The position numbers and the translations under genes were made by a program. From Pseudorhodoferax sp. Leaf274 (GTDB taxonomy: Bacteria; Pseudomonadota; Gammaproteobacteria; Burkholderiales; Burkholderiaceae_C), in NCBI RefSeq assembly GCF_001422445.1, contig NZ_LMNA01000005.1:62001-126000 (forward strand): a stretch of DNA of 64,000 nucleotides, written 5' to 3'. Shown here in pieces: positions 1 to 64,000 of the stretch. Position 1 is the first letter of the stretch. Every line of letters begins with the position of its first letter. The notes beneath the pieces are model-generated. The model was not told the DNA's origin and did no database searches. It worked only from the letters and a program-made list of their open reading frames with translations.

Positions 1-754
1 GCGTGTCCGCCGCGATGCGGTCGTACAGCTGCCACAGCATGGCCTCGCCCTGCTCGGCCGCCTGCTGCGTCAGCGCGCCGAACGGCTCGGCGATGCGCGG
101 GTCGTAGTGCAGCACCAGCGGGCCATCCGGCTCGCCGGCCACGGCAGGGCGCACCATGTGGCGCGACAGGTCCAGCCACTGCTGCGGGCTGTGCGGGCCG
201 AAGCCGGTGGAAACGGCCCACATCGCGGCCGCCGCCTCTTCCAGCGAGGCATAGGTTCCGCCCTTGCCGAGGTAGGTGCCGATGCGCTGCAGCGCCTCCC
301 ACTGCACCACCGGACCCACATCGTTGAGCACCAGCTTGCGCACGGGCGCCGGCAGCGGCAGGCCGGCCTGCCCTGCCACCACCAGCCCGATCAACCCGCC
401 CATGCTGGTGCCGACCCAGTCCAGGCGCGCGATCGGCGCCTGCGCTTGCAGTTGCGCCAGCATGGCCAGCATGTCGCCCGCGTAGACCGGGATCTGGTAA
501 TGCGCCGCATCGGCCAGCCAGTCGCTGCGGCCACGGCCCACCACATCGGGGCAGACCACGCGCACGTGCGGCGCCAGCATGCGTGCCAGCGCGTCGAAGT
601 CGCGGCCCTGGCGCGACAGCCCGTGCACGCACACCACCACGTGCGGGTTGCCCGTGTCGCCCCACTGCCAGTAGGCCATGCGGTGGCTGTCCGCCGCGCC
701 CGCGGCAGCGGCGGAACCAGGACAGACGACATGGTGCAGAACGGGAGCAGTCAT
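1..754 (-). CDS. alpha/beta hydrolase, C-terminus cut by window edge
   Basis: Reading the minus strand from the ATG at 754 gives an open frame that runs off the window start, about 251 codons. It has the hallmarks of an alpha/beta-hydrolase fold enzyme: an HG oxyanion motif in VVVCVHGLSRQG (H44-G45), PDVVGRGRSDW after strand 4, and the nucleophile elbow GTSMGG with Ser117. The catalytic acid and histidine would lie later; the histidine is probably outside the window. There is no signal peptide, so it is probably cytoplasmic. The substrate cannot be read from sequence; esterases, haloalkane dehalogenases and C-C hydrolases share this fold. It stands alone here, with the next minus-strand gene ending at 873-1604. 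The fold is clear, the function open. Confidence 0.85.
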   Translation of the reverse strand, partial: MTAPVLHHVVCPGSAAAAGAADSHRMAYWQWGDTGNPHVVVCVHGLSRQGRDFDALARMLAPHVRVVCPDVVGRGRSDWLADAAHYQIPVYAGDMLAMLAQLQAQAPIARLDWVGTSMGGLIGLVVAGQAGLPLPAPVRKLVLNDVGPVVQWEALQRIGTYLGKGGTYASLEEAAAAMWAVSTGFGPHSPQQWLDLSRHMVRPAVAGEPDGPLVLHYDPRIAEPFGALTQQAAEQGEAMLWQLYDRIAADT

Positions 755-872
755 GGTGCGAAATTCGTTTGGAATGCGAGCGGCTGGCCCATCCTAAAGG
801 ATAGGCGCCACGGTTGCGGCGCGCATCGCCTAGCAGGTCCGCCGAATGGCGTACGCCATCGGCCGCAGGCGG

Positions 873-1604
873 TCAGCGCAGCTGGACGCCGCCGGACACT
901 GTCACCGTCACCGTGCTCTTGCCGGCCTCCACGGGCACCGGCGCCGCGTCGGAGTAGGAGGCCTTGGCCTGCATGGGCATCATGCGCGGGCGCGGCATGC
1001 CGCCCTCGTCGGCCATCACGGACACCTCGCGCAGGCTGTAGTCGGCAAAGCCGAAGCTCTTGGCGATGTCGGTGGCCTTGGCCTTGAACTGCGCGATGGC
1101 CTGGGCCTGGGCCTGGCCCTCCACGCGCGCCCGCTCCTCACGGCTCAGGCTGAACGCGACCTGGCCCACGGTGAGCCCCTGCACGCGCCCGGCCGCGCTG
1201 CTGATGCGGCCGAAGTCGCGTCCCTCCAGCACGATCTCGGCCGTGCCCTGCCAGGTGCTGATGCGGCCCTCCTTGCTGTAGCGCGGGGACAGGCTGAAGG
1301 CGCCACTGCGCACGTCCAGCTGGCCGGGCTGCGCGGACTTGCGCGCCTCGGCCAGCGCCGCATCGATGGCGGCCTTGAGCTGGCTCTGCACCGCGGCGGC
1401 GTCGGGCGCCTCGCGCGTGGTGCTGAGCGTCATGGTCAGGAAATCCTGCGGCACCTCCACCACACCCGAGGCGGACAGCTGCACCACGTTCTGCGGCACC
1501 GGCTGCACGCCCTGGGTATGGGCATGGGCAGGCAGCAAGGCGGCGGCGCCCAGGCAGGCGGCCAGCCACAGCGAGGACGGCAAACGAGAAACGGACATGG
1601 ACAT
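873..1604 (-). CDS. SIMPL-domain (DUF541) periplasmic protein
   Basis: A 243-residue secreted protein of the SIMPL/DUF541 family (like E. coli YggE), a family of periplasmic or outer-membrane proteins tied to oxidative and envelope stress whose biochemical role is unsettled. Residues 1 to about 30 form a signal peptide with a hydrophobic core (LWLAACLGAAALLPAHAH). The mature part has typical features: VVQLSASGVVEVPQDFLTM near the start, a central alpha/beta repeat region, and a C-terminal strand ending in STVTVTVSGGVQLR. The frame stays open upstream to 1754, but the ATG at 1604 is preceded by AAGAAGGG and starts the signal peptide, so I chose it. It is divergent from the ompR-type gene at 1769, with a 164-base shared regulatory region. 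Confidence 0.85.
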   Translation of the reverse strand: MSMSVSRLPSSLWLAACLGAAALLPAHAHTQGVQPVPQNVVQLSASGVVEVPQDFLTMTLSTTREAPDAAAVQSQLKAAIDAALAEARKSAQPGQLDVRSGAFSLSPRYSKEGRISTWQGTAEIVLEGRDFGRISSAAGRVQGLTVGQVAFSLSREERARVEGQAQAQAIAQFKAKATDIAKSFGFADYSLREVSVMADEGGMPRPRMMPMQAKASYSDAAPVPVEAGKSTVTVTVSGGVQLR

Positions 1605-1678
1605 GAACCCTTCTTTCAAGACAAGGCCGGCATGGTCGACGCAAATCGCATACATCCTGTGAAGCCCCTGCGCGCACT

Positions 1679-1751
1679 TGTAACAGTGTGTGCCGAACGG
1701 GGTCTTAGGCCGAAATCGCCACCAGACCGTTGCAGAATTGCCGCTGTTACA
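1679..1751. repeat. spaced inverted repeat in the SIMPL/ompR divergent region
   Basis: TGTAACAG at 1679-1686 and its exact reverse complement CTGTTACA at 1744-1751 flank 57 bases between the divergent SIMPL and ompR genes. The GTTACA core resembles part of known enterobacterial OmpR sites, so autoregulation is possible. An 8-base match over this distance can also arise by chance. Confidence 0.35.
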
Positions 1752-1768
1752 CATTTCTCTGCCTGCCC

Positions 1769-2500
1769 ATGTCCCAGACTTCTTCCCGACCCGACAAGAT
1801 TTTGGTAGTGGATGACGATTCGCGCATCCGCGACTTGCTGCGTCGCTACCTCGTGCAGGAAGGCTTCGAGGTCATCCTCGCGGAAGACGGCAAGGCGCTG
1901 AGCCGGCTGATGCTGCGCGAGACCGCCGACCTGATCGTGCTCGACCTGATGATGCCGGGCGAGGACGGCCTGTCGATCTGCCGCCGCCTGCGCGCCGCCA
2001 ACGACCGCACGCCCATCATCATGCTGACGGCCAAGGGCGAGGACATCGACCGCATCGTCGGCCTGGAGGTCGGTGCCGACGACTACCTGGGCAAGCCCTT
2101 CAACCCGCGCGAACTGCTGGCCCGCATCCATGCCGTGCTGCGCCGCCGGCCGGTCAAGGAGGCGCCAGGCGCGCCATCCACCGACAACGAGGTCACCAAC
2201 TTCGGGCCGTTCGCCTTCGACCTGGGCGCGCGCACGCTGCGCAAGAACGGCGACGAGCTGCCGCTGACGACCGGCGAGTTCGCCATGCTCAAGGCCCTGG
2301 TGCGGCATCCGCGCCAGCCGCTGTCGCGCGAGAAGCTGGCCCTGCTGGCACGCGGCCGCGAGTTCGAGCCCTTCGACCGCAGCCTGGACGTGCAGGTCTC
2401 GCGCCTGCGCAAGCTGGTGGAGCAGGACGCCGCCGCGCCGCGCTACATCCAGACGGTCTGGGGCGTGGGCTACGTCTTCGTACCGGACGGCGCGAACTGA
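1769..2500 (+). CDS. ompR: OmpR-type two-component response regulator
   Basis: A 243-residue response regulator of the OmpR/PhoB class. The receiver domain (about residues 9-125) has the acidic pocket D15-D16-D17, the phospho-acceptor Asp59 in LIVLDLMMPGEDG, the conserved threonine/alanine in MLTAKGED, and the KPF lysine. The C-terminal winged helix (about 145-240) contains RSLDVQVSRLRKLVEQD and the final YIQTVWGVGYVFVP hairpin. It binds DNA when phosphorylated by the kinase encoded just downstream (start 2519). In E. coli this pair controls porins and osmotic response; targets here are unknown. A longer frame opens at 1730, but the ATG at 1769 gives the standard OmpR N-terminus. Cytoplasmic. 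Confidence 0.93.
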   Translation: MSQTSSRPDKILVVDDDSRIRDLLRRYLVQEGFEVILAEDGKALSRLMLRETADLIVLDLMMPGEDGLSICRRLRAANDRTPIIMLTAKGEDIDRIVGLEVGADDYLGKPFNPRELLARIHAVLRRRPVKEAPGAPSTDNEVTNFGPFAFDLGARTLRKNGDELPLTTGEFAMLKALVRHPRQPLSREKLALLARGREFEPFDRSLDVQVSRLRKLVEQDAAAPRYIQTVWGVGYVFVPDGAN

Positions 2501-2518
2501 CCACGCCCGTTCGCTGAC

Positions 2519-3940
2519 GTGGCGTTCAGTCGCAGCACGCAGCCTCCAGATTTCCCGGACGCCACCAGTCCGGCGCCGCTGGAGCTGCTGCCCCCCAAGA
2601 AGAGCGTGGTCCGGTCGCTGCTGGCGATCAACATGTTCTGGCGCACCTTCATCCTGCTGGCGGTGCTTCTGCTGGGCAGCATGCTGGCCTGGCTCAAGAC
2701 CATGCGCGAGCTCGAATTCGAGCCCCGCGCGCTGCAGACCGCCCAGCAGATCGCGGCCCTGGTCAACCTCTCGCGTGCAGCGCTGCAGTACGCCGACCCG
2801 ATCGCGCGCGTGTCGCTGCTCAAGGCCATGGCCGAGCAGGAGCGCGTGCGCATCGCGCCGCACGAGCCCAAGGACGTCTTCGTGCCGCTGGACGACGATG
2901 CGCTGAGCCGGCGCATCGTCGCCGCGCTGGAGTCGCGCCTGGGCGCCGGCACCGTGGTGGCCAGTTCCGTCAACGGCGAGCCCGGCCTGTGGGTGGGCTT
3001 CACGATCAACGGCGATCCGAACTGGCTGCACACCGACCGCGAGCGCTTCAACCCAGGCGGCGGCCGCACCTGGCTGGTCTGGCTGCTGACCACCGGCGGC
3101 GTCTCGCTGGCCGGCGCGGCGCTGATCGCCGGCCTCATCAACCGCCCGCTCAAGCGCCTGCTGGTGGCCACGAGCCGCGTGCGCGAAGGCGATTTCGACG
3201 CCGGCCAGCTCGACGAAGGCGGCGTGACGGGCGAGATCCGCGAGGTCAACATCGGCTTCAACCGCATGGCGCAGCGGCTGGCCAAGATCGAGCAGGACCG
3301 CGTGGTCATGCTGGCCGGCATCTCGCACGACCTGCGCACCCCGCTCGCGCGGCTGCGGCTGGAGACCGAGATGAGCGTGGCCGATGCCGACGCGCGCGCC
3401 CACATGGTGGCCGACATCGAGCAGCTGGACCGCATCATCGACAAGTTCCTCGACTATGCGCGGCCGGACCACATCGACCTCAAGCCCGTGTCGTTGAACA
3501 AGATCATCGAGGCCTGCTGCTATGCGGTGCGCGACCACGAGGACATGCGCATCCACGTGCAGTTGCCCGAGCCGCTGGTGGTGATGTCCGACGCCACCGA
3601 GCTCGCGCGCGTGCTCTCCAACCTGCTGGAGAACGCGCGCCGCTACGGCAAGACGCCCGGAACCGACGTGGCCGAGATCGACATCGCCGCCAAGCCGCGC
3701 GACGAATGGGTGCTGATCAAGGTGCGCGACCGCGGCCCCGGCGTCAGCGAATCGCAGCTGGCCGACCTGTCCAAGCCCTTCTTCCGCGGCGACACGGCGC
3801 GCACCGCGGCCACCGGCGCGGGCCTGGGCCTGTCGATCGTGGACACCGCCATCCTGCGCATGGGCGGCGTGTTCCAGCTGGCAAACACGCGCTCGGGCGG
3901 CCTGGCCGCCCACATCAAGCTGCGCCGCGCGCTGCGCTGA
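2519..3940 (+). CDS. envZ: EnvZ-type sensor histidine kinase
   Basis: A 473-residue inner-membrane histidine kinase, the cognate partner of the regulator 18 bases upstream. The order is: a cytoplasmic tail, transmembrane helix 1 (FWRTFILLAVLLLGSMLAWL), a periplasmic loop of roughly 130 residues, transmembrane helix 2 (near 3070-3140), a HAMP domain with NRPLKRLLVATSRVREGDF, a HisKA dimerisation helix with phospho-acceptor His270 in GISHDLRTPLARLRLETEM, and an ATPase domain with an N-box (VLSNLLENARRYG), DRGPGV and the TGAGLGLSIV G-box. All catalytic motifs are intact. The start is GTG with no clear Shine-Dalgarno sequence; a later ATG at about 2633 would remove only the short cytoplasmic tail. 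The name rests on gene pairing and architecture. Confidence 0.9.
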   Translation: MAFSRSTQPPDFPDATSPAPLELLPPKKSVVRSLLAINMFWRTFILLAVLLLGSMLAWLKTMRELEFEPRALQTAQQIAALVNLSRAALQYADPIARVSLLKAMAEQERVRIAPHEPKDVFVPLDDDALSRRIVAALESRLGAGTVVASSVNGEPGLWVGFTINGDPNWLHTDRERFNPGGGRTWLVWLLTTGGVSLAGAALIAGLINRPLKRLLVATSRVREGDFDAGQLDEGGVTGEIREVNIGFNRMAQRLAKIEQDRVVMLAGISHDLRTPLARLRLETEMSVADADARAHMVADIEQLDRIIDKFLDYARPDHIDLKPVSLNKIIEACCYAVRDHEDMRIHVQLPEPLVVMSDATELARVLSNLLENARRYGKTPGTDVAEIDIAAKPRDEWVLIKVRDRGPGVSESQLADLSKPFFRGDTARTAATGAGLGLSIVDTAILRMGGVFQLANTRSGGLAAHIKLRRALR

Positions 3941-4423
3941 TCAGCCGGCGCGCTCCAGCAGCACGGCGGCGCGCGCCTCCATGCTCTGGCCCTGGCCCAC
4001 GGGGCCGAGCTTCTCGGCCGTCTTGGCCTTCACGTTGACCTGGTCCACATCCAGGCCCAACGCCTGTGCAATGCCCTGGCGCATGGCCGCGATGTGCGGC
4101 AAGAGCTTGGGCGCCTGGGCGATCACGGTGCTGTCGATGTTGCCGATGCGCCAGCCCTTGGCCGCCACGCGGCGCGCGGCCTCGACCAGCAGCTTCATCG
4201 AGTCGGCACCCGAGAACTGCGGGTCGGTGTCGGAAAAGTGCGTGCCGATGTCGCCCAGCGCGGCCGCGCCCAGCAAGGCGTCGGTGATGGCGTGCAGCAG
4301 CACGTCGGCATCCGAGTGGCCCAGCAGGCCCAGGTGGTAGGGAATCGTGACCCCACCGATGATGAGCTGGCGGCCGGGCACGAGCGCGTGCACGTCCCAG
4401 CCTTCGCCGATGCGGAAGTTCAT
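3941..4423 (-). CDS. ispF: 2-C-methyl-D-erythritol 2,4-cyclodiphosphate synthase
   Basis: IspF converts CDP-methylerythritol 2-phosphate to the cyclic diphosphate with release of CMP, in the MEP isoprenoid pathway. The 160-residue length matches the family. The zinc ligands are visible in the GWDVHAL motif (Asp9, His11) and in [34 protein letters not shown] and the C-terminal [14 protein letters not shown] segment are also typical. The enzyme acts as a cytoplasmic homotrimer. Its ATG overlaps the ispD stop codon in an ATGA arrangement, so the two are translationally coupled. It converges on envZ, whose stop codon at 3940 directly abuts its own, leaving no room for a separate terminator. Confidence 0.96.
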
Positions 4424-5160
4424 GCTTGGTCCTTGGCTCGGCCGCGCAGCACCTGCTCGGCCAGCGAGAAATCCTCGGGATAGGTGACCTTGAAATTGAG
4501 CGCGCCGCCCGGCACCAGCAGCGGCGTCAGGCCCAGGGCCTCGATGGCGCTGGCCTCGTCGGTCACGGCGTCGGGGTCGGCCGCCAGGGCCGCATCGAGC
4601 GCGCGGCTCAGCACGCCGATGCGGAACATCTGCGGCGTCTGTGCCAGCCATTTGTCGGCGCGCGGCAGCGTCCGGGCCACGCGGCCGGCGCCGTCTTCCT
4701 GCTTGAGCGTGTCGGGCAGCCTGTGCGCGAGCAGGCCGCCGACCGGGTCGTCCCGGCAGGCTGCGATCAGCGCCTCGATCTGCCCGGGCGTGACCAGGCA
4801 GCGCGCCGCATCGTGCACCAGCACCCAGTCGTCGCCGCGCGCGCCCTGCTCGAACAGGTCGTGCAGGCCGTTGCGCACGCTGCGCGCGCGTGAGTCGCCG
4901 CCGCAGTCGCGCACCACGCAGGGCGCGCTGTGGCGCTCGAAGAAGTCGTCGCCCGGCGCCACCACCACCAGCACGTCGCGGATGCAGGCCACGGCCGCGA
5001 AGGCGGCCAACGTGTGCATCACCATGGGCTGGCCAGCCACCGGCTGGTACTGCTTGGCCAGGGGTTTGCCGGTCGTGGCGCCCGGCGCCTGTGCGCGGCT
5101 GCCACTGCCCGCGCACGGGATCAGCGCGTAGCAGCGCGCCGGGGTCGGTGATTCAGTCAT
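4420..5160 (-). CDS. ispD: 2-C-methyl-D-erythritol 4-phosphate cytidylyltransferase
   Basis: IspD joins CTP and methylerythritol 4-phosphate to give CDP-ME, upstream of IspF in the MEP pathway. The 246-residue product has the nucleotide-binding N-terminus [11 protein letters not shown] (the family usually has a second glycine/alanine-rich stretch and a lysine here), [18 protein letters not shown], the [13 protein letters not shown] motif and the [11 protein letters not shown] segment near the end. The frame is open to 5244, but the ATG at 5160 fits the family N-terminus; the extra residues are arginine-rich and read into the mfd leader. It is divergent from mfd and overlaps ispF by four bases. 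Confidence 0.95.
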
Positions 5161-5193
5161 TGCCGCGATTCTAGAAAGCCGCGACGCGCTGCC

Positions 5194-5199
5194 TACAAT
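5194..5199 (+). promoter_or_regulatory. possible -10 element of mfd
   Basis: TACAAT lies 68 bases before the mfd ATG and just ahead of the leader hairpin. I find no good -35 hexamer at 16-18 bases. If used, transcription would begin almost at the hairpin. Confidence 0.35.
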
Positions 5200-5209
5200 C
5201 GCAGCAACA

Positions 5210-5240
5210 CCCCCCGCCCTCGCCCGGCGGGGGGCTTTTT
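5210..5240 (+). terminator. hairpin and T-run in the mfd leader
   Basis: A nine-base-pair GC stem (CCCCCCGCC at 5210-5218, GGCGGGGGG at 5226-5234) with a seven-base loop is followed by C and five T on the plus strand. This is the form of an intrinsic terminator. No plus-strand gene ends upstream, because ispD is divergent, so it would sit in the 5' leader of mfd and could attenuate it. Confidence 0.6.
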
Positions 5241-5267
5241 GCATTGCGCGCCCACCGCTTTTCGTCC

Positions 5268-8200
5268 ATGGATCTCCCCAAGCTCATCCCCGGCAAGCGC
5301 TTCACCTTGCCCCGTCCGCCCGGTTCGGCCGACGCACTGCTGCTGGCCCGGCTGGCCGAACGCGAGAAGGCCGGCCGCAAGGTCGTCGCCATCGTCACCT
5401 CGGATGCCAACGACGCCCAGCGCCTGCTGGAGGAACTGCCGTTCTTCGCGCCCACGCTGCGCTGCGCGCTGTTCCCGGACTGGGAAACCCTGCCCTACGA
5501 CACCTTCTCGCCGCACCAGGACCTGATCAGCGAGCGCCTCGCCACGCTGTGGCGCCTGTACGCCGGCGCCGCCCAGGGCGATCCCGAGGCCGGCGTGGAC
5601 GTGGTGCTGGTGCCCGCCACCACCGCGCTGTACCGCGTGGCGCCGCCCAGCTTCCTGGCCGGCACCACCTTCCAGTTCAAGGCCAAGCAACGGCTGGACG
5701 AGGCGCGGCTCAAGTCGCAGCTCACCTTGGCCGGCTACAGCCACGTGACGCAGGTCGTGAGCCCCGGCGAATACGCGGTGCGCGGCGGCCTGATCGACCT
5801 CTTCCCCATGGGCTCGCCGGTGCCCTACCGGGTGGACCTGTTCGACGACGAGATCGACTCGATCCGCACCTTCGACCCCGACAGCCAGCGCAGCCTGTAC
5901 CCCGTGCCCGAGGTGCGGCTGCTGCCCGGCCGCGAGTTCCCGATGGACGACGCCGGCCGCGCGCGCTTTCGCAGCCGCTGGCGCGAGCTGCTCGAAGGCG
6001 ACCCCACGCGCAGCCGCATCTACAAGGACATGGGCAACGGCGTGGCCACGGCCGGCATCGAGTACTACCTGCCGCTGTTCTTCGAGGAGACGGCCACCGT
6101 CTTCGACTACCTGGGCGCCGGCGCCACCGTCGTGCTGCACGGCGACCTGGAGGCCGCGTTCCAGCGCTTCTGGCAGGACACGCGCGAGCGCCACCGCGTG
6201 CTGGTGGGCGACCCGGACCGGCCGGTGTTGCCGCCCGAGGCGCTGTTCCTGTCCAGCGAGCAGTTCTACGGCCAGGCCAACGCGCACAGCCAGCTGGCGC
6301 TGCGGCCGGCCCAGGCCGAGGCCGCGGACGCCGTTCCCTACGCCGAATTCGCGCCGCTGCCCTCGCTGTCCGTGGTGCGCGGCGCCGACGAGCCGCTGGC
6401 GCGCCTGTCCAGCCACCTGCGCAACACCCAGCAGCGCCTGCTGCTGCTGGCCGAATCCGACGGCCGGCGCGAAAGCCTGCTGGACTTCGTGCGCGCCAGC
6501 GAGCTGCAGCCACCCGTGTTCGACAGCCTCGCGGAGTTCGAGGCCAGCACCGAGCGCCTGGGCATGGCCACGGGCGCGCTCGGCGCCGGCTTCGCCTGGC
6601 TCGAGGGCGGCATCGATTTCGTCACCGAGACCGAGCTGTTCGCCGCCGGCCCCACCGCGCGCCGCCGGCGCAAGCAGGAGCAGGTCAGCGACGTCGAGGC
6701 GCTGATCAAGGACCTGGCCGAACTCAACGTGGGCGACCCCGTCGTGCACGCCGCGCACGGCATCGGCCGCTACCTGGGCCTCGTGAGCCTGGACCTGGGC
6801 CAGGGGAACACCGAGTTCCTGCACCTCGAATACGCCGACAAGGCCGTGCTCTACGTGCCCGTGAGCCAGCTGCACCTGATCAGCCGCTACACCGGCGTCA
6901 GCGCAGCCGAGGCGCCGCTGCACAAGCTCGGCTCCGGCCAATGGGACAAGGCGCGGCGCAAGGCCGCCGAGCAGGTGCGCGACGCCGCGGCCGAGTTGCT
7001 CAACATCTACGCCCGCCGCGCCGCGCGCGAGGGCCATGCCTTCCGCTACGCGCCGCAGGACTACGAGGCCTTCGCCAACGACTTCGGCTTCGAGGAGACG
7101 GCCGACCAGAAGGCCGCCATCCACGCCGTCATCCAGGACATGATCTCGCCGCAGCCCATGGACCGCCTGGTCTGTGGCGACGTGGGCTTCGGCAAGACCG
7201 AGGTGGCGCTGCGCGCGGCCTTCGTCGCGGTGACGGGCGGCAAACAGGTGGCCTTCCTCGCACCGACCACGCTGCTGGCCGAGCAGCACTACCAGACGCT
7301 GGTGGACCGCTTCTCCAAGTGGCCCGTGAAGATCGCCGAGATGAGCCGCTTCCGCTCCGCCAAGGAGATCACGGCTGCGGGCAAGGGCCTGGAAGACGGC
7401 AGCGTGGATATCGTGGTCGGCACGCACAAGCTCTTGAGCGCCTCCGTCAAGTTCAAGAACCTGGGCCTGCTCATCATCGACGAGGAGCACCGCTTCGGCG
7501 TGCGCCACAAGGAGGCCATGAAGGCCATGCGCGCCGAGGTCGACGTGCTCACCCTGACGGCCACACCGATCCCGCGCACGCTGGGCATGGCGCTCGAAGG
7601 CCTGCGCGACCTGTCGGTCATCGCCACCGCGCCGCAGCGCCGCCTGGCCATCAAGACCTTCGTGCGCAGCGAGAACAACGGCGTGATCCGCGAAGCCGTG
7701 CTGCGCGAACTCAAGCGCGGCGGCCAGGTCTACTTCCTGCACAACGAGGTCGAGACCATCGAGAACCGGCGCGCCAAACTCGAAGAACTGCTGCCCGAGG
7801 CGCGCATCGCCGTGGCCCACGGCCAGATGCCCGAGCGCGAGCTCGAGCGCGTGATGCGCGACTTCACCGCCCAGCGCAGCAACGTGCTGCTGTGCTCGAC
7901 CATCATCGAGACCGGCATCGACGTGCCGACCGCCAACACCATCGTCATGAGCCGCGCCGACAAGTTCGGCCTGGCCCAGCTGCACCAGCTGCGTGGCCGC
8001 GTGGGCCGCAGCCACCACCAGGCCTATGCCTACCTCATGGTGCCGGACATCGAGGGCCTCACCAAGCAGGCAGCGCAACGTCTGGAAGCCATCCAGCAGA
8101 TGGAGGAACTGGGCTCGGGTTTCTACCTCGCCATGCACGACCTGGAGATCCGCGGCGCCGGCGAGGTACTGGGCGAGAACCAGAGCGGCAACATGCTGGA

Positions 8201-8744
8201 GGTGGGCTTCCAGCTCTACAACGAGATGCTGTCCGAGGCCGTGCGCAGCCTGAAGGAAGGCAAGGAGCCCGACCTGCTGTCGCCGCTGTCGGTCACCACC
8301 GAGATCAACCTGCACGCCCCAGCCCTGCTGCCCGACGACTACTGCGGCGACGTGCACCTGCGCCTGTCCTTCTACAAGAAGCTGGCCACCGCCAAGAACA
8401 GCGACCAGGTCGACCGGCTGCTCGAGGAGATCGTCGACCGCTTCGGCAAATTGCCCGCGCAGGCCCAGACGCTGATCGACGTGCACCGCCTGCGCGTGTT
8501 GGCGCGGCCCTACGGCGTGGTCAAGGTCGATGCCGCGCCCGGCGTGATCCACATCACGTTCAAGCCCGACGCGCCGATCGAGCCCATGCGCATCATCGAG
8601 CTGATCCAGAAGAACAGGCACATCAAGCTCGTGGGCAACGAGAAGCTGCGCATCGAGCGCGAACTGCCCGAACCCAAGGACCGCGCCCAGATGGTGCGCG
8701 ACGTGCTGCGCCACCTGGGCCAACCCGTCGCGCAGACGGCCTGA
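5268..8744 (+). CDS. mfd: transcription-repair coupling factor
   Basis: Mfd is a DNA translocase that removes stalled RNA polymerase from lesions and recruits UvrA, starting transcription-coupled repair. The 1158-residue length fits the family (1148 in E. coli). Visible in order are a UvrB-like N-terminal module (LFPDWETLPYD, SPGEYAVRGGLIDLFPMGS), an RNA polymerase-interacting CarD-like domain (LNVGDPVVHAAHGIGRYLGL), a RecG-like helicase core with Walker A CGDVGFGKTEVALRAA, the DEEH box in LLIIDEEHRFGV, TATPIPRT, and motif VI in QLRGRVGRS, then the C-terminal TRCF domain. A TTG at 5244 would add eight residues; the ATG at 5268 is preferred. serB follows after 23 bases. Confidence 0.97.
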   Translation: MDLPKLIPGKRFTLPRPPGSADALLLARLAEREKAGRKVVAIVTSDANDAQRLLEELPFFAPTLRCALFPDWETLPYDTFSPHQDLISERLATLWRLYAGAAQGDPEAGVDVVLVPATTALYRVAPPSFLAGTTFQFKAKQRLDEARLKSQLTLAGYSHVTQVVSPGEYAVRGGLIDLFPMGSPVPYRVDLFDDEIDSIRTFDPDSQRSLYPVPEVRLLPGREFPMDDAGRARFRSRWRELLEGDPTRSRIYKDMGNGVATAGIEYYLPLFFEETATVFDYLGAGATVVLHGDLEAAFQRFWQDTRERHRVLVGDPDRPVLPPEALFLSSEQFYGQANAHSQLALRPAQAEAADAVPYAEFAPLPSLSVVRGADEPLARLSSHLRNTQQRLLLLAESDGRRESLLDFVRASELQPPVFDSLAEFEASTERLGMATGALGAGFAWLEGGIDFVTETELFAAGPTARRRRKQEQVSDVEALIKDLAELNVGDPVVHAAHGIGRYLGLVSLDLGQGNTEFLHLEYADKAVLYVPVSQLHLISRYTGVSAAEAPLHKLGSGQWDKARRKAAEQVRDAAAELLNIYARRAAREGHAFRYAPQDYEAFANDFGFEETADQKAAIHAVIQDMISPQPMDRLVCGDVGFGKTEVALRAAFVAVTGGKQVAFLAPTTLLAEQHYQTLVDRFSKWPVKIAEMSRFRSAKEITAAGKGLEDGSVDIVVGTHKLLSASVKFKNLGLLIIDEEHRFGVRHKEAMKAMRAEVDVLTLTATPIPRTLGMALEGLRDLSVIATAPQRRLAIKTFVRSENNGVIREAVLRELKRGGQVYFLHNEVETIENRRAKLEELLPEARIAVAHGQMPERELERVMRDFTAQRSNVLLCSTIIETGIDVPTANTIVMSRADKFGLAQLHQLRGRVGRSHHQAYAYLMVPDIEGLTKQAAQRLEAIQQMEELGSGFYLAMHDLEIRGAGEVLGENQSGNMLEVGFQLYNEMLSEAVRSLKEGKEPDLLSPLSVTTEINLHAPALLPDDYCGDVHLRLSFYKKLATAKNSDQVDRLLEEIVDRFGKLPAQAQTLIDVHRLRVLARPYGVVKVDAAPGVIHITFKPDAPIEPMRIIELIQKNRHIKLVGNEKLRIERELPEPKDRAQMVRDVLRHLGQPVAQTA

Positions 8745-8767
8745 CATCCACCGACCCCACCACCGCC

Positions 8768-9481
8768 ATGACTGCATCCACCTTCGCGCCCGGCCTCGTC
8801 GTGCGCGGCTTCACGCCGCCGCTCGCGCTGTCCGATTTCAAGCTGATCGCGTTCGACATGGACTCCACGCTGATCAACATCGAGTGCATCGACGAGATCG
8901 CCGATGCGGTCGGCAAGAAGGCCGAGGTCGCGGCCATCACCGAGGCCACCATGCGCGGCGAGATCCGCGACTTCAAGGAAAGCCTCACGCGCCGCGTGGC
9001 ACTGCTGCAGGGCGTGCCGGTGGCCGCGCTGCAGCAGGTCTACGACGAGCGCCTGCGGCTGAACCCTGGCGCCGGCGAACTCGTGGCAGCCTGCAAGGCC
9101 GCGGGCCTCAAGGTGCTGCTGGTCTCGGGCGGCTTCACCTTCTTCGCCAACCGCGTGCGCGACCGCCTGGGCATCGACTTCACCCGCTCCAACCTGCTGG
9201 CCGAGGCCGATGGCGTGCTGACGGGCCGCGTGGTGCCGCAGGCCTGGGGCGACATCTGCGATGGCGCGGAAAAGCGCCGCACGCTGCTGGAAGTGGCCTC
9301 GCTGCTGGGCGCCGCGCCGGGCCAGTGCATCGCGGTCGGCGACGGCGCCAACGACCTGCCCATGATGGGCGAAGCCGGCCTTTCGGTGGCCTACCACGCC
9401 AAGCCCAAGGTGCGCGAACAGGCCATGGTGTCGATCGAAGCCGGCGGGCTGGACCGCCTGCTGGAACTGCTGCGCGCCTGA
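8768..9481 (+). CDS. serB: phosphoserine phosphatase
   Basis: SerB removes phosphate from O-phospho-L-serine, the last step of serine synthesis. It is a 237-residue HAD-superfamily hydrolase. Motif I is FDMDSTLI (nucleophile and general-acid aspartates), motif II is LLVSGGFTFF, and motifs III/IV are the later lysine and GDGANDLPMMGEAGLSVAYHAKP. The IECIDEIAD segment after motif I is characteristic of SerB. It lacks the N-terminal ACT region of E. coli SerB and resembles the shorter betaproteobacterial type. It lies 23 bases behind mfd and is probably co-transcribed. The gap to prkA (199 bases) begins a new unit. Confidence 0.95.
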   Translation: MTASTFAPGLVVRGFTPPLALSDFKLIAFDMDSTLINIECIDEIADAVGKKAEVAAITEATMRGEIRDFKESLTRRVALLQGVPVAALQQVYDERLRLNPGAGELVAACKAAGLKVLLVSGGFTFFANRVRDRLGIDFTRSNLLAEADGVLTGRVVPQAWGDICDGAEKRRTLLEVASLLGAAPGQCIAVGDGANDLPMMGEAGLSVAYHAKPKVREQAMVSIEAGGLDRLLELLRA

Positions 9482-9586
9482 GCGGGCAGCCTCCCGCAGA
9501 CTGCGCGGGACGGCCATTGTGCGGCCCGCTGCGGGTGCCTGCACGGGCACGTTTGGATGTCCCGCAACACCTTGCACATTTGTGGC

Positions 9587-9613
9587 TTGTGCCTTTCGGG
9601 GAAGGACTATGAT
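9587..9613 (+). promoter_or_regulatory. possible promoter of the prkA operon
   Basis: TTGTGC (9587-9592) and TATGAT (9608-9613) stand 15 bases apart, 68 bases before the prkA ATG, in a 199-base intergenic region. The spacer is short for sigma-70. I found no convincing -24/-12 sigma-54 element, although enterobacterial yeaGH depends on alternative sigma factors. Weak evidence. Confidence 0.3.
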
Positions 9614-9680
9614 GGTTCGAACCTTCTCGCCAAACGCCACCCAAAGCGTTGACAGCTGATCCCAATTCACAGGAGAAACG

Positions 9681-11603
9681 ATGTCGATCTTTGCCCGTTA
9701 CCAGGACCGATTCGAAGCCGCCCAGGAAGAGGAAATGTCGGTCCAGGAATACCTGGAACTGTGCAAGCGCGATCCGAGCGCCTACGCGAGCGTCGCAGAG
9801 CGCATGCTGCTCGCGATCGGAGAATCCGAGCTGGTGGACACGCGCACCGATCCGCGCCTGTCGCGCATCTTCGCCAACAAGATGATCCGCGTGTACCCGG
9901 CGTTCCGCGACCTGTACGGCATGGAAGAGGTGATCGAGAGCATCGTCGCCTACTTCCGCCACGCGGCCCAGGGCCTGGAAGAGAAGAAGCAGGTGCTGTA
10001 CCTGTTGGGGCCCGTCGGTGGCGGCAAGTCCTCCCTGGCCGAGCGGCTCAAGTACCTGATCGAGAAGGTGCCGTTCTACGCGATCAAGGGCTCGCCCGTG
10101 CACGAGTCGCCGCTGGGCCTGTTCGACCCCGGCGAAGACGCCAAGATCCTGCAGGACGACTACGGCATTCCCAACCGCTACCTGTCCACCATCATGAGCC
10201 CGTGGGCCGTGAAGCGGCTGCAGGAGTTCGGCGGCGACATCACCAAGTTCCGCGTGGTCAAGATCCGGCCCTCGGTGCTCAAGCAGATCGCGGTGTCCAA
10301 GACCGAGCCTGGCGACGAGAACAACCAGGACATCTCGGCGCTGGTCGGCAAGATCGACATCCGCAAGCTGGAGACCTATTCGCAGGACGACCCGGACGCC
10401 TACTCGTATTCGGGCGGCCTGTGCCTGTCCAACCGCGGCGTGCTCGAGTTCGTGGAAATGTTCAAGGCGCCGATCAAGGTGCTGCACCCGCTGCTGACGG
10501 CCACGCAGGAAGGCAACTACAAGGGCACGGAGGGCTTCGGCGCCATCCCGTTCGACGGCCTGATCCTGGCGCACTCGAACGAGGCCGAGTGGCAGGCCTT
10601 CCGCAACAACCGCAACAACGAGGCCTTCCTCGACCGTATCTACATCGTCAAGGTGCCCTACTGCCTGCGCGTGGCCGACGAGATCAAGATCTACGAGAAG
10701 CTGGTCTTCAACTCCTCGCTCGGCAATGCGCCCTGCGCACCCGACACGCTGCGCATGCTGTCGCAGTTCTCGGTGCTGTCGCGCCTGAAGGAGCCCGAGA
10801 ACTCGTCCATCTTCTCCAAGATGCGCGTGTACGACGGCGAGAACCTGAAAGACACCGACCCGCGCGCCAAGAGCTTCCAGGAGTACCGCGACTTCGCCGG
10901 CGTCGACGAGGGCATGACGGGTCTCTCGACGCGCTTCGCATTCAAGATCCTGTCGCGCGTGTTCAACTTCGACCACCGCGAGGTGGCGGCCAACCCGGTG
11001 CACCTGATGTATGTGCTGGAGCAGCAGATCGAGCAGGAGCAGTTCCCGCCCGAGGTCGGCGAGAAGTACCTGCGCTACATCAAGGAATTCCTCTCGCCGC
11101 GCTATGCCGAGTTCATCGGCAAGGAGATCCAGACCTCCTATCTGGAGAGCTACTCCGAGTATGGCCAGAACATCTTCGATCGCTATGTGGTCTACGCCGA
11201 CTTCTGGATCCAGGACCAGGAGTACCGCGACCCCAACACGGGCGAGATCCTGGACCGCGGCGCGCTCAACGACGAGCTCGAGAAGATCGAGAAGCCCGCC
11301 GGCATCTCCAACCCCAAGGACTTCCGCAACGAGGTCGTCAACTTCGTGCTGCGCGCGCGGGCCCGGCAGGACGGCAAGAACCCGGCCTGGACCTCGTACG
11401 AAAAGCTGCGCGCCGTGATCGAGAAGAAGATGTTCTCGAACACCGAGGAGCTGTTGCCGGTGATCTCGTTCAACGCCAAGGCCAGCGGCGAGGAGCAGAA
11501 GAAGCATGCGGACTTCGTGAACCGCATGATCACCAAGGGCTACACCGAGAAGCAGGTGCGCCTGCTGTGCGAGTGGTATCTGCGCGTACGCAAGTCCTCG
11601 TGA
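9681..11603 (+). CDS. prkA: PrkA-type serine protein kinase / AAA+ protein
   Basis: A 640-residue member of the PrkA family (E. coli YeaG, 644 residues), a cytoplasmic AAA+ ATPase with a kinase-like C-terminal region, linked to nitrogen starvation, stationary phase and, in Bacillus, sporulation. The N-terminal AAA module shows Walker A in LLGPVGGGKSSLAERLKYL and the hallmark ATQEGNYKGTEGFGAIPFDG followed by LILAHSNEAEW. The C-terminal domain runs from about residue 400 (KMRVYDGENLKDTDPRAKSF). The start has a strong AGGAG six bases upstream. It leads a three-gene operon with the yeaH-like gene 12 bases downstream and spoVR after that, a trio found together in many proteobacteria. Kinase substrates are not predictable. 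Confidence 0.95.
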   Translation: MSIFARYQDRFEAAQEEEMSVQEYLELCKRDPSAYASVAERMLLAIGESELVDTRTDPRLSRIFANKMIRVYPAFRDLYGMEEVIESIVAYFRHAAQGLEEKKQVLYLLGPVGGGKSSLAERLKYLIEKVPFYAIKGSPVHESPLGLFDPGEDAKILQDDYGIPNRYLSTIMSPWAVKRLQEFGGDITKFRVVKIRPSVLKQIAVSKTEPGDENNQDISALVGKIDIRKLETYSQDDPDAYSYSGGLCLSNRGVLEFVEMFKAPIKVLHPLLTATQEGNYKGTEGFGAIPFDGLILAHSNEAEWQAFRNNRNNEAFLDRIYIVKVPYCLRVADEIKIYEKLVFNSSLGNAPCAPDTLRMLSQFSVLSRLKEPENSSIFSKMRVYDGENLKDTDPRAKSFQEYRDFAGVDEGMTGLSTRFAFKILSRVFNFDHREVAANPVHLMYVLEQQIEQEQFPPEVGEKYLRYIKEFLSPRYAEFIGKEIQTSYLESYSEYGQNIFDRYVVYADFWIQDQEYRDPNTGEILDRGALNDELEKIEKPAGISNPKDFRNEVVNFVLRARARQDGKNPAWTSYEKLRAVIEKKMFSNTEELLPVISFNAKASGEEQKKHADFVNRMITKGYTEKQVRLLCEWYLRVRKSS

Positions 11604-11615
11604 GAAAGGCCTTAG

Positions 11616-12887
11616 ATGACCGTGCGCATCGTCGACCGGCGTAACGACAGCAAGAACAAGAGTTCGGTCAACCGCAGCCGCTTCATCCGGCGGTTCAAGG
11701 GCCAGATCCGCAAGGCAGTTTCCGACGCGATCAACAAGCGCGGCCTCAAGGACCTGGACGAAGGCGAGAAGATCGGCATTCCCGGCAAGGACATCGACGA
11801 GCCGCAGTTCGAGCACGGACGCGGCGGCGTGTGGGACGCCGTGCGGCCCGGCAACGACCGCTTCAACGCGGGCGACCAGGTCGACCGGCCCAAGGGCGGC
11901 ACTGGCGGGGGCGGTGGCAAGGGCCAGGCCAGCAACGAGGGCGAGAGCCTGGACGAGTTCGTCTTCACGCTGACCAAGGACGAGTTCCTGGACATCTTCT
12001 TCGACGAGATGGCACTGCCCAACCTCGTCAAGCAGCAGCTGGCCCAGATCGAGCAGTTCAAGCGCACGCGCGCCGGTTTCGTGCAGACCGGCGTGCCGAC
12101 CAACGTGAACCTCACGCGCACCATGCGCGGCGCGGCCGGCCGGCGCGTGGCCATCGGCGGCCCTTACCTGACGCAGCTGCGCGCGCTCGAGAAGGAACTG
12201 GCCGAGCTGCGCGAGAAGCTGCCCGAGGACGACCCCGAGGTCGAGCGCGTGCGCAAGGAGATCACCAAGCTGCGCGCCAAGATCGACCAGATCCCCTTCG
12301 TCGACACCTTCGACCTGCGCTTCAACAACCGCGTGAAGACGCCCAAGCCGTCGACGCAGGCCGTGATGTTCTGCCTGCTCGACGTCTCGGGCTCGATGGA
12401 CGAGGGCCGCAAGAACGTGGCCAAGCGTTTCTTCATGCTGCTGTACCTGTTTCTCAACAGGAACTACGAACACATCGAGGTGGTCTTCATCCGCCACCAC
12501 ACGGTGGCCAGCGAGGTGAGCGAGGAGGACTTCTTCACCTCGCGCGAGTCCGGCGGCACCGTGGTGTCCAGCGCGCTCACGCTCATGCACGAGATCATCA
12601 CGGCGCGCTACCCCAGCAGCCTGTGGAACATCTACGGCGCGCAGGCGTCCGATGGCGACAACTGGCACGACGATTCGCCGCGCTGCCGCGAGATCCTGGG
12701 CAACCAGATCCTGGAACTCACGCAGTACTTCGCCTACATCGAGATCACCGACGGGCCGCCGCAGAACCTTTGGGAGGAATACCTGAAGCTGCAGGAGGCC
12801 CAGGCCGGCCGCTTTGCGATGCAACGCATCGCCAACCTGGCCGACATCTACCCCGTGTTCCGCGAACTGTTCAAGCGCCGGGCCTGA
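11616..12887 (+). CDS. yeaH: YeaH/YhbH family DUF444 protein
   Basis: A 423-residue DUF444 protein. The family carries a von Willebrand A-like domain in its second half, and the metal-ion-dependent adhesion motif DVSGSMDEG (MIDAS, DxSxS) is intact at about residue 257. The first half is basic and charged (VDRRNDSKNKSSVNRSRFIR), followed by a glycine-rich linker (GGTGGGGGKGQ). E. coli YeaH is co-transcribed with YeaG, and the family is thought to act with the PrkA ATPase much as VWA proteins partner MoxR-type AAA+ proteins; that partnership is inference here. It starts 12 bases after prkA and is followed by spoVR after 30 bases. Cytoplasmic. Confidence 0.93.
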   Translation: MTVRIVDRRNDSKNKSSVNRSRFIRRFKGQIRKAVSDAINKRGLKDLDEGEKIGIPGKDIDEPQFEHGRGGVWDAVRPGNDRFNAGDQVDRPKGGTGGGGGKGQASNEGESLDEFVFTLTKDEFLDIFFDEMALPNLVKQQLAQIEQFKRTRAGFVQTGVPTNVNLTRTMRGAAGRRVAIGGPYLTQLRALEKELAELREKLPEDDPEVERVRKEITKLRAKIDQIPFVDTFDLRFNNRVKTPKPSTQAVMFCLLDVSGSMDEGRKNVAKRFFMLLYLFLNRNYEHIEVVFIRHHTVASEVSEEDFFTSRESGGTVVSSALTLMHEIITARYPSSLWNIYGAQASDGDNWHDDSPRCREILGNQILELTQYFAYIEITDGPPQNLWEEYLKLQEAQAGRFAMQRIANLADIYPVFRELFKRRA

Positions 12888-12917
12888 GCCCCTGCCCGGC
12901 CGCCCCAAGGGAGACCC

Positions 12918-14453
<1,536 letters not shown>

Positions 14454-14546
14454 AGTCCACAGCCCCTGCCCGGCCGGTTCCGCGGAACTCCGGCCGGTTT
14501 GCCTCGTCTATCCGCAGTTCTCAGCCAACAGCCAGGAGCCCCCCCG

Positions 14547-15047
14547 ATGCGACGATTGAACGTGAACGGTGTGCAACGCGAGGTCGATGTCGAGGACGAC
14601 ACGCCTCTCCTGTGGGTGCTGCGCGAGCAGCTCGGCCTGACCGGCACCAAGTACGGCTGCGGCATCGCGGCCTGCGGCGCGTGCACCGTGCACCTGGACG
14701 GCGTGCCCACGCGCAGCTGCGTGCGGCCCGTCTCCACGGTCGAGCCGACCGAGAAGATCGTCACCATCGAAGGGCTGTCGCCCGATGGTTCGCACCCGGT
14801 GCAAAAGGCCTGGGTGGCGCTGGATGTGCCGCAGTGCGGCTTCTGCCAGTGCGGCATGGTCATGGCCGCCAGCGCGCTGCTCAAGACCAAGCCCAATCCC
14901 AGCGACCAGGACATCGACGAGGCCATCACCAACATCTGCCGCTGCGGCACCTACAACCGGGTGCGCGCCGCGATCAAGGCCGTTGCCCAGGGCAGCACCA
15001 AGTCCGCCGGGCTGTCGATCCGCCATGTGGACGGGAGCGTGACATGA
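14547..15047 (+). CDS. iorA: isoquinoline 1-oxidoreductase-like small subunit, [2Fe-2S]
   Basis: A 166-residue iron-sulfur subunit of the molybdenum-hydroxylase (xanthine oxidase) family, IorA type. The N-terminal ferredoxin-like cluster site is [17 protein letters not shown] with a later cysteine in TRSC; the C-terminal helical domain carries the second cluster in CGFCQCGM and [11 protein letters not shown]. It passes electrons from the molybdenum site of the large subunit to an external acceptor. The frame starts at 14499, but the ATG at 14547 has AGGAG upstream and gives the family N-terminus. Its stop overlaps the next start (ATGA). There is no FAD subunit gene, as expected for IorAB-type enzymes. 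What is odd is the downstream sox genes. The true substrate is not known. Confidence 0.9.
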
Positions 15048-17218
15048 GCGCCGCCCTCGCGCCCACCCGCCGCCGCTTCATCGGCGGCACCGCAGCCACG
15101 GCCGGCGCGCTGGTCGTCGGCTTCCACATACCCCGCAAGAGCCTGGCGCAGACGCCGCTGCCCGACGAGGTCAACGCCTGGGTGGTCGTCAAACCCGACG
15201 ACACGGTGGTCGTGCGCATCGCGCGCTCCGAGATGGGCCAGGGCACGCTGACCGGCCTGGCGCAGCTGGTCGCCGACGAGCTCGATTGCGACTGGGCCAA
15301 GGTCACGACCGAGTACCCCACGCCCGGCCAGAACCTGGCGCGCCAGCGTGCCTGGGGCAACTTCTCCACCGGCGGCAGCCGCGGCATCCGCGAATCGCAC
15401 GACTACGTGCGCAAGGGCGGCGCCACGGCGCGCGTGATGCTGGTGCAGGCCGCGGCCGACGGCTGGAAGGTGCCGGTGGCCGAATGCCGCGCGGCCAAGA
15501 GCGTCATCACGCACCAGCCGTCGGGCCGCAGCACCACCTACGGCAAGGTGGCCGCAGCCGCCGGCAAGCTCAAGCCGCCGGCGGACGTGCCGCTCAAGGA
15601 CCCCAAGGACTGGCAGCTCATCGGCAAGCGCCTGGCGCGGCTGGACACGGTCGAGAAGGTCACGGGCAAGCAGGTCTACGGCATGGACTTGCAGATGCCC
15701 GGCATGCTGAACGCCGCCATCAAGGCCTGCCCGGTGTTCGGCGGCACGCTCAAGTCCTTCGACGCGGCAGCGGTGGACAAGCGGCGCGGTGTGCTGAAGG
15801 TGCTGCGTGTGGGCGACAACGCCGTCGCCGTCGTGGCCGACACCTGGTGGCGCGCCAAGACCGCGCTGGACGCCCTGCCCGTCGAGTGGGACTTCGGCCA
15901 GCATGCCCAGGCCTCCAGCGCCGGCTTCGCCGAGGTGCTGAAGGCCGGCCTCACGGCGGAGCAGGCCGTGGTGGGCAACAGCAATGGCGACGCCAAGGCC
16001 GCGCTGGCGGGTGCTGCGCGGCGCATCGAGGCCGTCTACAGCTACCCGCACCAGAACCACGCGACCATGGAGACCATGAACGCGACGGCGCGCTGGACGC
16101 CCGAGCGCTGCGAGGTCTGGACGCCCACGCAGAACGGCGAGGCCGCGCTGGCCGCCGCGGCAGAGGCCGCCGGCCTGCCGCCGGCGCAGTGCGAGGTCTA
16201 CAAGATCCACCTGGGCGGGGGATTCGGCCGCCGCGGCGCGGTGCACGACTGGGTGCGCCAGGCGGTCGCGATCGCCAGGCAGATGCCGGGCGTGCCCGTC
16301 AAGATGGTCTGGTCGCGCGAAGAGGACATGCAGCACGGCCTGTACCACCCCATCACGCAGTGCCGCCTGGTGGCCGGGCTGGACGCCCAGGGAGAGCTGC
16401 AGGCGCTGCACATGCGCATCTCGGGCCAGTCCATCGTGGCCGGCATCTTTCCGCAGAACATCAAGGACGGCCGCGACCCCGTGGTGTTCCAGGGCCTCAA
16501 CGCGCCGGGGCCGGAGGCCTCCATCGGCTACAGCGTGCCGCACCTGCTGGTCGACCACGCCATGCGCAACCCGCATGTGCCGCCCGGCTTCTGGCGCGGG
16601 GTGAACCTGAACCAGAACGCGATCTACCTGGAGTCCTTCATCGACGAGATCGCGCACGCCACCAAGCAGGACCCGCTGGCCCTGCGCCGCAAGCTCATGG
16701 CGCAGCACCCCAAGCACCTGGCCGTGCTCAACGCCGTGGCCGAGCGCGTGGGTTGGGACAAGCCGGCACCGGCCGGCCGCTTTCGCGGCCTGGCGCAGAC
16801 CATGGGTTTCGGCAGCTACGTGGCGGCCTGCGCCGAGGTGTCGGTCAACAACGACGGCCAGCTCAAGGTGCACCGCATCGTGGCCGCCACCGACCCGGGC
16901 TACGCCGTCAACCCGCAGCAGATCGAGGCCCAGGTCGAGGGCTCGTTCGCCTATGGCCTGTCGGCCGCGCTGTATGGCGAATGCACGGTGAAGGACGGGC
17001 GCATCGAGCAGGACAACTTCGCCACCTACCCGGTGCTGAAGATGGACGAGATGCCGGCGGTGGAGACCGTGATCGTGCCCTCGGGCGGCTTCTGGGGCGG
17101 TGTGGGCGAGCCGACCATCGCCGTGGCGGCGCCGGCCGTGCTCAACGCCATCTTCGCGGCCACGGGCAAGCGCATCCGCACGCTGCCGCTCAAGAACCAC
17201 GACCTCAAGAAGGCCTGA
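15044..17218 (+). CDS. iorB: isoquinoline 1-oxidoreductase-like large subunit, molybdopterin-binding
   Basis: A 724-residue molybdenum cofactor-binding subunit of the xanthine oxidase family. It starts with a twin-arginine signal ([20 protein letters not shown]), so the folded holoenzyme is probably exported to the periplasm, typical of IorB. Cofactor regions include [19 protein letters not shown], the [16 protein letters not shown] segment, [20 protein letters not shown], and near the end the [20 protein letters not shown] motif holding the conserved glutamate. Members oxidise N-heterocycles or aldehydes with water as oxygen donor. It overlaps iorA by four bases and soxX by one (TGATG), so it belongs to one transcript with soxXYZA. 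Assignment to the family is firm; the substrate is not, and the sox context makes an unusual one possible. Confidence 0.9.
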
Positions 17219-17670
17219 TGCGCGGTCCGGCGTGCGCCCTGCTGTGGCTGCTGCTGCAGGCCGGCCCCGCGGCCGCGCAGCCGCTGGCGCCCTACCAGGT
17301 GCAGGGCGACGCCATCGCGGCGCCGCTGGCGGGCCTGGCGGGCGATGCCGCGCGAGGCCGCGCCATCGTCGCCAGCCGGCAGCAGGGGCTGTGCCTGCTG
17401 TGCCATGGCGCGCCCATCCCCGAAGAGCGCTTCCAGGGCGACCTGGCGCCCCACCTGGCCGGCGCCGGCGCACGCTTCAGCACCGGCCAGCTGCGGCTGC
17501 GGCTGGTGGAGCCGCAGCGGCTGGCGCCCGGCACCCTGATGCCGGCCTACTACCGCACCGAAGGCCTGCAGCAGGTGGGCGCCGCATGGCGCGGCAAGCC
17601 GCTGCTGGACGCGCAGCAGATCGAGGATGTGGTGGCCTACCTCTCCGGCCTCAAGGAGCCTGCCCCGTGA
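17218..17670 (+). CDS. soxX: sulfur oxidation c-type cytochrome SoxX
   Basis: A 150-residue periplasmic monohaem cytochrome c of the SoxX type. Residues 1 to about 20 are a Sec signal (CALLWLLLQAGPAAAQ). The haem site is CLLCH (DNA near 17393-17407), with the distal methionine in GTLMPAYYRTEGL, a segment typical of SoxX; the end, DVVAYLSGL, is also typical. With SoxA it forms SoxAX, which conjugates thiosulfate to the SoxYZ carrier and releases two electrons to c-type cytochromes. The ATG overlaps the iorB stop by one base and its own stop overlaps the soxY GTG. It could instead serve as the electron acceptor of IorAB, which is inference. Confidence 0.87.
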   Translation: MRGPACALLWLLLQAGPAAAQPLAPYQVQGDAIAAPLAGLAGDAARGRAIVASRQQGLCLLCHGAPIPEERFQGDLAPHLAGAGARFSTGQLRLRLVEPQRLAPGTLMPAYYRTEGLQQVGAAWRGKPLLDAQQIEDVVAYLSGLKEPAP

Positions 17671-18116
17671 ACGCTTTCGACCCGCAACGCCGCCATGCCC
17701 TCGTGCTGGGCACGGGCCTGGCCGCCAGCCTGGTGGTGCGCCAGGGCAGCGCCGCCACCGGCGACCTGGCGGCCGCCATCGCTGCCTTCACGGGGGGCCG
17801 CACGCCGCAGCCCGGCCGTGTGCGGCTGGACATCTCCACGCTGGTGGAAAACGGCAACGCGGTGCCGGTCACGCTGTCGGTGGACGACGGCCTGCCACTG
17901 CCGCAGCTGCGCAGCCTGGCCCTGTTCAACGAACGCAACCCGCAGCGCGACGTGGCGCGCTTTCGCTTCGGCCCTGCGGCCGGCCGGGCCTGGGCCGCCA
18001 CGCGCATCCGGCTGGCCACTTCGCAGAAGCTCGTGGCGGTGGCGCTGCTGGAGGATGGTTCGGCCTTCTCGCACACCGTGGACGTGGTGGTCACGCTGGC
18101 CGCCTGCATCGAATAG
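17667..18116 (+). CDS. soxY: thiosulfate oxidation carrier protein SoxY, atypical C-terminus
   Basis: A 149-residue protein with a twin-arginine leader (QRRHALVLGTGLAASL) and a SoxY Ig-like fold (RVRLDISTLVENGNAVPVTL, LFNERNPQRDVARFRFGP). SoxY carries the sulfur substrate on a cysteine at the end of a flexible C-terminal GGCGG arm. Here the protein ends in VVVTLAACIE: the cysteine is present three residues from the end, but the flanking glycines are replaced by Ala-Ala and Ile-Glu. The start is GTG, inside the soxX stop (GTGA), and gives the family N-terminus. It is followed after 21 bases by soxZ, its usual heterodimer partner. Identity is well supported by the signal, fold and neighbours; activity as a canonical sulfur carrier is uncertain. 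Confidence 0.85.
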   Translation: MNAFDPQRRHALVLGTGLAASLVVRQGSAATGDLAAAIAAFTGGRTPQPGRVRLDISTLVENGNAVPVTLSVDDGLPLPQLRSLALFNERNPQRDVARFRFGPAAGRAWAATRIRLATSQKLVAVALLEDGSAFSHTVDVVVTLAACIE

Positions 18117-18137
18117 GTGCCGCAAACAGGAGCCCGC

Positions 18138-18458
18138 ATGGCACGTACCCTGATCCACCTGCCGCCCACCGTGCGCCGCGGCGAGCCCTTCGAGGTGCGC
18201 ACCACCATCGCCCATCCGATGGAAACCGGCTACCGGCCCGACGAGAACGGCCGCGTGCTGCCGCGCGACATCGTCACGCGCCTGCAGTGCACGCTGGACG
18301 GGGCGCTGGTGTTCGGCGCCGACCTGTTCCCCGCCATCGCCGCCAACCCCTATGTGGCCTTCCTGGTGCGCGCCGAGCGCAGCGGCGAGCTGCGCATCAC
18401 CTGGGAAGGCGACAACGGCTTCGCGCAGGCCGAGACGGTCGCCGTGCGCGTCGAATGA
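18138..18458 (+). CDS. soxZ: thiosulfate oxidation carrier complex protein SoxZ
   Basis: A 106-residue SoxZ. Family marks are RTLIHLPPTVRRGEPFEVRT, the IAHPMETGYRPDENGRVLPR segment and the closing TWEGDNGFAQAE. It has no signal peptide, as usual: SoxZ is carried through the Tat system bound to SoxY. SoxYZ carries sulfur intermediates between Sox enzymes in the periplasm. The ATG at 18138 follows ACAGGAG at good spacing; an upstream start at 18117 would add seven residues. Its stop overlaps the soxA start (ATGA). Confidence 0.92.
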   Translation: MARTLIHLPPTVRRGEPFEVRTTIAHPMETGYRPDENGRVLPRDIVTRLQCTLDGALVFGADLFPAIAANPYVAFLVRAERSGELRITWEGDNGFAQAETVAVRVE

Positions 18459-19204
18459 AGGCACTGGCCGCGCTGCTGCTGGTGTGGGCGCCAGTGGGCG
18501 CGCAGACAGCGCGTTCGGGCCTGGACTTCATGGGCCCGGCCACCCAGGCCATGCAACGCGACGACAGCCAGAACCCGGCCATGCTGTGGCTGCACGAAGG
18601 CCAGGCGCTGTGGCAGCGGCCCGAGGGCCGTGCGCAGCAGTCGTGCCAGTCCTGCCATGGCGATGCCGCCCAGGCGATGCGCGGCGTGGCCACGCGCTAT
18701 CCGGCCTTCGACACCGCCAGCCAGGGGCCGCTCAACCTGTCGCAGCGCATCCTGCAATGCCGCGTGCAGCACCAGCAGGCTGCGCCCTGGGCGCCAGAGA
18801 GCGCGCCCTTGCTGAGCCTGGAGACCTATGTCGCCCAGCAGTCGCGCGGCTTGCCCATCGCGCCGCCCGACGATGCGCGGCTGGCGCCCTTCACGGCGCG
18901 CGGCCAGGCGGCCTATGCACGCCGCATCGGCCAGATCGACATGTCCTGCGCCCAATGCCACGACCAGGCCTGGGACCGCAAGCTGGCGGGCAACCCCATC
19001 ACGCAGGGCCAGGCCACCGGCTATCCGATCTACCGGCTGGAATGGCAGGGCATGGGCTCGCTGCAACGCCGGCTGCGCAACTGCATGACCGGGGTGCGCG
19101 CGCAGGCCCCGCCGTTCGGCGCCGCCGAACTCGTGGAACTGGAGCTCTACCTGGCCCAGCGCGCGCGTGGCCTGCCGCTGGAGACACCGGCCGTGCGGCC
19201 CTGA
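18455..19204 (+). CDS. soxA: sulfur oxidation c-type cytochrome SoxA, dihaem type
   Basis: A 249-residue periplasmic cytochrome, partner of SoxX. A short Sec signal (LAALLLVWAPVGAQ) precedes two haem c sites, CQSCH (about residue 64) and CAQCH (about residue 167), so this is the dihaem form. The segment RNCMTGVRAQ near residue 210 holds the cysteine that serves as active-site haem ligand and is modified to a persulfide in characterised SoxA. PLNLSQRILQCRVQHQQ between the haems is also family-typical. SoxAX starts the Sox cycle by linking thiosulfate to SoxY. It overlaps soxZ by four bases and ends the six-gene operon; neither soxB nor soxCD follows. Confidence 0.92.
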   Translation: MKALAALLLVWAPVGAQTARSGLDFMGPATQAMQRDDSQNPAMLWLHEGQALWQRPEGRAQQSCQSCHGDAAQAMRGVATRYPAFDTASQGPLNLSQRILQCRVQHQQAAPWAPESAPLLSLETYVAQQSRGLPIAPPDDARLAPFTARGQAAYARRIGQIDMSCAQCHDQAWDRKLAGNPITQGQATGYPIYRLEWQGMGSLQRRLRNCMTGVRAQAPPFGAAELVELELYLAQRARGLPLETPAVRP

Positions 19205-19329
19205 GCCGCGCGGCCAAGCCCGCAGCGCGGTGCTGCCTTTGCAGGCGCACGCCGGATGGGCCGACCACAATAGCCGTCCACCCTTCCACGTACCCGCCCG
19301 TTCCGCGCTGTTCCGCCCGCCCGACCGCC

Positions 19330-19878
19330 ATGCTCCTGTCCCGCCGCCACTGCCTGCTTGCCATCGCCGCACTGCCCGCCATCGGCCATGCAGGCTTCAA
19401 CTTCTTCACGGGCGAGTACACCGCCAGCCATGCCGAGCTGCAGGCGCTGGTGGAGCGGCAATTTCCGCTGGAACAGCGCTATGCCGAGATCTTCCGCGTG
19501 CGCCTGCAGGAACCGCGGCTGGGCCTGAACGCGAGCACCCAGCGCACGGGCCTCACGGCGGCGCTGTCGATCGCCAGCCCCTGGCTGCGCGGCGGCAAGG
19601 TGGACGGCACCGTGGCCATGAGCAGCGCGTTGCGCTGGGACGCGGCCGCCCGCGCGCTGCGGCTGGACCGGCCGAACGTCGAAAGCCTGGAGCTGCAAGG
19701 CCTCCATGGCGGCGATGCCGACCGGCTGCGCCGGATCGCCACCGTGGTCGCGCAGGAGCTGCTGCACGACCATGTGCTGCGCAGCTTCACCAAGGAGGAG
19801 ATGACGGTGGGCCTGAAGACCTACGAGGTCAGCGCGATCACCGTGCTGGACCAGGGCATCAAGATCCAGCTGGAATGA
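19330..19878 (+). CDS. DUF1439 family exported protein
   Basis: A 182-residue protein of the DUF1439 (YceB-like) family. Residues 1 to about 21 form a signal peptide (LAIAALPAIGHAG). I see no clear lipobox cysteine at the cleavage region, whereas E. coli YceB is a lipoprotein; a cysteine does occur within the leader (RRHCLLAIAAL). The mature part begins FNFFTGEYTASHAELQALVE, as is usual for the family, and has the amphipathic strands of a lipid-binding-like tubular fold. Function is unknown; a role in envelope maintenance is a guess. It lies 125 bases after soxA and converges on lpdA. Confidence 0.8.
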   Translation: MLLSRRHCLLAIAALPAIGHAGFNFFTGEYTASHAELQALVERQFPLEQRYAEIFRVRLQEPRLGLNASTQRTGLTAALSIASPWLRGGKVDGTVAMSSALRWDAAARALRLDRPNVESLELQGLHGGDADRLRRIATVVAQELLHDHVLRSFTKEEMTVGLKTYEVSAITVLDQGIKIQLE

Positions 19879-19888
19879 GGCCATGAAG

Positions 19889-19911
19889 AAGGGCCGCACG
19901 CGGCGGCCCTT
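19889..19911. terminator. bidirectional terminator between DUF1439 gene and lpdA
   Basis: A nine-base-pair stem AAGGGCCGC / GCGGCCCTT with a five-base loop lies between the convergent genes ending at 19878 and 19933. On the minus strand the stem runs into TTCTTC, a weak U-rich tail for the pdh operon; on the plus strand the tail is poor. Confidence 0.55.
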
Positions 19912-19932
19912 GCAGGTGCGGCCTGGACGGCC

Positions 19933-21768
19933 TTACTTCCTCGCGGGCGGCAGGTCCGTGCAGGTACCGTGCGCCACCTCTGCCGCCATGCCGATGCTCT
20001 CGCCCAGCGTGGGGTGCGGGTGGATGGTCTTGCCGATGTCGATCTCGTCGGCGCCCATCTCGATGGCCAGCGCGATCTCGCCGACCATGTCGCCGGCATG
20101 CGTGCCGACGATGCCGCCGCCCAGGATGCGGTGCGTCTCGGCGTCGAACAGCAGCTTGGTGAAGCCCTCGTCGCGCGTGTTCGCGATCGCCCGGCCCGAA
20201 GCCGTCCACGGGAAGTGGCCCTTCTTGACCTTGATGCCCTCGGCCTTGGCCTGGTCCTCGGTCAGGCCGACCCAGGCGACCTCGGGATCGGTGTAGGCCA
20301 CGCTGGGGATCACGCGGGCGTTGAAGGCCGCGCTTGCCAGTTCCTTGTCGCCCTTCTGCTCGCCGGCGATCACCTCGGCCGCCACATGCGCCTCGTGCAC
20401 CGCCTTGTGCGCCAGCATGGGCTGGCCCACGATGTCGCCGATGGCGAAGATGTGCGGCACGTTGGTGCGCATCTGGATGTCCACCGGCACGAAGCCGCGG
20501 TCGGTCACCGCCACGCCGGCCTTCTCGGCGCCGATCCTCTTGCCGTTGGGCGTGCGGCCCACGGCCTGCAGCACGAGGTCGTAGACCTGCGGCTCCTTGG
20601 GGGCGTTGGCGCCTTCGAACATCACCTTGATGCCATCCTTGGTCGCCTCGGCGCCCACGGTCTTGGTGCTGGTCATGATGTTGTCGAAGCGCGGCGCGTT
20701 CATCTTCTGCCAGACCTTGACGAGGTCGCGGTCGGCGCCCTGCATCAGGCCGTCCAGCATCTCCACCACGTCCAGGCGCGCGCCCAGCGTGGAGTAGACC
20801 GTGCCCATCTCCAGGCCGATGATGCCGCCGCCCAGGATCAGCATGCGCTTGGGGTCGGTCGCCAGGTCCAGCGCACCCGTGGAGTCGACCACGCGCGGAT
20901 CGCCCTTGGGCATGAACGGCAGGTGCACGGCCTGCGAACCGGCCGCGATGATGCAGTGGCGGAACTTGATGACCTGCTTCTTGCCGCTGAGCTCCTGGCC
21001 GTCGCCGGACGTCTCCTGCACCTCCAGGTGGTGCGGATCGATGAAGCTGCCGACGCCGCGCACGGTGGTCACCTTGCGCATCTTGGCCATGGCCGTGAGG
21101 CCGCCGGTGAGTTTGCCGACCACCTTGTTCTTGTGCGCGAGCAGCTTGGCACGGTCGATCTTGGGCGCGCCATAGTCGATGCCCAGGTCGGCGAAGTGCT
21201 TGACCTCGTCCATCACGGCGGCCACGTGCAGCAGCGCCTTGGACGGGATGCAGCCCACGTTCAGGCAGACGCCACCCAGCGTGGCGTAGCGCTCGACCAG
21301 CACGGTCTTCATGCCGAGGTCGGCGCTGCGGAACGCAGCCGAGTAGCCGCCGGGACCGGCGCCCAGCACCAGCGTGTCGCACTCCAGGTCGACGCCGCCG
21401 CCGTAGCTGCCGGCGGGTGCCGGTGCGGGTGCGGGCGCGGGTGCGGGCGCCGATGCAGCGGCCGGTGCAGGCGCTGCAGCGGTCGGCGCGGGAGCCGGGG
21501 CGGGAGCGGACGCGGGCGCAGCGGCCTCGCCTTCGGCTTCCAGCGTCAGCACGACCGAGCCTTCCGCGACCTTGTCGCCCACGGCGACCTTGAGCGCGGT
21601 GACCTTGCCACCGTGGCTGGACGGAATCTCCATCGAAGCCTTGTCGCTCTCCACCGTGATCAGCGACTGCTCGGGCTTGATGGTGTCGCCCACCTTGACC
21701 AGCAGCTCGATGACGGAGACCTCGCTGAAGTCGCCGATGTCAGGAACCTTGATGTCGATGCTTGCCAT
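19933..21768 (-). CDS. lpdA: dihydrolipoamide dehydrogenase with N-terminal lipoyl domain (E3)
   Basis: E3 of the pyruvate dehydrogenase complex; it reoxidises dihydrolipoyl groups on E2 with FAD and NAD+. At 611 residues it is longer than the standard enzyme of about 475 because residues 1-80 are a lipoyl domain with the modified lysine at K43 ([10 protein letters not shown]), followed by an Ala/Pro linker (about 82-120). The flavoprotein part shows [20 protein letters not shown], the redox pair C168/C173 in [16 protein letters not shown], an NAD site [20 protein letters not shown], and the C-terminal catalytic histidine in HPHPTLGES. Such fusions are known in beta- and some gammaproteobacteria. 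It is last in aceE-aceF-BPH-lpdA. Confidence 0.96.
21641..21672. repeat. lipoyl-domain repeat copy in lpdA
   Basis: A 32-base stretch around the lipoyl-lysine codon is identical to 23601-23632 in the second lipoyl domain of aceF. The first aceF lipoyl domain (about 23945-23980) is close but not identical. Confidence 0.7.
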
Positions 21769-21804
21769 GAATCTCTCTCCAATGCCGTGCGTTCGCGCCG
21801 CGGC

Positions 21805-22389
21805 TTATTTCTTCATCTTGACCGTGAAGACCTCGACCGGGCCGGCCGAGTTCTTGTCGAATTCGCAGCCGGTCTGCACGCCGATCAGCGCGAGCTCGCG
21901 CGCCGTCTTGGCATGGCTGGACGCCGCATGCATGGCCCCGAGCGCAAAGCTGCGCCCCGAACCGATGCCCCAGAACTCCTTGAACTCGAACACCTCGCGG
22001 TAGCTGTACAGCCCGTAGATGCCGCTGGCGTTGGCCAGCAGCACGCTGAACTGGCTGGACTCGTAGGGGTCGCCGTCGTCTTCCTTGGTCTGCAGGAAGA
22101 ACTTCTCCTTGAGCACCGGGTGCAGCCGCGTGAAGGTCTCGAACACCTCGTCCTTGCTCGACAGGCGCAGCTCCTCGCGCGGCAGGCCCGCCAGGGCCTT
22201 GCGCAGCACGGGAAAGTGCGCCACGGTGCCGGCCATGCCCACGTAGGTGGGGCCGTCCGGCGTGTCGAGCGGGAAGATCTTGCTGTTGGCCTCGAAGCGG
22301 TGCGTGAGCCGCGTGTCGCCGAAAGTGACCAACGTGTCGGCCGCGATCGCGACCTGCCCGCCCTTCTTGACGACGACGACCGTTGTCAT
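21805..22389 (-). CDS. betaproteobacterial proteasome homologue (BPH), Ntn-hydrolase peptidase
   Basis: A 194-residue proteasome-fold protein. The N-terminus MTTVVVVKKGGQVAIAADTL resembles HslV and proteasome beta subunits: after removal of Met1, Thr2 would be the nucleophile, and the Asp in AADTLVTFG and the lysine in SKIFPLD match the catalytic Asp17/Lys33 pattern. GMAGTVAHF and YGIGSGRSFALGAMHA-like text (WGIGSGRSFALGAMHA) are also typical of the fold. There is no propeptide. It differs from HslV (about 175 residues) and matches the described family of betaproteobacterial proteasome homologues, which form double rings without a known ATPase partner. It lies between aceF (5 bases) and lpdA (36 bases) inside the pdh operon. 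The substrate is unknown. Confidence 0.85.
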   Translation of the reverse strand: MTTVVVVKKGGQVAIAADTLVTFGDTRLTHRFEANSKIFPLDTPDGPTYVGMAGTVAHFPVLRKALAGLPREELRLSSKDEVFETFTRLHPVLKEKFFLQTKEDDGDPYESSQFSVLLANASGIYGLYSYREVFEFKEFWGIGSGRSFALGAMHAASSHAKTARELALIGVQTGCEFDKNSAGPVEVFTVKMKK

Positions 22390-22393
22390 CCGC

Positions 22394-24076
22394 TCAGAGC
22401 ATGACGCGGCGGAAATCCGCCAACACCTGGCCCACGTAGGCGTTGAAGCGCGCGGCGGCCGCGCCGTCGATGACGCGGTGGTCCCACGACAACGACAGCG
22501 GCAGCATCAGGCGCGGCTGGAAGGCCTTGCCGTCCCACTTGGGCTCGATGGCGCTCTTGCACACGCCCATGATGGCCACTTCGGGTGCATTGATGATGGG
22601 CGTGAAGTAACGCCCACCAATGCCGCCCAGCGAACTGATCGTGAAGCAGGCGCCGCTCATGTCGGCCGGGCCCAGCTTGCCGTCGCGCGCCTTCTTGGCC
22701 AGCTCGCCCATCTCCGTGCTGATCTGCAGCACGCCCTTCTTGTCGGCGTCCTTGATCACGGGCACGACCAGGCCGTTCGGCGTATCGGCCGCGAAGCCGA
22801 TGTGGAAGTACTTCTTGAACACCAGTTCGTCGCCGTCGAGTGAGGCGTTGAACTCGGGGAACTTCTTGAGTGCCGCCACCGAAGCCTTGATCAGGAAGGC
22901 CAGCATGGTCACCTTGACGCCGGACTTCTCGTTCTCCTTGTTGGTGGAGACACGGAAGGCCTCCAGGTCGGTGATGTCCGCGTCGTCGTGGTTGGTGACG
23001 TGCGGGATCATGACCCAGTTGCGGTGCAGGTTGGCGCCCGAGATCTTCTTGATCCGGCCCATGGGCTTGCGCTCGATCTCGCCGAACTTGGTGAAATCGA
23101 CCTTGGGCCAGGGGATCAGGCCCAGCGCAGCACCGTCGCCACCGCCACCGCCACCGCCGGCCGGGGCCTTGGCGGCCTGGGCCTTGGTCTGCACGGCGCC
23201 ACTCATCACCGACTTGGTGAAGCCCTGCACGTCGTCCTGCGTGATGCGGCCCTTGGGGCCGGAGCCCTTGACCTCGGCCAGCGGCACGCCCAGCTCGCGC
23301 GCGAACTTGCGCACCGAGGGCGAGGCATGCGGCAACGCGCCGGTGGGCGCGACCGTGGGGTTGTGTGCGGCGGCGGGTGCCGATGCGGGCGCGGGGGCCG
23401 CGGCGGGCGCGGGCGCCGGCGCGGCCGTTTCGCTCTTGGCCGCGGCAGGCGCTGCGGCCGCCGGTGCGGGGCTGGCAGCGGCCGGAGCACCAGAGGCTTC
23501 CACCGTGCCCAGCAGATCGCCGATGTTCACGGTATCGCCGACCTTGACCTTGAGTTCCTTGAGCACGCCAGCGGCGGACGACGGGATCTCCATCGAGGCC
23601 TTGTCGCTCTCCACCGTGATCAGCGACTGCTCCAGCTTGATGCTGTCGCCGGGCTTGACCATGATCTCGATGACGGCCACGTCCTTGAAGTCGCCGATGT
23701 CGGGCACGCGGATCTCGACCGTGCCGCCACCCTGGGCAGGCGCCTGCGGTGCGGGCGCCGGTGCAGCGGCCGCGGGGGCCGGCGCCGGTGCGGCGGCAGC
23801 GGCCGGGGCTGGCGCCGGGGCGGGAGCGGCCGCCTCGCCGGCGCCTTCGAGCACCAGCACCAGCGAGCCCTGCTTGACCTTGTCGCCGACCGCGACCTTG
23901 ATCTCCTTGACCACGCCGGCAGCGCTGGACGGGATCTCCATCGAGGCCTTGTCCGATTCGACCGTGATCAGCGACTGCTCGGCCTTGACCGTATCGCCCG
24001 GCTTGACCATGACCTCGATCACGCTCACTTCATCGAAATCCCCGATGTCGGGGACTTGCACTTCCACCAATGCCAT
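22394..24076 (-). CDS. aceF: pyruvate dehydrogenase E2, dihydrolipoyl acetyltransferase
   Basis: E2 core of pyruvate dehydrogenase, which transfers the acetyl group from lipoate to CoA. The 560 residues comprise two lipoyl domains with lysines K43 and K159 (both in [10 protein letters not shown]), Ala/Pro linkers, a peripheral-subunit-binding domain ([20 protein letters not shown], about 250-290), a Gly-run linker (seven consecutive glycines, near 23140), and the acetyltransferase domain ending with the catalytic His533 and Asp in [16 protein letters not shown]. coli E2 has three lipoyl domains; here the third is on E3. It follows aceE by 30 bases and is followed by the BPH gene. Confidence 0.96.
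23601..23632. repeat. lipoyl-domain repeat copy in aceF
   Basis: This 32-base copy is identical to 21641-21672 in lpdA and encodes the same lipoyl-lysine loop. It suggests recent duplication or gene conversion between lipoyl domains. Confidence 0.7.
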
Positions 24077-24106
24077 GTTGTTCGTCTCGCTCGTTGTGGG
24101 TGGGTA

Positions 24107-26827
24107 TCAGGCGTACAGGGGGTTGACCTTGTCGGTCTTGATGCCGTACTTGGCGATCGCCTCGGCGACCTTCGCGACCGGCACGGTGCCATCTTCGCTC
24201 AGCGCCTTCAGCGCAGCCACGACGATGTAGTGGCGATTGATCTCGAAGTGCTCGCGCAGCTTGCTGCGGAAGTCGCTGCGGCCGAAGCCGTCGGTGCCCA
24301 GCACTTTGTAGTTGCGGCCGGCCGGCACGTACGGGCGGATCTGCTCGGCATACGACTTCATGTAGTCGGTGGAGGCAACCACGGGGCCGGTCGAGCCCGA
24401 CAGCTGCTGCGCCACGAAGCTCTGGCGCGGCGTGTCGGTCGGGTGCAGCAGGTTCCAGCGCTCGGCGTCCTGGCCGTCGCGGCCCAGCTCGTTGAAGCTC
24501 GGGCAGCTCCAGACGCCGGCCGCGACGCCCCAGTCCTTCTCCAGCAGTTCCTGGGCGAAGAACGATTCACGCAGGATGGTGCCGCTGCCGAGCAGCTGCA
24601 CCGTGGGCGCGCCGGTGGCCAGCGCGGGCGCCTGCTTGGCCAGGTACATGCCCTTGATGATCTGCTCCTCGGTGCCGGGCTGCAGGCCGGGCATCGGGTA
24701 GTTCTCGTTGAGCAGCGTGATGTAGTAGTAGACGTTGTCCTGGCGCTCGACCATGCGCTTCAAGCCATGGTGCAGGATCACGCCGACCTCGTGCGCGAAG
24801 GTCGGGTCGTAGCTCACGCAGTTCGGGATCGTGCCGGCCAGGATGTGGCTGTGGCCGTCTTCGTGCTGCAGGCCTTCGCCGTTCAGCGTGGTGCGGCCCG
24901 AGGTGCCGCCCAACAGGAAGCCGCGCGCCTGCATGTCGCCGGCCGCCCAGGCCAGGTCGCCGATGCGCTGGAAGCCGAACATGGAGTAGTACACGTAGAA
25001 CGGCACCATGATGCGGTTGCTGGTGCTGTAGCTCGTGGCCGCGGCGATCCAGCTGGCCATGCCGCCGGCTTCGTTGATGCCTTCCTGCAGGATCTGGCCG
25101 GCCTTGTCTTCCTTGTAGTACATGACCTGGTCCTTGTCGACCGGGGTGTACTGCTGGCCATGCGGGTTGTAGATGCCGACCTGGCGGAACAGGCCTTCCA
25201 TGCCGAAGGTGCGGGCCTCGTCCACCAGGATGGGCACCACGCGCGGGCCCAGGGCCTGGTCGCGCAGCAGCTGCGTGAGGAAGCGCACGTAGGCCTGGGT
25301 GGTGCTGATCTCGCGGCCTTCGGCGGTCGGCTCGATGACCGACTTGAAGGTCTCCAGCGCGGGCACGGTGAAGCTCTCGTCTGCCTTGGTGCGGCGGTGC
25401 GGCAGGTAGCCGCCCAGGGCCTTGCGGCGCTCGTGCAGGTACTTCATCTCCGGCGTGTCGTCGGCCGGCTTGTAGAACGGCAGCTCGGCGATCTGGCTGT
25501 CGGGGATCGGGATGTTGAAGCGGTCGCGGAAGGACTTGATGTCCTCGTCGCTGAGCTTCTTGGTCTGGTGGACGGTGTTCTTGCCTTCGCCGATCTTGCC
25601 CATGCCGAAGCCCTTGACGGTCTTCACGAGCAGCACGGTGGGCTGGCCGCTGTGGTTCTGCGCGGCGTGGAAGGCGGCGTAGACCTTCTGCGAGTCGTGG
25701 CCACCGCGCTGCAGGTTCCAGATCTCGTCGTCCGTCATGTTCTCGACCATCTTGGCCGTGCGCGGGTCGCGGCCGAAGAAGTGCTTGCGCACGTAGGCAC
25801 CGTCGTTGGCCTTCATGGCCTGGTAGTCGCCGTCGTTGGTCTTCATCATGAGGTCGCGCAGCGCGCCGTCATGGTCCTTGGCCAGCAGCGCGTCCCAGCC
25901 CTTGCCCCAGATCAGCTTGACGACGTTCCAGCCCGAGCCGCGGAACTCGCCTTCCAGCTCCTGGATGATCTTGCCGTTGCCGCGCACAGGACCGTCCAGG
26001 CGCTGCAGGTTGCAGTTGATGACGAAGATCAGGTTGTCCAGGTTCTCGCGTGCGGCCAGGCCGATCGCGCCCAGCGACTCGACCTCGTCCATCTCGCCGT
26101 CGCCGCAGAACACCCAGACCTTGCGGTTGGCGGTGTCGGCGATGCCACGCGCGTGCAGGTACTTGAGAAAGCGCGCCTGGTAGATCGCCATCAGCGGGCC
26201 CAGGCCCATGGAGACGGTCGGGAACTGCCAGAACTCGGGCATGAGCTTGGGGTGCGGGTAGCTCGACAGGCCCTTGCCGTCCACTTCCTGGCGGAAGTTG
26301 AGCAGCTGGTCTTCGGTCAGCCGGCCTTCCAGGTAGGCGCGCGCGTAGACGCCGGGCGAGACGTGGCCCTGGATGTAGATGCAGTCGCCGCCGTGCTTTT
26401 CGCTCTCGGCCTGCCAGAAGTGGTTGAAGCCGGCACCGAACATGCTGGCCAGCGAGGCGAAGGAACCGATGTGGCCGCCCAGGTCGCCGCCTTCGGGCGG
26501 GTGGTGGCGGTTGGCCTTGACCACCATGGCCATGGCGTTCCAGCGCATGTAGGCGCGCAGGCGCTGCTCGATCTCCAGGTTGCCGGGGCTGCGGGCTTCC
26601 TCACTGGGCTCGATGGTGTTCACGTAGCCGGTGTTGGCCGAGAACGGCATGTCCACCGTGTTCTGGCGCGCGTGTTCCAGCAGTTGCTCGAGCAGGTAAT
26701 GGGCGCGTCCGGGACCGTCGCTGGCGATGACGGCGGACAGCGCGTCCATCCACTCACGGGTCTCCTGGTTGTCGGTGTCCTTGGGGTCGTTGGCGGCGCC
26801 AGAGAGGTTCTGGGGTTGGGCTGACAT
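24107..26827 (-). CDS. aceE: pyruvate dehydrogenase E1 component, homodimeric
   Basis: E1 decarboxylates pyruvate with thiamine diphosphate and reductively acetylates E2. The 906-residue length fits the homodimeric E1 (887 in E. coli). The ThDP/Mg motif is CGDGEMDE with LIFVINCNLQRLDGPVRGNG downstream; ADSMGLGPLMAIYQARFLKY-type text (VSMGLGPLMAIYQARFLKYL), GGHDSQKVYAAFHAA and the GTSGRTTLNGEGLQHEDGHS segment are family hallmarks. The frame opens at 26896, but the ATG at 26827 has CGAGGAG just upstream and yields the usual N-terminus. It heads the pdh operon and is divergent from a sensor kinase gene across a 200-base AT-rich region. Confidence 0.97.
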   Translation of the reverse strand: MSAQPQNLSGAANDPKDTDNQETREWMDALSAVIASDGPGRAHYLLEQLLEHARQNTVDMPFSANTGYVNTIEPSEEARSPGNLEIEQRLRAYMRWNAMAMVVKANRHHPPEGGDLGGHIGSFASLASMFGAGFNHFWQAESEKHGGDCIYIQGHVSPGVYARAYLEGRLTEDQLLNFRQEVDGKGLSSYPHPKLMPEFWQFPTVSMGLGPLMAIYQARFLKYLHARGIADTANRKVWVFCGDGEMDEVESLGAIGLAARENLDNLIFVINCNLQRLDGPVRGNGKIIQELEGEFRGSGWNVVKLIWGKGWDALLAKDHDGALRDLMMKTNDGDYQAMKANDGAYVRKHFFGRDPRTAKMVENMTDDEIWNLQRGGHDSQKVYAAFHAAQNHSGQPTVLLVKTVKGFGMGKIGEGKNTVHQTKKLSDEDIKSFRDRFNIPIPDSQIAELPFYKPADDTPEMKYLHERRKALGGYLPHRRTKADESFTVPALETFKSVIEPTAEGREISTTQAYVRFLTQLLRDQALGPRVVPILVDEARTFGMEGLFRQVGIYNPHGQQYTPVDKDQVMYYKEDKAGQILQEGINEAGGMASWIAAATSYSTSNRIMVPFYVYYSMFGFQRIGDLAWAAGDMQARGFLLGGTSGRTTLNGEGLQHEDGHSHILAGTIPNCVSYDPTFAHEVGVILHHGLKRMVERQDNVYYYITLLNENYPMPGLQPGTEEQIIKGMYLAKQAPALATGAPTVQLLGSGTILRESFFAQELLEKDWGVAAGVWSCPSFNELGRDGQDAERWNLLHPTDTPRQSFVAQQLSGSTGPVVASTDYMKSYAEQIRPYVPAGRNYKVLGTDGFGRSDFRSKLREHFEINRHYIVVAALKALSEDGTVPVAKVAEAIAKYGIKTDKVNPLYA

Positions 26828-26898
26828 GCGGTCTCCTCGAAATAGATGGGCGGTATTTGGGGGCCGACTCTCGGCCGCGCGGCGAGTGTCGCACACGC

Positions 26899-26945
26899 AC
26901 TTTAATTTTCAAATAGCAATTTACAATTTTGTATTATGAAAAGTC
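26899..26945. promoter_or_regulatory. AT-rich divergent control region with palindrome
   Basis: Between aceE (start 26827) and the kinase gene (start 27028) lies an AT-rich island that contrasts sharply with its GC-rich surroundings. It contains TACAA-TT-TTGTA (26922-26933), a perfect-arm inverted repeat, and -10-like hexamers (TACAAT, TATTAT) on the plus strand. It probably holds the promoters of both units and an operator. Individual -35 boxes are not clear. Confidence 0.5.
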
Positions 26946-27027
26946 GAAGCCTTTAGAGGCCCGGCCATTCGACACACCAAGCCCGTCCCTGGGCAACTGC
27001 TGCAAACCCTCACATACACTGCCGCCC

Positions 27028-29592
27028 ATGCGCGTTCCACCCCCTGACCAGCGGCCGCAAACGAGGCCTGCCGCAGCACCGCTGCGCGAGCCTTGGCGCG
27101 CCTGGTGGGGACGGCAGGCACCCCACCGGCAGGACCGTTTCGCGGCGCTTGCGCCGCTGGTCGCGGTGGTGCTGTTCCTCGCGGCCATCGCCTCGTCCTT
27201 TCTCTACCTGCGGCTGGAGGAGATCGACCGCGAGCAGGAGGCCGTCAAGCGCGATGTCGAATATGCGCAGCAACAGATCCGCCTGCGCCTGCTGGAGCGG
27301 CAGGAGCAGCTCATGCGCGTGGCACGCGACGTGGCCAACGAAGAGATCGACGTCGAGGAGTTCGTCAGCCGCGCACAGTCGCTGATCTCGCAATACCCCG
27401 AACTGCAGGCCGTCAGCTGGATCGACGAGCGGCGCCGCATCAAGACCAGCTATTCCGCGCCCAGCCTGCACACGCCGCTGATGCGCATGGTGGACGACGT
27501 GCTGCGCCCGGGCGAGACCGAGACCAACTTCAGCCTGGCGCGCGACCTGCACCAACCGGTCTACGGCCAGCCGCTGGGCACGGCCGGCGATCCGACCCCG
27601 CTGCTGCAACTGCACATCCCGCTGACCGACCGCGGCCGCTTCGCCGGCGTGGTGCTGGCCGAGTACGGCACCGACGCGCTGCTACGCCACGGCGTACCGG
27701 CCGAGGTGCTCAACAAGTACGCCGTGGCCCTGGTGGCCAGCGACGGGCGCATGCTGGCCGGCACGGTCATGCCGCAGCCCACCTCGGGCTCGCGCCTGCT
27801 GCCTTGGTCGAGCCAGGCCGAGCCCTACGAGATCCCGGTTTCGCCGGTCGGCAACGGCTTGGTGCTGCGCGCGCAGGCCTACCGCACCTCGCAGGGCGTG
27901 GTCGGCAGCGGACTGTTCTGGCTGGTCGGTGCCCTGTCGGTGCTGACCGCCTGGATGCTGATCGGCAGCTGGAGCCACACGCGCAGGCGCCAGCAGGCCC
28001 AGCAGGCGCTGATGGCCGAGACCAACTTCCGCCGCGCCATGGAGAACTCCATGCTGACCGGCATGCGGGCCATGGACCTGCAGGGCCGCATCACCTACGT
28101 CAACGCGGCCTTCTGCCAGATGACGGGCTGGAGCGAGGGCGAACTGGTCGGCCGCACCGCGCCCTTCCCCTACTGGCCCGAGGAAGACCTGGAATACCTG
28201 ATCGCCCGGCTGGAGGACGAGCTGAACGGCCGCAGCACGCCCTCGGGCTTCCAGCTGCGCATCAAGCGGCGCGACGGCTCCATCTTCGATGCACGGCTGT
28301 ACATCTCGCCGCTGATCGACGCGGTGGGCAAGCAGACCGGCTGGATGGCCTCGATCACCGACATCACCGAGCCCAACCGCATCCGCGAGCAGCTCTCGGC
28401 CTCGTACGAGCGCTTCACGACGGTGCTGGAAGCGCTCGATGCCGCCGTGTCCGTGGCGCCGCTGGGCAGCCCCGAACTGCTGTTCGCCAACAAGCTGTAC
28501 CGCCAGTGGTTCGGCTCGCAGACGCACGGCCACGAAACCATGGTGGCACTGGCCGGCATGCCCACCACGCCGCCCAACGACGAGCATCTCGACGATGTCG
28601 ACGCCTTCGCCGGGTTGCCCACCGATTCGCTGATCGACAGCAACGAGACCGAGGCCGCCGAGATCCACGTGCCCGACATGGGCAAGTGGCTGGAGGTGCG
28701 GGCGCGTTACCTGAGCTGGGTCGACGGCCGCCTCGTGCAGATGGTGATCGCCACCGACATCACCCAGCGCCGCCAGGCCGAGGAACAGGCGGCGCACCAC
28801 GCCGAGCGCGCCCAGACCTCCAGCCGGCTCATCACCATGGGCGAGATGGCGTCCAGCGTCGCCCACGAACTGAACCAGCCGCTGGCGGCCATCACCAACT
28901 ACTGCAACGGCATGGTGTCGCGCCTCAAGGGCAACGGCATCGCGCACGAGGACCTGCTGGCCGCGCTGGAGAAGACCTCGCGCCAGGCCCAGCGCGCGGG
29001 CCAGATCATCCACCGCATCCAATCCTTCGTGAAGCGCAGCGAGCCCCAGCGCAGCCTGACCAACGTGCAGGACATCGTGCAGGAGTCCGTCGAGCTGGCG
29101 GGAATCGAACTGCGCCGGCGCAACGTGCGCCTGAGCCACTACGTCGCGGCACGCCTGCCGCCGCTGATGGTCGATCCCATCCTGATCGAGCAGGTGCTCG
29201 TCAACCTGCTGCGCAATGCCGCCGAGGCCATCGACTCGGCCCAGCGCGCGCCGCAACGCCGCAACATCGAGCTGCGCGTGCTTCCGCGCCTGGAGGCCGA
29301 CGTGCCCGGCATCGAGTTCGCGGTCACCGACACCGGCACGGGCCTGGCGCCCGAGGTCATGGAGCACCTGTTCGAGGCCTTCTTCTCGACCAAGGCACAC
29401 GGCATGGGCATCGGCCTCAATTTGTGCCGTTCCATCGTCGAGTCGCACCTGGGCAGGATGCAGGCCGAGAATATCTACAATGGCGCCGAGTGCATGGGGT
29501 GCCGGTTTTCCTTCTGGATCCCGTTGGCAAAAGCCGCCAACGCCCTGCCAAATCCAGCCAACGCAGCCAAGAACCCCGGAGTACCCGCATGA
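27028..29592 (+). CDS. PAS-domain sensor histidine kinase
   Basis: An 854-residue inner-membrane kinase. Order: TM1 (LVAVVLFLAAIASSFLYLRL), a large periplasmic sensor region of roughly 240 residues, TM2 (near 27900-27970), a PAS domain (ENSMLTGMRAMDLQGRITYV, then GRTAPFPYWPEE), a second PAS-like segment, a HisKA helix with His613 in SSVAHELNQPLAAITNY, and an ATPase domain with LVNLLRNAAEAID, TDTGTGLAPEV and KAHGMGIGLNLCRSIVESH. It resembles DctB/FixL-type kinases. Its stop overlaps the start of the FixJ-type regulator gene (ATGA). The divergent position next to aceE suggests control of pyruvate dehydrogenase, which is inference. A TTG at 26929 would extend the frame into the AT-rich region; the ATG at 27028 is preferred. 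Confidence 0.92.
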   Translation: MRVPPPDQRPQTRPAAAPLREPWRAWWGRQAPHRQDRFAALAPLVAVVLFLAAIASSFLYLRLEEIDREQEAVKRDVEYAQQQIRLRLLERQEQLMRVARDVANEEIDVEEFVSRAQSLISQYPELQAVSWIDERRRIKTSYSAPSLHTPLMRMVDDVLRPGETETNFSLARDLHQPVYGQPLGTAGDPTPLLQLHIPLTDRGRFAGVVLAEYGTDALLRHGVPAEVLNKYAVALVASDGRMLAGTVMPQPTSGSRLLPWSSQAEPYEIPVSPVGNGLVLRAQAYRTSQGVVGSGLFWLVGALSVLTAWMLIGSWSHTRRRQQAQQALMAETNFRRAMENSMLTGMRAMDLQGRITYVNAAFCQMTGWSEGELVGRTAPFPYWPEEDLEYLIARLEDELNGRSTPSGFQLRIKRRDGSIFDARLYISPLIDAVGKQTGWMASITDITEPNRIREQLSASYERFTTVLEALDAAVSVAPLGSPELLFANKLYRQWFGSQTHGHETMVALAGMPTTPPNDEHLDDVDAFAGLPTDSLIDSNETEAAEIHVPDMGKWLEVRARYLSWVDGRLVQMVIATDITQRRQAEEQAAHHAERAQTSSRLITMGEMASSVAHELNQPLAAITNYCNGMVSRLKGNGIAHEDLLAALEKTSRQAQRAGQIIHRIQSFVKRSEPQRSLTNVQDIVQESVELAGIELRRRNVRLSHYVAARLPPLMVDPILIEQVLVNLLRNAAEAIDSAQRAPQRRNIELRVLPRLEADVPGIEFAVTDTGTGLAPEVMEHLFEAFFSTKAHGMGIGLNLCRSIVESHLGRMQAENIYNGAECMGCRFSFWIPLAKAANALPNPANAAKNPGVPA

Positions 29593-30212
29593 GCCTGATT
29601 CCCAAGAAAGGCACGGTCTATGTTGTCGACGACGACGAAGCCGTGCGCGATTCGCTCCAGTGGCTGCTGGAGGGCAAGGACTACCGCGTCCGCTGCTTCG
29701 AATCCGCCGAGGCCTTCCTCTCGCGCTACGACGCGCGCGAAGTCGCCTGCCTGTTGGTCGACATCCGCATGGGCGGCATGACCGGCCTGGAACTGCAGGA
29801 CAAGCTGCTCGAACGCAAGTCGCCCCTGCCCATCGTCTTCATCACCGGCCACGGCGACGTGCCCATGGCGGTGGACACCATGAAGAAGGGCGCCATGGAC
29901 TTCATCCAGAAGCCGTTCAAGGAAGAGGAACTGGTGGCCCTGGTCGAGCGCATGCTGGACCATGCCAAGGACGCCTTCACCGACCACCAGCAGGCCGCCA
30001 GCCGTGGGGCGCTGCTGTCCAAGCTGACCTCGCGCGAATCGCAGGTGCTCGAACGCATCGTCGCCGGCCGGCTCAACAAGCAGATCGCCGACGACCTGGG
30101 CATCAGCATCAAGACGGTGGAGGCGCACCGCGCCAACATCATGGAAAAGCTGAACGCCAACACCGTGGCCGACCTGCTCAAGATCGCCCTGGGCCAGACC
30201 GCCAAAGCCTGA
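29589..30212 (+). CDS. FixJ-type response regulator
   Basis: A 207-residue regulator with a receiver domain (acidic D14-D15-D16, phospho-acceptor Asp58 in [15 protein letters not shown], and the [20 protein letters not shown] and FIQKPF segments typical of FixJ/NtrC-like receivers) and a LuxR/NarL-type helix-turn-helix ([20 protein letters not shown], then [15 protein letters not shown]). It is translationally coupled to the PAS kinase by an ATGA overlap and is surely its partner. The likely target is the divergent aceE promoter region, by position only. Confidence 0.93.
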
Positions 30213-30228
30213 CCACCCTACCCCGCCA

Positions 30229-30265
30229 CGCCCGTCCAACCTCGCGGTTGGCGGGCGTTGTTCTT
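30229..30265 (+). terminator. intrinsic terminator after the FixJ-type gene
   Basis: CGCCCGTCCAACC (30229-30241) pairs with GGTTGGCGGGCG (30246-30257), with one bulged T and a TCGC loop, followed by TTGTTCTT. It separates the kinase/regulator operon from folD, whose ATG is at 30277. Confidence 0.7.
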
Positions 30266-30276
30266 GGAGAATCCCC

Positions 30277-31128
30277 ATGACTGCTCAACTGATCGACGGC
30301 AATGCCCTCGCCCGCCAGATCCGCGCCGACGTGGCCGGCCGCACGGCGGCGCTGAAGGCCCGCGGCGTCCAGCCCCACCTGGCCATCGTGCTGGTCGGCG
30401 ACGACCCGGCCAGCCAGGTCTACGTCAAGCACAAGGTCAACGACAGCAGCGAGACCGGCCTGCAGGCCACGCTCGAACGCCACCCCGCGGACATGGCCGA
30501 GGCCGACCTGCTGGCACGCATCCACGCGCTCAACGCCGACGCTTCGGTGCACGGCATCCTGGTGCAGCTGCCGCTGCCCAGGCACATGGACGCCCACAAG
30601 GTCATCGAGGCGATCTCGCCGGCCAAGGACGTCGACGGCTTCCACGTGGCCAGCGCCGGCGCGCTCATGGTCGGCCAGCCGGGCTTTTGGCCCTGCACGC
30701 CGCACGGCTGCCTGCGGATGCTGGAATCCATCGGCTACGCGCTGCGCGGCAAGCATGCGGTGGTGATCGGCCGCAGCAACATCGTCGGCAAGCCCATGGC
30801 CATGATGCTGCTGGCACAGAGCGCCACGGTCACGGTCTGCCACAGCGCCACGCCGGATCTTGCCGCCTTCACGCGCCAGGCCGATGTGATCGTCGCCGCG
30901 GTCGGCAAGCAGAACCTGGTCACGGCCGACATGGTCAAGGCCGGTGCCGTGGTCATCGATGTCGGCATGAACCGCAATGCCGAGGGCAAGCTCTGCGGCG
31001 ACGTGGACTTCGACGGCGTGAAGGAGGTGGCCGGCTGGATCACCCCCGTGCCGGGTGGCGTCGGCCCGATGACCCGCGCCATGCTGCTGGTCAACACGCT
31101 GCAGGCGGCCGAGCGCGCCGCCGCCTGA
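30277..31128 (+). CDS. folD: methylenetetrahydrofolate dehydrogenase / cyclohydrolase
   Basis: FolD is bifunctional: it oxidises 5,10-methylene-THF with NADP+ and hydrolyses the methenyl product to 10-formyl-THF. The 283-residue length is normal. Landmarks are SQVYVKHK with the catalytic lysine, [19 protein letters not shown], the [11 protein letters not shown] segment (Cys-Thr-Pro), the nucleotide site [18 protein letters not shown], and the terminal [15 protein letters not shown]. It is cytoplasmic. A TTGGAGA Shine-Dalgarno sequence lies before the ATG. It stands alone between a terminator and the oligopeptidase gene. Confidence 0.97.
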
Positions 31129-31200
31129 GCCGGCGCCGGGGACGGCACCAAGACGGCGATAGCCGCAACCGGGGCTTGTGATTGCCGGGGCTGGCGCAAA

Positions 31201-33263
<2,063 letters not shown>

Positions 33264-33264
<1 letters not shown>

Positions 33265-33911
33265 TGGGGGGGATGGCTTCCGGCAGCAAGCATGCCCTGG
33301 CCGTTTCGCTGCTTCTGGGGGCCGGGCTGTGCGCGGCGCAGGCGGTGTACCGCAGCGTGGGGCCGGACGGCCGTGTCACGTTCTCCGACCGGCCGGTGAA
33401 CACGGGGCCCAACACCGCGACCACGGCCAGCCGCAGCGGCATTCCGCCGGCCGTGCCCGCGTTGCCGTACGAGCTGCGGCAGGTCGCGGGCCGCTTTCCG
33501 GTCACGCTGTACACCGGTGGCGACTGCGCGCCGTGCGACAGCGCACGCCAGTTGCTGGCGGCACGGGGCGTGCCCTTCAGCGAACGCACGGTGCAAAGCA
33601 ACGAGGACATCGAGGCCCTGCGCCGCCTGGCCGGCGACAACAGCCTGCCGGTGGTCACCATCGGCGGCCAGCGCCTGAAGGGCTTCGCGCCCGGCGAATG
33701 GACGCAGTACCTGGACAGCGCGGGCTACCCGCGCACGTCGCAGCTGCCGCCCGGCTACCGCGCGCCGCCGGCGCAGCCGCTGGTGGCCGTGCGCAGTGCC
33801 GAGCCGGTGGACCCGCCCGCGCCTCGCAGCAACGCATCGCCCGCTGCGGCACCCGCCCCTGCACCCACTTCCACGCCGGCCCCGTCCAACCCGGCCGGCA
33901 TCGTGTTCTAG
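33264..33911 (+). CDS. secreted DUF4124 / glutaredoxin-like protein
   Basis: A 215-residue exported protein. A signal peptide ([16 protein letters not shown]) is followed by a short DUF4124 segment ([18 protein letters not shown]), then a glutaredoxin-like domain (about 75-155) with the redox motif CAPC in [16 protein letters not shown] and the cis-Pro region [20 protein letters not shown], and finally a Pro/Ala/Ser-rich tail of about 50 residues. A thiol-redox role in the periplasm is likely, but the partner is unknown. The ATG overlaps the prlC stop by one base (TGATG), so it is probably co-expressed. It converges on rpiA, whose stop codon overlaps its final bases. Confidence 0.85.
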
Positions 33912-34603
33912 AACGTCAGCGTCTGCACGCCTTCGGGCGTGCCGAGCAGGCAGACCTGGGCACGCTGGTGCGCGAACACGCCCACCGTGACCACGCCCGG
34001 CCACTGGCTGACCTGGGTCTCGAAGCCCAGCGGATCGGCGATGGCCAGCCCGGCCACGTCCAGGATGTGCTGGCCGTTGTCGGTCACGAGCGGGCCGCTG
34101 CCGTCCTTGGCCTGGCGCAGAGTGGCCTGGCCGCCCATGGCCGCGAAACGGCGCACGAGTTGCTGCGCCGACATCGGCACCACCTCCACCGGGATCGGGA
34201 AGCGGCCCAGCACCGGCACCTTCTTGGACGCATCGGCGATGCAGACGAAGCGGCGCGACTGGGCCGCGACGATCTTCTCGCGCGTCAGCGCCGCGCCGCC
34301 GCCCTTGACCATGTGGCCCTGGCCATCGATCTCGTCGGCGCCGTCCACATACACCGCCAGCTCGCCGACGGCATTGGCATCGAACACGGGGATGCCGAGC
34401 GCCTTGAGCCGGGCCGTGCTGGCCTCCGAGCTCGAGACCGCGCCCGGGATGCTGTCCTTGAGCCCGGCCAGCGCATCGATGAAGCAGTTGACGGTGGAGC
34501 CCGTGCCCACGCCCAGGATCTCGCCCGGCACCACATAGGCGAGGGCGGCGCGGCCCACCAGGGCCTTGAGTTGGTCTTGCGTCAGCGGAGCGTTGGAAGT
34601 CAT
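33908..34603 (-). CDS. rpiA: ribose-5-phosphate isomerase A
   Basis: RpiA interconverts ribose 5-phosphate and ribulose 5-phosphate in the pentose phosphate pathway. The 231-residue length fits. The motifs are [17 protein letters not shown] (phosphate loop), [27 protein letters not shown] with the catalytic aspartate and lysine, and [12 protein letters not shown]. The longer frame upstream crosses pyrD on the other strand; the ATG at 34603 gives the family start. It is divergent from pyrD with 45 bases between starts, a very tight shared promoter region. The 3' ends of rpiA and the Grx-like gene overlap by four bases. Confidence 0.96.
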
Positions 34604-34648
34604 CTGGGAGAATCCGGCGTTTGTTGAGAACTGGCCGAGAATTATCCG

Positions 34649-35770
34649 ATGCCCTTGCTGCCGACCCGGCTCTCCTACGCCCTGGCCCGGCCCCTGCTCT
34701 TCGGCCTGGACGCCGAGACCGCCCATGACGCCACCATGTCCGCCCTGGCCCGCAGCCACGGCACGCCACTGTCGTGGGCCTGGTGCGACCGCCGCGTCGA
34801 CGACCCCGTCACCGTCGCCGGCCTGCACTTTCCCAACCGCGTCGGCCTGGCCGCCGGCCTGGACAAGAACGCGCGCTGCATCGATGCGCTGGGCGCGCTG
34901 GGCTTCGGCTTCGTCGAGGTCGGCACCGTCACGCCGCTGGGGCAGCCCGGCAACCCCAAGCCGCGCATGTTCCGGCTGCCGCGCGCGCAGGCGCTGATCA
35001 ACCGGCTGGGCTTCAACAACGACGGGCTCGATGCGTTCATCGCCAACGTGCAGCGCGCCAGGTTCCGCCAGCAACCCGGCCAGCCCATGCTGCTGGGCCT
35101 GAACATCGGCAAGAACGCCGCCACGCCGACCGAGCGTGCCACCGACGATTACCTGGCCGGCCTGGCCGGCGTGTACCCGCACGCCGACTACGTCACCATC
35201 AACATCTCCAGCCCGAACACGCAGAACCTGCGCACGCTGCAGGCCGACGCGGCGCTGGACGCACTGCTGGGCGCCTTGGCGGAACGCCGTGCCCTGCTCG
35301 CGCGCGAGCACGCGACCACCAGTGCCGATGGCCGCACGCTGCTGCGCCGCGTGCCGCTGTTCGTGAAGATCGCACCCGACCTGGACGAAGCCCAGGTCGC
35401 CGTGATCGCCGCCACGCTCCGGCGCTATGCGGATGCCGACAACGCGGCCGACCAGCTCGGCTGGGGCCTGATCGCCACCAACACCACGCTGGCGCGCGAC
35501 AGCGTGCAGGGCCTGCCGCATGCCGAGGAGACCGGCGGCCTGTCCGGCGCGCCGCTGCTGGCCGCCAGCAACCGCGTGATCGCCCAGCTGCGCCAGGCGC
35601 TGGGCCCGGCCTTCCCCATCATCGGCGTGGGCGGCGTACTGTCGGCGCGCGATGCGCTGACCAAGATCGAGGCCGGCGCCGACCTGGTGCAGATCTACAC
35701 CGGCCTCATCTACCAGGGCCCGGCGCTGGTGCGCGAGGCCGCGCAGGCGATCCGCGACCGCAAGGCCTGA
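34649..35770 (+). CDS. pyrD: dihydroorotate dehydrogenase (quinone), class 2
   Basis: PyrD oxidises dihydroorotate to orotate in pyrimidine synthesis, passing electrons to membrane quinone. It is class 2: an N-terminal amphipathic helical segment ([20 protein letters not shown]) precedes the FMN barrel, and the base is the serine in [11 protein letters not shown]. Further marks are [30 protein letters not shown] and the phosphate site IIGVGGV. At 373 residues it is somewhat longer than usual (about 340), with the extra sequence mainly around 35280-35340 (insertion [18 protein letters not shown] region). Its stop overlaps the start of the MFS gene. Confidence 0.95.
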
Positions 35771-37164
35771 TGATGGCCGTCGCGCCGCCCGCGGACGGCC
35801 TGCCGACGCCGGCCCGCTACTGGTCGATGGCGGTGATCCTGCTCGGGATCGGCATCTCGGTGCTGGACGCCACCATCGTCAACCTGGCGCTGCCCGGCAT
35901 CGCGCGCGACCTGAACCGCCCGGCATCCGACGCGATCTGGATCGTCAACGCCTACCAGCTCGGCGTGCTGGTGCTGCTGCTGCCCTGCGCCAAGCTGGGC
36001 GACCTGCTGGGCTACCGCCGCGTCTACCTGGCCGGCGTGGCCGTGCTGCTGCTGGGCTCGCTGGGCTGCGTGCTGGCGCGCGACCTCGGCACGCTGGTGG
36101 CGGCGCGCGCGTTGCAGGGCATGGGCGCGGCCGGCGTCATGGGCGTCAATTCGGCGCTGGTGCGGCTGACCTACCCGCGCGCGCTGCTGGGCCGCGGCAT
36201 CGCCATCAATTCCATGACCGTGGCCGTGGCCTCGGTGGCCGGCCCCAGCGTGGCCGCGGCCGTGCTGTCGGTCGCCAGCTGGCCCTGGCTGTTCGCCATC
36301 AACCTGCCGATCACGGCGGCGCTGCTGCTGCTGGGCCTGCGCGCGCTGCCGGCCAATCCGCTGCCGCTGGCCAAGGGCGGGCTGTCGCTGCTCGACGTGG
36401 GGCTCAACGCCGCCATGTTCGCGCTGGTCTTCCTGGGCGTGGACCAGCTCGGCACCCGCGCGCGCGAACCTGGCGTGGCACTGCAGGCCACGCTGCTGAT
36501 CGCCGTCGGCCTGGGGGTCGGCGTGGTCTATGTGCGGCGCCAGCTCGGCCAGGCCGTGCCGCTGTTCCCGGTGGACCTACTGCGCATCCGCGTGTTCGCG
36601 CTGTCCATGTGCAGCTCGGTCACGGCCTTTGCCGCGCAGATGCTGTCCAACATCGCGCTGCCCTTCCTGCTGCTGGAGGGTTACGGCCGCTCGCACGTGG
36701 ACACGGGCCTGCTCATCACGGCCTGGCCGCTGGGCAGCATCGTCACCGCACCCATCGCCGGGCGGCTGATTGGCCGCGTGCAGCCCGCGCTGCTGGGCTG
36801 CGCCGGCATGTGGACCATGGCCAGCGGCCTGGCGCTGCTGGCCCTGCTGCCCGAGCAGCCGCACAACGCAGACATCGCCTGGCGCATGGCGCTGTGCGGC
36901 ATCGGCTTCGCGCTGTTCCAGTCGCCCAACAACTACCTGATCGTGACCTCGGCGCCACCGCACCGCGCCGGCGGCGCCAGCGGCATGCTGGGCACGGCGC
37001 GCCTGACGGGCCAGAGCATCGGCGCGGTGCTGCTGGCCATGCTGTTCAGCCTGTCGGCGCCGCAGGCCGGCCATGCCGCGGGCGCCAAGCTGGCGCTGGG
37101 CCTGGCCGCCATGCTGGCCGCCGGGGCCGGCTTGTTCAGCCTGCTGCGGACACGCAGGGCCTGA
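35770..37164 (+). CDS. MFS drug-efflux transporter, DHA2 family
   Basis: A 464-residue inner-membrane transporter of the EmrB/QacA (DHA2, 14-helix) group. It has motif D1-like [20 protein letters not shown] in helix 1, [20 protein letters not shown], the motif A region [14 protein letters not shown], and the motif C-like stretch [12 protein letters not shown] in helix 5. These families export cationic drugs or dyes by proton antiport; substrates are not predictable. The ATG at 35770 overlaps the pyrD stop by one base; the next codon is also ATG. No membrane fusion protein gene is adjacent, so it may work alone. Confidence 0.88.
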
Positions 37165-37302
37165 GAGCGTTTGCGGAACCGATGGCCGACCGCTGCGGCC
37201 GTCGCCAACGGGCCGCCGCCCGTCGGTGCGGGCCCGTGGCGGGCTCCGGCGGCGGCCGGCGCGGCCTATGCTGCCGTTGCCTCCCACTCCGTCCGGCCCG
37301 CC

Positions 37303-37692
37303 ATGCTGCCCCCTGTCCGCCCCACCGTGCTCGCGCTCAAGACCCCGGCCGTGCCGCGCTGGAAGCGCAGCGGCCACGACACGCTGGACGATTCCCTGCA
37401 GCGCCTGACCATGGCATGGATGAAGGCCCTTCCCGAGCCGCTGCGACCGCACCAGTGCGCGCGCCAGCATCCGCGCGTGCTCAACAACATTGCCGCGCTG
37501 TGGAGCCTGCCGCTGCGCTGCCTCGACTACCTGGACGAATTGCAGGCCGACCGCCGCGGCAACCGCCGGGGCTTCGGCCACGACGTGGCGCTGGAACTGC
37601 AGCGCCTGCGCGCGCGCCGCATGGCGCTGGCCGCCAACGCGCGCCCCGCGCCGCCGGCCGACTTTCCCGTGACGCGGCCGATGGCGCTGTGA
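37303..37692 (+). CDS. hypothetical protein
   Basis: A 129-residue basic protein with no signal or membrane segment. I recognise no domain. The middle (WKRSGHDTLDDSLQRLTMAW, HQCARQHPRVLNNIAALW) is predicted helical and arginine-rich, and DLQ/LDYLDELQADRRGNRRGFG is followed by a helical ELQRLRARRMAL. Similar small proteins occur in Comamonadaceae, to my memory, without assigned function. The ATG at 37303 begins the part that looks conserved; the frame is open from 37171. It lies 138 bases after the MFS gene and converges on the gene at 37705. Codon use matches its neighbours. Confidence 0.6.
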   Translation: MLPPVRPTVLALKTPAVPRWKRSGHDTLDDSLQRLTMAWMKALPEPLRPHQCARQHPRVLNNIAALWSLPLRCLDYLDELQADRRGNRRGFGHDVALELQRLRARRMALAANARPAPPADFPVTRPMAL

Positions 37693-37704
37693 GCGGCGGC
37701 CTGT

Positions 37705-38823
37705 TCAGGCGGGCTGCAGCATGCGCGCCACCTGCTCGCCGATGGCCAACGAACTCGTGAGGCCCGGCGACTCGATGCCGAACAGGTTGACCAGGCCGGG
37801 CACGCCGTGCACCGCGGGGCCCTGCAGCACGAAGTCGCGCGCCGCCTCGTGCGGGGCCTGGATCTTGGGGCGCATGCCGGCATAGCCCGGCTGGAGCGCG
37901 CCATCCGGCAGGCCGGGCCAGTACTTGCGCACCTCGGCGTAGAAGCCGTCGCCGCGGCGCGGATCGACCACCAGGTCGCCGGGATCGTCCACCCACTGCA
38001 CGTCGGGCCCGAACTTGGCCTGGCCACCCAGGTCCAGCGTCAGGTGCACGCCCAGGCCGGCGGCCTCGGGCGCCGGGTAGATGAGCCGCGTGAACGGCGC
38101 ACGGCCGGCCAGCGTGAAGTAGTTGCCCTTGGCGAAATGGCTGGGTGGCACGTGCACCGCGTCCAGGCCCTCGAAGCGCCGTGCCAACGCCTGCGCCGAC
38201 AGGCCGGCCGCATTGACCACGGTGCCGGCCAGCAGTTCGGTGCCATCGGCCATGGCCAGCACCAGGCCGTCCGGCGTGCAGCGCGCCTGCGCAAGCGCCG
38301 TGTTCAGCGCCACCAGGCCGCCGGCGTTCTCGACATCGCCCTGCAGCGCCAGCATCAGTCCATGGCTGTCGACGATGCCGGTGGACGGCGAGTGGATCGC
38401 CGCCGTGCAGCGCAGCTGCGGCTCCAGGGCGCGGGCCTCGTCGGCCGACAGCAGCACCAGGTCGTCCACGCCGTTGGCAGCGGCCTTGGCGACGATGCCC
38501 TGCAGCTGCGCGACCTGGGCTTCGTCGGTGGCCACGATCAGCTTGCCGCAGCGCCGGTGGCCGATGCCGCGCTCGGCACAGTAGGCATACAGCAGCGCCT
38601 TGCCACGCACGCACAGCTGGGCCTTGAGCGAACCGGCCGCGTAGTAGATGCCTGCGTGGATCACCTCGCTGTTGCGCGAGCTGGTGCCGGTGCCGATGGC
38701 GTCCGCCGCCTCCAGCACCATGAGTTCGCGCCCGGCAAAGGCCGGCGACAGTGCCAGCGCCCGTGCCACCGCCAGGCCGACCACGCCGGCGCCGATGACC
38801 ACCGCATCGACCCGGTCCATCAC
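37705..38823 (-). CDS. FAD-dependent oxidoreductase, L-2-hydroxyglutarate oxidase-like
   Basis: A 372-residue DAO-family flavoprotein resembling LhgO / L-2-hydroxyglutarate dehydrogenase. The N-terminal dinucleotide fold is [19 protein letters not shown], followed by [20 protein letters not shown], a stretch typical of this subfamily, and KLIVATDE. The C-terminus has [16 protein letters not shown]. Such enzymes oxidise L-2-hydroxyglutarate to 2-oxoglutarate with quinone or oxygen. Its start overlaps the end of the N-formylglutamate amidohydrolase-like gene by four bases, so the two are coupled, which hints at shared glutamate/glutarate-related metabolism. Substrate assignment is by similarity only. 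Confidence 0.82.
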
Positions 38824-39668
38824 AGGCTCCGCGGGTCGGTGGCCAGCAGCAACGCCACCAGCGAGCGCAGGTGGGCCTTCAGGGGTTCGGCGCCCGCGTG
38901 CAGGGCCAGCGTGGCCTCGTCCATGTAGAGCCTGCGGTTGATCTCCAGCTGCACGCTGTGGCGCTGCCGGGCCGGGTCGCCATAGCGGCGCACGAGCTCG
39001 ACGCCCTTGTAGGGATGGTTGTAGGCCACGTCGTAGCCCAAGCCGCGCAGGTGGTCGACGATGCGGGCGGAGAGCGCCACGGACGCCGTGCTGCCATCGC
39101 GGTCGCCGACCACGAAGTCGGCATGGGCCAGGCCCGGGAAATCGGTCGCGAAGCGCGAGGCCACGGCCGGCATCGAATGGCAGTTCAGGTGCAGGCTGTA
39201 GCCGTGCCGCGCGTGGGCCGCGTCGATGGCCGCCTTCACCGCCGCGTGGTAGGGCTGCCAGCAGCGCGCGATGCGGGCCTGCACCTCGGCCACCGTGAGC
39301 CGCCGCGCGTACAGCGGCGTGCCCTCGTCGGTGGTCCGCCAGATCAACCCCTTGCCCAGGCGCACCTTGGACAGCACGCGCGCATCGGTGGCCACCGGGC
39401 CGGGCCAGGGCGCGTCCAGCAGCGCCTGGTCGATCTCGGTCACGTCGCGGTTGGCATCCAGGTAGCTGCGCGGGAACAGCGCCTCGACCCAGGCCACGCC
39501 CAGCGCCGGCGCGAAGGCGTAGAGCTTCTCGACATGGGTGTCCTCGGCGCGGCGCAGCACCAGGGGGTCGCAGGCGTGGTCGAAATCGGCCGGATAGACC
39601 GTGCCGCTGTGCGGGGAATCAAGAACCAGCGGGGTGGTCCCCGCGGCGGTGAGAAGGGCGGCGGACAT
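38820..39668 (-). CDS. N-formylglutamate amidohydrolase family protein
   Basis: A 282-residue cytoplasmic protein of the N-formylglutamate amidohydrolase (HutG-like) family, expected to hydrolyse N-formyl-L-glutamate or a related amide with a metal. Typical segments are [16 protein letters not shown] at the start, [25 protein letters not shown], and [12 protein letters not shown]. In histidine catabolism this enzyme ends the HutF/HutG route, but no other hut genes lie nearby; instead it is coupled to an L-2-hydroxyglutarate oxidase-like gene. The physiological substrate may therefore differ. Confidence 0.85.
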
Positions 39669-39753
39669 GGGGCGCGATTGTGCAGCACGCCCACGCGTAG
39701 TCGCGCAACGCCACCGCCTTGCGATGCCGTCCTACTGGCGCGGAACCAAACAT

Positions 39754-39768
39754 GGAATACTTGTATCC
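39754..39768. promoter_or_regulatory. palindrome upstream of the GST gene
   Basis: GGAATAC-TT-GTATCC is a near-perfect inverted repeat 54 bases before the glutathione S-transferase ATG and 86 bases before the divergent amidohydrolase start. Its ATAC..GTAT core resembles operators of GntR/FadR-type repressors. No such regulator gene is in the window. Confidence 0.35.
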
Positions 39769-39821
39769 GTCATGCGGGGCCCACGCCGGGATGTCCTGTC
39801 GTACACATTGGTGAAGGTTCC

Positions 39822-40547
39822 ATGATCGAGTTGCACTACTGGCCCACGCCCAACGGATGGACTTGTTCCATCATGTTGGAGGAGTGCGGCCTGCCTTACC
39901 GCATGGTGCCGGTCAACATCGGCCGCGGGGAGCAGTTCACACCCGAGTTCGTGGCGTTGATCAATCCGCACCACAAGATGCCGGCCATCATCGACCCGGA
40001 ACCGCTGGACGGTGGCGAGCCCATGCACATCAGCGAGGCCGGCGCCATCCTGGTCTACCTGGCCGGCAAGACGGGCCGCTTCCTGCCGGCCGACAGCGCC
40101 GGAAGGCTCCAGGTGCTGCAGTGGCTGATGTGGCAGGTCGGCGGCCTCGGCCCCATGACGGGCCAGAACAGCCACTTCCTGCAGTACGCCAGCGAGAAGG
40201 TGCCCTACGCCATCACCCGCTATGCCAACGAGCTGCGCCGCCTGTACGGTGTGCTGGACCACCAGCTGGGCCAGACCGGCAGCCATGTGGCCGGAGCGGA
40301 GTTCTCCATCGCCGACATCGCCATCCTGCCCTGGATCCGCATGCACAACGCCCAGCGCATCGACCTGTCGGCGTTCGCCCACATCGGTCGCTGGTACGAG
40401 ACCGTGCTGGCGCGTCCGGGGGTGCAGCGCGGCCTCGCCCTGGGCCGCGAGCTGCGGGCGCCAGTGCTCAGCGAGGCTGCCCGCGAGGCCTTGTTCGGCA
40501 GCGGCTCCGGCGCGCAGGGCGTGGCCCGCCAGCGCTGGGGCGACTAG
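39822..40547 (+). CDS. glutathione S-transferase family protein (YghU/Ure2-like)
   Basis: A 241-residue GST. The thioredoxin-like N-domain begins IELHYWPTPNGWTCSIMLEE and has the cis-Pro and glutathione-binding HHKMPAIIDP and HISEAGAILVYLAGKTGRFLP segments; the C-terminal helical domain contains MWQVGGLGPMTGQNSHFLQY, which is characteristic of the YghU/YfcG/Ure2p-like class, known for disulfide-bond reductase or organic peroxide activity rather than classical conjugation. It is cytoplasmic, monocistronic, and divergent from the amidohydrolase. The substrate is not predictable. Confidence 0.88.
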   Translation: MIELHYWPTPNGWTCSIMLEECGLPYRMVPVNIGRGEQFTPEFVALINPHHKMPAIIDPEPLDGGEPMHISEAGAILVYLAGKTGRFLPADSAGRLQVLQWLMWQVGGLGPMTGQNSHFLQYASEKVPYAITRYANELRRLYGVLDHQLGQTGSHVAGAEFSIADIAILPWIRMHNAQRIDLSAFAHIGRWYETVLARPGVQRGLALGRELRAPVLSEAAREALFGSGSGAQGVARQRWGD

Positions 40548-40581
40548 CGCGCGCCGGGCCTGGCCCCGGCCGGGCAGCCTC

Positions 40582-41278
<697 letters not shown>

Positions 41279-41286
<8 letters not shown>

Positions 41287-42535
41287 AGCGCAGCGCCTCG
41301 GCAGGGTTCACGCGGCTGGCCCGCCAGCTCGGGTAGATCGTGGCCAGGAAGGCGAGGATCAAGGAGATGACGGCGATGGGCAGGATGTCGCCCTGCTGTG
41401 GGTCGCTGGGCATGCGGTTGATCAAATACACCTCGCGCGGCAGGAAGCTGGCATGGAAGATCTTCTCCAGCGCCGGCACGATCACGTCGATGTTGTAGGC
41501 CACGGCCAGGCCCAGGGCCAGCCCGGCGAAGGTGCCGATGATGCCGACCATGGCGCCCTGCACCATGAAGATGCCCATGATGCTGCGCGGGCTGGCGCCC
41601 AGCGTGCGCAGGATGGCGATGTCGGCGCGCTTGTCGGTCACCGTCATGACCAGCGTGCTGACCAGGTTGAACGCGGCCACCGCCACGATCAGCGTGAGGA
41701 TGATGAACATCATGCGTTTTTCCAGTTGCACGGCCGCGAACCAGGTCTGGTTCTGGCGCGTCCAGTCGCGGATCAGCAGGTCGCCCGAGAGCGTGCGGGC
41801 CAGCTCGAAGGCCACCTCGCGCGCCTGGTGCAGGTCGCGCAGCTTGAGCCGCACGCCGCTCGGCCCCTCCAGCCGGAACAGCCGGGCGGCGTCCTCGATG
41901 TGCACCATGGCCAGCGCCGAGTCGTACTCGTAGTGGCCCGAACTGAACAGCCCGACCACCGTCATCTGCTTGAGCCGCGGCACCACGCCGGCCGGCGTGA
42001 CCTGGCCCGAGGGCGCCACCAGCGTCACCGGGTCGCCCTCGCGCACGCCCAGGCTGCGCGCCAGGTCCGTGCCCAGCACGATGCCGAACTGGCCGGGCAC
42101 CAGCCGCGCGATGGCCGCGGCGCCAGCGCCGCCGGCCACGTCGGTCACCTGGCTTTCGGTGGCCGGGTCGATGCCGCGCACCAGCGCACCCTTCATGTCC
42201 TCGCCGCGCGCGATCAGCGCCTGGCTGGCGATGAAGGGCGCCGCGCCGATCACCGCGGGGTTGCGCCTGGCCTCCTCCATGGTCTTCTTGGGATCGGGGA
42301 TGGCCTGGCCCTGCGGCGCGTAGATCTCGATGTGCGAGACCACGCCCAGCATGCGGTCGCGCACTTCCTTCTGGAAGCCGTTCATGACCGAGAGCACGAT
42401 GATCAGCGCCGCCACGCCGAGCGCGATGCCCAGCATGGAGACGCCGGAGATGAAGGAGATGAAGCCGTTGCGGCGCGTCGCGCGGCCGGCGCGGGTGTAG
42501 CGCCAGCCAACGGCCAGTTCGTAGGGAAGGTGCAT
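41279..42535 (-). CDS. lolC: lipoprotein-releasing system permease LolC/LolE family
   Basis: A 418-residue inner-membrane permease of the LolCDE system. It has the family N-terminus ([14 protein letters not shown], then [20 protein letters not shown]), a large periplasmic MacB-like domain, and three C-terminal helices of the FtsX fold ([40 protein letters not shown]). It binds mature lipoproteins and passes them to LolA. Only one permease gene is present next to lolD, unlike E. coli with lolC and lolE, so a homodimeric permease (LolF-like) is possible unless a second copy lies elsewhere. The ATG at 42535 is chosen over upstream extensions that overlap the divergent gene. Confidence 0.92.
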
Positions 42536-42594
42536 CGCGCGCAGGCAGCGCCCGCAAAAAAGCAGGGATTGTGGCATCCCGGACAATCCCCCCG

Positions 42595-43551
42595 ATGTCC
42601 CCGCCCATGCCTCCGAGCCCCCCGGCCCACCTGCTGATCCTCGACGCCGCCAGCGATGCGCCCGCCTGCCGCAGCGCGCTGGCGTCCTTGCAACTGCCTG
42701 CGCTGTCCGCCCTGCTGGCCGAACTGGCGCCCGCGCCGTTGGCGCGCCTGCCCGAGGAGGCACTCGACACACCGGCCGAGCGCGCGCTGGCCCAGGCCCA
42801 GGGCCTGGCCGGCGAGGACGGCCGCCTGCCCTGGGCCGCCGCCGCGGCCGTGGCGGCCGGCCTGCCGCCCGGGCAGGACTGGGCCTTCCTCACGCCTGGC
42901 CACCTCGAGGTCGGCATGAACCAGGTGCGCCTGGCCGACCCGGCCTTGCTGGCACTGCCGGCCGACCAGGCCGATGCCCTGCTCGCCAGCATGGCGCCCT
43001 ACCTGGCCGAGGACGGCATCGTGGTCGAGTGCTGGCAGGACGGCCGCTGGCTGGCCCACGGCGCGCCCTTCCATGGCCTGGCCACGGCCTCGCCCGAGCG
43101 CGTGCTGGGCGAGGACAACCTGAACGCCTGGCTGCCCGCCAGCCCGCTGCTGCGCCGCCTGCAGAACGAAATGCAGATGCTGCTCTACACCCACCCCGTC
43201 AACGACGCGCGCGAGGCACAGCGCCTGATGACCGTCAACACGCTGTGGATCAGCGGCTGCGGCACCTGGCCGGCCGTGCCGCCCCGGCCAGCCGCCGCGC
43301 AGGTCGTGGACGCGCTGCGCGCCAGCGCCCGGCAGGGCGACTGGGCCGGCTGGGCCGCCGCCTGGCAGCACATCGACAGCACCTGTTGCGCACCGCTGCT
43401 GCAGCGCCTGCGCGCCGGCGAAGCCGTGGCCCTGACGCTGTGCGGCCCGAGGGGCAGCCGCCGGTTCGACGGCCAGCCGCGCGGCGCGCTGGCGCGCTGG
43501 CTGGCCGGCTGGCGCAAGCCGCCGCTGGCCCAGCTGCTGGAGGGCCTGTGA
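42595..43551 (+). CDS. phosphoglycerate mutase-like regulatory family protein
   Basis: A 318-residue protein that resembles the COG4255-type group annotated as regulatory or phosphoglycerate mutase-like in Burkholderiales. It begins with a hydrophobic strand (HLLILDAASDAPACRSALAS) and contains TPGHLEVGMNQVRLADPALL, EMQMLLYTHPVNDAREAQRL and NTLWISGCGTWP, the most distinctive parts. The metal-binding Ser/Asp set of true independent phosphoglycerate mutases is not evident to me, so catalysis is doubtful. It overlaps recJ by four bases (GTGA). The biological role is unknown. Confidence 0.7.
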   Translation: MSPPMPPSPPAHLLILDAASDAPACRSALASLQLPALSALLAELAPAPLARLPEEALDTPAERALAQAQGLAGEDGRLPWAAAAAVAAGLPPGQDWAFLTPGHLEVGMNQVRLADPALLALPADQADALLASMAPYLAEDGIVVECWQDGRWLAHGAPFHGLATASPERVLGEDNLNAWLPASPLLRRLQNEMQMLLYTHPVNDAREAQRLMTVNTLWISGCGTWPAVPPRPAAAQVVDALRASARQGDWAGWAAAWQHIDSTCCAPLLQRLRAGEAVALTLCGPRGSRRFDGQPRGALARWLAGWRKPPLAQLLEGL

Positions 43552-45266
43552 AGATCCGCACCCGCGACGTGCCCCCGCGCGCGGCCTGGGCGCTGGAGCA
43601 GGCCGGCGTGCACCCGCTGCTGGCGCGGCTGTTCGCGGCGCGCGGCGTGCAGGCCTTCGACGAACTCGACGACGGCCTGGCACGCCTGCTGCCCCCCACC
43701 GGCCCGCAGGGCCTGCTCGGCGCCGATGCCGCGGCGCGCCTGCTGGCCGACGCCATCGCGCGCGACGCGCGCATCTGCATCGTGGCCGACTACGACTGCG
43801 ACGGCGCGACCGCCTGCGCCGTGGCCATGCGCGGCCTGCGCCTGCTGGGCGCCCGCCATGTCGACTACCTGGTGCCCGACCGCGTGGTGGACGGCTACGG
43901 CCTGACCGCGCCGATCGCCGACCGCGTGCACGCGCGCGGCGCCGACCTGCTCGTCACCGTGGACAACGGCATCGCCAGCATCGACGGCGTGGCCCATGCG
44001 CGCGCGCTGGGCCTGGCGGTGCTGGTGACCGACCACCACCTGCCCGCGCCTGCCCTGCCCGAGGCCGAGGTCATCGTCAACCCGAACCAGCCGGCCTGCG
44101 GTTTCGCCAGCAAGTGCATGGCCGGCGTCGGCGTGATGTTCTACGTGCTGCTGGCGCTGCGTGCCGAGTTGCGCGCGCGCGGCGCCTACGGCAACCAGCC
44201 CCAGCCCAAGCTCGACGCGCTGCTGCCGCTGGTCGCGCTCGGCACCGTGGCCGACGTCGTCAAGCTCGACGCCAACAACCGCCGCCTCGTGGCCCAGGGC
44301 CTGCGCCGCATCCGCGCCGGCCAGATGCCGGCCGGCGTGGCCGCGCTGTTCGAGGCCGCCGGCCGCAAGAGCAGCCAGGCCACGGGTTTCGACTTCGGCT
44401 TCGCGCTGGGGCCGCGCATCAACGCCGCCGGCCGGCTGGCCGACATGACGCTGGGCATCGAATGCCTGCTGACCGACGACGCCGGCCGCGCCGCCGAGCT
44501 GGCGCGCACGCTGGACGCGATCAACCGGGAACGCCGCAGCATCGAGACCGACATGCGCGAGCAGGCCGAGCTGGTGGCCGAATCGCTGTTCGGGGACGGC
44601 GAGGAGGCCCCACCGGCCATCAGCGTCTACGACCCCGCCTTCCACGAAGGCGTGGTGGGCATCGTCGCCTCGCGCCTGAAGGACCGGCTGCACCGGCCCT
44701 GCTTCGTGTTCGCGGCCTCGCGCGCGCCGGGCCACGAGGGCGAGATCAAGGGTTCGGGCCGCTCCATCGCGGGCTTCCACCTGCGCGACGCGCTCGACCT
44801 GCTGGCCAAGCGCCACCCGGGCGTGCTGCTGCGCTTCGGTGGCCACGCGATGGCGGCCGGCTGCACCGTGGCGGCCGGGCGCTGGCCCGAGTTCGACGCC
44901 GGCCTGCGCGCCATCGCGCGCGAATGGCTGGACGAGGCCGCGCTCACGCGCCGCCTGGAGACCGACGGTCCGCTGGCACCCGAGTACCGCCGTGCCGAGA
45001 TGGTCGACACGCTGCACCGCGAGGTCTGGGGCCAGGGCTTTGCCGCGCCGACCTTCAGCGAGGAGGTGGAGATCGTTTCGCAGCGCCTGGTCGGCGAACG
45101 GCACCTGGCGCTCAAGCTGCGCCACCAGGGCCAGCCGGTGGATGGCATCTGGTTCGGCCGCGTGGAGCCGCTGCCCAACCGCGCCGTGCTGGCGTTCCGG
45201 CTCGATGCCGACGAGTGGCAGGGTCAGCGGCGCGTGCGCTTCCTGGTCGAGGGCATGGCCGGCTGA
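43548..45266 (+). CDS. recJ: single-stranded-DNA-specific exonuclease RecJ
   Basis: RecJ degrades single-stranded DNA 5' to 3' in recombination and mismatch repair. The 572-residue product (577 in E. coli) has the DHH phosphoesterase motifs: IVADYDCDGATACAVAM (motif I), LLVTVDNGIAS, VLVTDHHLP (motif III, DHH), LPLVALGTVADVVKL, the DHHA1 domain with SGRSIAGFHLRDAL, and RFGGHAMAAGCTV. The start is GTG inside the stop of the upstream gene and gives a normal N-terminus (KIRTRDVPPRAAWALEQAG). It converges on a chemoreceptor gene, 16 bases apart. Confidence 0.96.
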   Translation: MKIRTRDVPPRAAWALEQAGVHPLLARLFAARGVQAFDELDDGLARLLPPTGPQGLLGADAAARLLADAIARDARICIVADYDCDGATACAVAMRGLRLLGARHVDYLVPDRVVDGYGLTAPIADRVHARGADLLVTVDNGIASIDGVAHARALGLAVLVTDHHLPAPALPEAEVIVNPNQPACGFASKCMAGVGVMFYVLLALRAELRARGAYGNQPQPKLDALLPLVALGTVADVVKLDANNRRLVAQGLRRIRAGQMPAGVAALFEAAGRKSSQATGFDFGFALGPRINAAGRLADMTLGIECLLTDDAGRAAELARTLDAINRERRSIETDMREQAELVAESLFGDGEEAPPAISVYDPAFHEGVVGIVASRLKDRLHRPCFVFAASRAPGHEGEIKGSGRSIAGFHLRDALDLLAKRHPGVLLRFGGHAMAAGCTVAAGRWPEFDAGLRAIAREWLDEAALTRRLETDGPLAPEYRRAEMVDTLHREVWGQGFAAPTFSEEVEIVSQRLVGERHLALKLRHQGQPVDGIWFGRVEPLPNRAVLAFRLDADEWQGQRRVRFLVEGMAG

Positions 45267-45282
45267 ACGCCGCCAGCGCGGG

Positions 45283-47100
45283 TTAGAAGCTCTCCCACTC
45301 GCCTTCTTCGGCGGTCGCGGCCTTGGCCCGGACGGGCGGCAGCGTGCGCGCCGGCGCAGCCAGCGTCCTGGGCGCCGCGGGTTTGGCCGGCGGCGTGGGC
45401 GCGGGCTTGGCCGGTGCCTTGCCGGCCACGGGCGATGTGCCCAGGCGCTTGGCGGCGGGCGCCGCCACCGCCGGTGCCGGCCGCCTGGCCGGGGCGATGG
45501 CGGCCGGTCGGGCGGGCGCAGGCGCGGCCACGGCCGCAGCACGGGCCACCGACACCACCCCGCTGCCGACGTTGAACACGGCCACCACCTCGGCCAGCCG
45601 CTGCGCCTGGTCTTTCAGGCCCGACGCGGCCGCGGCCGACTCTTCCACCAACGCGGCGTTCTGCTGCGTCATCTGGTCGAGCTGCGTGACCGCCTGGTTC
45701 ACCTGGGCGATGCCGTCGCGCTGTTCTGTGGACGAGGCGCTGATCTCGCCGATCAGGTCGCTCACGCGGCGCACGCTGGCCACGATCTCCTGCATCGAGG
45801 TGCCGGCATGCTCGACCTGGGCCGAGCCGGCCTCCACGGTCTGCACCGAGGCGCCGATGAGCGCCTTGATCTCCTTGGCCGCATCGGCCGAACGCCCGGC
45901 CAGTGCGCGCACCTCGGAGGCCACCACGGCGAAGCCGCGGCCCTGCTCGCCGGCGCGCGCAGCTTCCACCGCCGCGTTGAGCGCCAGGATGTTGGTCTGG
46001 AACGCGATGGCGTCGATGGTGCCGATGATGTCGGCAATCTTGCGCGACGCATCGCTGATGTCCTGCATCGTGCGCACCACCTGGCCCACCACCTCGCCGC
46101 CCTGGGTGGCAGCCTGGGCCGCCGTGCTGGCCAGCTGGTTGGCCTGGCGCGCGGTGTCGGCGGACTGGGTGACCGTGCTGGTCAGCTCTTCCATGCTGGC
46201 GGCCGTCTCCTCCAGGTTGGAGGCGGTCTGCTCGGTCCGCGCCGACAGGTCGTGGTTGCCGCTGGCGATCTCCACCGAGGCCGATGACACCGATTCCACG
46301 CCGCTGCGCACCTCGCTGACCAGGCCGCGCAGCCGCTCCGTCATGGACGACAGCGCGCGCAGCAGCTGGCCGAACTCGTCGCGGCGCGGATCGTCCAGCC
46401 GCTGCGTGAGGTCGCCGCTGGCAATCGCGTCGGCCGCCTTCAGCGCGCGCTGCAGCGGCTGCACGATGGAGCGCACCAGCGCCACCGTCAGCCCGATGCC
46501 GACCAGGAAGACCAGGCCGATCAACCCCAGGCCCACGAACGAGCCGGTACGGCGTGCCTCCTCGGCTGCCCCGCGGGCCCGGTCGCGCAGCCCTTCCTGC
46601 ACGCCGACGAAATCGTCGAGTGCCTTCAGGTAGCTGTCGATGGCCGGGCGGTAGTCGCGCTCGACGAAGCCCTGCACATCGCCACCGGCGTTCTTGAGCT
46701 CGGTGACCCGTGCCGTCATGGCCAGCACGCGCGTGCGCCGGTCCGCGATGGTCTGCAGCGCCGCCTTGCTCTCCTCGGTGGTGGTGGCCTTGGTGACGCG
46801 CTCCTGCACGGCCGAGATCTCCGTGATCAGGGCCTTGACACGGCCGTCGTACATCTTCGCCAGCGCCGCATCGCTGGTCATGGCCGTGCCCTCGACCATG
46901 GTCGTGGCCGTTGCGGTGAGGCCGCGCCAGCGGATCGCATCGGAGATGCGCGCCTCGTAGTCCTGCACCGCGCGCAGGGCCGTGTCCATGGCGGTGGCCG
47001 AATTCAGCTGCGCCCACGAAGCGATCGCCAGCATGGCCAGCAGCAGCCCCAGCACCACCAGCCACAGCCGGCGCCCCACCCCGATGTCGTTCCACTTCAT
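45283..47100 (-). CDS. methyl-accepting chemotaxis protein with CheR-docking pentapeptide
   Basis: A 605-residue transmembrane chemoreceptor. TM1 ([20 protein letters not shown]) is followed by a four-helix-bundle periplasmic sensor (about 35-185), TM2 ([20 protein letters not shown]), a HAMP domain, and the coiled-coil signalling domain whose hairpin tip reads [20 protein letters not shown]. After the coiled coil comes an Ala/Pro-rich tether of about 90 residues, ending in EEGEWESF; the last five residues match the CheR/CheB docking pattern xWxxF (NWETF in E. coli Tar). The ligand is unknown. The ATG at 47100 is preferred to an upstream start at 47145. Confidence 0.94.
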
Positions 47101-47204
47101 GTTGTCTTCCCTTGTTTGCGCACTCGATTGGCGCAACTGGCGCACAAATCCGCACGCAGTTTAGGGGGAAGACTTGACCGAAACCTGCCTTCTATCGCAC
47201 GGGA

Positions 47205-47945
47205 TCAGCCGGCCAGCACCTCGCGCACCGCGGCCAATTGGCGGCGCGAAACGGCCAGCGGCTCGTCCAGGCCATGCAGGCGCACGGCCCAACCCTCGCC
47301 CTCCTCGGGATCGTGGTGCTTCTCGAGCGCACGCAGCGCCTTGCGCGCCACCAGCGCATTGCGGTGCACGCGCACGAAGTGCTGCCGGTGCCGCGTCTCC
47401 AGCTCGTTCAGGGCGCCATCCAGGATGTAGCTGCGGGCCAGCGTGCGCACGGTCACGTACTTGAGTTCGGCCTTGAGGTACAGGATCTGGGCCAGCGGCA
47501 CGCGTTCGGTGCGGCCGCGGTCCTGGATCAGGATGAAGGCGTCGGCGTCGGCGTCCGCCGGCTGCCCGGCCAGGCCGCGCAGGCGCTCGACCTTCTGCAG
47601 CGCGTGCTGCAGCCGTTGCAGGCGCACGGGCTTGGTCAGGTAGTCGATGGCCTCCACGTCGAAGGCCTGCAGCGCGTGCTGGGCATAGGCCGTCACGAAC
47701 ACCACGGCCGGCGGTGCCGGCAACGCACGCAGCGTGTTGGCCAGCACCAGGCCGTCGCTGCCGGGCATGTGGATGTCCAGCAGCGCCAGGTCGAAGCGTT
47801 CGCGCTGCAGCAGGGCCAGCGCCTCGGTGGCGTTGCCGGCCTCGCCGCAGACCAGCGCCGAGGGCGAATTGCAGTCGCCCAGCAGCGTGCGCAGCCGCGT
47901 GCGCGCCAGGGGTTCGTCGTCCACGATCAACACACGCAGGGCCAT
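47205..47945 (-). CDS. LytTR-family response regulator, AlgR-like
   Basis: A 246-residue regulator with a receiver domain (D9-D10, phospho-acceptor Asp57 in LALLDIHMPGSDGL, and FVTAYAQHALQAFDVEAIDY with KPVRLQRL) and a C-terminal LytTR DNA-binding domain (VRTLARSYILDGALNELE, HFVRVHRNALVARKAL). AlgR-type regulators control surface attachment and exopolysaccharide genes in Pseudomonas. It follows the sensor gene by 24 bases on the minus strand, and the pair is divergent from argH, exactly the order of algZ-algR next to argH in pseudomonads. Targets here are unknown. Confidence 0.92.
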   Translation of the reverse strand: MALRVLIVDDEPLARTRLRTLLGDCNSPSALVCGEAGNATEALALLQRERFDLALLDIHMPGSDGLVLANTLRALPAPPAVVFVTAYAQHALQAFDVEAIDYLTKPVRLQRLQHALQKVERLRGLAGQPADADADAFILIQDRGRTERVPLAQILYLKAELKYVTVRTLARSYILDGALNELETRHRQHFVRVHRNALVARKALRALEKHHDPEEGEGWAVRLHGLDEPLAVSRRQLAAVREVLAG

Positions 47946-47969
47946 GCTTCTTCCGTTTCTCGTTCTGGC

Positions 47970-49007
47970 TCAGGCCGGCACTTCGATGCGCACGCGGAAC
48001 ACACCGTAGCGCAGGCCCGCCCGGAAGCTGCCGCGCACGTCGTGCAGCAGCCCGAGCCGGGTGCGCACATTGTCCAGCGCCACGCCGTGGCCGCTGGCGC
48101 CCTGCCCGGCCGGCACCGTGTTGACGACGGTGATGCGCACCGTCTCGCCGCGCCGCTCGCTGGCGATGCGGATGTCGGCACCCCTGTCGCTGGGCTCCAC
48201 GCCGTGCTTGACGGCGTTCTCCACCAGCGGCTGCAGCAGCAGCGGCGGCAGGCGCACCTGGTCGGCCGCCGGGTCGAGCGACCACTGCACCCGCAGCCGG
48301 TTGCCGAAGCGCACCTGCTCGATGGCCAGGTAGCGTTCGGCCAGTGCGATCTCCTCGCCCAGGGTCACCGACTCGCCAGGGTTCTTGAGCACATGGCGGA
48401 ACAGGTCGGACAGGTCTTCCAGCAGCGCCTCGGCCTTGGCCGGCTCGGCGCGCACCAGCGCGATTGCGCTGTTCAAGGTGTTGAACAGGAAGTGCGGCCG
48501 GATGCGCGCCTGCAGTTCGGCCAGCAACGCCGCCGTGGCGGCCGGCGTGCGGGCACGCGCGCGCAGGCCTAGCCCGGCCACCAGCAGCACCGACAGCAGC
48601 AGGCCGGTGACCGCGCTGGCCAGCCAGGGCGGACTGGCCGTGACGCCGATGCCGGCCAGCACGGCGCAGGCGACCACCCCCGCCAGCGCGCCCAGCACCA
48701 CCCCCACGGGGTAATGCGCCTGGCGGCCCAGGCGGCCCAGGCGGTGCTTGAAGCTGCAGGCCAGCAGCAGCCACAACAGCGTGGCCGGCAGGGCTCCGGC
48801 GGTCAGCAGGGCGAGCCGCTCGACCCATTGCAGGGGGTTGTCGCTGCCGAACATGGCGCCCACGGCCATGACGGCTTCCACGAACAGGATGGCGCGCAGC
48901 ACCACGCCCGGGTGGCAGGCGTCGAAGACCAGGACAGAACTCGTGCGGCCCCGCTGCGGCGGGGCGGCGGGCTCTTGGAAGGTCGATAAAATTTGCGGAT
49001 CCTTCAT
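47970..49007 (-). CDS. LytS/AlgZ-type sensor histidine kinase
   Basis: A 345-residue sensor of the His_kinase (LytS/YehU/AlgZ) class. The N-terminal part carries about four transmembrane helices ([70 protein letters not shown]) with almost no periplasmic loop. The kinase core has the phospho-acceptor His172 in [17 protein letters not shown], and the ATPase part has [20 protein letters not shown] and [18 protein letters not shown]. It activates the AlgR-like protein encoded 24 bases downstream. It is divergent from argH, with 101 bases between the starts. Confidence 0.92.
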
Positions 49008-49108
49008 GCGCAGGCTGCGGGCGGCGTTCGATTATGGTGCACCGTCCGGCGCGGCGGCACAGCCCGCCTCCAGCCTGCTCCCCTCTCCTCTTGCGACGAC
49101 GGCATCCG

Positions 49109-50506
<1,398 letters not shown>

Positions 50507-50509
50507 CGT

Positions 50510-50529
50510 CCCGCGGCGTGCGGGTTGTT
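50510..50529 (+). terminator. weak terminator after argH
   Basis: CCCGC-GGCGT-GCGGG followed by TTGTT, four bases after the argH stop codon. The stem is only five pairs and the T-run is broken, so efficiency is doubtful. Confidence 0.4.
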
Positions 50530-50616
50530 CCCCGTGCGCCGTCGATGCGGCCCCCTACACTGCACGGCGCCAATCGAGGCGCCGGCGAGCGCGCCCGACC
50601 AGTAAGAGGTGTCGCC

Positions 50617-52545
50617 ATGTCCACACATTCCGTCCCCCGCATCCGCATCGCCAGGCGCGTCTCGCTGCTGGCCAGCGCCGCCATCGCGTCCATGCTGGTC
50701 GCCATCTGCGGCGTCCTGTCCTGGGTGCTGACCCAGCAGGCCTTCCAGCGCACGCTGGACTACATGGCCAGCGAGGCCGGCGCGGTCGCCCACATCGCCG
50801 ATGCGCTGGACCGCACGGCCCGCGCATCGGCGCAGAAGCTCTACGAGGTGCTCGGCGCCGAGTACCGCGGCGACTTCACGCTCCAGGGCCCGGGCCAGCT
50901 GATGCTGGACGGCAAGCCGCTGGCCGGCGACTTCGAGCGCGTGGACCGCTTCGCGCGCACCACCGGCGGCGTGGCCACGATCTTCGCGCGCCAGGGCAAC
51001 GACTTCCTGCGCGTGGCCACCTCGCTGACCAAGCAGGACGGCAACCGCGCCGTCGACACGCTGCTGGGCCTGCAGCACCCGGCCTACGCACGCATGATGG
51101 CGGGCGAGAGCTACGTGGGCCCGGCCACGCTGTTCGGCGTACCGTACATGTCGCGCTACCAGCCCGTGCGCGATGCCGCCGGGCAGGTGGTGGGCATCCT
51201 GTTCATCGGCTTCAACATGCAGGGCCTGCGCCAGGAGCTGGTTTCGCTCACCGAGGACAAGCGCTTCCTCGGCGGCGGCGGCATGTACCTGCTGGACCCG
51301 GGCCGCACGCCGGCCGATGCGGTGCTGCTGGCGCACCCGAGCGCCAAGGGCCGCAAGCTGGCCGAGCTGCTGCCCGCGCCGCAGGCCGAGCGCCTGGTGG
51401 CCGCCCTGGCCGCCGCGCCGGATGGCGTGCTGCAGGAGCCGGTGGCCGTGCAGGACCCGGCGCGCGCCGATCCGGTCAGCGTCGCCGTGCGCAGCACGGC
51501 CACAGGCTGGTGGGTCGTGGCCGAGGCCTCGCGCGCGCAGGCGCTGGCGGCCCACAACGCCACCTTGGGATGGCTCTGGGGCCTGATGCTGGCGGCCGTC
51601 GTGCTGACGGGGCTGGGCATGCGCCTGCTGCTGCAGCGCATGGTCGGCCAGCCGCTGCTGCAGCTCAACGACCAGGTGGCGGCCATCGCGCAGGGCGACC
51701 TGTCGCGGCCCGTGCCCACGGGACGCCAGGACGACCTGGGACTGCTGGCCCGCGGCATCGACAGCATGCGCATGCAGCTGGCGCGCACCATCACCGAGGT
51801 GCGGGCCGTCAGCGCGGGCGTGGACACGGCCAGCGCCGAAGTCAGCTCCGGCAGCCGCGACCTGGCGCACCGCACCGAGCAGTCGGCCAGCCAGCTCGAA
51901 GAGACCGCCGGCGCACTCGAGCAGCTGACCGCATCCATGAACCAGACCGCCGACGCCGCGGCCCAGGGCAGCCAGCTGGTGCAGGCCTCGGACCAGGCCG
52001 TGCAGCAGGGCCATGCCACGGTGCAGCAGCTGGTCGGGACGATGGCGCAGATCCGCGAGGCCAGCGGCGCCATCGGGGCCATCACCAACACCATCGACTC
52101 CATCGCGTTCCAGACCAACATCCTGGCGCTCAACGCCGCGGTCGAGGCGGCACGTGCCGGCGAGCAGGGGCGCGGGTTCGCCGTGGTGGCCAGCGAGGTG
52201 CGCCAGCTCGCGCAGCGCAGCGCCGAGGCCGCCAAGCAGATCAAGGCGCTCATCGGCACCAGCGGCGAGCAGGTGCAGGACGGCGCGGCCCGGGCCGAAG
52301 AAGCCGGCCGCGCCATGGGCGACATCCTGGGCAGCGTGGGCCGCGTCTCCGGGCTGATCGCCGAGATTGCCGCCGCCTCGCGCCAGCAGGCGCAGGGCGT
52401 ACAGCAGATCAACACGGCCGTGGCCCAGCTCGACCAGAGCACGCAGCAAAATGCAGCCCTCGTGGAGCAAAGCAGTGCAGCGGCCGAAAGCCTGCGCGAC
52501 CAGGCCCAGCGCCTGGTCCGGCAGGTCGCCAACTTCCGCCTTTGA
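50617..52545 (+). CDS. methyl-accepting chemotaxis protein with Cache sensor
   Basis: A 642-residue chemoreceptor. TM1 ([20 protein letters not shown]) precedes a large periplasmic Cache-type (Cache3/Cache2 fusion) sensor with [40 protein letters not shown] and [14 protein letters not shown]2 is near residue 320 ([19 protein letters not shown]), then HAMP ([19 protein letters not shown]) and the signalling coiled coil with the tip [20 protein letters not shown]. Cache sensors bind small organic acids or amino acids. It lacks the C-terminal tether and docking pentapeptide of the receptor at 45283-47100, ending soon after the coiled coil (VRQVANFRL). The ATG at 50617 follows AAGAGG. Confidence 0.93.
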
Positions 52546-52582
52546 GCGGCGCTCCCGCAACCGCAACCACAGGCCCGCCTCC

Positions 52583-53713
52583 ATGAACCGTATCGACGAC
52601 CCCACCCGCGACCAGGAAGCCGGCGCGCGCGACAGCACGCAGGACACCACCCGCATCGACGACGTGCGCATCTCCGCCGTGCGCCCGCTGATCTCGCCCG
52701 CGCTGCTGCTGGACGAGCTGCCCGTGCCACCGGCCGTGCAGACGCTGGTCGAGCAAAGCCGGCTGGCGATCGCCGACATCCTGCACGGCCGCGACGACCG
52801 GCTCGTCGTCGTCACCGGCCCCTGCTCCATCCACGACCACGGCCAGGCCATGGCCTATGCGCAGCACCTGAAGGCGCTGCAGCCCAAGGTCGAGAAGGAA
52901 CTGCTGCTGGTCATGCGCGTGTACTTCGAGAAGCCGCGCACCACCGTCGGCTGGAAGGGCTACATCAACGACCCGCGGCTCGATGGCAGCTTCCGCATCA
53001 ACGAAGGCCTGCGCAAGGCGCGTGAATTGCTGCTGGAAGTCGGCGCGCTGGGCCTGCCCACGGGCAACGAGTTCCTGGACCTGCTGAGCCCGCAGTACAT
53101 CGCCGACCTGATCGCCTGGGGCGCCATCGGCGCGCGCACCACCGAGAGCCAGAGCCACCGGCAGCTGGCCTCGGGTTCGAGCTGCCCGATCGGCTTCAAG
53201 AACGGCACCGACGGCGGCGTGCAGATCGCGGCCGACGCCATGGTCGCGGCGCGCGCGCCGCACGCCTTCATGGGCATGACCAAGATGGGCCAGGCGGCGA
53301 TCTTCGAGACGCGCGGCAACCCCGACTGCCACGCCATCCTGCGCGGCGGCAACAAGGGGCCGAACTACGACGCCGAGCATGTGGACGCGGCCTGCGCCGT
53401 GCTCCAGAAGGCGGGCCTGCGCGAACAGCTCATGGTGGACTGCTCGCATGCCAACTCGTCCAAGCAGCACGCGCGCCAGATCGTGGTCGCCGAGGACGTG
53501 GCGCGCCGCATCGCCGCCGGCGAGCGCCGCATCACCGGCCTCATGATCGAGAGCCACCTGGAGGAAGGCCGGCAGGACCTCAAGCCCGGCGAGCCATTGC
53601 GCTATGGCGTGTCGGTCACGGATGCGTGCATCGGCTGGGCGCAGACCGAGCCCGTGCTGCGGCAGCTGGCAGAGGCGGTGCGGCAGCGAAGGGCGGCCAC
53701 GCCGGCCTCCTGA
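52583..53713 (+). CDS. aroG: 3-deoxy-7-phosphoheptulonate synthase, class I
   Basis: DAHP synthase condenses phosphoenolpyruvate and erythrose 4-phosphate, the first step of the shikimate pathway. The 376-residue product matches class I (AroF/G/H). Motifs: VVTGPCSIHDHGQAMAYAQH, VMRVYFEKPRTTVGWKGYIN, GARTTESQSHRQLASGSSCP, GFKNGTDGGVQIAADA, and MVDCSHANSSKQ, with metal and substrate residues intact. Which aromatic amino acid inhibits it (Phe, Tyr or Trp type) cannot be told here, so the symbol is approximate. It follows the chemoreceptor gene by 37 bases, with no functional link apparent. Confidence 0.92.
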   Translation: MNRIDDPTRDQEAGARDSTQDTTRIDDVRISAVRPLISPALLLDELPVPPAVQTLVEQSRLAIADILHGRDDRLVVVTGPCSIHDHGQAMAYAQHLKALQPKVEKELLLVMRVYFEKPRTTVGWKGYINDPRLDGSFRINEGLRKARELLLEVGALGLPTGNEFLDLLSPQYIADLIAWGAIGARTTESQSHRQLASGSSCPIGFKNGTDGGVQIAADAMVAARAPHAFMGMTKMGQAAIFETRGNPDCHAILRGGNKGPNYDAEHVDAACAVLQKAGLREQLMVDCSHANSSKQHARQIVVAEDVARRIAAGERRITGLMIESHLEEGRQDLKPGEPLRYGVSVTDACIGWAQTEPVLRQLAEAVRQRRAATPAS

Positions 53714-53819
53714 ATTCCAGCGTGCGCTCCCCCGCGGCGCCGTGCGGCGACCAAGGGCCGTCGGGGCAAAGATGTAACGACCGGGAACTTTGGTCCGCAC
53801 AGGTACCTCCCCCTGTGCC

Positions 53820-54272
53820 ATGTCTTTCACATTCCCTACCGTTCTCCGCATCTTCGTCGCAGTCCTCGCGCTGCAAGCTTTCGGCGCCTGGGCGCAGCAG
53901 TACGTGAGCGTCACGGCCCGCGAGGCCAACATGCGCTCCGGGCCCGGCACGCAGCACGCCGTGCAATGGTCGCTGAGCCGCGGCTACCCCTTGCAGGTGC
54001 TGGCGCGCCGCGGCGAGTGGCTGCAGGTGCGCGACTTCGAACGCGACACCGGCTGGGTGCATCGCAGCCTCACCGGCAAGAGCACGCACAAGGTCGTGCG
54101 CGCATCCGTGGCCAACCTGCGCGCGCAGCCGCGCACGGGCGGCAGGCTGCTGGGCAGGATCGAGCGCGGCGAGATCGTGCAACGGCTCGCGCGGCGTGGC
54201 GACTGGGTGCAGGTGCAGCGCGAAGGCGGCCAGCGCGGCTGGGTCGCCAGCCGGCTGCTGTGGGGCGGCTAG
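53820..54272 (+). CDS. secreted protein with two bacterial SH3 domains
   Basis: A 150-residue exported protein. A signal peptide (IFVAVLALQAFGAWAQ) leads to two SH3b domains. The first (about 28-85) has VSVTAREANMRSGPGTQH and the closing TGWVHRSL; the second (about 92-150) has VVRASVANLRAQPRTGGRL and GQRGWVASRLLWGG. Such modules bind peptidoglycan or other envelope targets; no enzymatic domain is present. The ATG at 53820 is chosen because it starts the signal peptide. It is followed after 25 bases by the CrtC-like secreted protein gene and may be co-transcribed. Confidence 0.87.
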   Translation: MSFTFPTVLRIFVAVLALQAFGAWAQQYVSVTAREANMRSGPGTQHAVQWSLSRGYPLQVLARRGEWLQVRDFERDTGWVHRSLTGKSTHKVVRASVANLRAQPRTGGRLLGRIERGEIVQRLARRGDWVQVQREGGQRGWVASRLLWGG

Positions 54273-54297
54273 CGCCCGCTTGTGTATCGTGCCGGTG

Positions 54298-55383
54298 ATG
54301 CACCGCCGCACCCTGTTGCTGGCCGCCCTGGCGGCGGCCCAATCCGCCCAGCCGGCCCATGCCCTGCCCCCGCTGGCTCTGCAGTTCCCGCGCGACCTGG
54401 GCAGCCACCCCGGTCTGCGCACCGAGTGGTGGTACATCACGGGCCAGGCCGCGAGCGGCGGCCGTGTGTTCGGTTTCCAGCTGACCTTCTTCCGCTCGCG
54501 CGTGGACGCCGCGCAGCCGCTGCGCTCGCGCTTCGCGGCCCGGCAGCTGCTGTTCGCGCATGCGGCCATCACGGACCTGGACGGCAGGAAGCTCTGGCAC
54601 GACCAGCGCATCGCGCGGGCCGGCTTCGGCATCGCCGAGGCCAGCGAGACCGACACCGGCGTGCGGCTGCAGGACTGGCAACTGGCGCGCGCGCCCGACG
54701 GCGCGCTCACCGCCGAATTGCCGGCGCAGGATTTCGGCCTGCACCTGCGCTTCGCCGAGACCCAGCCGCTGCTGCTGCAGGGGCGTGAAGGCCTGTCGCG
54801 CAAGGGGCCCGATCCGGCCCAGGCCAGCTACTACTACAGCGTGCCGCAACTGGCGGTGACGGGCGCCCTGGTGCTCCAGGGCCGGCGCTTCGCCATCGAC
54901 GCGCAGCCAGCGCCCGATCCGGCTTTGCGCAGCCGGGCCTGGCTCGACCACGAATGGAGCGAGGCGCTGATGCATCCCGAGGCCGTGGGCTGGGACTGGA
55001 TCGGCATGAACCTGTTCGACGGCAGCGCGCTGACGGCCTTCCACCTGCGCCGCGCCGACGGCACGGGGCTGTGGGATGGTGGCTCGTTCCGCGCGGCAGG
55101 CCAGCCGGCGCGCGTCTTCGGCCAGGGCGAGGTGGTGTTCACGCCGCGGCGCTGGTGGACCAGCCCGGACAGCCGTGCCCGCTACCCGGTGGAGTGGCAG
55201 GTCGGCACGCCCGGCGGCAACTTCACCGTGCGCGCGCTGCTGGATGCGCAGGAGCTCGACAGCCGGGGCTCCACCGGCGCGATCTATTGGGAGGGGCTGT
55301 CGGACCTGCTCGATGCGCAGGGCCAGCAGGTCGGCCGCGGCTACCTGGAGATGACGGGCTACGCGCAGCGGCTGCGGCTGTAG
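54298..55383 (+). CDS. AttH/CrtC-like lipocalin family secreted protein
   Basis: A 361-residue exported protein of the CrtC/AttH (carotenoid 1,2-hydratase-like, double lipocalin) family. A signal peptide (LLAALAAAQSAQPAHA) precedes LQFPRDLGSHPGLRTEWWYI, the typical first motif (EWWY.TG), with FGFQLTFFRSRV and, in the second half, AWLDHEWSEALMHPEAVGWD and GWDWIGMNLFDGSALTAF, also hallmarks. In Agrobacterium and many proteobacteria AttH is encoded with a MacB/LolCDE-like ABC transporter; none is adjacent here. It is probably not a carotenoid enzyme, since no crt genes are present. It converges on the liv operon. Confidence 0.85.
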   Translation: MHRRTLLLAALAAAQSAQPAHALPPLALQFPRDLGSHPGLRTEWWYITGQAASGGRVFGFQLTFFRSRVDAAQPLRSRFAARQLLFAHAAITDLDGRKLWHDQRIARAGFGIAEASETDTGVRLQDWQLARAPDGALTAELPAQDFGLHLRFAETQPLLLQGREGLSRKGPDPAQASYYYSVPQLAVTGALVLQGRRFAIDAQPAPDPALRSRAWLDHEWSEALMHPEAVGWDWIGMNLFDGSALTAFHLRRADGTGLWDGGSFRAAGQPARVFGQGEVVFTPRRWWTSPDSRARYPVEWQVGTPGGNFTVRALLDAQELDSRGSTGAIYWEGLSDLLDAQGQQVGRGYLEMTGYAQRLRL

Positions 55384-55402
55384 CCCGGCACGCCCGGGCC
55401 GT

Positions 55403-56380
55403 TCAGGCCTTCTTGCGCCGCTGCAGCAGCGCGATGATTTCGCCCATGATGCCGCGCCTGAAGGCCAGCACGCAGACCACGAAGATCAGCCCGGTGACCA
55501 TGGTCACCGATTCGCCCAGCGTGTTGAACCACTCGATGCCGGTCAGCCCGGCCAGCCCGTGGCCCATCTCGCCGATCTTGTTCTCCAGCAGGATCACCAC
55601 GGCCGCGCCCACCAGCGGACCCGACAGCGTGCCCAGGCCGCCCACGAGCGTCATCAGGATCACGCCGCCAGACGCCGTCCAGTGCACGTCGGTCAGCGTG
55701 GCGAAGCCCAGGACCAGCGTCTTGAGCGAACCGGCCAGCCCCGCCAGCGCGGCCGACAGCACGAAGGCCAGCAGCTTGAAGCGGTGCGTGTCGTAGCCCA
55801 GCGAGATCGCGCGCGGCTCGTTCTCCTTGATGCCCTTCAAGACCTGGCCGAAGGGCGAGTGGATGGTGCGCACGATAAGCACGAAGGCGAGCACCACGAT
55901 GGCCAGCGTGACGAAGTACATCGTCAGGTCGTCCGCCAGCGACAACACGCCGAACAGGCTGCCGCGCGGCACGCCCTGCAGGCCGTCTTCCCCGCCCGTG
56001 AACTTGGCCTGCAGCGCCACGAAGAACACCATCTGCGCCAGCGCCAGCGTGATCATCGCGAAGTAGATGCCCTGGCGCCGGATGGCCAGCAGGCCGAACA
56101 GCCAGCCCAGCAGCGCGCCCGTGGCCGTGCCCAGCACCAGGCCGACCTCGGGCGTGAAGCCCCAGACCTTCATGGCATGGCCGGCCACATAGGCCGAGCC
56201 GCCCAGAAAGGCCGCATGGCCGAACGACAGCAGGCCGGTGTAGCCCAGCAGCAGGTTGAAGGCCGAGGCGAACAGCGCGAAGCACAGCAGCTTCATCATG
56301 AAGACCGGATAGGCCCCCACGAAGGGCGCGGCGACCAGCGCCAGCAACAACAGGAGATAGCCCCAGGAGCTCTTGCTCAT
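55403..56380 (-). CDS. livM: branched-chain amino acid ABC transporter permease LivM
   Basis: A 325-residue inner-membrane permease of the HAAT family, LivM type. About nine helices are apparent, with LLGYTGLLSFGHAAFLGGSA (typical LivM), the IRRQGIYFAMITLALAQMVF segment, and the cytoplasmic EAA-like loop GIKENEPRAISLGYDTHRFK that contacts the ATPases, plus VGGLGTLSGPLVGAAVV. It overlaps livH by four bases and ends the six-gene operon. Substrates of this transporter could be branched-chain or other amino acids, amides or aromatic acids. Confidence 0.93.
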   Translation of the reverse strand: MSKSSWGYLLLLLALVAAPFVGAYPVFMMKLLCFALFASAFNLLLGYTGLLSFGHAAFLGGSAYVAGHAMKVWGFTPEVGLVLGTATGALLGWLFGLLAIRRQGIYFAMITLALAQMVFFVALQAKFTGGEDGLQGVPRGSLFGVLSLADDLTMYFVTLAIVVLAFVLIVRTIHSPFGQVLKGIKENEPRAISLGYDTHRFKLLAFVLSAALAGLAGSLKTLVLGFATLTDVHWTASGGVILMTLVGGLGTLSGPLVGAAVVILLENKIGEMGHGLAGLTGIEWFNTLGESVTMVTGLIFVVCVLAFRRGIMGEIIALLQRRKKA

Positions 56381-57252
56381 TTCTCTTTCCCGAACAGGCC
56401 CGCAGGGCGGATCAGCAGCACGACGGCCATGATGATGAAGACCACGGTCGACGAGGCCTCGGGATAGAACACCTTGGTCAGCCCCTCGATCACGCCCAGG
56501 CCCAGGCCCGTGAGGATGGAGCCCATGATGGAGCCCATGCCGCCGATCACGACGACGGCGAACACCACGATGATGAGGTTCTGCCCCATCAGCGGCGAGA
56601 CCTGGATCACGGGCGCGGCCAGCACGCCGGCCAATGCCGCCAGCGCCACGCCGAAGCCGTAGGTCAGCGTGATCATGAGCGGCACGTTGACGCCGAAGGC
56701 CTCGACCAGCCGCGGGTTCTCGGTGCCCGCGCGCAGGTAGGCGCCGATGCGCGTCTTCTCGATCAGGAACCAGGTGGCGAAGCACACCACCAGCGAGGCC
56801 ACGACCACCCAGGCGCGGTAGTTGGGCAGCATCATGAAGCCCATGTCGGTCGCGCCCGTGAGCGCCTCCGGCGTGTCGTAGGACAGGCCGGAGACGCCGT
56901 AGGCGGAGCGGAACGCGCCCTCGATCAGCAGCGTGAGGCCCAGCGTGAGCAGCAGGCCGTACAGGTGGTCGAGCTTGTAGATCCAGCGCAGCAGCAGCCG
57001 CTCGATCAGCACGCCGAACACGCCGACGATGAGCGGCGCGGCGACCAGCATGACCCAGTAGCTGATGTCGAAGTAGTTCATCGCCATCCAGGTCACGATG
57101 GCACCCATCATGAACAGCGCGCCGTGCGCGAAGTTGATGACGTTGAGCAGGCCGAAGATCACCGCCAGGCCCAGGCTCAGGATCGCGTAGAACGAGCCGT
57201 TGACCAGGCCCAGCAGCAGCTGGCTCAGCAGGGCAGGCAGGGAGATCGTCAT
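56377..57252 (-). CDS. livH: branched-chain amino acid ABC transporter permease LivH
   Basis: A 291-residue permease, LivH type, partner of LivM. Marks are LLLGLVNGSFYAILSLGLAV, VINFAHGALFMMGAIVTWMA, TGIGAYLRAG-like text (KTRIGAYLRAGTENPRLVEA, the EAA loop), and VVIGGMGSIMGSILTGLGLG. Eight to nine helices. It lies 12 bases after the binding protein gene and overlaps livM by four bases. It forms the membrane channel with LivM, energised by LivG/LivF encoded upstream in the same operon. Confidence 0.93.
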   Translation of the reverse strand: MTISLPALLSQLLLGLVNGSFYAILSLGLAVIFGLLNVINFAHGALFMMGAIVTWMAMNYFDISYWVMLVAAPLIVGVFGVLIERLLLRWIYKLDHLYGLLLTLGLTLLIEGAFRSAYGVSGLSYDTPEALTGATDMGFMMLPNYRAWVVVASLVVCFATWFLIEKTRIGAYLRAGTENPRLVEAFGVNVPLMITLTYGFGVALAALAGVLAAPVIQVSPLMGQNLIIVVFAVVVIGGMGSIMGSILTGLGLGVIEGLTKVFYPEASSTVVFIIMAVVLLIRPAGLFGKEK

Positions 57253-57264
57253 GAAGCGGTCAGG

Positions 57265-58464
57265 TCACTTCCAGAGTGCGCACTTGGACTCGGCCTTGGT
57301 CGTGAAGACCTCGTCGCCCTTGAGACGCGCCACGACCTTGTAGTAGTCCCAGGGCTGCGTGGACTCGGCCGGCGTCTTCACCTGCATGAGGTACATGTCG
57401 TGCACGAAGCGGCCGTCCGGCCGCACCACGCCCTTGGCGTAGAAGTCGTCGATCGGGGTCTTCTTGATGTACTCCATGACCTTGTCGGCATCCAGCGTCT
57501 TGGTCGCCTGCACCGCCTTGAGGTAGGTCGTCGCGGCGGAGTAGTTCGCGGCCTGGATGTCGGTCGGCATGCGCTTGGTCTTCTCGAAGAACCGCTTGCC
57601 GAAGGCGCGCGTCTTGTCGTCCAGGTTCCAGTCCCAGCTGGTGGTGAGCAGCAAGCCGGAGGTGCTCTTCAGGCCCAGGCTGTGCACGTCGGTCACGAAC
57701 ACCAGCAGGCCGACCATCTTCATGGTCTTGTCAATGCCGAACTCCTTGGCCGCCTTCAGCGCGTTCTGCGTGTCGCCACCGGCGTTGGCCAGCGCCAGCA
57801 CCTGGGCCTTGGAGTTCTGCGCCTGCAGCAGGAAGGACGAGAAGTCCGAGGCATTCAGCGGATGCTTGACGCTGCCGAGCACGGTGCCGCCCTTCTCCTT
57901 GACGACCCTGGACGCGTCGGCTTCCAGCGCCGCGCCGAACGCATAGTCGGCGGTCAGGAAGAACCAGTTCTTGTCGCCGCGCGCGATCACCGCGCTGCCC
58001 GTGCCCTTGGCCAGCGCCACGGTGTCGTAGGCGTAGTGCACGGTGTAGGGGCTGCACTGCTCGTTGGTCAGTGCCGAGCTGCCAGCGCCGTTGACGATGT
58101 AGACGCGCTTTTTCTCCTGCGCCACCTTGGCCATGGCCAGGCCGGCCGACGAGGTGGTCCCGCCCACCAGCATCGACAGGTTCTGCGTGTCCATCCACTC
58201 GCGCGCCTTGCTGGCGGCGATGTCGGCCTTGTTCTGGTGGTCGGCCGACAGCAGTTCGATCGGCAGGCCGTTGACCTTGCCGCCGAAGTCGTCGATGGCC
58301 ATCTGGATCGCGGTCGCGCCGTTCTTGCCGTCCACGTCGGCGTACAGGCTGGACATGTCGGTGATGAAGCCGATGCGGACCTTGTCCTGGGCCTGGGCCT
58401 GCACCGCGCCGGTGGCGAGCAAGGTGGCGAACATCAGGGCGGAGAGCGGGAACTTGGCGGTCAT
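57265..58464 (-). CDS. ABC transporter substrate-binding protein, LivK-like (copy 1)
   Basis: A 399-residue periplasmic binding protein, type I fold (Peripla_BP_6). Signal peptide: LSALMFATLLATGAVQAQA. Mature features: VRIGFITDMSSLYADVDGKN, ELLSADHQNKADIAASKARE, VGGTTSSAGLAMAKVAQEKK, NGAGSSALTNEQCSPYTVHY and a final TKAESKCALWK. It is a paralogue of the gene at 58505-59692 and clearly derived from a tandem duplication. It captures the ligand for LivH/LivM. Similar proteins in Burkholderiales bind aromatic acids as well as amino acids, so the ligand is open. The ATG at 58464 is chosen for the signal peptide. Confidence 0.92.
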   Translation of the reverse strand: MTAKFPLSALMFATLLATGAVQAQAQDKVRIGFITDMSSLYADVDGKNGATAIQMAIDDFGGKVNGLPIELLSADHQNKADIAASKAREWMDTQNLSMLVGGTTSSAGLAMAKVAQEKKRVYIVNGAGSSALTNEQCSPYTVHYAYDTVALAKGTGSAVIARGDKNWFFLTADYAFGAALEADASRVVKEKGGTVLGSVKHPLNASDFSSFLLQAQNSKAQVLALANAGGDTQNALKAAKEFGIDKTMKMVGLLVFVTDVHSLGLKSTSGLLLTTSWDWNLDDKTRAFGKRFFEKTKRMPTDIQAANYSAATTYLKAVQATKTLDADKVMEYIKKTPIDDFYAKGVVRPDGRFVHDMYLMQVKTPAESTQPWDYYKVVARLKGDEVFTTKAESKCALWK

Positions 58465-58504
58465 GGTCAATCTCGGGAACGGAAAAGGAAATGCGGGACG
58501 GCGC

Positions 58505-59692
58505 TCACTTCCAGAGCGCGCACTTGGTCTCGGCCTTGGTGGTGAACACCTGCTCACCCGGCAGCGTCTTGACGACCTTCAGGTAGTCCCAGGGCTTGGT
58601 GGATTCCTTGGGGGACTTCACCTCGACCAGGTACATGTCGTGCACGAAACGGCCGTCGGCACGGATCTGGCCCTTGCCGAAGAAGTCGTTGACGGGCGTC
58701 TTCTTGAGCTGCTCCATGACCTTGTCGGCATCCACGCTGCCGGCGGCCTGCACGGCCTTCAGGTAGGTCGTGGTGGCGGAATAGTCGGCGGCCTGCACGT
58801 CGGTGGGCATGCGCTTGGCCTTGTCGAAGAACTTCTTGGCGAAGGCGCGCGTCTGGTCGTTCAAGTCCCAGTACCAGCTGGTGGTGTGCAGCAGGCCTTC
58901 GGTGTTGCGCAGGCCCAGGCTGTGCACGTCCGACAGGAACACCAGCAGGCCCGCGGTCTTCATGGTCTTGTTGATGCCGAACTCGCGCGCCGCCTTGATC
59001 GAGTTGATGGTGTCGCCACCGGCGTTCGCCAGGCCGAGGATCTGCGCCTTGGAGTTCTGCGCCTGCAGCAGGAAGGACGAGAAGTCCGATGCGTTCAGCG
59101 GCGTGCGCACCGCGCCGACCACCGTGCCGCCCTTCTCCTTGACGACGCGCGTGGTGTCGGCCTCCAGCGCGTGGCCGAAGGCGTAGTCGGCCGTCAGGAA
59201 GAACCAGCTCTTGCCGCCGGCATCGACCACCGCGGCGCCCGTGCCCTTGGCCAGCGCCACGGTGTCGTAGGCGTAGTGCACCGTGTAGGGGCTGCACTGC
59301 TCGTTGGTCAGCGCCGAAGTGGCGGCGCCGTTGTTGAAGTAGACGCGCTTCTTCTCCTGCGCCACCTTGGCCATGGCCAGCGCGGTGCCCGAGTTGGTGC
59401 CGCCGAACACCATGGTGAGGCCGGCCGTGTCGATCCACTCGCGTGCCTTGCTGGCGGCGATGTCGGCCTTGTTCTGGTGGTCGGCCGTCATGAGTTCGAT
59501 GGGCTGGCCCAGCACCTTGCCGCCGAAGTCGTCGATGGCCATCTGGATCGCCATCGCGCCGTTCTTGCCCTCCACGTCGGAGTACAGGCTGGACATGTCG
59601 GTGATCAGGCCGATCTTGACCTGGGCCGCGGCGCCGGTGGCGAAACCTGCGGCGGCGAGCGACAGGCAGAGCGTGGTCAGGGTGCGGTGCAT
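58505..59692 (-). CDS. ABC transporter substrate-binding protein, LivK-like (copy 2)
   Basis: A 395-residue paralogue of the downstream binding protein. Signal peptide: LCLSLAAAGFATGAAAQ. Mature segments mirror copy 1: VKIGLITDMSSLYSDVEGKN, LMTADHQNKADIAASKAREW, FGGTNSGTALAMAKVAQEKK, NNGAATSALTNEQCSPYTVH and TKAETKCALWK. The ligand-facing loop differs (GTNSGT against GTTSSA, and NNGAAT against NGAGSS), so the two may differ in specificity. Order in the operon: livG, livF, this gene, copy 1, livH, livM. It follows livF by 35 bases. Confidence 0.92.
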   Translation of the reverse strand: MHRTLTTLCLSLAAAGFATGAAAQVKIGLITDMSSLYSDVEGKNGAMAIQMAIDDFGGKVLGQPIELMTADHQNKADIAASKAREWIDTAGLTMVFGGTNSGTALAMAKVAQEKKRVYFNNGAATSALTNEQCSPYTVHYAYDTVALAKGTGAAVVDAGGKSWFFLTADYAFGHALEADTTRVVKEKGGTVVGAVRTPLNASDFSSFLLQAQNSKAQILGLANAGGDTINSIKAAREFGINKTMKTAGLLVFLSDVHSLGLRNTEGLLHTTSWYWDLNDQTRAFAKKFFDKAKRMPTDVQAADYSATTTYLKAVQAAGSVDADKVMEQLKKTPVNDFFGKGQIRADGRFVHDMYLVEVKSPKESTKPWDYLKVVKTLPGEQVFTTKAETKCALWK

Positions 59693-59727
59693 GGCTGTCT
59701 CCTAGCGGTTGTGGTCCGGAAAGCGGG

Positions 59728-60438
59728 TCAAACGCCCAGCAGCTCGTTGAGCACGGGCATCTTCTGTTGCAGCTCGGCTGCGGCGAAATGCTCCACCATG
59801 CGGCCGTGCTCCATCACGTAGAAGCGGTCGGCCAGCGGCGCGGCGAAGCGGAAGTTCTGCTCCACCATGACCACCGTGTAGCCCTTGGCGCGCAGCGTGG
59901 TGATCATGCGCGCCAGCGCCTGCACGATGACGGGCGCCAGGCCCTCGGAGATCTCGTCGAGCAGCAGCAGCTTGGCGCCGGTGCGCAGGATGCGCGCCAC
60001 GGCCAGCATCTGCTGCTCGCCGCCCGACAGCCGCGTGCCGGGGCTGTTGCGGCGCTCGGCGAGGTTGGGGAACATGGTGTAGATCTCGTCGATCGACATG
60101 CCCGCGCCCATGCCCTTGAGCTGCGGGGGCAGCAGCAGGTTCTCTTCGCACGACAGGCTGGCGAAGATGCCGCGCTCCTCCGGGCAGTAGCCCACGCCCA
60201 GGTGCGCGATGCGGTGCGTGGGCATGGCGATGGTCTCGGTGCCATGGATGCGCACCGAGCCCACGCGGCGGCCGATCAGGCCCAGCACGGCGCGCATGGT
60301 CGAGGTGCGGCCGGCGCCATTGCGGCCCAGCAGCGTGACGACCTCGCCGGGCTGCACGACCATGTCGACACCGTGCAGCACATGGGACTCGCCGTACCAG
60401 CCCTGCAGGCCCTTGATCTCCAGAGCGGGCGCAGACAT
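59728..60438 (-). CDS. livF: branched-chain amino acid ABC transporter ATPase LivF, atypical Walker A
   Basis: A 236-residue ATPase of the LivF type. Signature and Walker B regions are normal (RLSGGEQQMLAVARIL, LLLLDEISEGLAPVIV), the Q-loop text is GYCPEERGIFASLSCEENLL, and the H-loop position is VVMVEQNFRFA. The Walker A motif reads GRNGAGRTS with Arg44 in place of the near-invariant lysine (codon at 60307-60309). I recall similar text in other Burkholderiales LivF proteins, so it is probably a subfamily trait rather than a mutation. Its ATG overlaps the livG stop by one base (TGATG). Confidence 0.92.
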   Translation of the reverse strand: MSAPALEIKGLQGWYGESHVLHGVDMVVQPGEVVTLLGRNGAGRTSTMRAVLGLIGRRVGSVRIHGTETIAMPTHRIAHLGVGYCPEERGIFASLSCEENLLLPPQLKGMGAGMSIDEIYTMFPNLAERRNSPGTRLSGGEQQMLAVARILRTGAKLLLLDEISEGLAPVIVQALARMITTLRAKGYTVVMVEQNFRFAAPLADRFYVMEHGRMVEHFAAAELQQKMPVLNELLGV

Positions 60439-61208
60439 CAGTGCGCCCCCTGCAGTTCGCCGTCCACGGTGCCCATGTAGGCCTCCATGACCTGGCGGTT
60501 GCGCGAGACCTCGGCATACGGGCCCTCGGCCAGCACCGCGCCGCGCTGCAGCACCGTGATGGTGTCGGCGATGGTGGAGACCACGCCCATGTTGTGCTCG
60601 ACCATGAGGATGGTGCGGCCTTGGGAGACCTTCTTGATGAGTTGCGCGACGCGGTCCACGTCCTCGTGGCCCATGCCCTGCGTGGGCTCGTCCAGCAGCA
60701 TGAGTTCGGGCTCCATGGCCAGCGTGGTGGCGATCTCGAGCGCGCGCTTGCGGCCATAGGGCAGGTTGACGGTGACCTCGTCCGCCATGTCCGCCAGGCC
60801 CACCTGGTCGAGCAGGGCCACGGCCTCGCCGTTGAGGCGGTCCAGCTGCTTCTCGCTCTTCCAGAAATGGAACGACCAGCCGAGCTTGCGTTGCAGGCCC
60901 AGGCGCACGTTCTCCATGAGCGTGAGGTGCGGGAACACGGCCGAGATCTGGAACGAGCGGATCACGCCGCGCCGGGCGATCTGGGCCGGCTGCTCGCGCG
61001 TGATGTCGTGGCCGTTGAAGGTGATGGTCCCCGTGGTGGGTTCGAGGAACTTGGTCAGCAGGTTGAAGCAGGTGGTCTTGCCGGCGCCGTTGGGTCCGAT
61101 CAGCGCGTGGATGCTGCCGCGCTGCACCGCCAGGTTGACCTTGCTGACGGCGGTGAAGCCCTTGAACTCTTTCGTGAGGTCCCTGGTCTGCAGAATGATG
61201 TCCGCCAA
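60438..61208 (-). CDS. livG: branched-chain amino acid ABC transporter ATPase LivG
   Basis: A 256-residue ATPase, LivG type, with a canonical Walker A (IGPNGAGKTTCFNLLTKFL), FQISAVFPHLTLMENVRLGL, signature-like NLPYGRKRALEIATTLAMEP (LivG proteins have a degenerate signature) and Walker B LMLLDEPTQGM. The start must be TTG at 61208: an in-frame TAG lies nine bases upstream and no ATG occurs early enough to keep the first strand. GGAAGG lies upstream as a possible ribosome site. It heads the operon. Confidence 0.93.
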   Translation of the reverse strand: MADIILQTRDLTKEFKGFTAVSKVNLAVQRGSIHALIGPNGAGKTTCFNLLTKFLEPTTGTITFNGHDITREQPAQIARRGVIRSFQISAVFPHLTLMENVRLGLQRKLGWSFHFWKSEKQLDRLNGEAVALLDQVGLADMADEVTVNLPYGRKRALEIATTLAMEPELMLLDEPTQGMGHEDVDRVAQLIKKVSQGRTILMVEHNMGVVSTIADTITVLQRGAVLAEGPYAEVSRNRQVMEAYMGTVDGELQGAH

Positions 61209-61356
61209 TTTCGCCTAGCCTTCCGCAATCGCCGCGTTGGTTCGTCCGCACGACCGTTCGCGGCCTTGCACTGCGGCGGACTGTACGAGGGCGCTCTGGC
61301 GCGAAGCACTAGGACAAACGCCAATGCTGCACTGCGAAATTGCTTGTTTTTTAAGC

Positions 61357-61383
61357 AAAACGGCCGGGCACTGTCGCCCGGCC
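61357..61383 (-). terminator. terminator of the emrB-like gene
   Basis: GGCCGGGC (61362-61369) and GCCCGGCC (61376-61383) form an eight-base-pair stem with a six-base loop. On the minus strand it is followed by GTTTT and, further on, a second T-rich hairpin (61342-61356). It lies 33 bases beyond the stop at 61416. The rest of the 207-base gap holds no gene I can support. Confidence 0.7.
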
Positions 61384-61415
61384 GGCAAGCTTGACGCGAA
61401 GCTGACAAAAGACGC

Positions 61416-62975
61416 TCAGTGCGCGCCCGCCGCGGCCTCCGCGCCACCCGCCCCGCCACGCTGCGGACGCGTGAGCCAGACCAGCGGAATCAACAGCATG
61501 AACAGCGCGGCCGAGGCATAGAACACGTCGTTGGCCGCGAGCATGAAGGCCTGTTGGTCGACCACGCGGTTGAGCTGCGCGAGCGCCTGGTCGGCGTTCA
61601 TGCCGGCGCTGCGGTAGACCTGCAGCGCCTGCTGCGTGGCCTCGCTGCCGCGCTGCACGTATTCCACGAGCTGCGCATGGTGCAGCGCCGCGCGGCTTTC
61701 CCAGACGGTGGTGGCGATCGAGGTGCCCATGGCGCCCGCCGTGATGCGCGCGAAGTTCGTCAGGCCCGATGCCGCGGGGATGCGGTCGGGCGCGATGCCC
61801 GACAGCGTGATCGTGGTCAGCGGGATGAAGAAGAACGCCATCGCGATGCCCTGGATCACGGTCGGTACCAGGATGGTGACCATGTCGGCCTGCGTGGAGA
61901 AGCGCGAGCGCAGCCACAGCACCAGGCCGAAGGTTAGGAACGCGAAGGTCACGTAGCGCCGCGGGTCGACCTTGTGCACGGTCTTGCCGACGATGGGCGA
62001 CAGGATGATGGCCATGAGGCCCACGGGTGCAGTCACCAGCCCGGCATCGGTGGCGGTGTAGCCCATGTACTGCTGCAGCCACAGCGGCAGCAGCACCACG
62101 TTGCCGAAGAAGAGGCCGTAGGCCACCGAGGTCGCGAGCGTGCCGCCCCAGAAGTTGCGCCGCGCGAACAGCCGAAGGTCGACCACCGGGTGGTCGGCCG
62201 TGAGCTCCCAGACCAGGAACACAGCGAAGGCGATCACGAACACCACGCCCAAGCCGACGATGAGGTCGGAGTGGAACCAGTCGTACTCCTTGCCCAGGTC
62301 CAGCATCATTTGCAGCGAGGCGATCCAGACCACCAGCAGCGCCAGGCCCATGGCGTCGATGGGCAGCTTGCGCGTCTGGCTCTCGCGGCTGGCATAGATG
62401 CGCCAGGCCCCGAAGGCGGCCAGCAGGCCCACCGGCACGTTGATGTAGAAGATCCAGGGCCAGGACATGTTGTCCGTGATCCAGCCGCCCAGGAGCGGCC
62501 CCATCACGGGCGCGACCAGCGTGGTCATGGCCCACATGGCCATGGCAGTGCCCGCCAGCGCCGGTGGGTAGCTGGACAGCAGCAGCGCCTGCGACAGCGG
62601 GATCATGGGTCCGGCGACGAAGCCCTGCAGCGCGCGCAGCGCGATCAGCGTGGGCATGGTGGGCGCCAGCCCGCAGGCCCAGGAGGCCAGCACGAACAGC
62701 AGCACGCTGGCCACGAACAGGCGAACCTGGCCGAAGCGCTGCGAGAGCCAGCCCGTAAGCGGCACGGCGATGGCGTTGGCGACGGCGAAGCTCGTGATGA
62801 CCCAGGTGCCCTGGTTGGGACTGACGCCCAGGTCGCCGGCGATGGCCGGCAGCGAGACGTTGGCGATGGACGTGTCCAGCACGTTCATGAAGGTCGCGGC
62901 CGACAGCGCGACCGTGCCCCACATGCGGGCGCTGCCCTGCAGTGGCTGCGGGCGGACGAAGGTGGCAGTGCTCAT
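61416..62975 (-). CDS. emrB: multidrug efflux MFS transporter, EmrB-type
   Basis: A 519-residue DHA2-family transporter with 14 predicted helices. Motifs include VALSAATFMNVLDTSIANVS (helix 1), TWVITSFAVANAIAVPLTGW, LSQRFGQVRLFVASVLLF (motif A), motif C-like MTTLVAPVMGPLLGGWITDN, and WPWIFYINVPVGLLAAFGAW. EmrB works with the periplasmic adaptor EmrA, encoded just upstream at 62997, and an outer-membrane TolC-like channel to export hydrophobic drugs and uncouplers. The substrate is unknown. The gap to the adaptor gene is 21 bases. Confidence 0.93.
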   Translation of the reverse strand: MSTATFVRPQPLQGSARMWGTVALSAATFMNVLDTSIANVSLPAIAGDLGVSPNQGTWVITSFAVANAIAVPLTGWLSQRFGQVRLFVASVLLFVLASWACGLAPTMPTLIALRALQGFVAGPMIPLSQALLLSSYPPALAGTAMAMWAMTTLVAPVMGPLLGGWITDNMSWPWIFYINVPVGLLAAFGAWRIYASRESQTRKLPIDAMGLALLVVWIASLQMMLDLGKEYDWFHSDLIVGLGVVFVIAFAVFLVWELTADHPVVDLRLFARRNFWGGTLATSVAYGLFFGNVVLLPLWLQQYMGYTATDAGLVTAPVGLMAIILSPIVGKTVHKVDPRRYVTFAFLTFGLVLWLRSRFSTQADMVTILVPTVIQGIAMAFFFIPLTTITLSGIAPDRIPAASGLTNFARITAGAMGTSIATTVWESRAALHHAQLVEYVQRGSEATQQALQVYRSAGMNADQALAQLNRVVDQQAFMLAANDVFYASAALFMLLIPLVWLTRPQRGGAGGAEAAAGAH

Positions 62976-62996
62976 GGAGCTGCGGACCTGCCGTCC

Positions 62997-64000
62997 TCAG
63001 TGCGCGGCCTGGGCCGTCTGCGTGGAGGCGGCGCGCGCGGGCGCACGGGCCACGGGGGACTGGCTGGCACGCAGGGCCGGCCCGACGTTGGCGGCGATCA
63101 CGCGGCGCACCTGCTCGTCGGCGCCGCGTGCGTCGGCCGCGTAGACGGCCGTGGCCGCCAGCGGCGCGCTGCGCGGTGCCTCGGCCAGCGTGCGGCCATC
63201 CTTGTGCGTGACGTCCACCGTCACGTCCATCGACAGGCCCACGCGCAACGGGTTGGCCACCACCTGCTGCGGGTCGAGTGCGATGCGCACGGGCACGCGC
63301 TGCACCACCTTGATCCAGTTGCCGGTGGCGTTCTGCGCCGGCAGCAGCGCAAACGCCGCGCCCGTGCCCACGCCCAGGCCCGACACTTCGCCCTTGTATT
63401 CGACCTTCTTGCCGTACACGTCGGCCGTCAGCCTGACGGGCTGGCCGATGCGGATGTTGCGCAGCTGCACTTCCTTGAAGTTGGCATCCACCCAGAGCTG
63501 GTCCAGCGGCACCACCGACATCAGCGGCGTGCCCGCGGCCACGCGCTGGCCCAGCTGCACGCTGCGCTTGGCCACGTAGCCCGAGACCGGCGCGGGCAAT
63601 GCCGCGCGCTGCGTGGCCAGCCAGGCCTCGCGCACCTTGGCGGCGGCGGCCAGCACGCTGGGGTGCTGCTCCACGCTCGTGCCTTCGGTCATCGACTGGT
63701 TGCTGGCCAGCTGCTCGCGCGCGGCGGCGGCCGCGGCCTGTGCCGACTGCACGCCGGCCTCGGCCGCCGCGAGCGCGCTCCTGGTGTTGGCCAGCGTGGT
63801 CTGGGCGTGGTTGAGTTCCTCGCGCGAGACGGCGCCGTTGCCCGAGAGCGACTGGCGCCGATTCAGGTCGTCGTTGGCGCGGGCCACCTCGCTCTGCGCG
63901 CGGCCGATCTCGGTGCGTGCGCGCGTGATGTCGGCATCGCGCAGCGACACCTGGGCTGCGAGCGCGCCGTTGTTGGCGTACAGCGTACGCACCTGGCGCA
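62997..64000 (-). CDS. emrA: EmrA-type HlyD family adaptor, N-terminus cut by window edge
   Basis: The C-terminal 334 or so residues of a periplasmic adaptor (membrane fusion protein). The coiled-coil hairpin begins the fragment (RTEIGRAQSEVARANDDLNR, SLSGNGAVSREELNHAQTTL), followed by the lipoyl-like and beta-barrel domains with LPAPVSGYVAKRSVQLGQRV, GTPLMSVVPLDQLWVDANFK and KEVQLRNIRIGQPVRLTADV, which are typical of EmrA. The N-terminal membrane anchor lies beyond 64000, so the start is not visible. It links the EmrB-type pump at 61416-62975 to an outer-membrane channel. Confidence 0.93.
   Translation of the reverse strand, partial: RQVRTLYANNGALAAQVSLRDADITRARTEIGRAQSEVARANDDLNRRQSLSGNGAVSREELNHAQTTLANTRSALAAAEAGVQSAQAAAAAAREQLASNQSMTEGTSVEQHPSVLAAAAKVREAWLATQRAALPAPVSGYVAKRSVQLGQRVAAGTPLMSVVPLDQLWVDANFKEVQLRNIRIGQPVRLTADVYGKKVEYKGEVSGLGVGTGAAFALLPAQNATGNWIKVVQRVPVRIALDPQQVVANPLRVGLSMDVTVDVTHKDGRTLAEAPRSAPLAATAVYAADARGADEQVRRVIAANVGPALRASQSPVARAPARAASTQTAQAAH

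Follow-up and report, generated by a model that had tools for sequence, protein, structure and literature searches.

The canonical Sox system, of which that of Paracoccus pantotrophus is an example, consists of SoxXA, SoxYZ, SoxB and SoxCD. In the passages that discuss them, sox genes tend to be read as thiosulfate or inorganic sulfur oxidation (PMC3308952, PMC10708946). Of the two soxY genes of B. diazoefficiens, soxY1 alone is described as needed for thiosulfate oxidation (PMC5748708). SAR324 genomes have been described with a flavocytochrome c (FccAB) flanked by soxYZ and, in two bins, with no further sox subunits; the passages on these genes describe no link to IorAB, and isoquinoline 1-oxidoreductase is mentioned separately (PMC4782131). 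In Polynucleobacter, Pnuc_1154-1157 form a SOX cluster apart from others, some SOX genes are likened to those of Bradyrhizobium, and the word isoquinoline is nowhere in the main text (PMC3308952).

The locus described here combines genes for homologs of SoxX, SoxA, SoxY and SoxZ with an enzyme of the IorAB type. As in canonical Sox, the arm cysteine of SoxY and the active-site Cys and Arg residues of SoxA are kept, and most of the length of both SoxA and SoxX aligns with chains of 1h31 and 2c1d. Unlike canonical Sox, the module is without SoxB and SoxC, its SoxY arm ends in A-A-C-I-E rather than G-G-C-G-G, and a xanthine-oxidase-family enzyme is added. Isoquinoline 1-oxidoreductase (IorAB) and the aldehyde dehydrogenase 8gy3 likewise pair a small [2Fe-2S] subunit with a Tat-exported Mo subunit; the module differs from them in having no dedicated cytochrome gene except SoxX, SoxA and sometimes FccA, and its IorB falls in a clade separate from the unlinked paralogs sampled. 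The quinoprotein-associated SoxYZ-like carrier TIGR04557 (PP_2677, ped cluster) also partners a periplasmic dehydrogenase that acts on organic compounds, but the parts of the source that treat it describe a fused SoxYZ, a PQQ-enzyme partner, and SoxH-like and rhodanese neighbours (PMC12997753).

Among the full-text matches listed, drawn mostly from outside the subscription journals, no description of IorAB with SoxXYZA was found. The term AACIE together with SoxY and the nearest solved enzyme (8gy3) each returned no full-text match, and the literature matches listed contain no link between the SoxY paralog and IorAB. If the link is real, it would mark a sulfur pathway, so far unassigned, that is widespread among bacteria of soil and fresh water, would extend swinging-arm carriers to another enzyme class, and would provide a testable function for the second soxY where one copy suffices for thiosulfate oxidation; soxY2 of B. 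diazoefficiens may, as a guess, be of the module type. The sox genes at this locus are part of a different module.

Gene layout and protein families

Six close-packed genes occupy positions 14547-19204 of the window, i.e., the whole 64,000-nucleotide stretch of DNA that was analysed (Table 1). The coordinates and spacing given in the sequence-only reading were all reproduced: iorA and iorB overlap by 4 bases (ATGA), iorB and soxX by 1 base, soxX and soxY by 4 bases (GTGA) and soxZ and soxA by 4 bases, with a 21-base spacer between soxY and soxZ. As placed by a script gene caller, spoVR lies 93 bases upstream of the set, and the gap to the next gene on the downstream side is 125 bases. A pattern scan of the locus returned zero sigma-70-type promoters and three terminator-like sites, every one on the opposite strand; the gene spacing alone suggests a single transcript.

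Table 1 Positions, in the window, of the six genes and of the SoxY arm codons, with the supporting profile matches.
Feature	Position	Strand	Evidence
iorA-type small subunit, two [2Fe-2S] clusters	14547..15047	+	Pfam Fer2_2 96.7 bits, Fer2 38.4
iorB-type molybdenum cofactor subunit, Tat signal, xanthine oxidase family	15044..17218	+	MoCoBD_1/2; TAT_signal_seq 20.1 bits, cut-off 16.7
soxX, monohaem cytochrome c	17218..17670	+	TIGR04485 66.8 bits, cut-off 61
soxY paralog, AACIE arm	17667..18116	+	TIGR04487 161.4 bits, slightly under cut-off 172
Codons for A-A-C-I-E, the SoxY arm terminus, Cys third from end	18099..18113	+	sequence
soxZ	18138..18458	+	PF08770 88.2 bits, cut-off 25; TIGR04490 73.7, slightly under cut-off 76
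soxA, dihaem cytochrome c, conserved active-site Cys	18455..19204	+	TIGR04484 220.9 bits, cut-off 110

Sequence matches to solved structures were found for IorB, SoxA, SoxX and SoxY. Residues 7-723 of IorB match 8gy3_C, the large subunit of an aldehyde dehydrogenase and its nearest solved relative (E=4e-70), and together with the Fer2_2 and MoCoBD_1/2 matches this bears out the earlier assignment of the enzyme to the xanthine oxidase family. The eight presumed cluster cysteines of IorA are each kept in all 119 aligned rows or in all but one, and Glu689 of the IorB motif GVGEP, which we take to be the catalytic Glu, in 123/123. All elements of the two-subunit IorAB/aldehyde dehydrogenase type can thus be recognised in the predicted proteins: a [2Fe-2S]2 small subunit, MoCo domains, the GVGEP Glu and predicted Tat export.

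SoxX and SoxA both pass equivalog cut-offs, and SoxZ passes the Pfam cut-off (Table 1). SoxX matches the cytochrome c chain of 1h31 and SoxX of 2c1d, with its CxxCH kept in 121/122 rows and Met108 in 122/122; SoxA matches the dihaem chain of 1h31 and SoxA of 2c1d, with Cys210, Arg206 and Arg215 kept in 117/118. Judged from these alignments, the catalytic residues of the module proteins are intact.

The SoxY protein stands apart. Its best family is TIGR04487 (SoxY_para_1, 'SoxY-related AACIE arm protein'), the curated cut-off of which it misses by score while matching in the arm motif (residues 145-149), and the true SoxY family TIGR04488 gives only 81.3 bits (cut-off 125). The arm cysteine, Cys147, is kept in 126/127 aligned rows, and an acidic residue follows at +2 from the last Cys in 124/127. 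The TIGR04557 cut-off of 140 is missed by the separate genes (44.4 and 40.4 bits, the first value being that of the window SoxY). A paralog with the AACIE arm has already been modelled by NCBI. The sequence-only reading described the six genes correctly, but it missed the AACIE arm and with it that its SoxY is this known paralog, how widely the set is conserved, and that FccAB is a partner.

The earlier observation that soxB and soxCD are missing from the locus extends, for SoxB and SoxC, to the genome. Across the whole 6.7 Mb assembly, rated 100% complete, the best SoxB match reaches 62.7 bits against a cut-off of 550, and SoxC gave zero TIGR04555 matches at E<=1e-100. The genome encodes one further SoxY; it is of the true type, ends in GGCGA and belongs to a soxYZ pair that stands as an orphan on contig C26. 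In quick trees of SoxA and SoxY, which carry SH-aLRT support alone and have flagged long branches (as does that of IorB), the module proteins branch apart from the canonical ones, 12 of which were fetched within the family; the module SoxY rows form no single resolved group. On the branching and on the SoxB and SoxC searches at their cut-offs, we reject the idea that the locus is a canonical operon rearranged, the other origin that had been considered. A gene set this compact, kept by many soil and freshwater bacteria without the enzyme that normally releases sulfate beside it, suggests that some sulfur compound is oxidised by a route not so far studied.

Conservation of the iorAB-sox linkage

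The six-gene order, which the sequence-only reading allowed might be peculiar to this strain, turned out to be widespread. In a scan of named genomes, the 80 IorB relatives closest to the window's were kept. Downstream of 73 of them lie sox genes (in 7 of these after an fcc pair), 5 are truncated by a contig end and 2 are without sox in cis. Within the family, the module was found in 43 of 250 sampled genomes, roughly one in six, where a module genome is defined by a TIGR04487 score of at least 100 bits, a limit chosen by eye. In 39 of the 42 examined (G156, one of the 43, lies outside this set), iorAB adjoins the module-type SoxY. Outside the family, 19 strong SoxY matches (>=158 bits) were found in the phylum besides the window's own; 13 of their loci were fetched, 6 being left out, and 13/13 contain all six genes. 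Canonical-type sox loci gave 0/4 fetched with iorAB. These counts rest on tblastn because the simple script gene caller missed genes (for example soxX and soxY in L133, and all genes of L094 and L096).

The IorB tree gives the same picture. All 28 sox-linked IorB sequences in it form one clade (SH-aLRT 99); its long branches include a stray second IorB-like row of L121. The window's genome encodes four further IorB paralogs with at most 42% identity to the module IorB, and two of these, with 15 hand-picked loci (L239 being a short contig), make up the 17 fetched loci of unlinked IorB paralogs, at which no sox or fcc matches were found. Linkage across the family, the relatives found in the scan and the IorB clade together rule out a strain-specific accident.

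Some loci depart from the usual order. In a sister group (L209-L213) the six genes are all present but arranged tail-to-tail on opposite strands; one SoxY of this group ends in S-A-C-F-D-A-S and scores only 60 bits to TIGR04487. One locus (L087) has iorAB and soxYZ without soxX and soxA in cis, and its genome holds a second, full set elsewhere that may cover the missing soxAX. A metagenome-assembled genome (L149) has a module-type IorB and no TIGR04487 match at E<=1e-5, and in two genomes (G074 and G083) the sox part stands with no iorAB next to it, the search for IorB giving nothing above 48% identity.

A hydroxylase and a set of sulfur proteins could also be merely co-regulated, with unrelated jobs in one niche, and the L121 genome, in which a module-type IorB is on one contig and soxXYZA on another, would be in keeping with this. 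We regard such a coincidence as improbable. A direct link between IorAB and the Sox proteins is instead argued by (i) the dedicated IorB clade, (ii) retention across Alphaproteobacteria and Burkholderiales with neighbours changing between loci, and (iii) survival of the strand rearrangement. The general idea of the sequence-only reading, a molybdenum hydroxylase that works with SoxYZ and SoxAX, thus has strong comparative support, and its interpretation as a whole is partly supported.

Another possibility, which builds on the electron-acceptor role suggested in the sequence-only reading, is that SoxAX acts purely as the electron acceptor of an IorAB that oxidises an aldehyde or N-heterocycle, in place of a dedicated cytochrome, with SoxYZ a passenger or thiol buffer. 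A c-type cytochrome of their own adjoins at least 5/17 unlinked IorAB loci (CxxCH motifs counted in 9 adjacent genes), the only extra cytochrome seen among recurrent neighbours of linked IorAB is an FccA-like cluster, and an aldehyde dehydrogenase is the nearest solved relative of IorB. We nevertheless consider this role unlikely: SoxY and SoxZ are retained as regularly as SoxX and SoxA, the SoxY arm cysteine is nearly invariant, L087 keeps soxYZ and not soxXA in cis, and the active-site Cys and Arg of SoxA are kept although seemingly unneeded for electron relay alone.

SoxB, SoxC and FccAB in module genomes

SoxB is encoded elsewhere in 30/43 family module genomes, compared with 108/207 others (Fisher p=0.043, shared ancestry ignored), and in 15/19 strong-match genomes outside the family; in this test and that for FccB below, the tail-to-tail sets of G221, G064 and G029, which score under 100 bits, are counted among the others. 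It is missing from 13/43 and 4/19, the window's genome included, and a dependence on SoxB as a rule is therefore unsupported, co-occurrence being partial. Where SoxB is present elsewhere in a module genome, it may serve the carrier in trans.

This distribution bears on a role for IorAB like that of SoxCD, in which it would oxidise the sulfane sulfur left on SoxY while SoxB from elsewhere or another hydrolase released sulfate. The module is indeed without soxCD, and most module-type genomes have SoxB, but the remainder lack it, SoxC is also carried by 27/43 module genomes, and oxidation of sulfur is not known to us from any xanthine oxidase family enzyme. A SoxCD-like function is, in our view, quite unlikely.

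FccB co-occurs with the module. It is present in 41/43 module genomes, compared with 132/207 others (Fisher p=8.5e-6, shared ancestry ignored). Among SoxB-lacking genomes, FccB is present in 13/13 with the module and 38/99 without (p=1.4e-5), and among SoxB-bearing genomes in 28/30 and 94/108, with no significant enrichment (p=0.52). Where fccAB adjoins the module its placement varies, with three or more arrangements seen. The FccB-type flavoprotein at one such locus (L118) contains FCSD domains (PF21706, 144.2 bits; PF09242, 83.4 bits), and the copy in the window's genome, encoded away from the module, is 60% identical to it. FccB is common even without the module, as the 132/207 indicate.

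A further explanation would make the Sox part a maturation or repair device, in which FccAB and SoxAX would supply SoxYZ with sulfane sulfur, and SoxYZ in turn would rebuild, in the periplasm, the labile Mo=S ligand that the hydroxylase needs after its export. XdhC-type maturation takes place in the cytoplasm, before export. The sulfido ligand is described as essential in xanthine oxidase family enzymes (PMC3877041), and the PQQ-dehydrogenase-linked SoxYZ-like carrier has been discussed as a maturation or protection factor (passages of PMC12997753). An iorAB with soxYZ alone in cis (L087) and the co-occurrence of FccAB would fit such a device. Yet XdhC-family chaperones are usually required to mature these enzymes (as treated in PMC2997495), and the 17 unlinked IorAB loci have no Sox proteins nearby; we give repair of the cofactor little probability.

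Proposed mechanism

Our preferred reading, held tentatively, is that the six genes make up a self-contained module of the periplasm, in which a reduced and probably organic sulfur compound is oxidised on a protein carrier, with IorAB as a carbon hydroxylase and SoxAX as the loader. The scheme that follows is inferred as to substrate class, the action of IorAB and SoxYZ on one molecule, the sequence of steps and the route of the electrons. Through its thiol or another anionic sulfur group, the substrate would be coupled by SoxAX to the arm cysteine of SoxY. IorAB, exported by the Tat route, would hydroxylate one of the substrate's carbons while the substrate is tethered to SoxYZ, or else immediately before or after it is loaded. 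Freed sulfide or sulfane sulfur could be taken by FccAB, whose genes adjoin the module in some genomes but lie apart from it in that of the window, and electrons from SoxAX, IorAB and FccAB would pass to cytochrome c. Given that IorB has a subunit of an aldehyde dehydrogenase as its nearest solved relative, a free aldehyde without sulfur is also a possible substrate.

In a more specific form, which we consider doubtful, IorAB would hydroxylate the substrate while it hangs on the swinging arm of SoxY and so be a molybdenum hydroxylase of a protein-tethered sulfur substrate, the A-A-C-I-E arm being built to enter IorAB and not SoxB. The module would then be an independent periplasmic branch of sulfur oxidation, with an organic product rather than sulfate at its end.

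Neighbouring genes and compact genomes

No substrate, transporter or releasing hydrolase was seen to be kept with the module, the neighbours of which vary by locus; besides the core and FccAB, every gene cluster within three genes on each side occurs at no more than 14/135 loci. Tripartite-transporter receptor genes, named by eye, are found at 7/135 loci and also at L087 and L209-L212. Such genes would suit an organic acid; we give them no weight, as they are very common in these bacteria. The six-gene set is present in four fetched genomes of 1.7-2.1 Mb that belong to the same taxonomic order as the window; at a guess, these genomes might be Polynucleobacter, and Pnuc_1154-1157 of Polynucleobacter might be soxXYZA of the module type.

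Gene set and genomic setting

The sequence-only reading proposed that iorA, iorB, soxX, soxY, soxZ and soxA form one set, and its coordinates and gene overlaps were borne out in the window sequence. Family scans of the window proteins identify IorA as the [2Fe-2S] subunit and IorB as the Mo subunit, with a Tat signal, and name SoxX, SoxZ and SoxA. The best family of SoxY is TIGR04487, "SoxY-related AACIE arm protein" (161.4 bits, slightly below the cut-off of 172), and the protein scores only 81.3 bits against the true SoxY model (cut-off 125). Thus, NCBI had already set this SoxY paralog apart from canonical SoxY. Upstream of the module are prkA, a DUF444 gene and spoVR, and downstream is a small gene that matches no family. 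Elsewhere in the window, two adjacent genes with similar starts encode branched-chain amino acid-type ABC binding proteins and by eye resemble a duplication.

The assembly of the window's genome (6.7 Mb, 30 contigs) is rated 100% complete. In a whole-genome profile search, SoxB was absent (top score 62.7 bits; cut-off 550) and SoxC had no match at E ≤ 1e-100. Because SoxB is missing, the known sulfate-release route is unavailable in this organism. A single additional SoxY is encoded. It is true-type, belongs to an orphan soxYZ pair and has an arm ending in GGCGA; this pair, on contig C26 of the soxB-lacking genome, adjoins carbonic-anhydrase-like and ruvA/ruvB-like genes (names by eye). The remaining IorB-like proteins are at most 42% identical to the module IorB. 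An FccB-type flavoprotein is also encoded, next to a small CxxCH-motif gene, and is 60% identical to a module-linked protein (locus L118) that has FCSD_central and FCSD-flav_bind domains.

Coordinates of the module and of other features in the window and in fetched loci (L-numbers)
Feature	Sequence	Coordinates	Strand
iorA, iorB, soxX, soxY, soxZ, soxA	window	14547-19204	+
First binding-protein gene	window	57265-58464	
Second binding-protein gene	window	58505-59692	
Orphan soxYZ pair	L006	9354-10162	
Two iorAB sets with soxYZ	L087	8491-15348	
Locus with soxX parted from soxYZA	L126	7467-16751	

Conservation of the module

A TIGR04487 search of 250 Burkholderiaceae_C genomes gave a match at E ≤ 1e-10 in 131, and the 43 with at least 100 bits were taken as module genomes. 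Of these, 42 were examined (41 fetched loci and the window), and iorAB adjoins sox genes in 39. The exceptions are L066, which has soxXYZA without iorAB beside it; L085, a short contig with soxYZA only; and L088, where the contig starts at soxX and a 70%-identical IorB is found at the edge of a different contig. Outside the family, 398 Pseudomonadota genomes were searched; 19 others reached at least 150 bits, and all 13 loci fetched from these hold the six genes. Four loci at 137-144 bits proved to be canonical clusters: they carry soxB and G-G-C-G-G arms but lack iorAB. The six-gene order, for which a survey of relatives had been proposed, is not unique to this strain.

The association also appears when viewed from IorB. 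In an IorB alignment scan of named genomes, the best 80 of 576 relatives were kept, including Burkholderiales and Alphaproteobacteria (for example Bosea, Microvirga, Belnapia, Roseococcus, Ferrovibrio). Sox genes lie downstream in 73 of these 80, preceded in seven by an fcc pair, and five loci (L140, L143, L158, L176, L188) are cut by a contig end. The last two, L121 and L149, have no sox genes in the approximately 10 kb downstream of iorB; soxXYZA is present on another contig of the L121 genome, and none was found when looked for in the L149 genome. The L121 genome, a MAG titled Bordetella parapertussis with clade-type iorAB and soxXYZA on two contigs, carries a label that looks wrong for an environmental bin.

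As called by our own gene caller, the exact order occurs in 94 of 135 loci, and another 13 have fcc genes inserted after iorB and ahead of soxX; in the other 28 the order is broken by contig ends, the gene caller or real changes. Based on start sites from this caller, the median spacings along the six genes are -4, 12, 1, 3 and -4 bases. Among the real changes, L060 has lost soxX and retains only a remnant of soxA. In L126, about 4.7 kb separates soxX from soxYZA; this insert encodes a ferredoxin, secreted proteins and a product resembling a cytochrome oxidase subunit, and iorA is preceded by a Rieske dioxygenase-like set (names by eye). In five loci (L209-L213) the six genes are complete, but iorAB is encoded on the other strand from soxXYZA, tail to tail; their SoxY ends in S-A-C-F-D-A-S in four and in T-A-C-F-D-E-T in L209. 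That the gene set survived this strand rearrangement argues for function rather than inherited order. A rival explanation is mere co-regulation of iorAB and the sox genes. One genome (G184) holds two differing sets: L209, and L087 with two iorAB sets, soxYZ only and a binding-protein-like gene.

Phylogeny and relation to described systems

A quick tree of 51 IorB proteins places every one of the 28 sox-linked members, tail-to-tail as well as ordinary, in a single group (SH-aLRT 99%), whose only other members are the two close relatives from L121 and L149. Around 17 fetched unlinked paralogs, tblastn of the flanking 6 kb or so (shorter where a contig ended) found no sox or fcc match. In the SoxY tree, a 99% branch separates 19 canonical, orphan and FccYZ rows; the module rows are not resolved as a single group. 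For SoxA, a branch with 100% support sets off 13 canonical rows, namely L103 and 12 from the window's family. Judged by these separations, the module does not resemble a broken version of its relatives' canonical cluster. The module SoxA and SoxY stand apart from the 12 same-family rows, but three other canonical SoxA (L102, L105, L106) lie near those of the module.

The SoxY paralog is already known as a named model, and published SOX clusters may include the module type (PMC3308952). A tree of 1,631 SoxY links divergent members to DMSO reductase, tetrathionate reductase and alcohol dehydrogenase genes (PMC11237559); the terms isoquinoline, xanthine, molybd- and aldehyde do not occur in the main text of that paper. 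Among the matches listed in full-text literature searches, none describes the IorAB-SoxXYZA link.

Co-occurrence with FccAB, SoxB and SoxC

The position of the flavocytochrome c pair FccAB differs between loci. In some Alphaproteobacteria it separates iorB from soxX; in Duganella, Pseudoduganella, Massilia and others it follows soxA; in two Bosea loci it lies downstream on the opposite strand; and in L052 and L053 it is upstream and divergent. Among the 250 family genomes (FccB called at E ≤ 1e-60), treated as independent although they are not, FccB occurs in 41/43 module genomes versus 132/207 others (p = 8.5e-6). With kinship likewise ignored, the corresponding values are 13/13 versus 38/99 in SoxB-lacking genomes (p = 1.4e-5), and the difference is not significant in SoxB-bearing ones (28/30 versus 94/108, p = 0.52). 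The presence of such a partner implies that sulfide or sulfane sulfur is close by. SoxB shows a weak association with the module in the family (30/43 versus 108/207; p = 0.043, kinship ignored); outside the family, 15 of the 19 genomes that have strong SoxY matches also have SoxB. The association with SoxC in family genomes is not significant (27/43 versus 106/207, p = 0.18); a rival reading has IorAB oxidising sulfane in place of SoxCD. A further SoxYZ variant tied to flavocytochrome c occurs in L107 and L108. There, genes resembling fccAB, one for a YeeE-type transporter and one for a second FCC-like flavoprotein precede a soxYZ pair whose arm ends in A-S-G-C-G-M (names by eye and clustering).

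Conserved residues and proposed function

The Glu of GVGEP, which we take to be the catalytic Glu of the enzyme family, is present in 123/123 IorB rows, and by family IorAB is a carbon hydroxylase. Of 127 aligned SoxY rows, 126 keep the arm Cys and 124 have an acidic residue at the second position beyond the last Cys. The tail beyond that Cys is two to seven residues long in 126/127 rows, whereas the canonical G-G-C-G-G arm has a tail of two. SoxA retains both CxxCH motifs (118/118 rows) and, in 117/118, the active-site Cys with an Arg four before it. In TsdA, thiosulfate is contacted by Arg119, four residues ahead of ligand Cys123, and this Arg is described as invariant across TsdA and SoxA (PMC4423706); judged by its spacing to the Cys, Arg206 of the module SoxA would be its counterpart. 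The retained Cys and Arg, together with the role of the TsdA Arg, suggest that SoxAX has kept the ability to conjugate an anionic sulfur group. Since the SoxAX catalytic residues are intact and the SoxY Cys is present, cargo of some kind is probably loaded on the arm.

The simplest joint reading of SoxAX, SoxY, IorAB and FccAB is that a carbon-bearing sulfur compound would be oxidised, with IorAB acting on the carbon part of the substrate and Sox/Fcc on the sulfur part. Two rivals to such oxidation are that the module serves electron transfer only, and that the Sox part repairs the Mo=S ligand of IorAB. Bradyrhizobium diazoefficiens has two soxY genes and, as reported in PMC5748708, requires only soxY1 for thiosulfate oxidation; this agrees with the other soxY acting on another substrate, provided that copy is of the module type.
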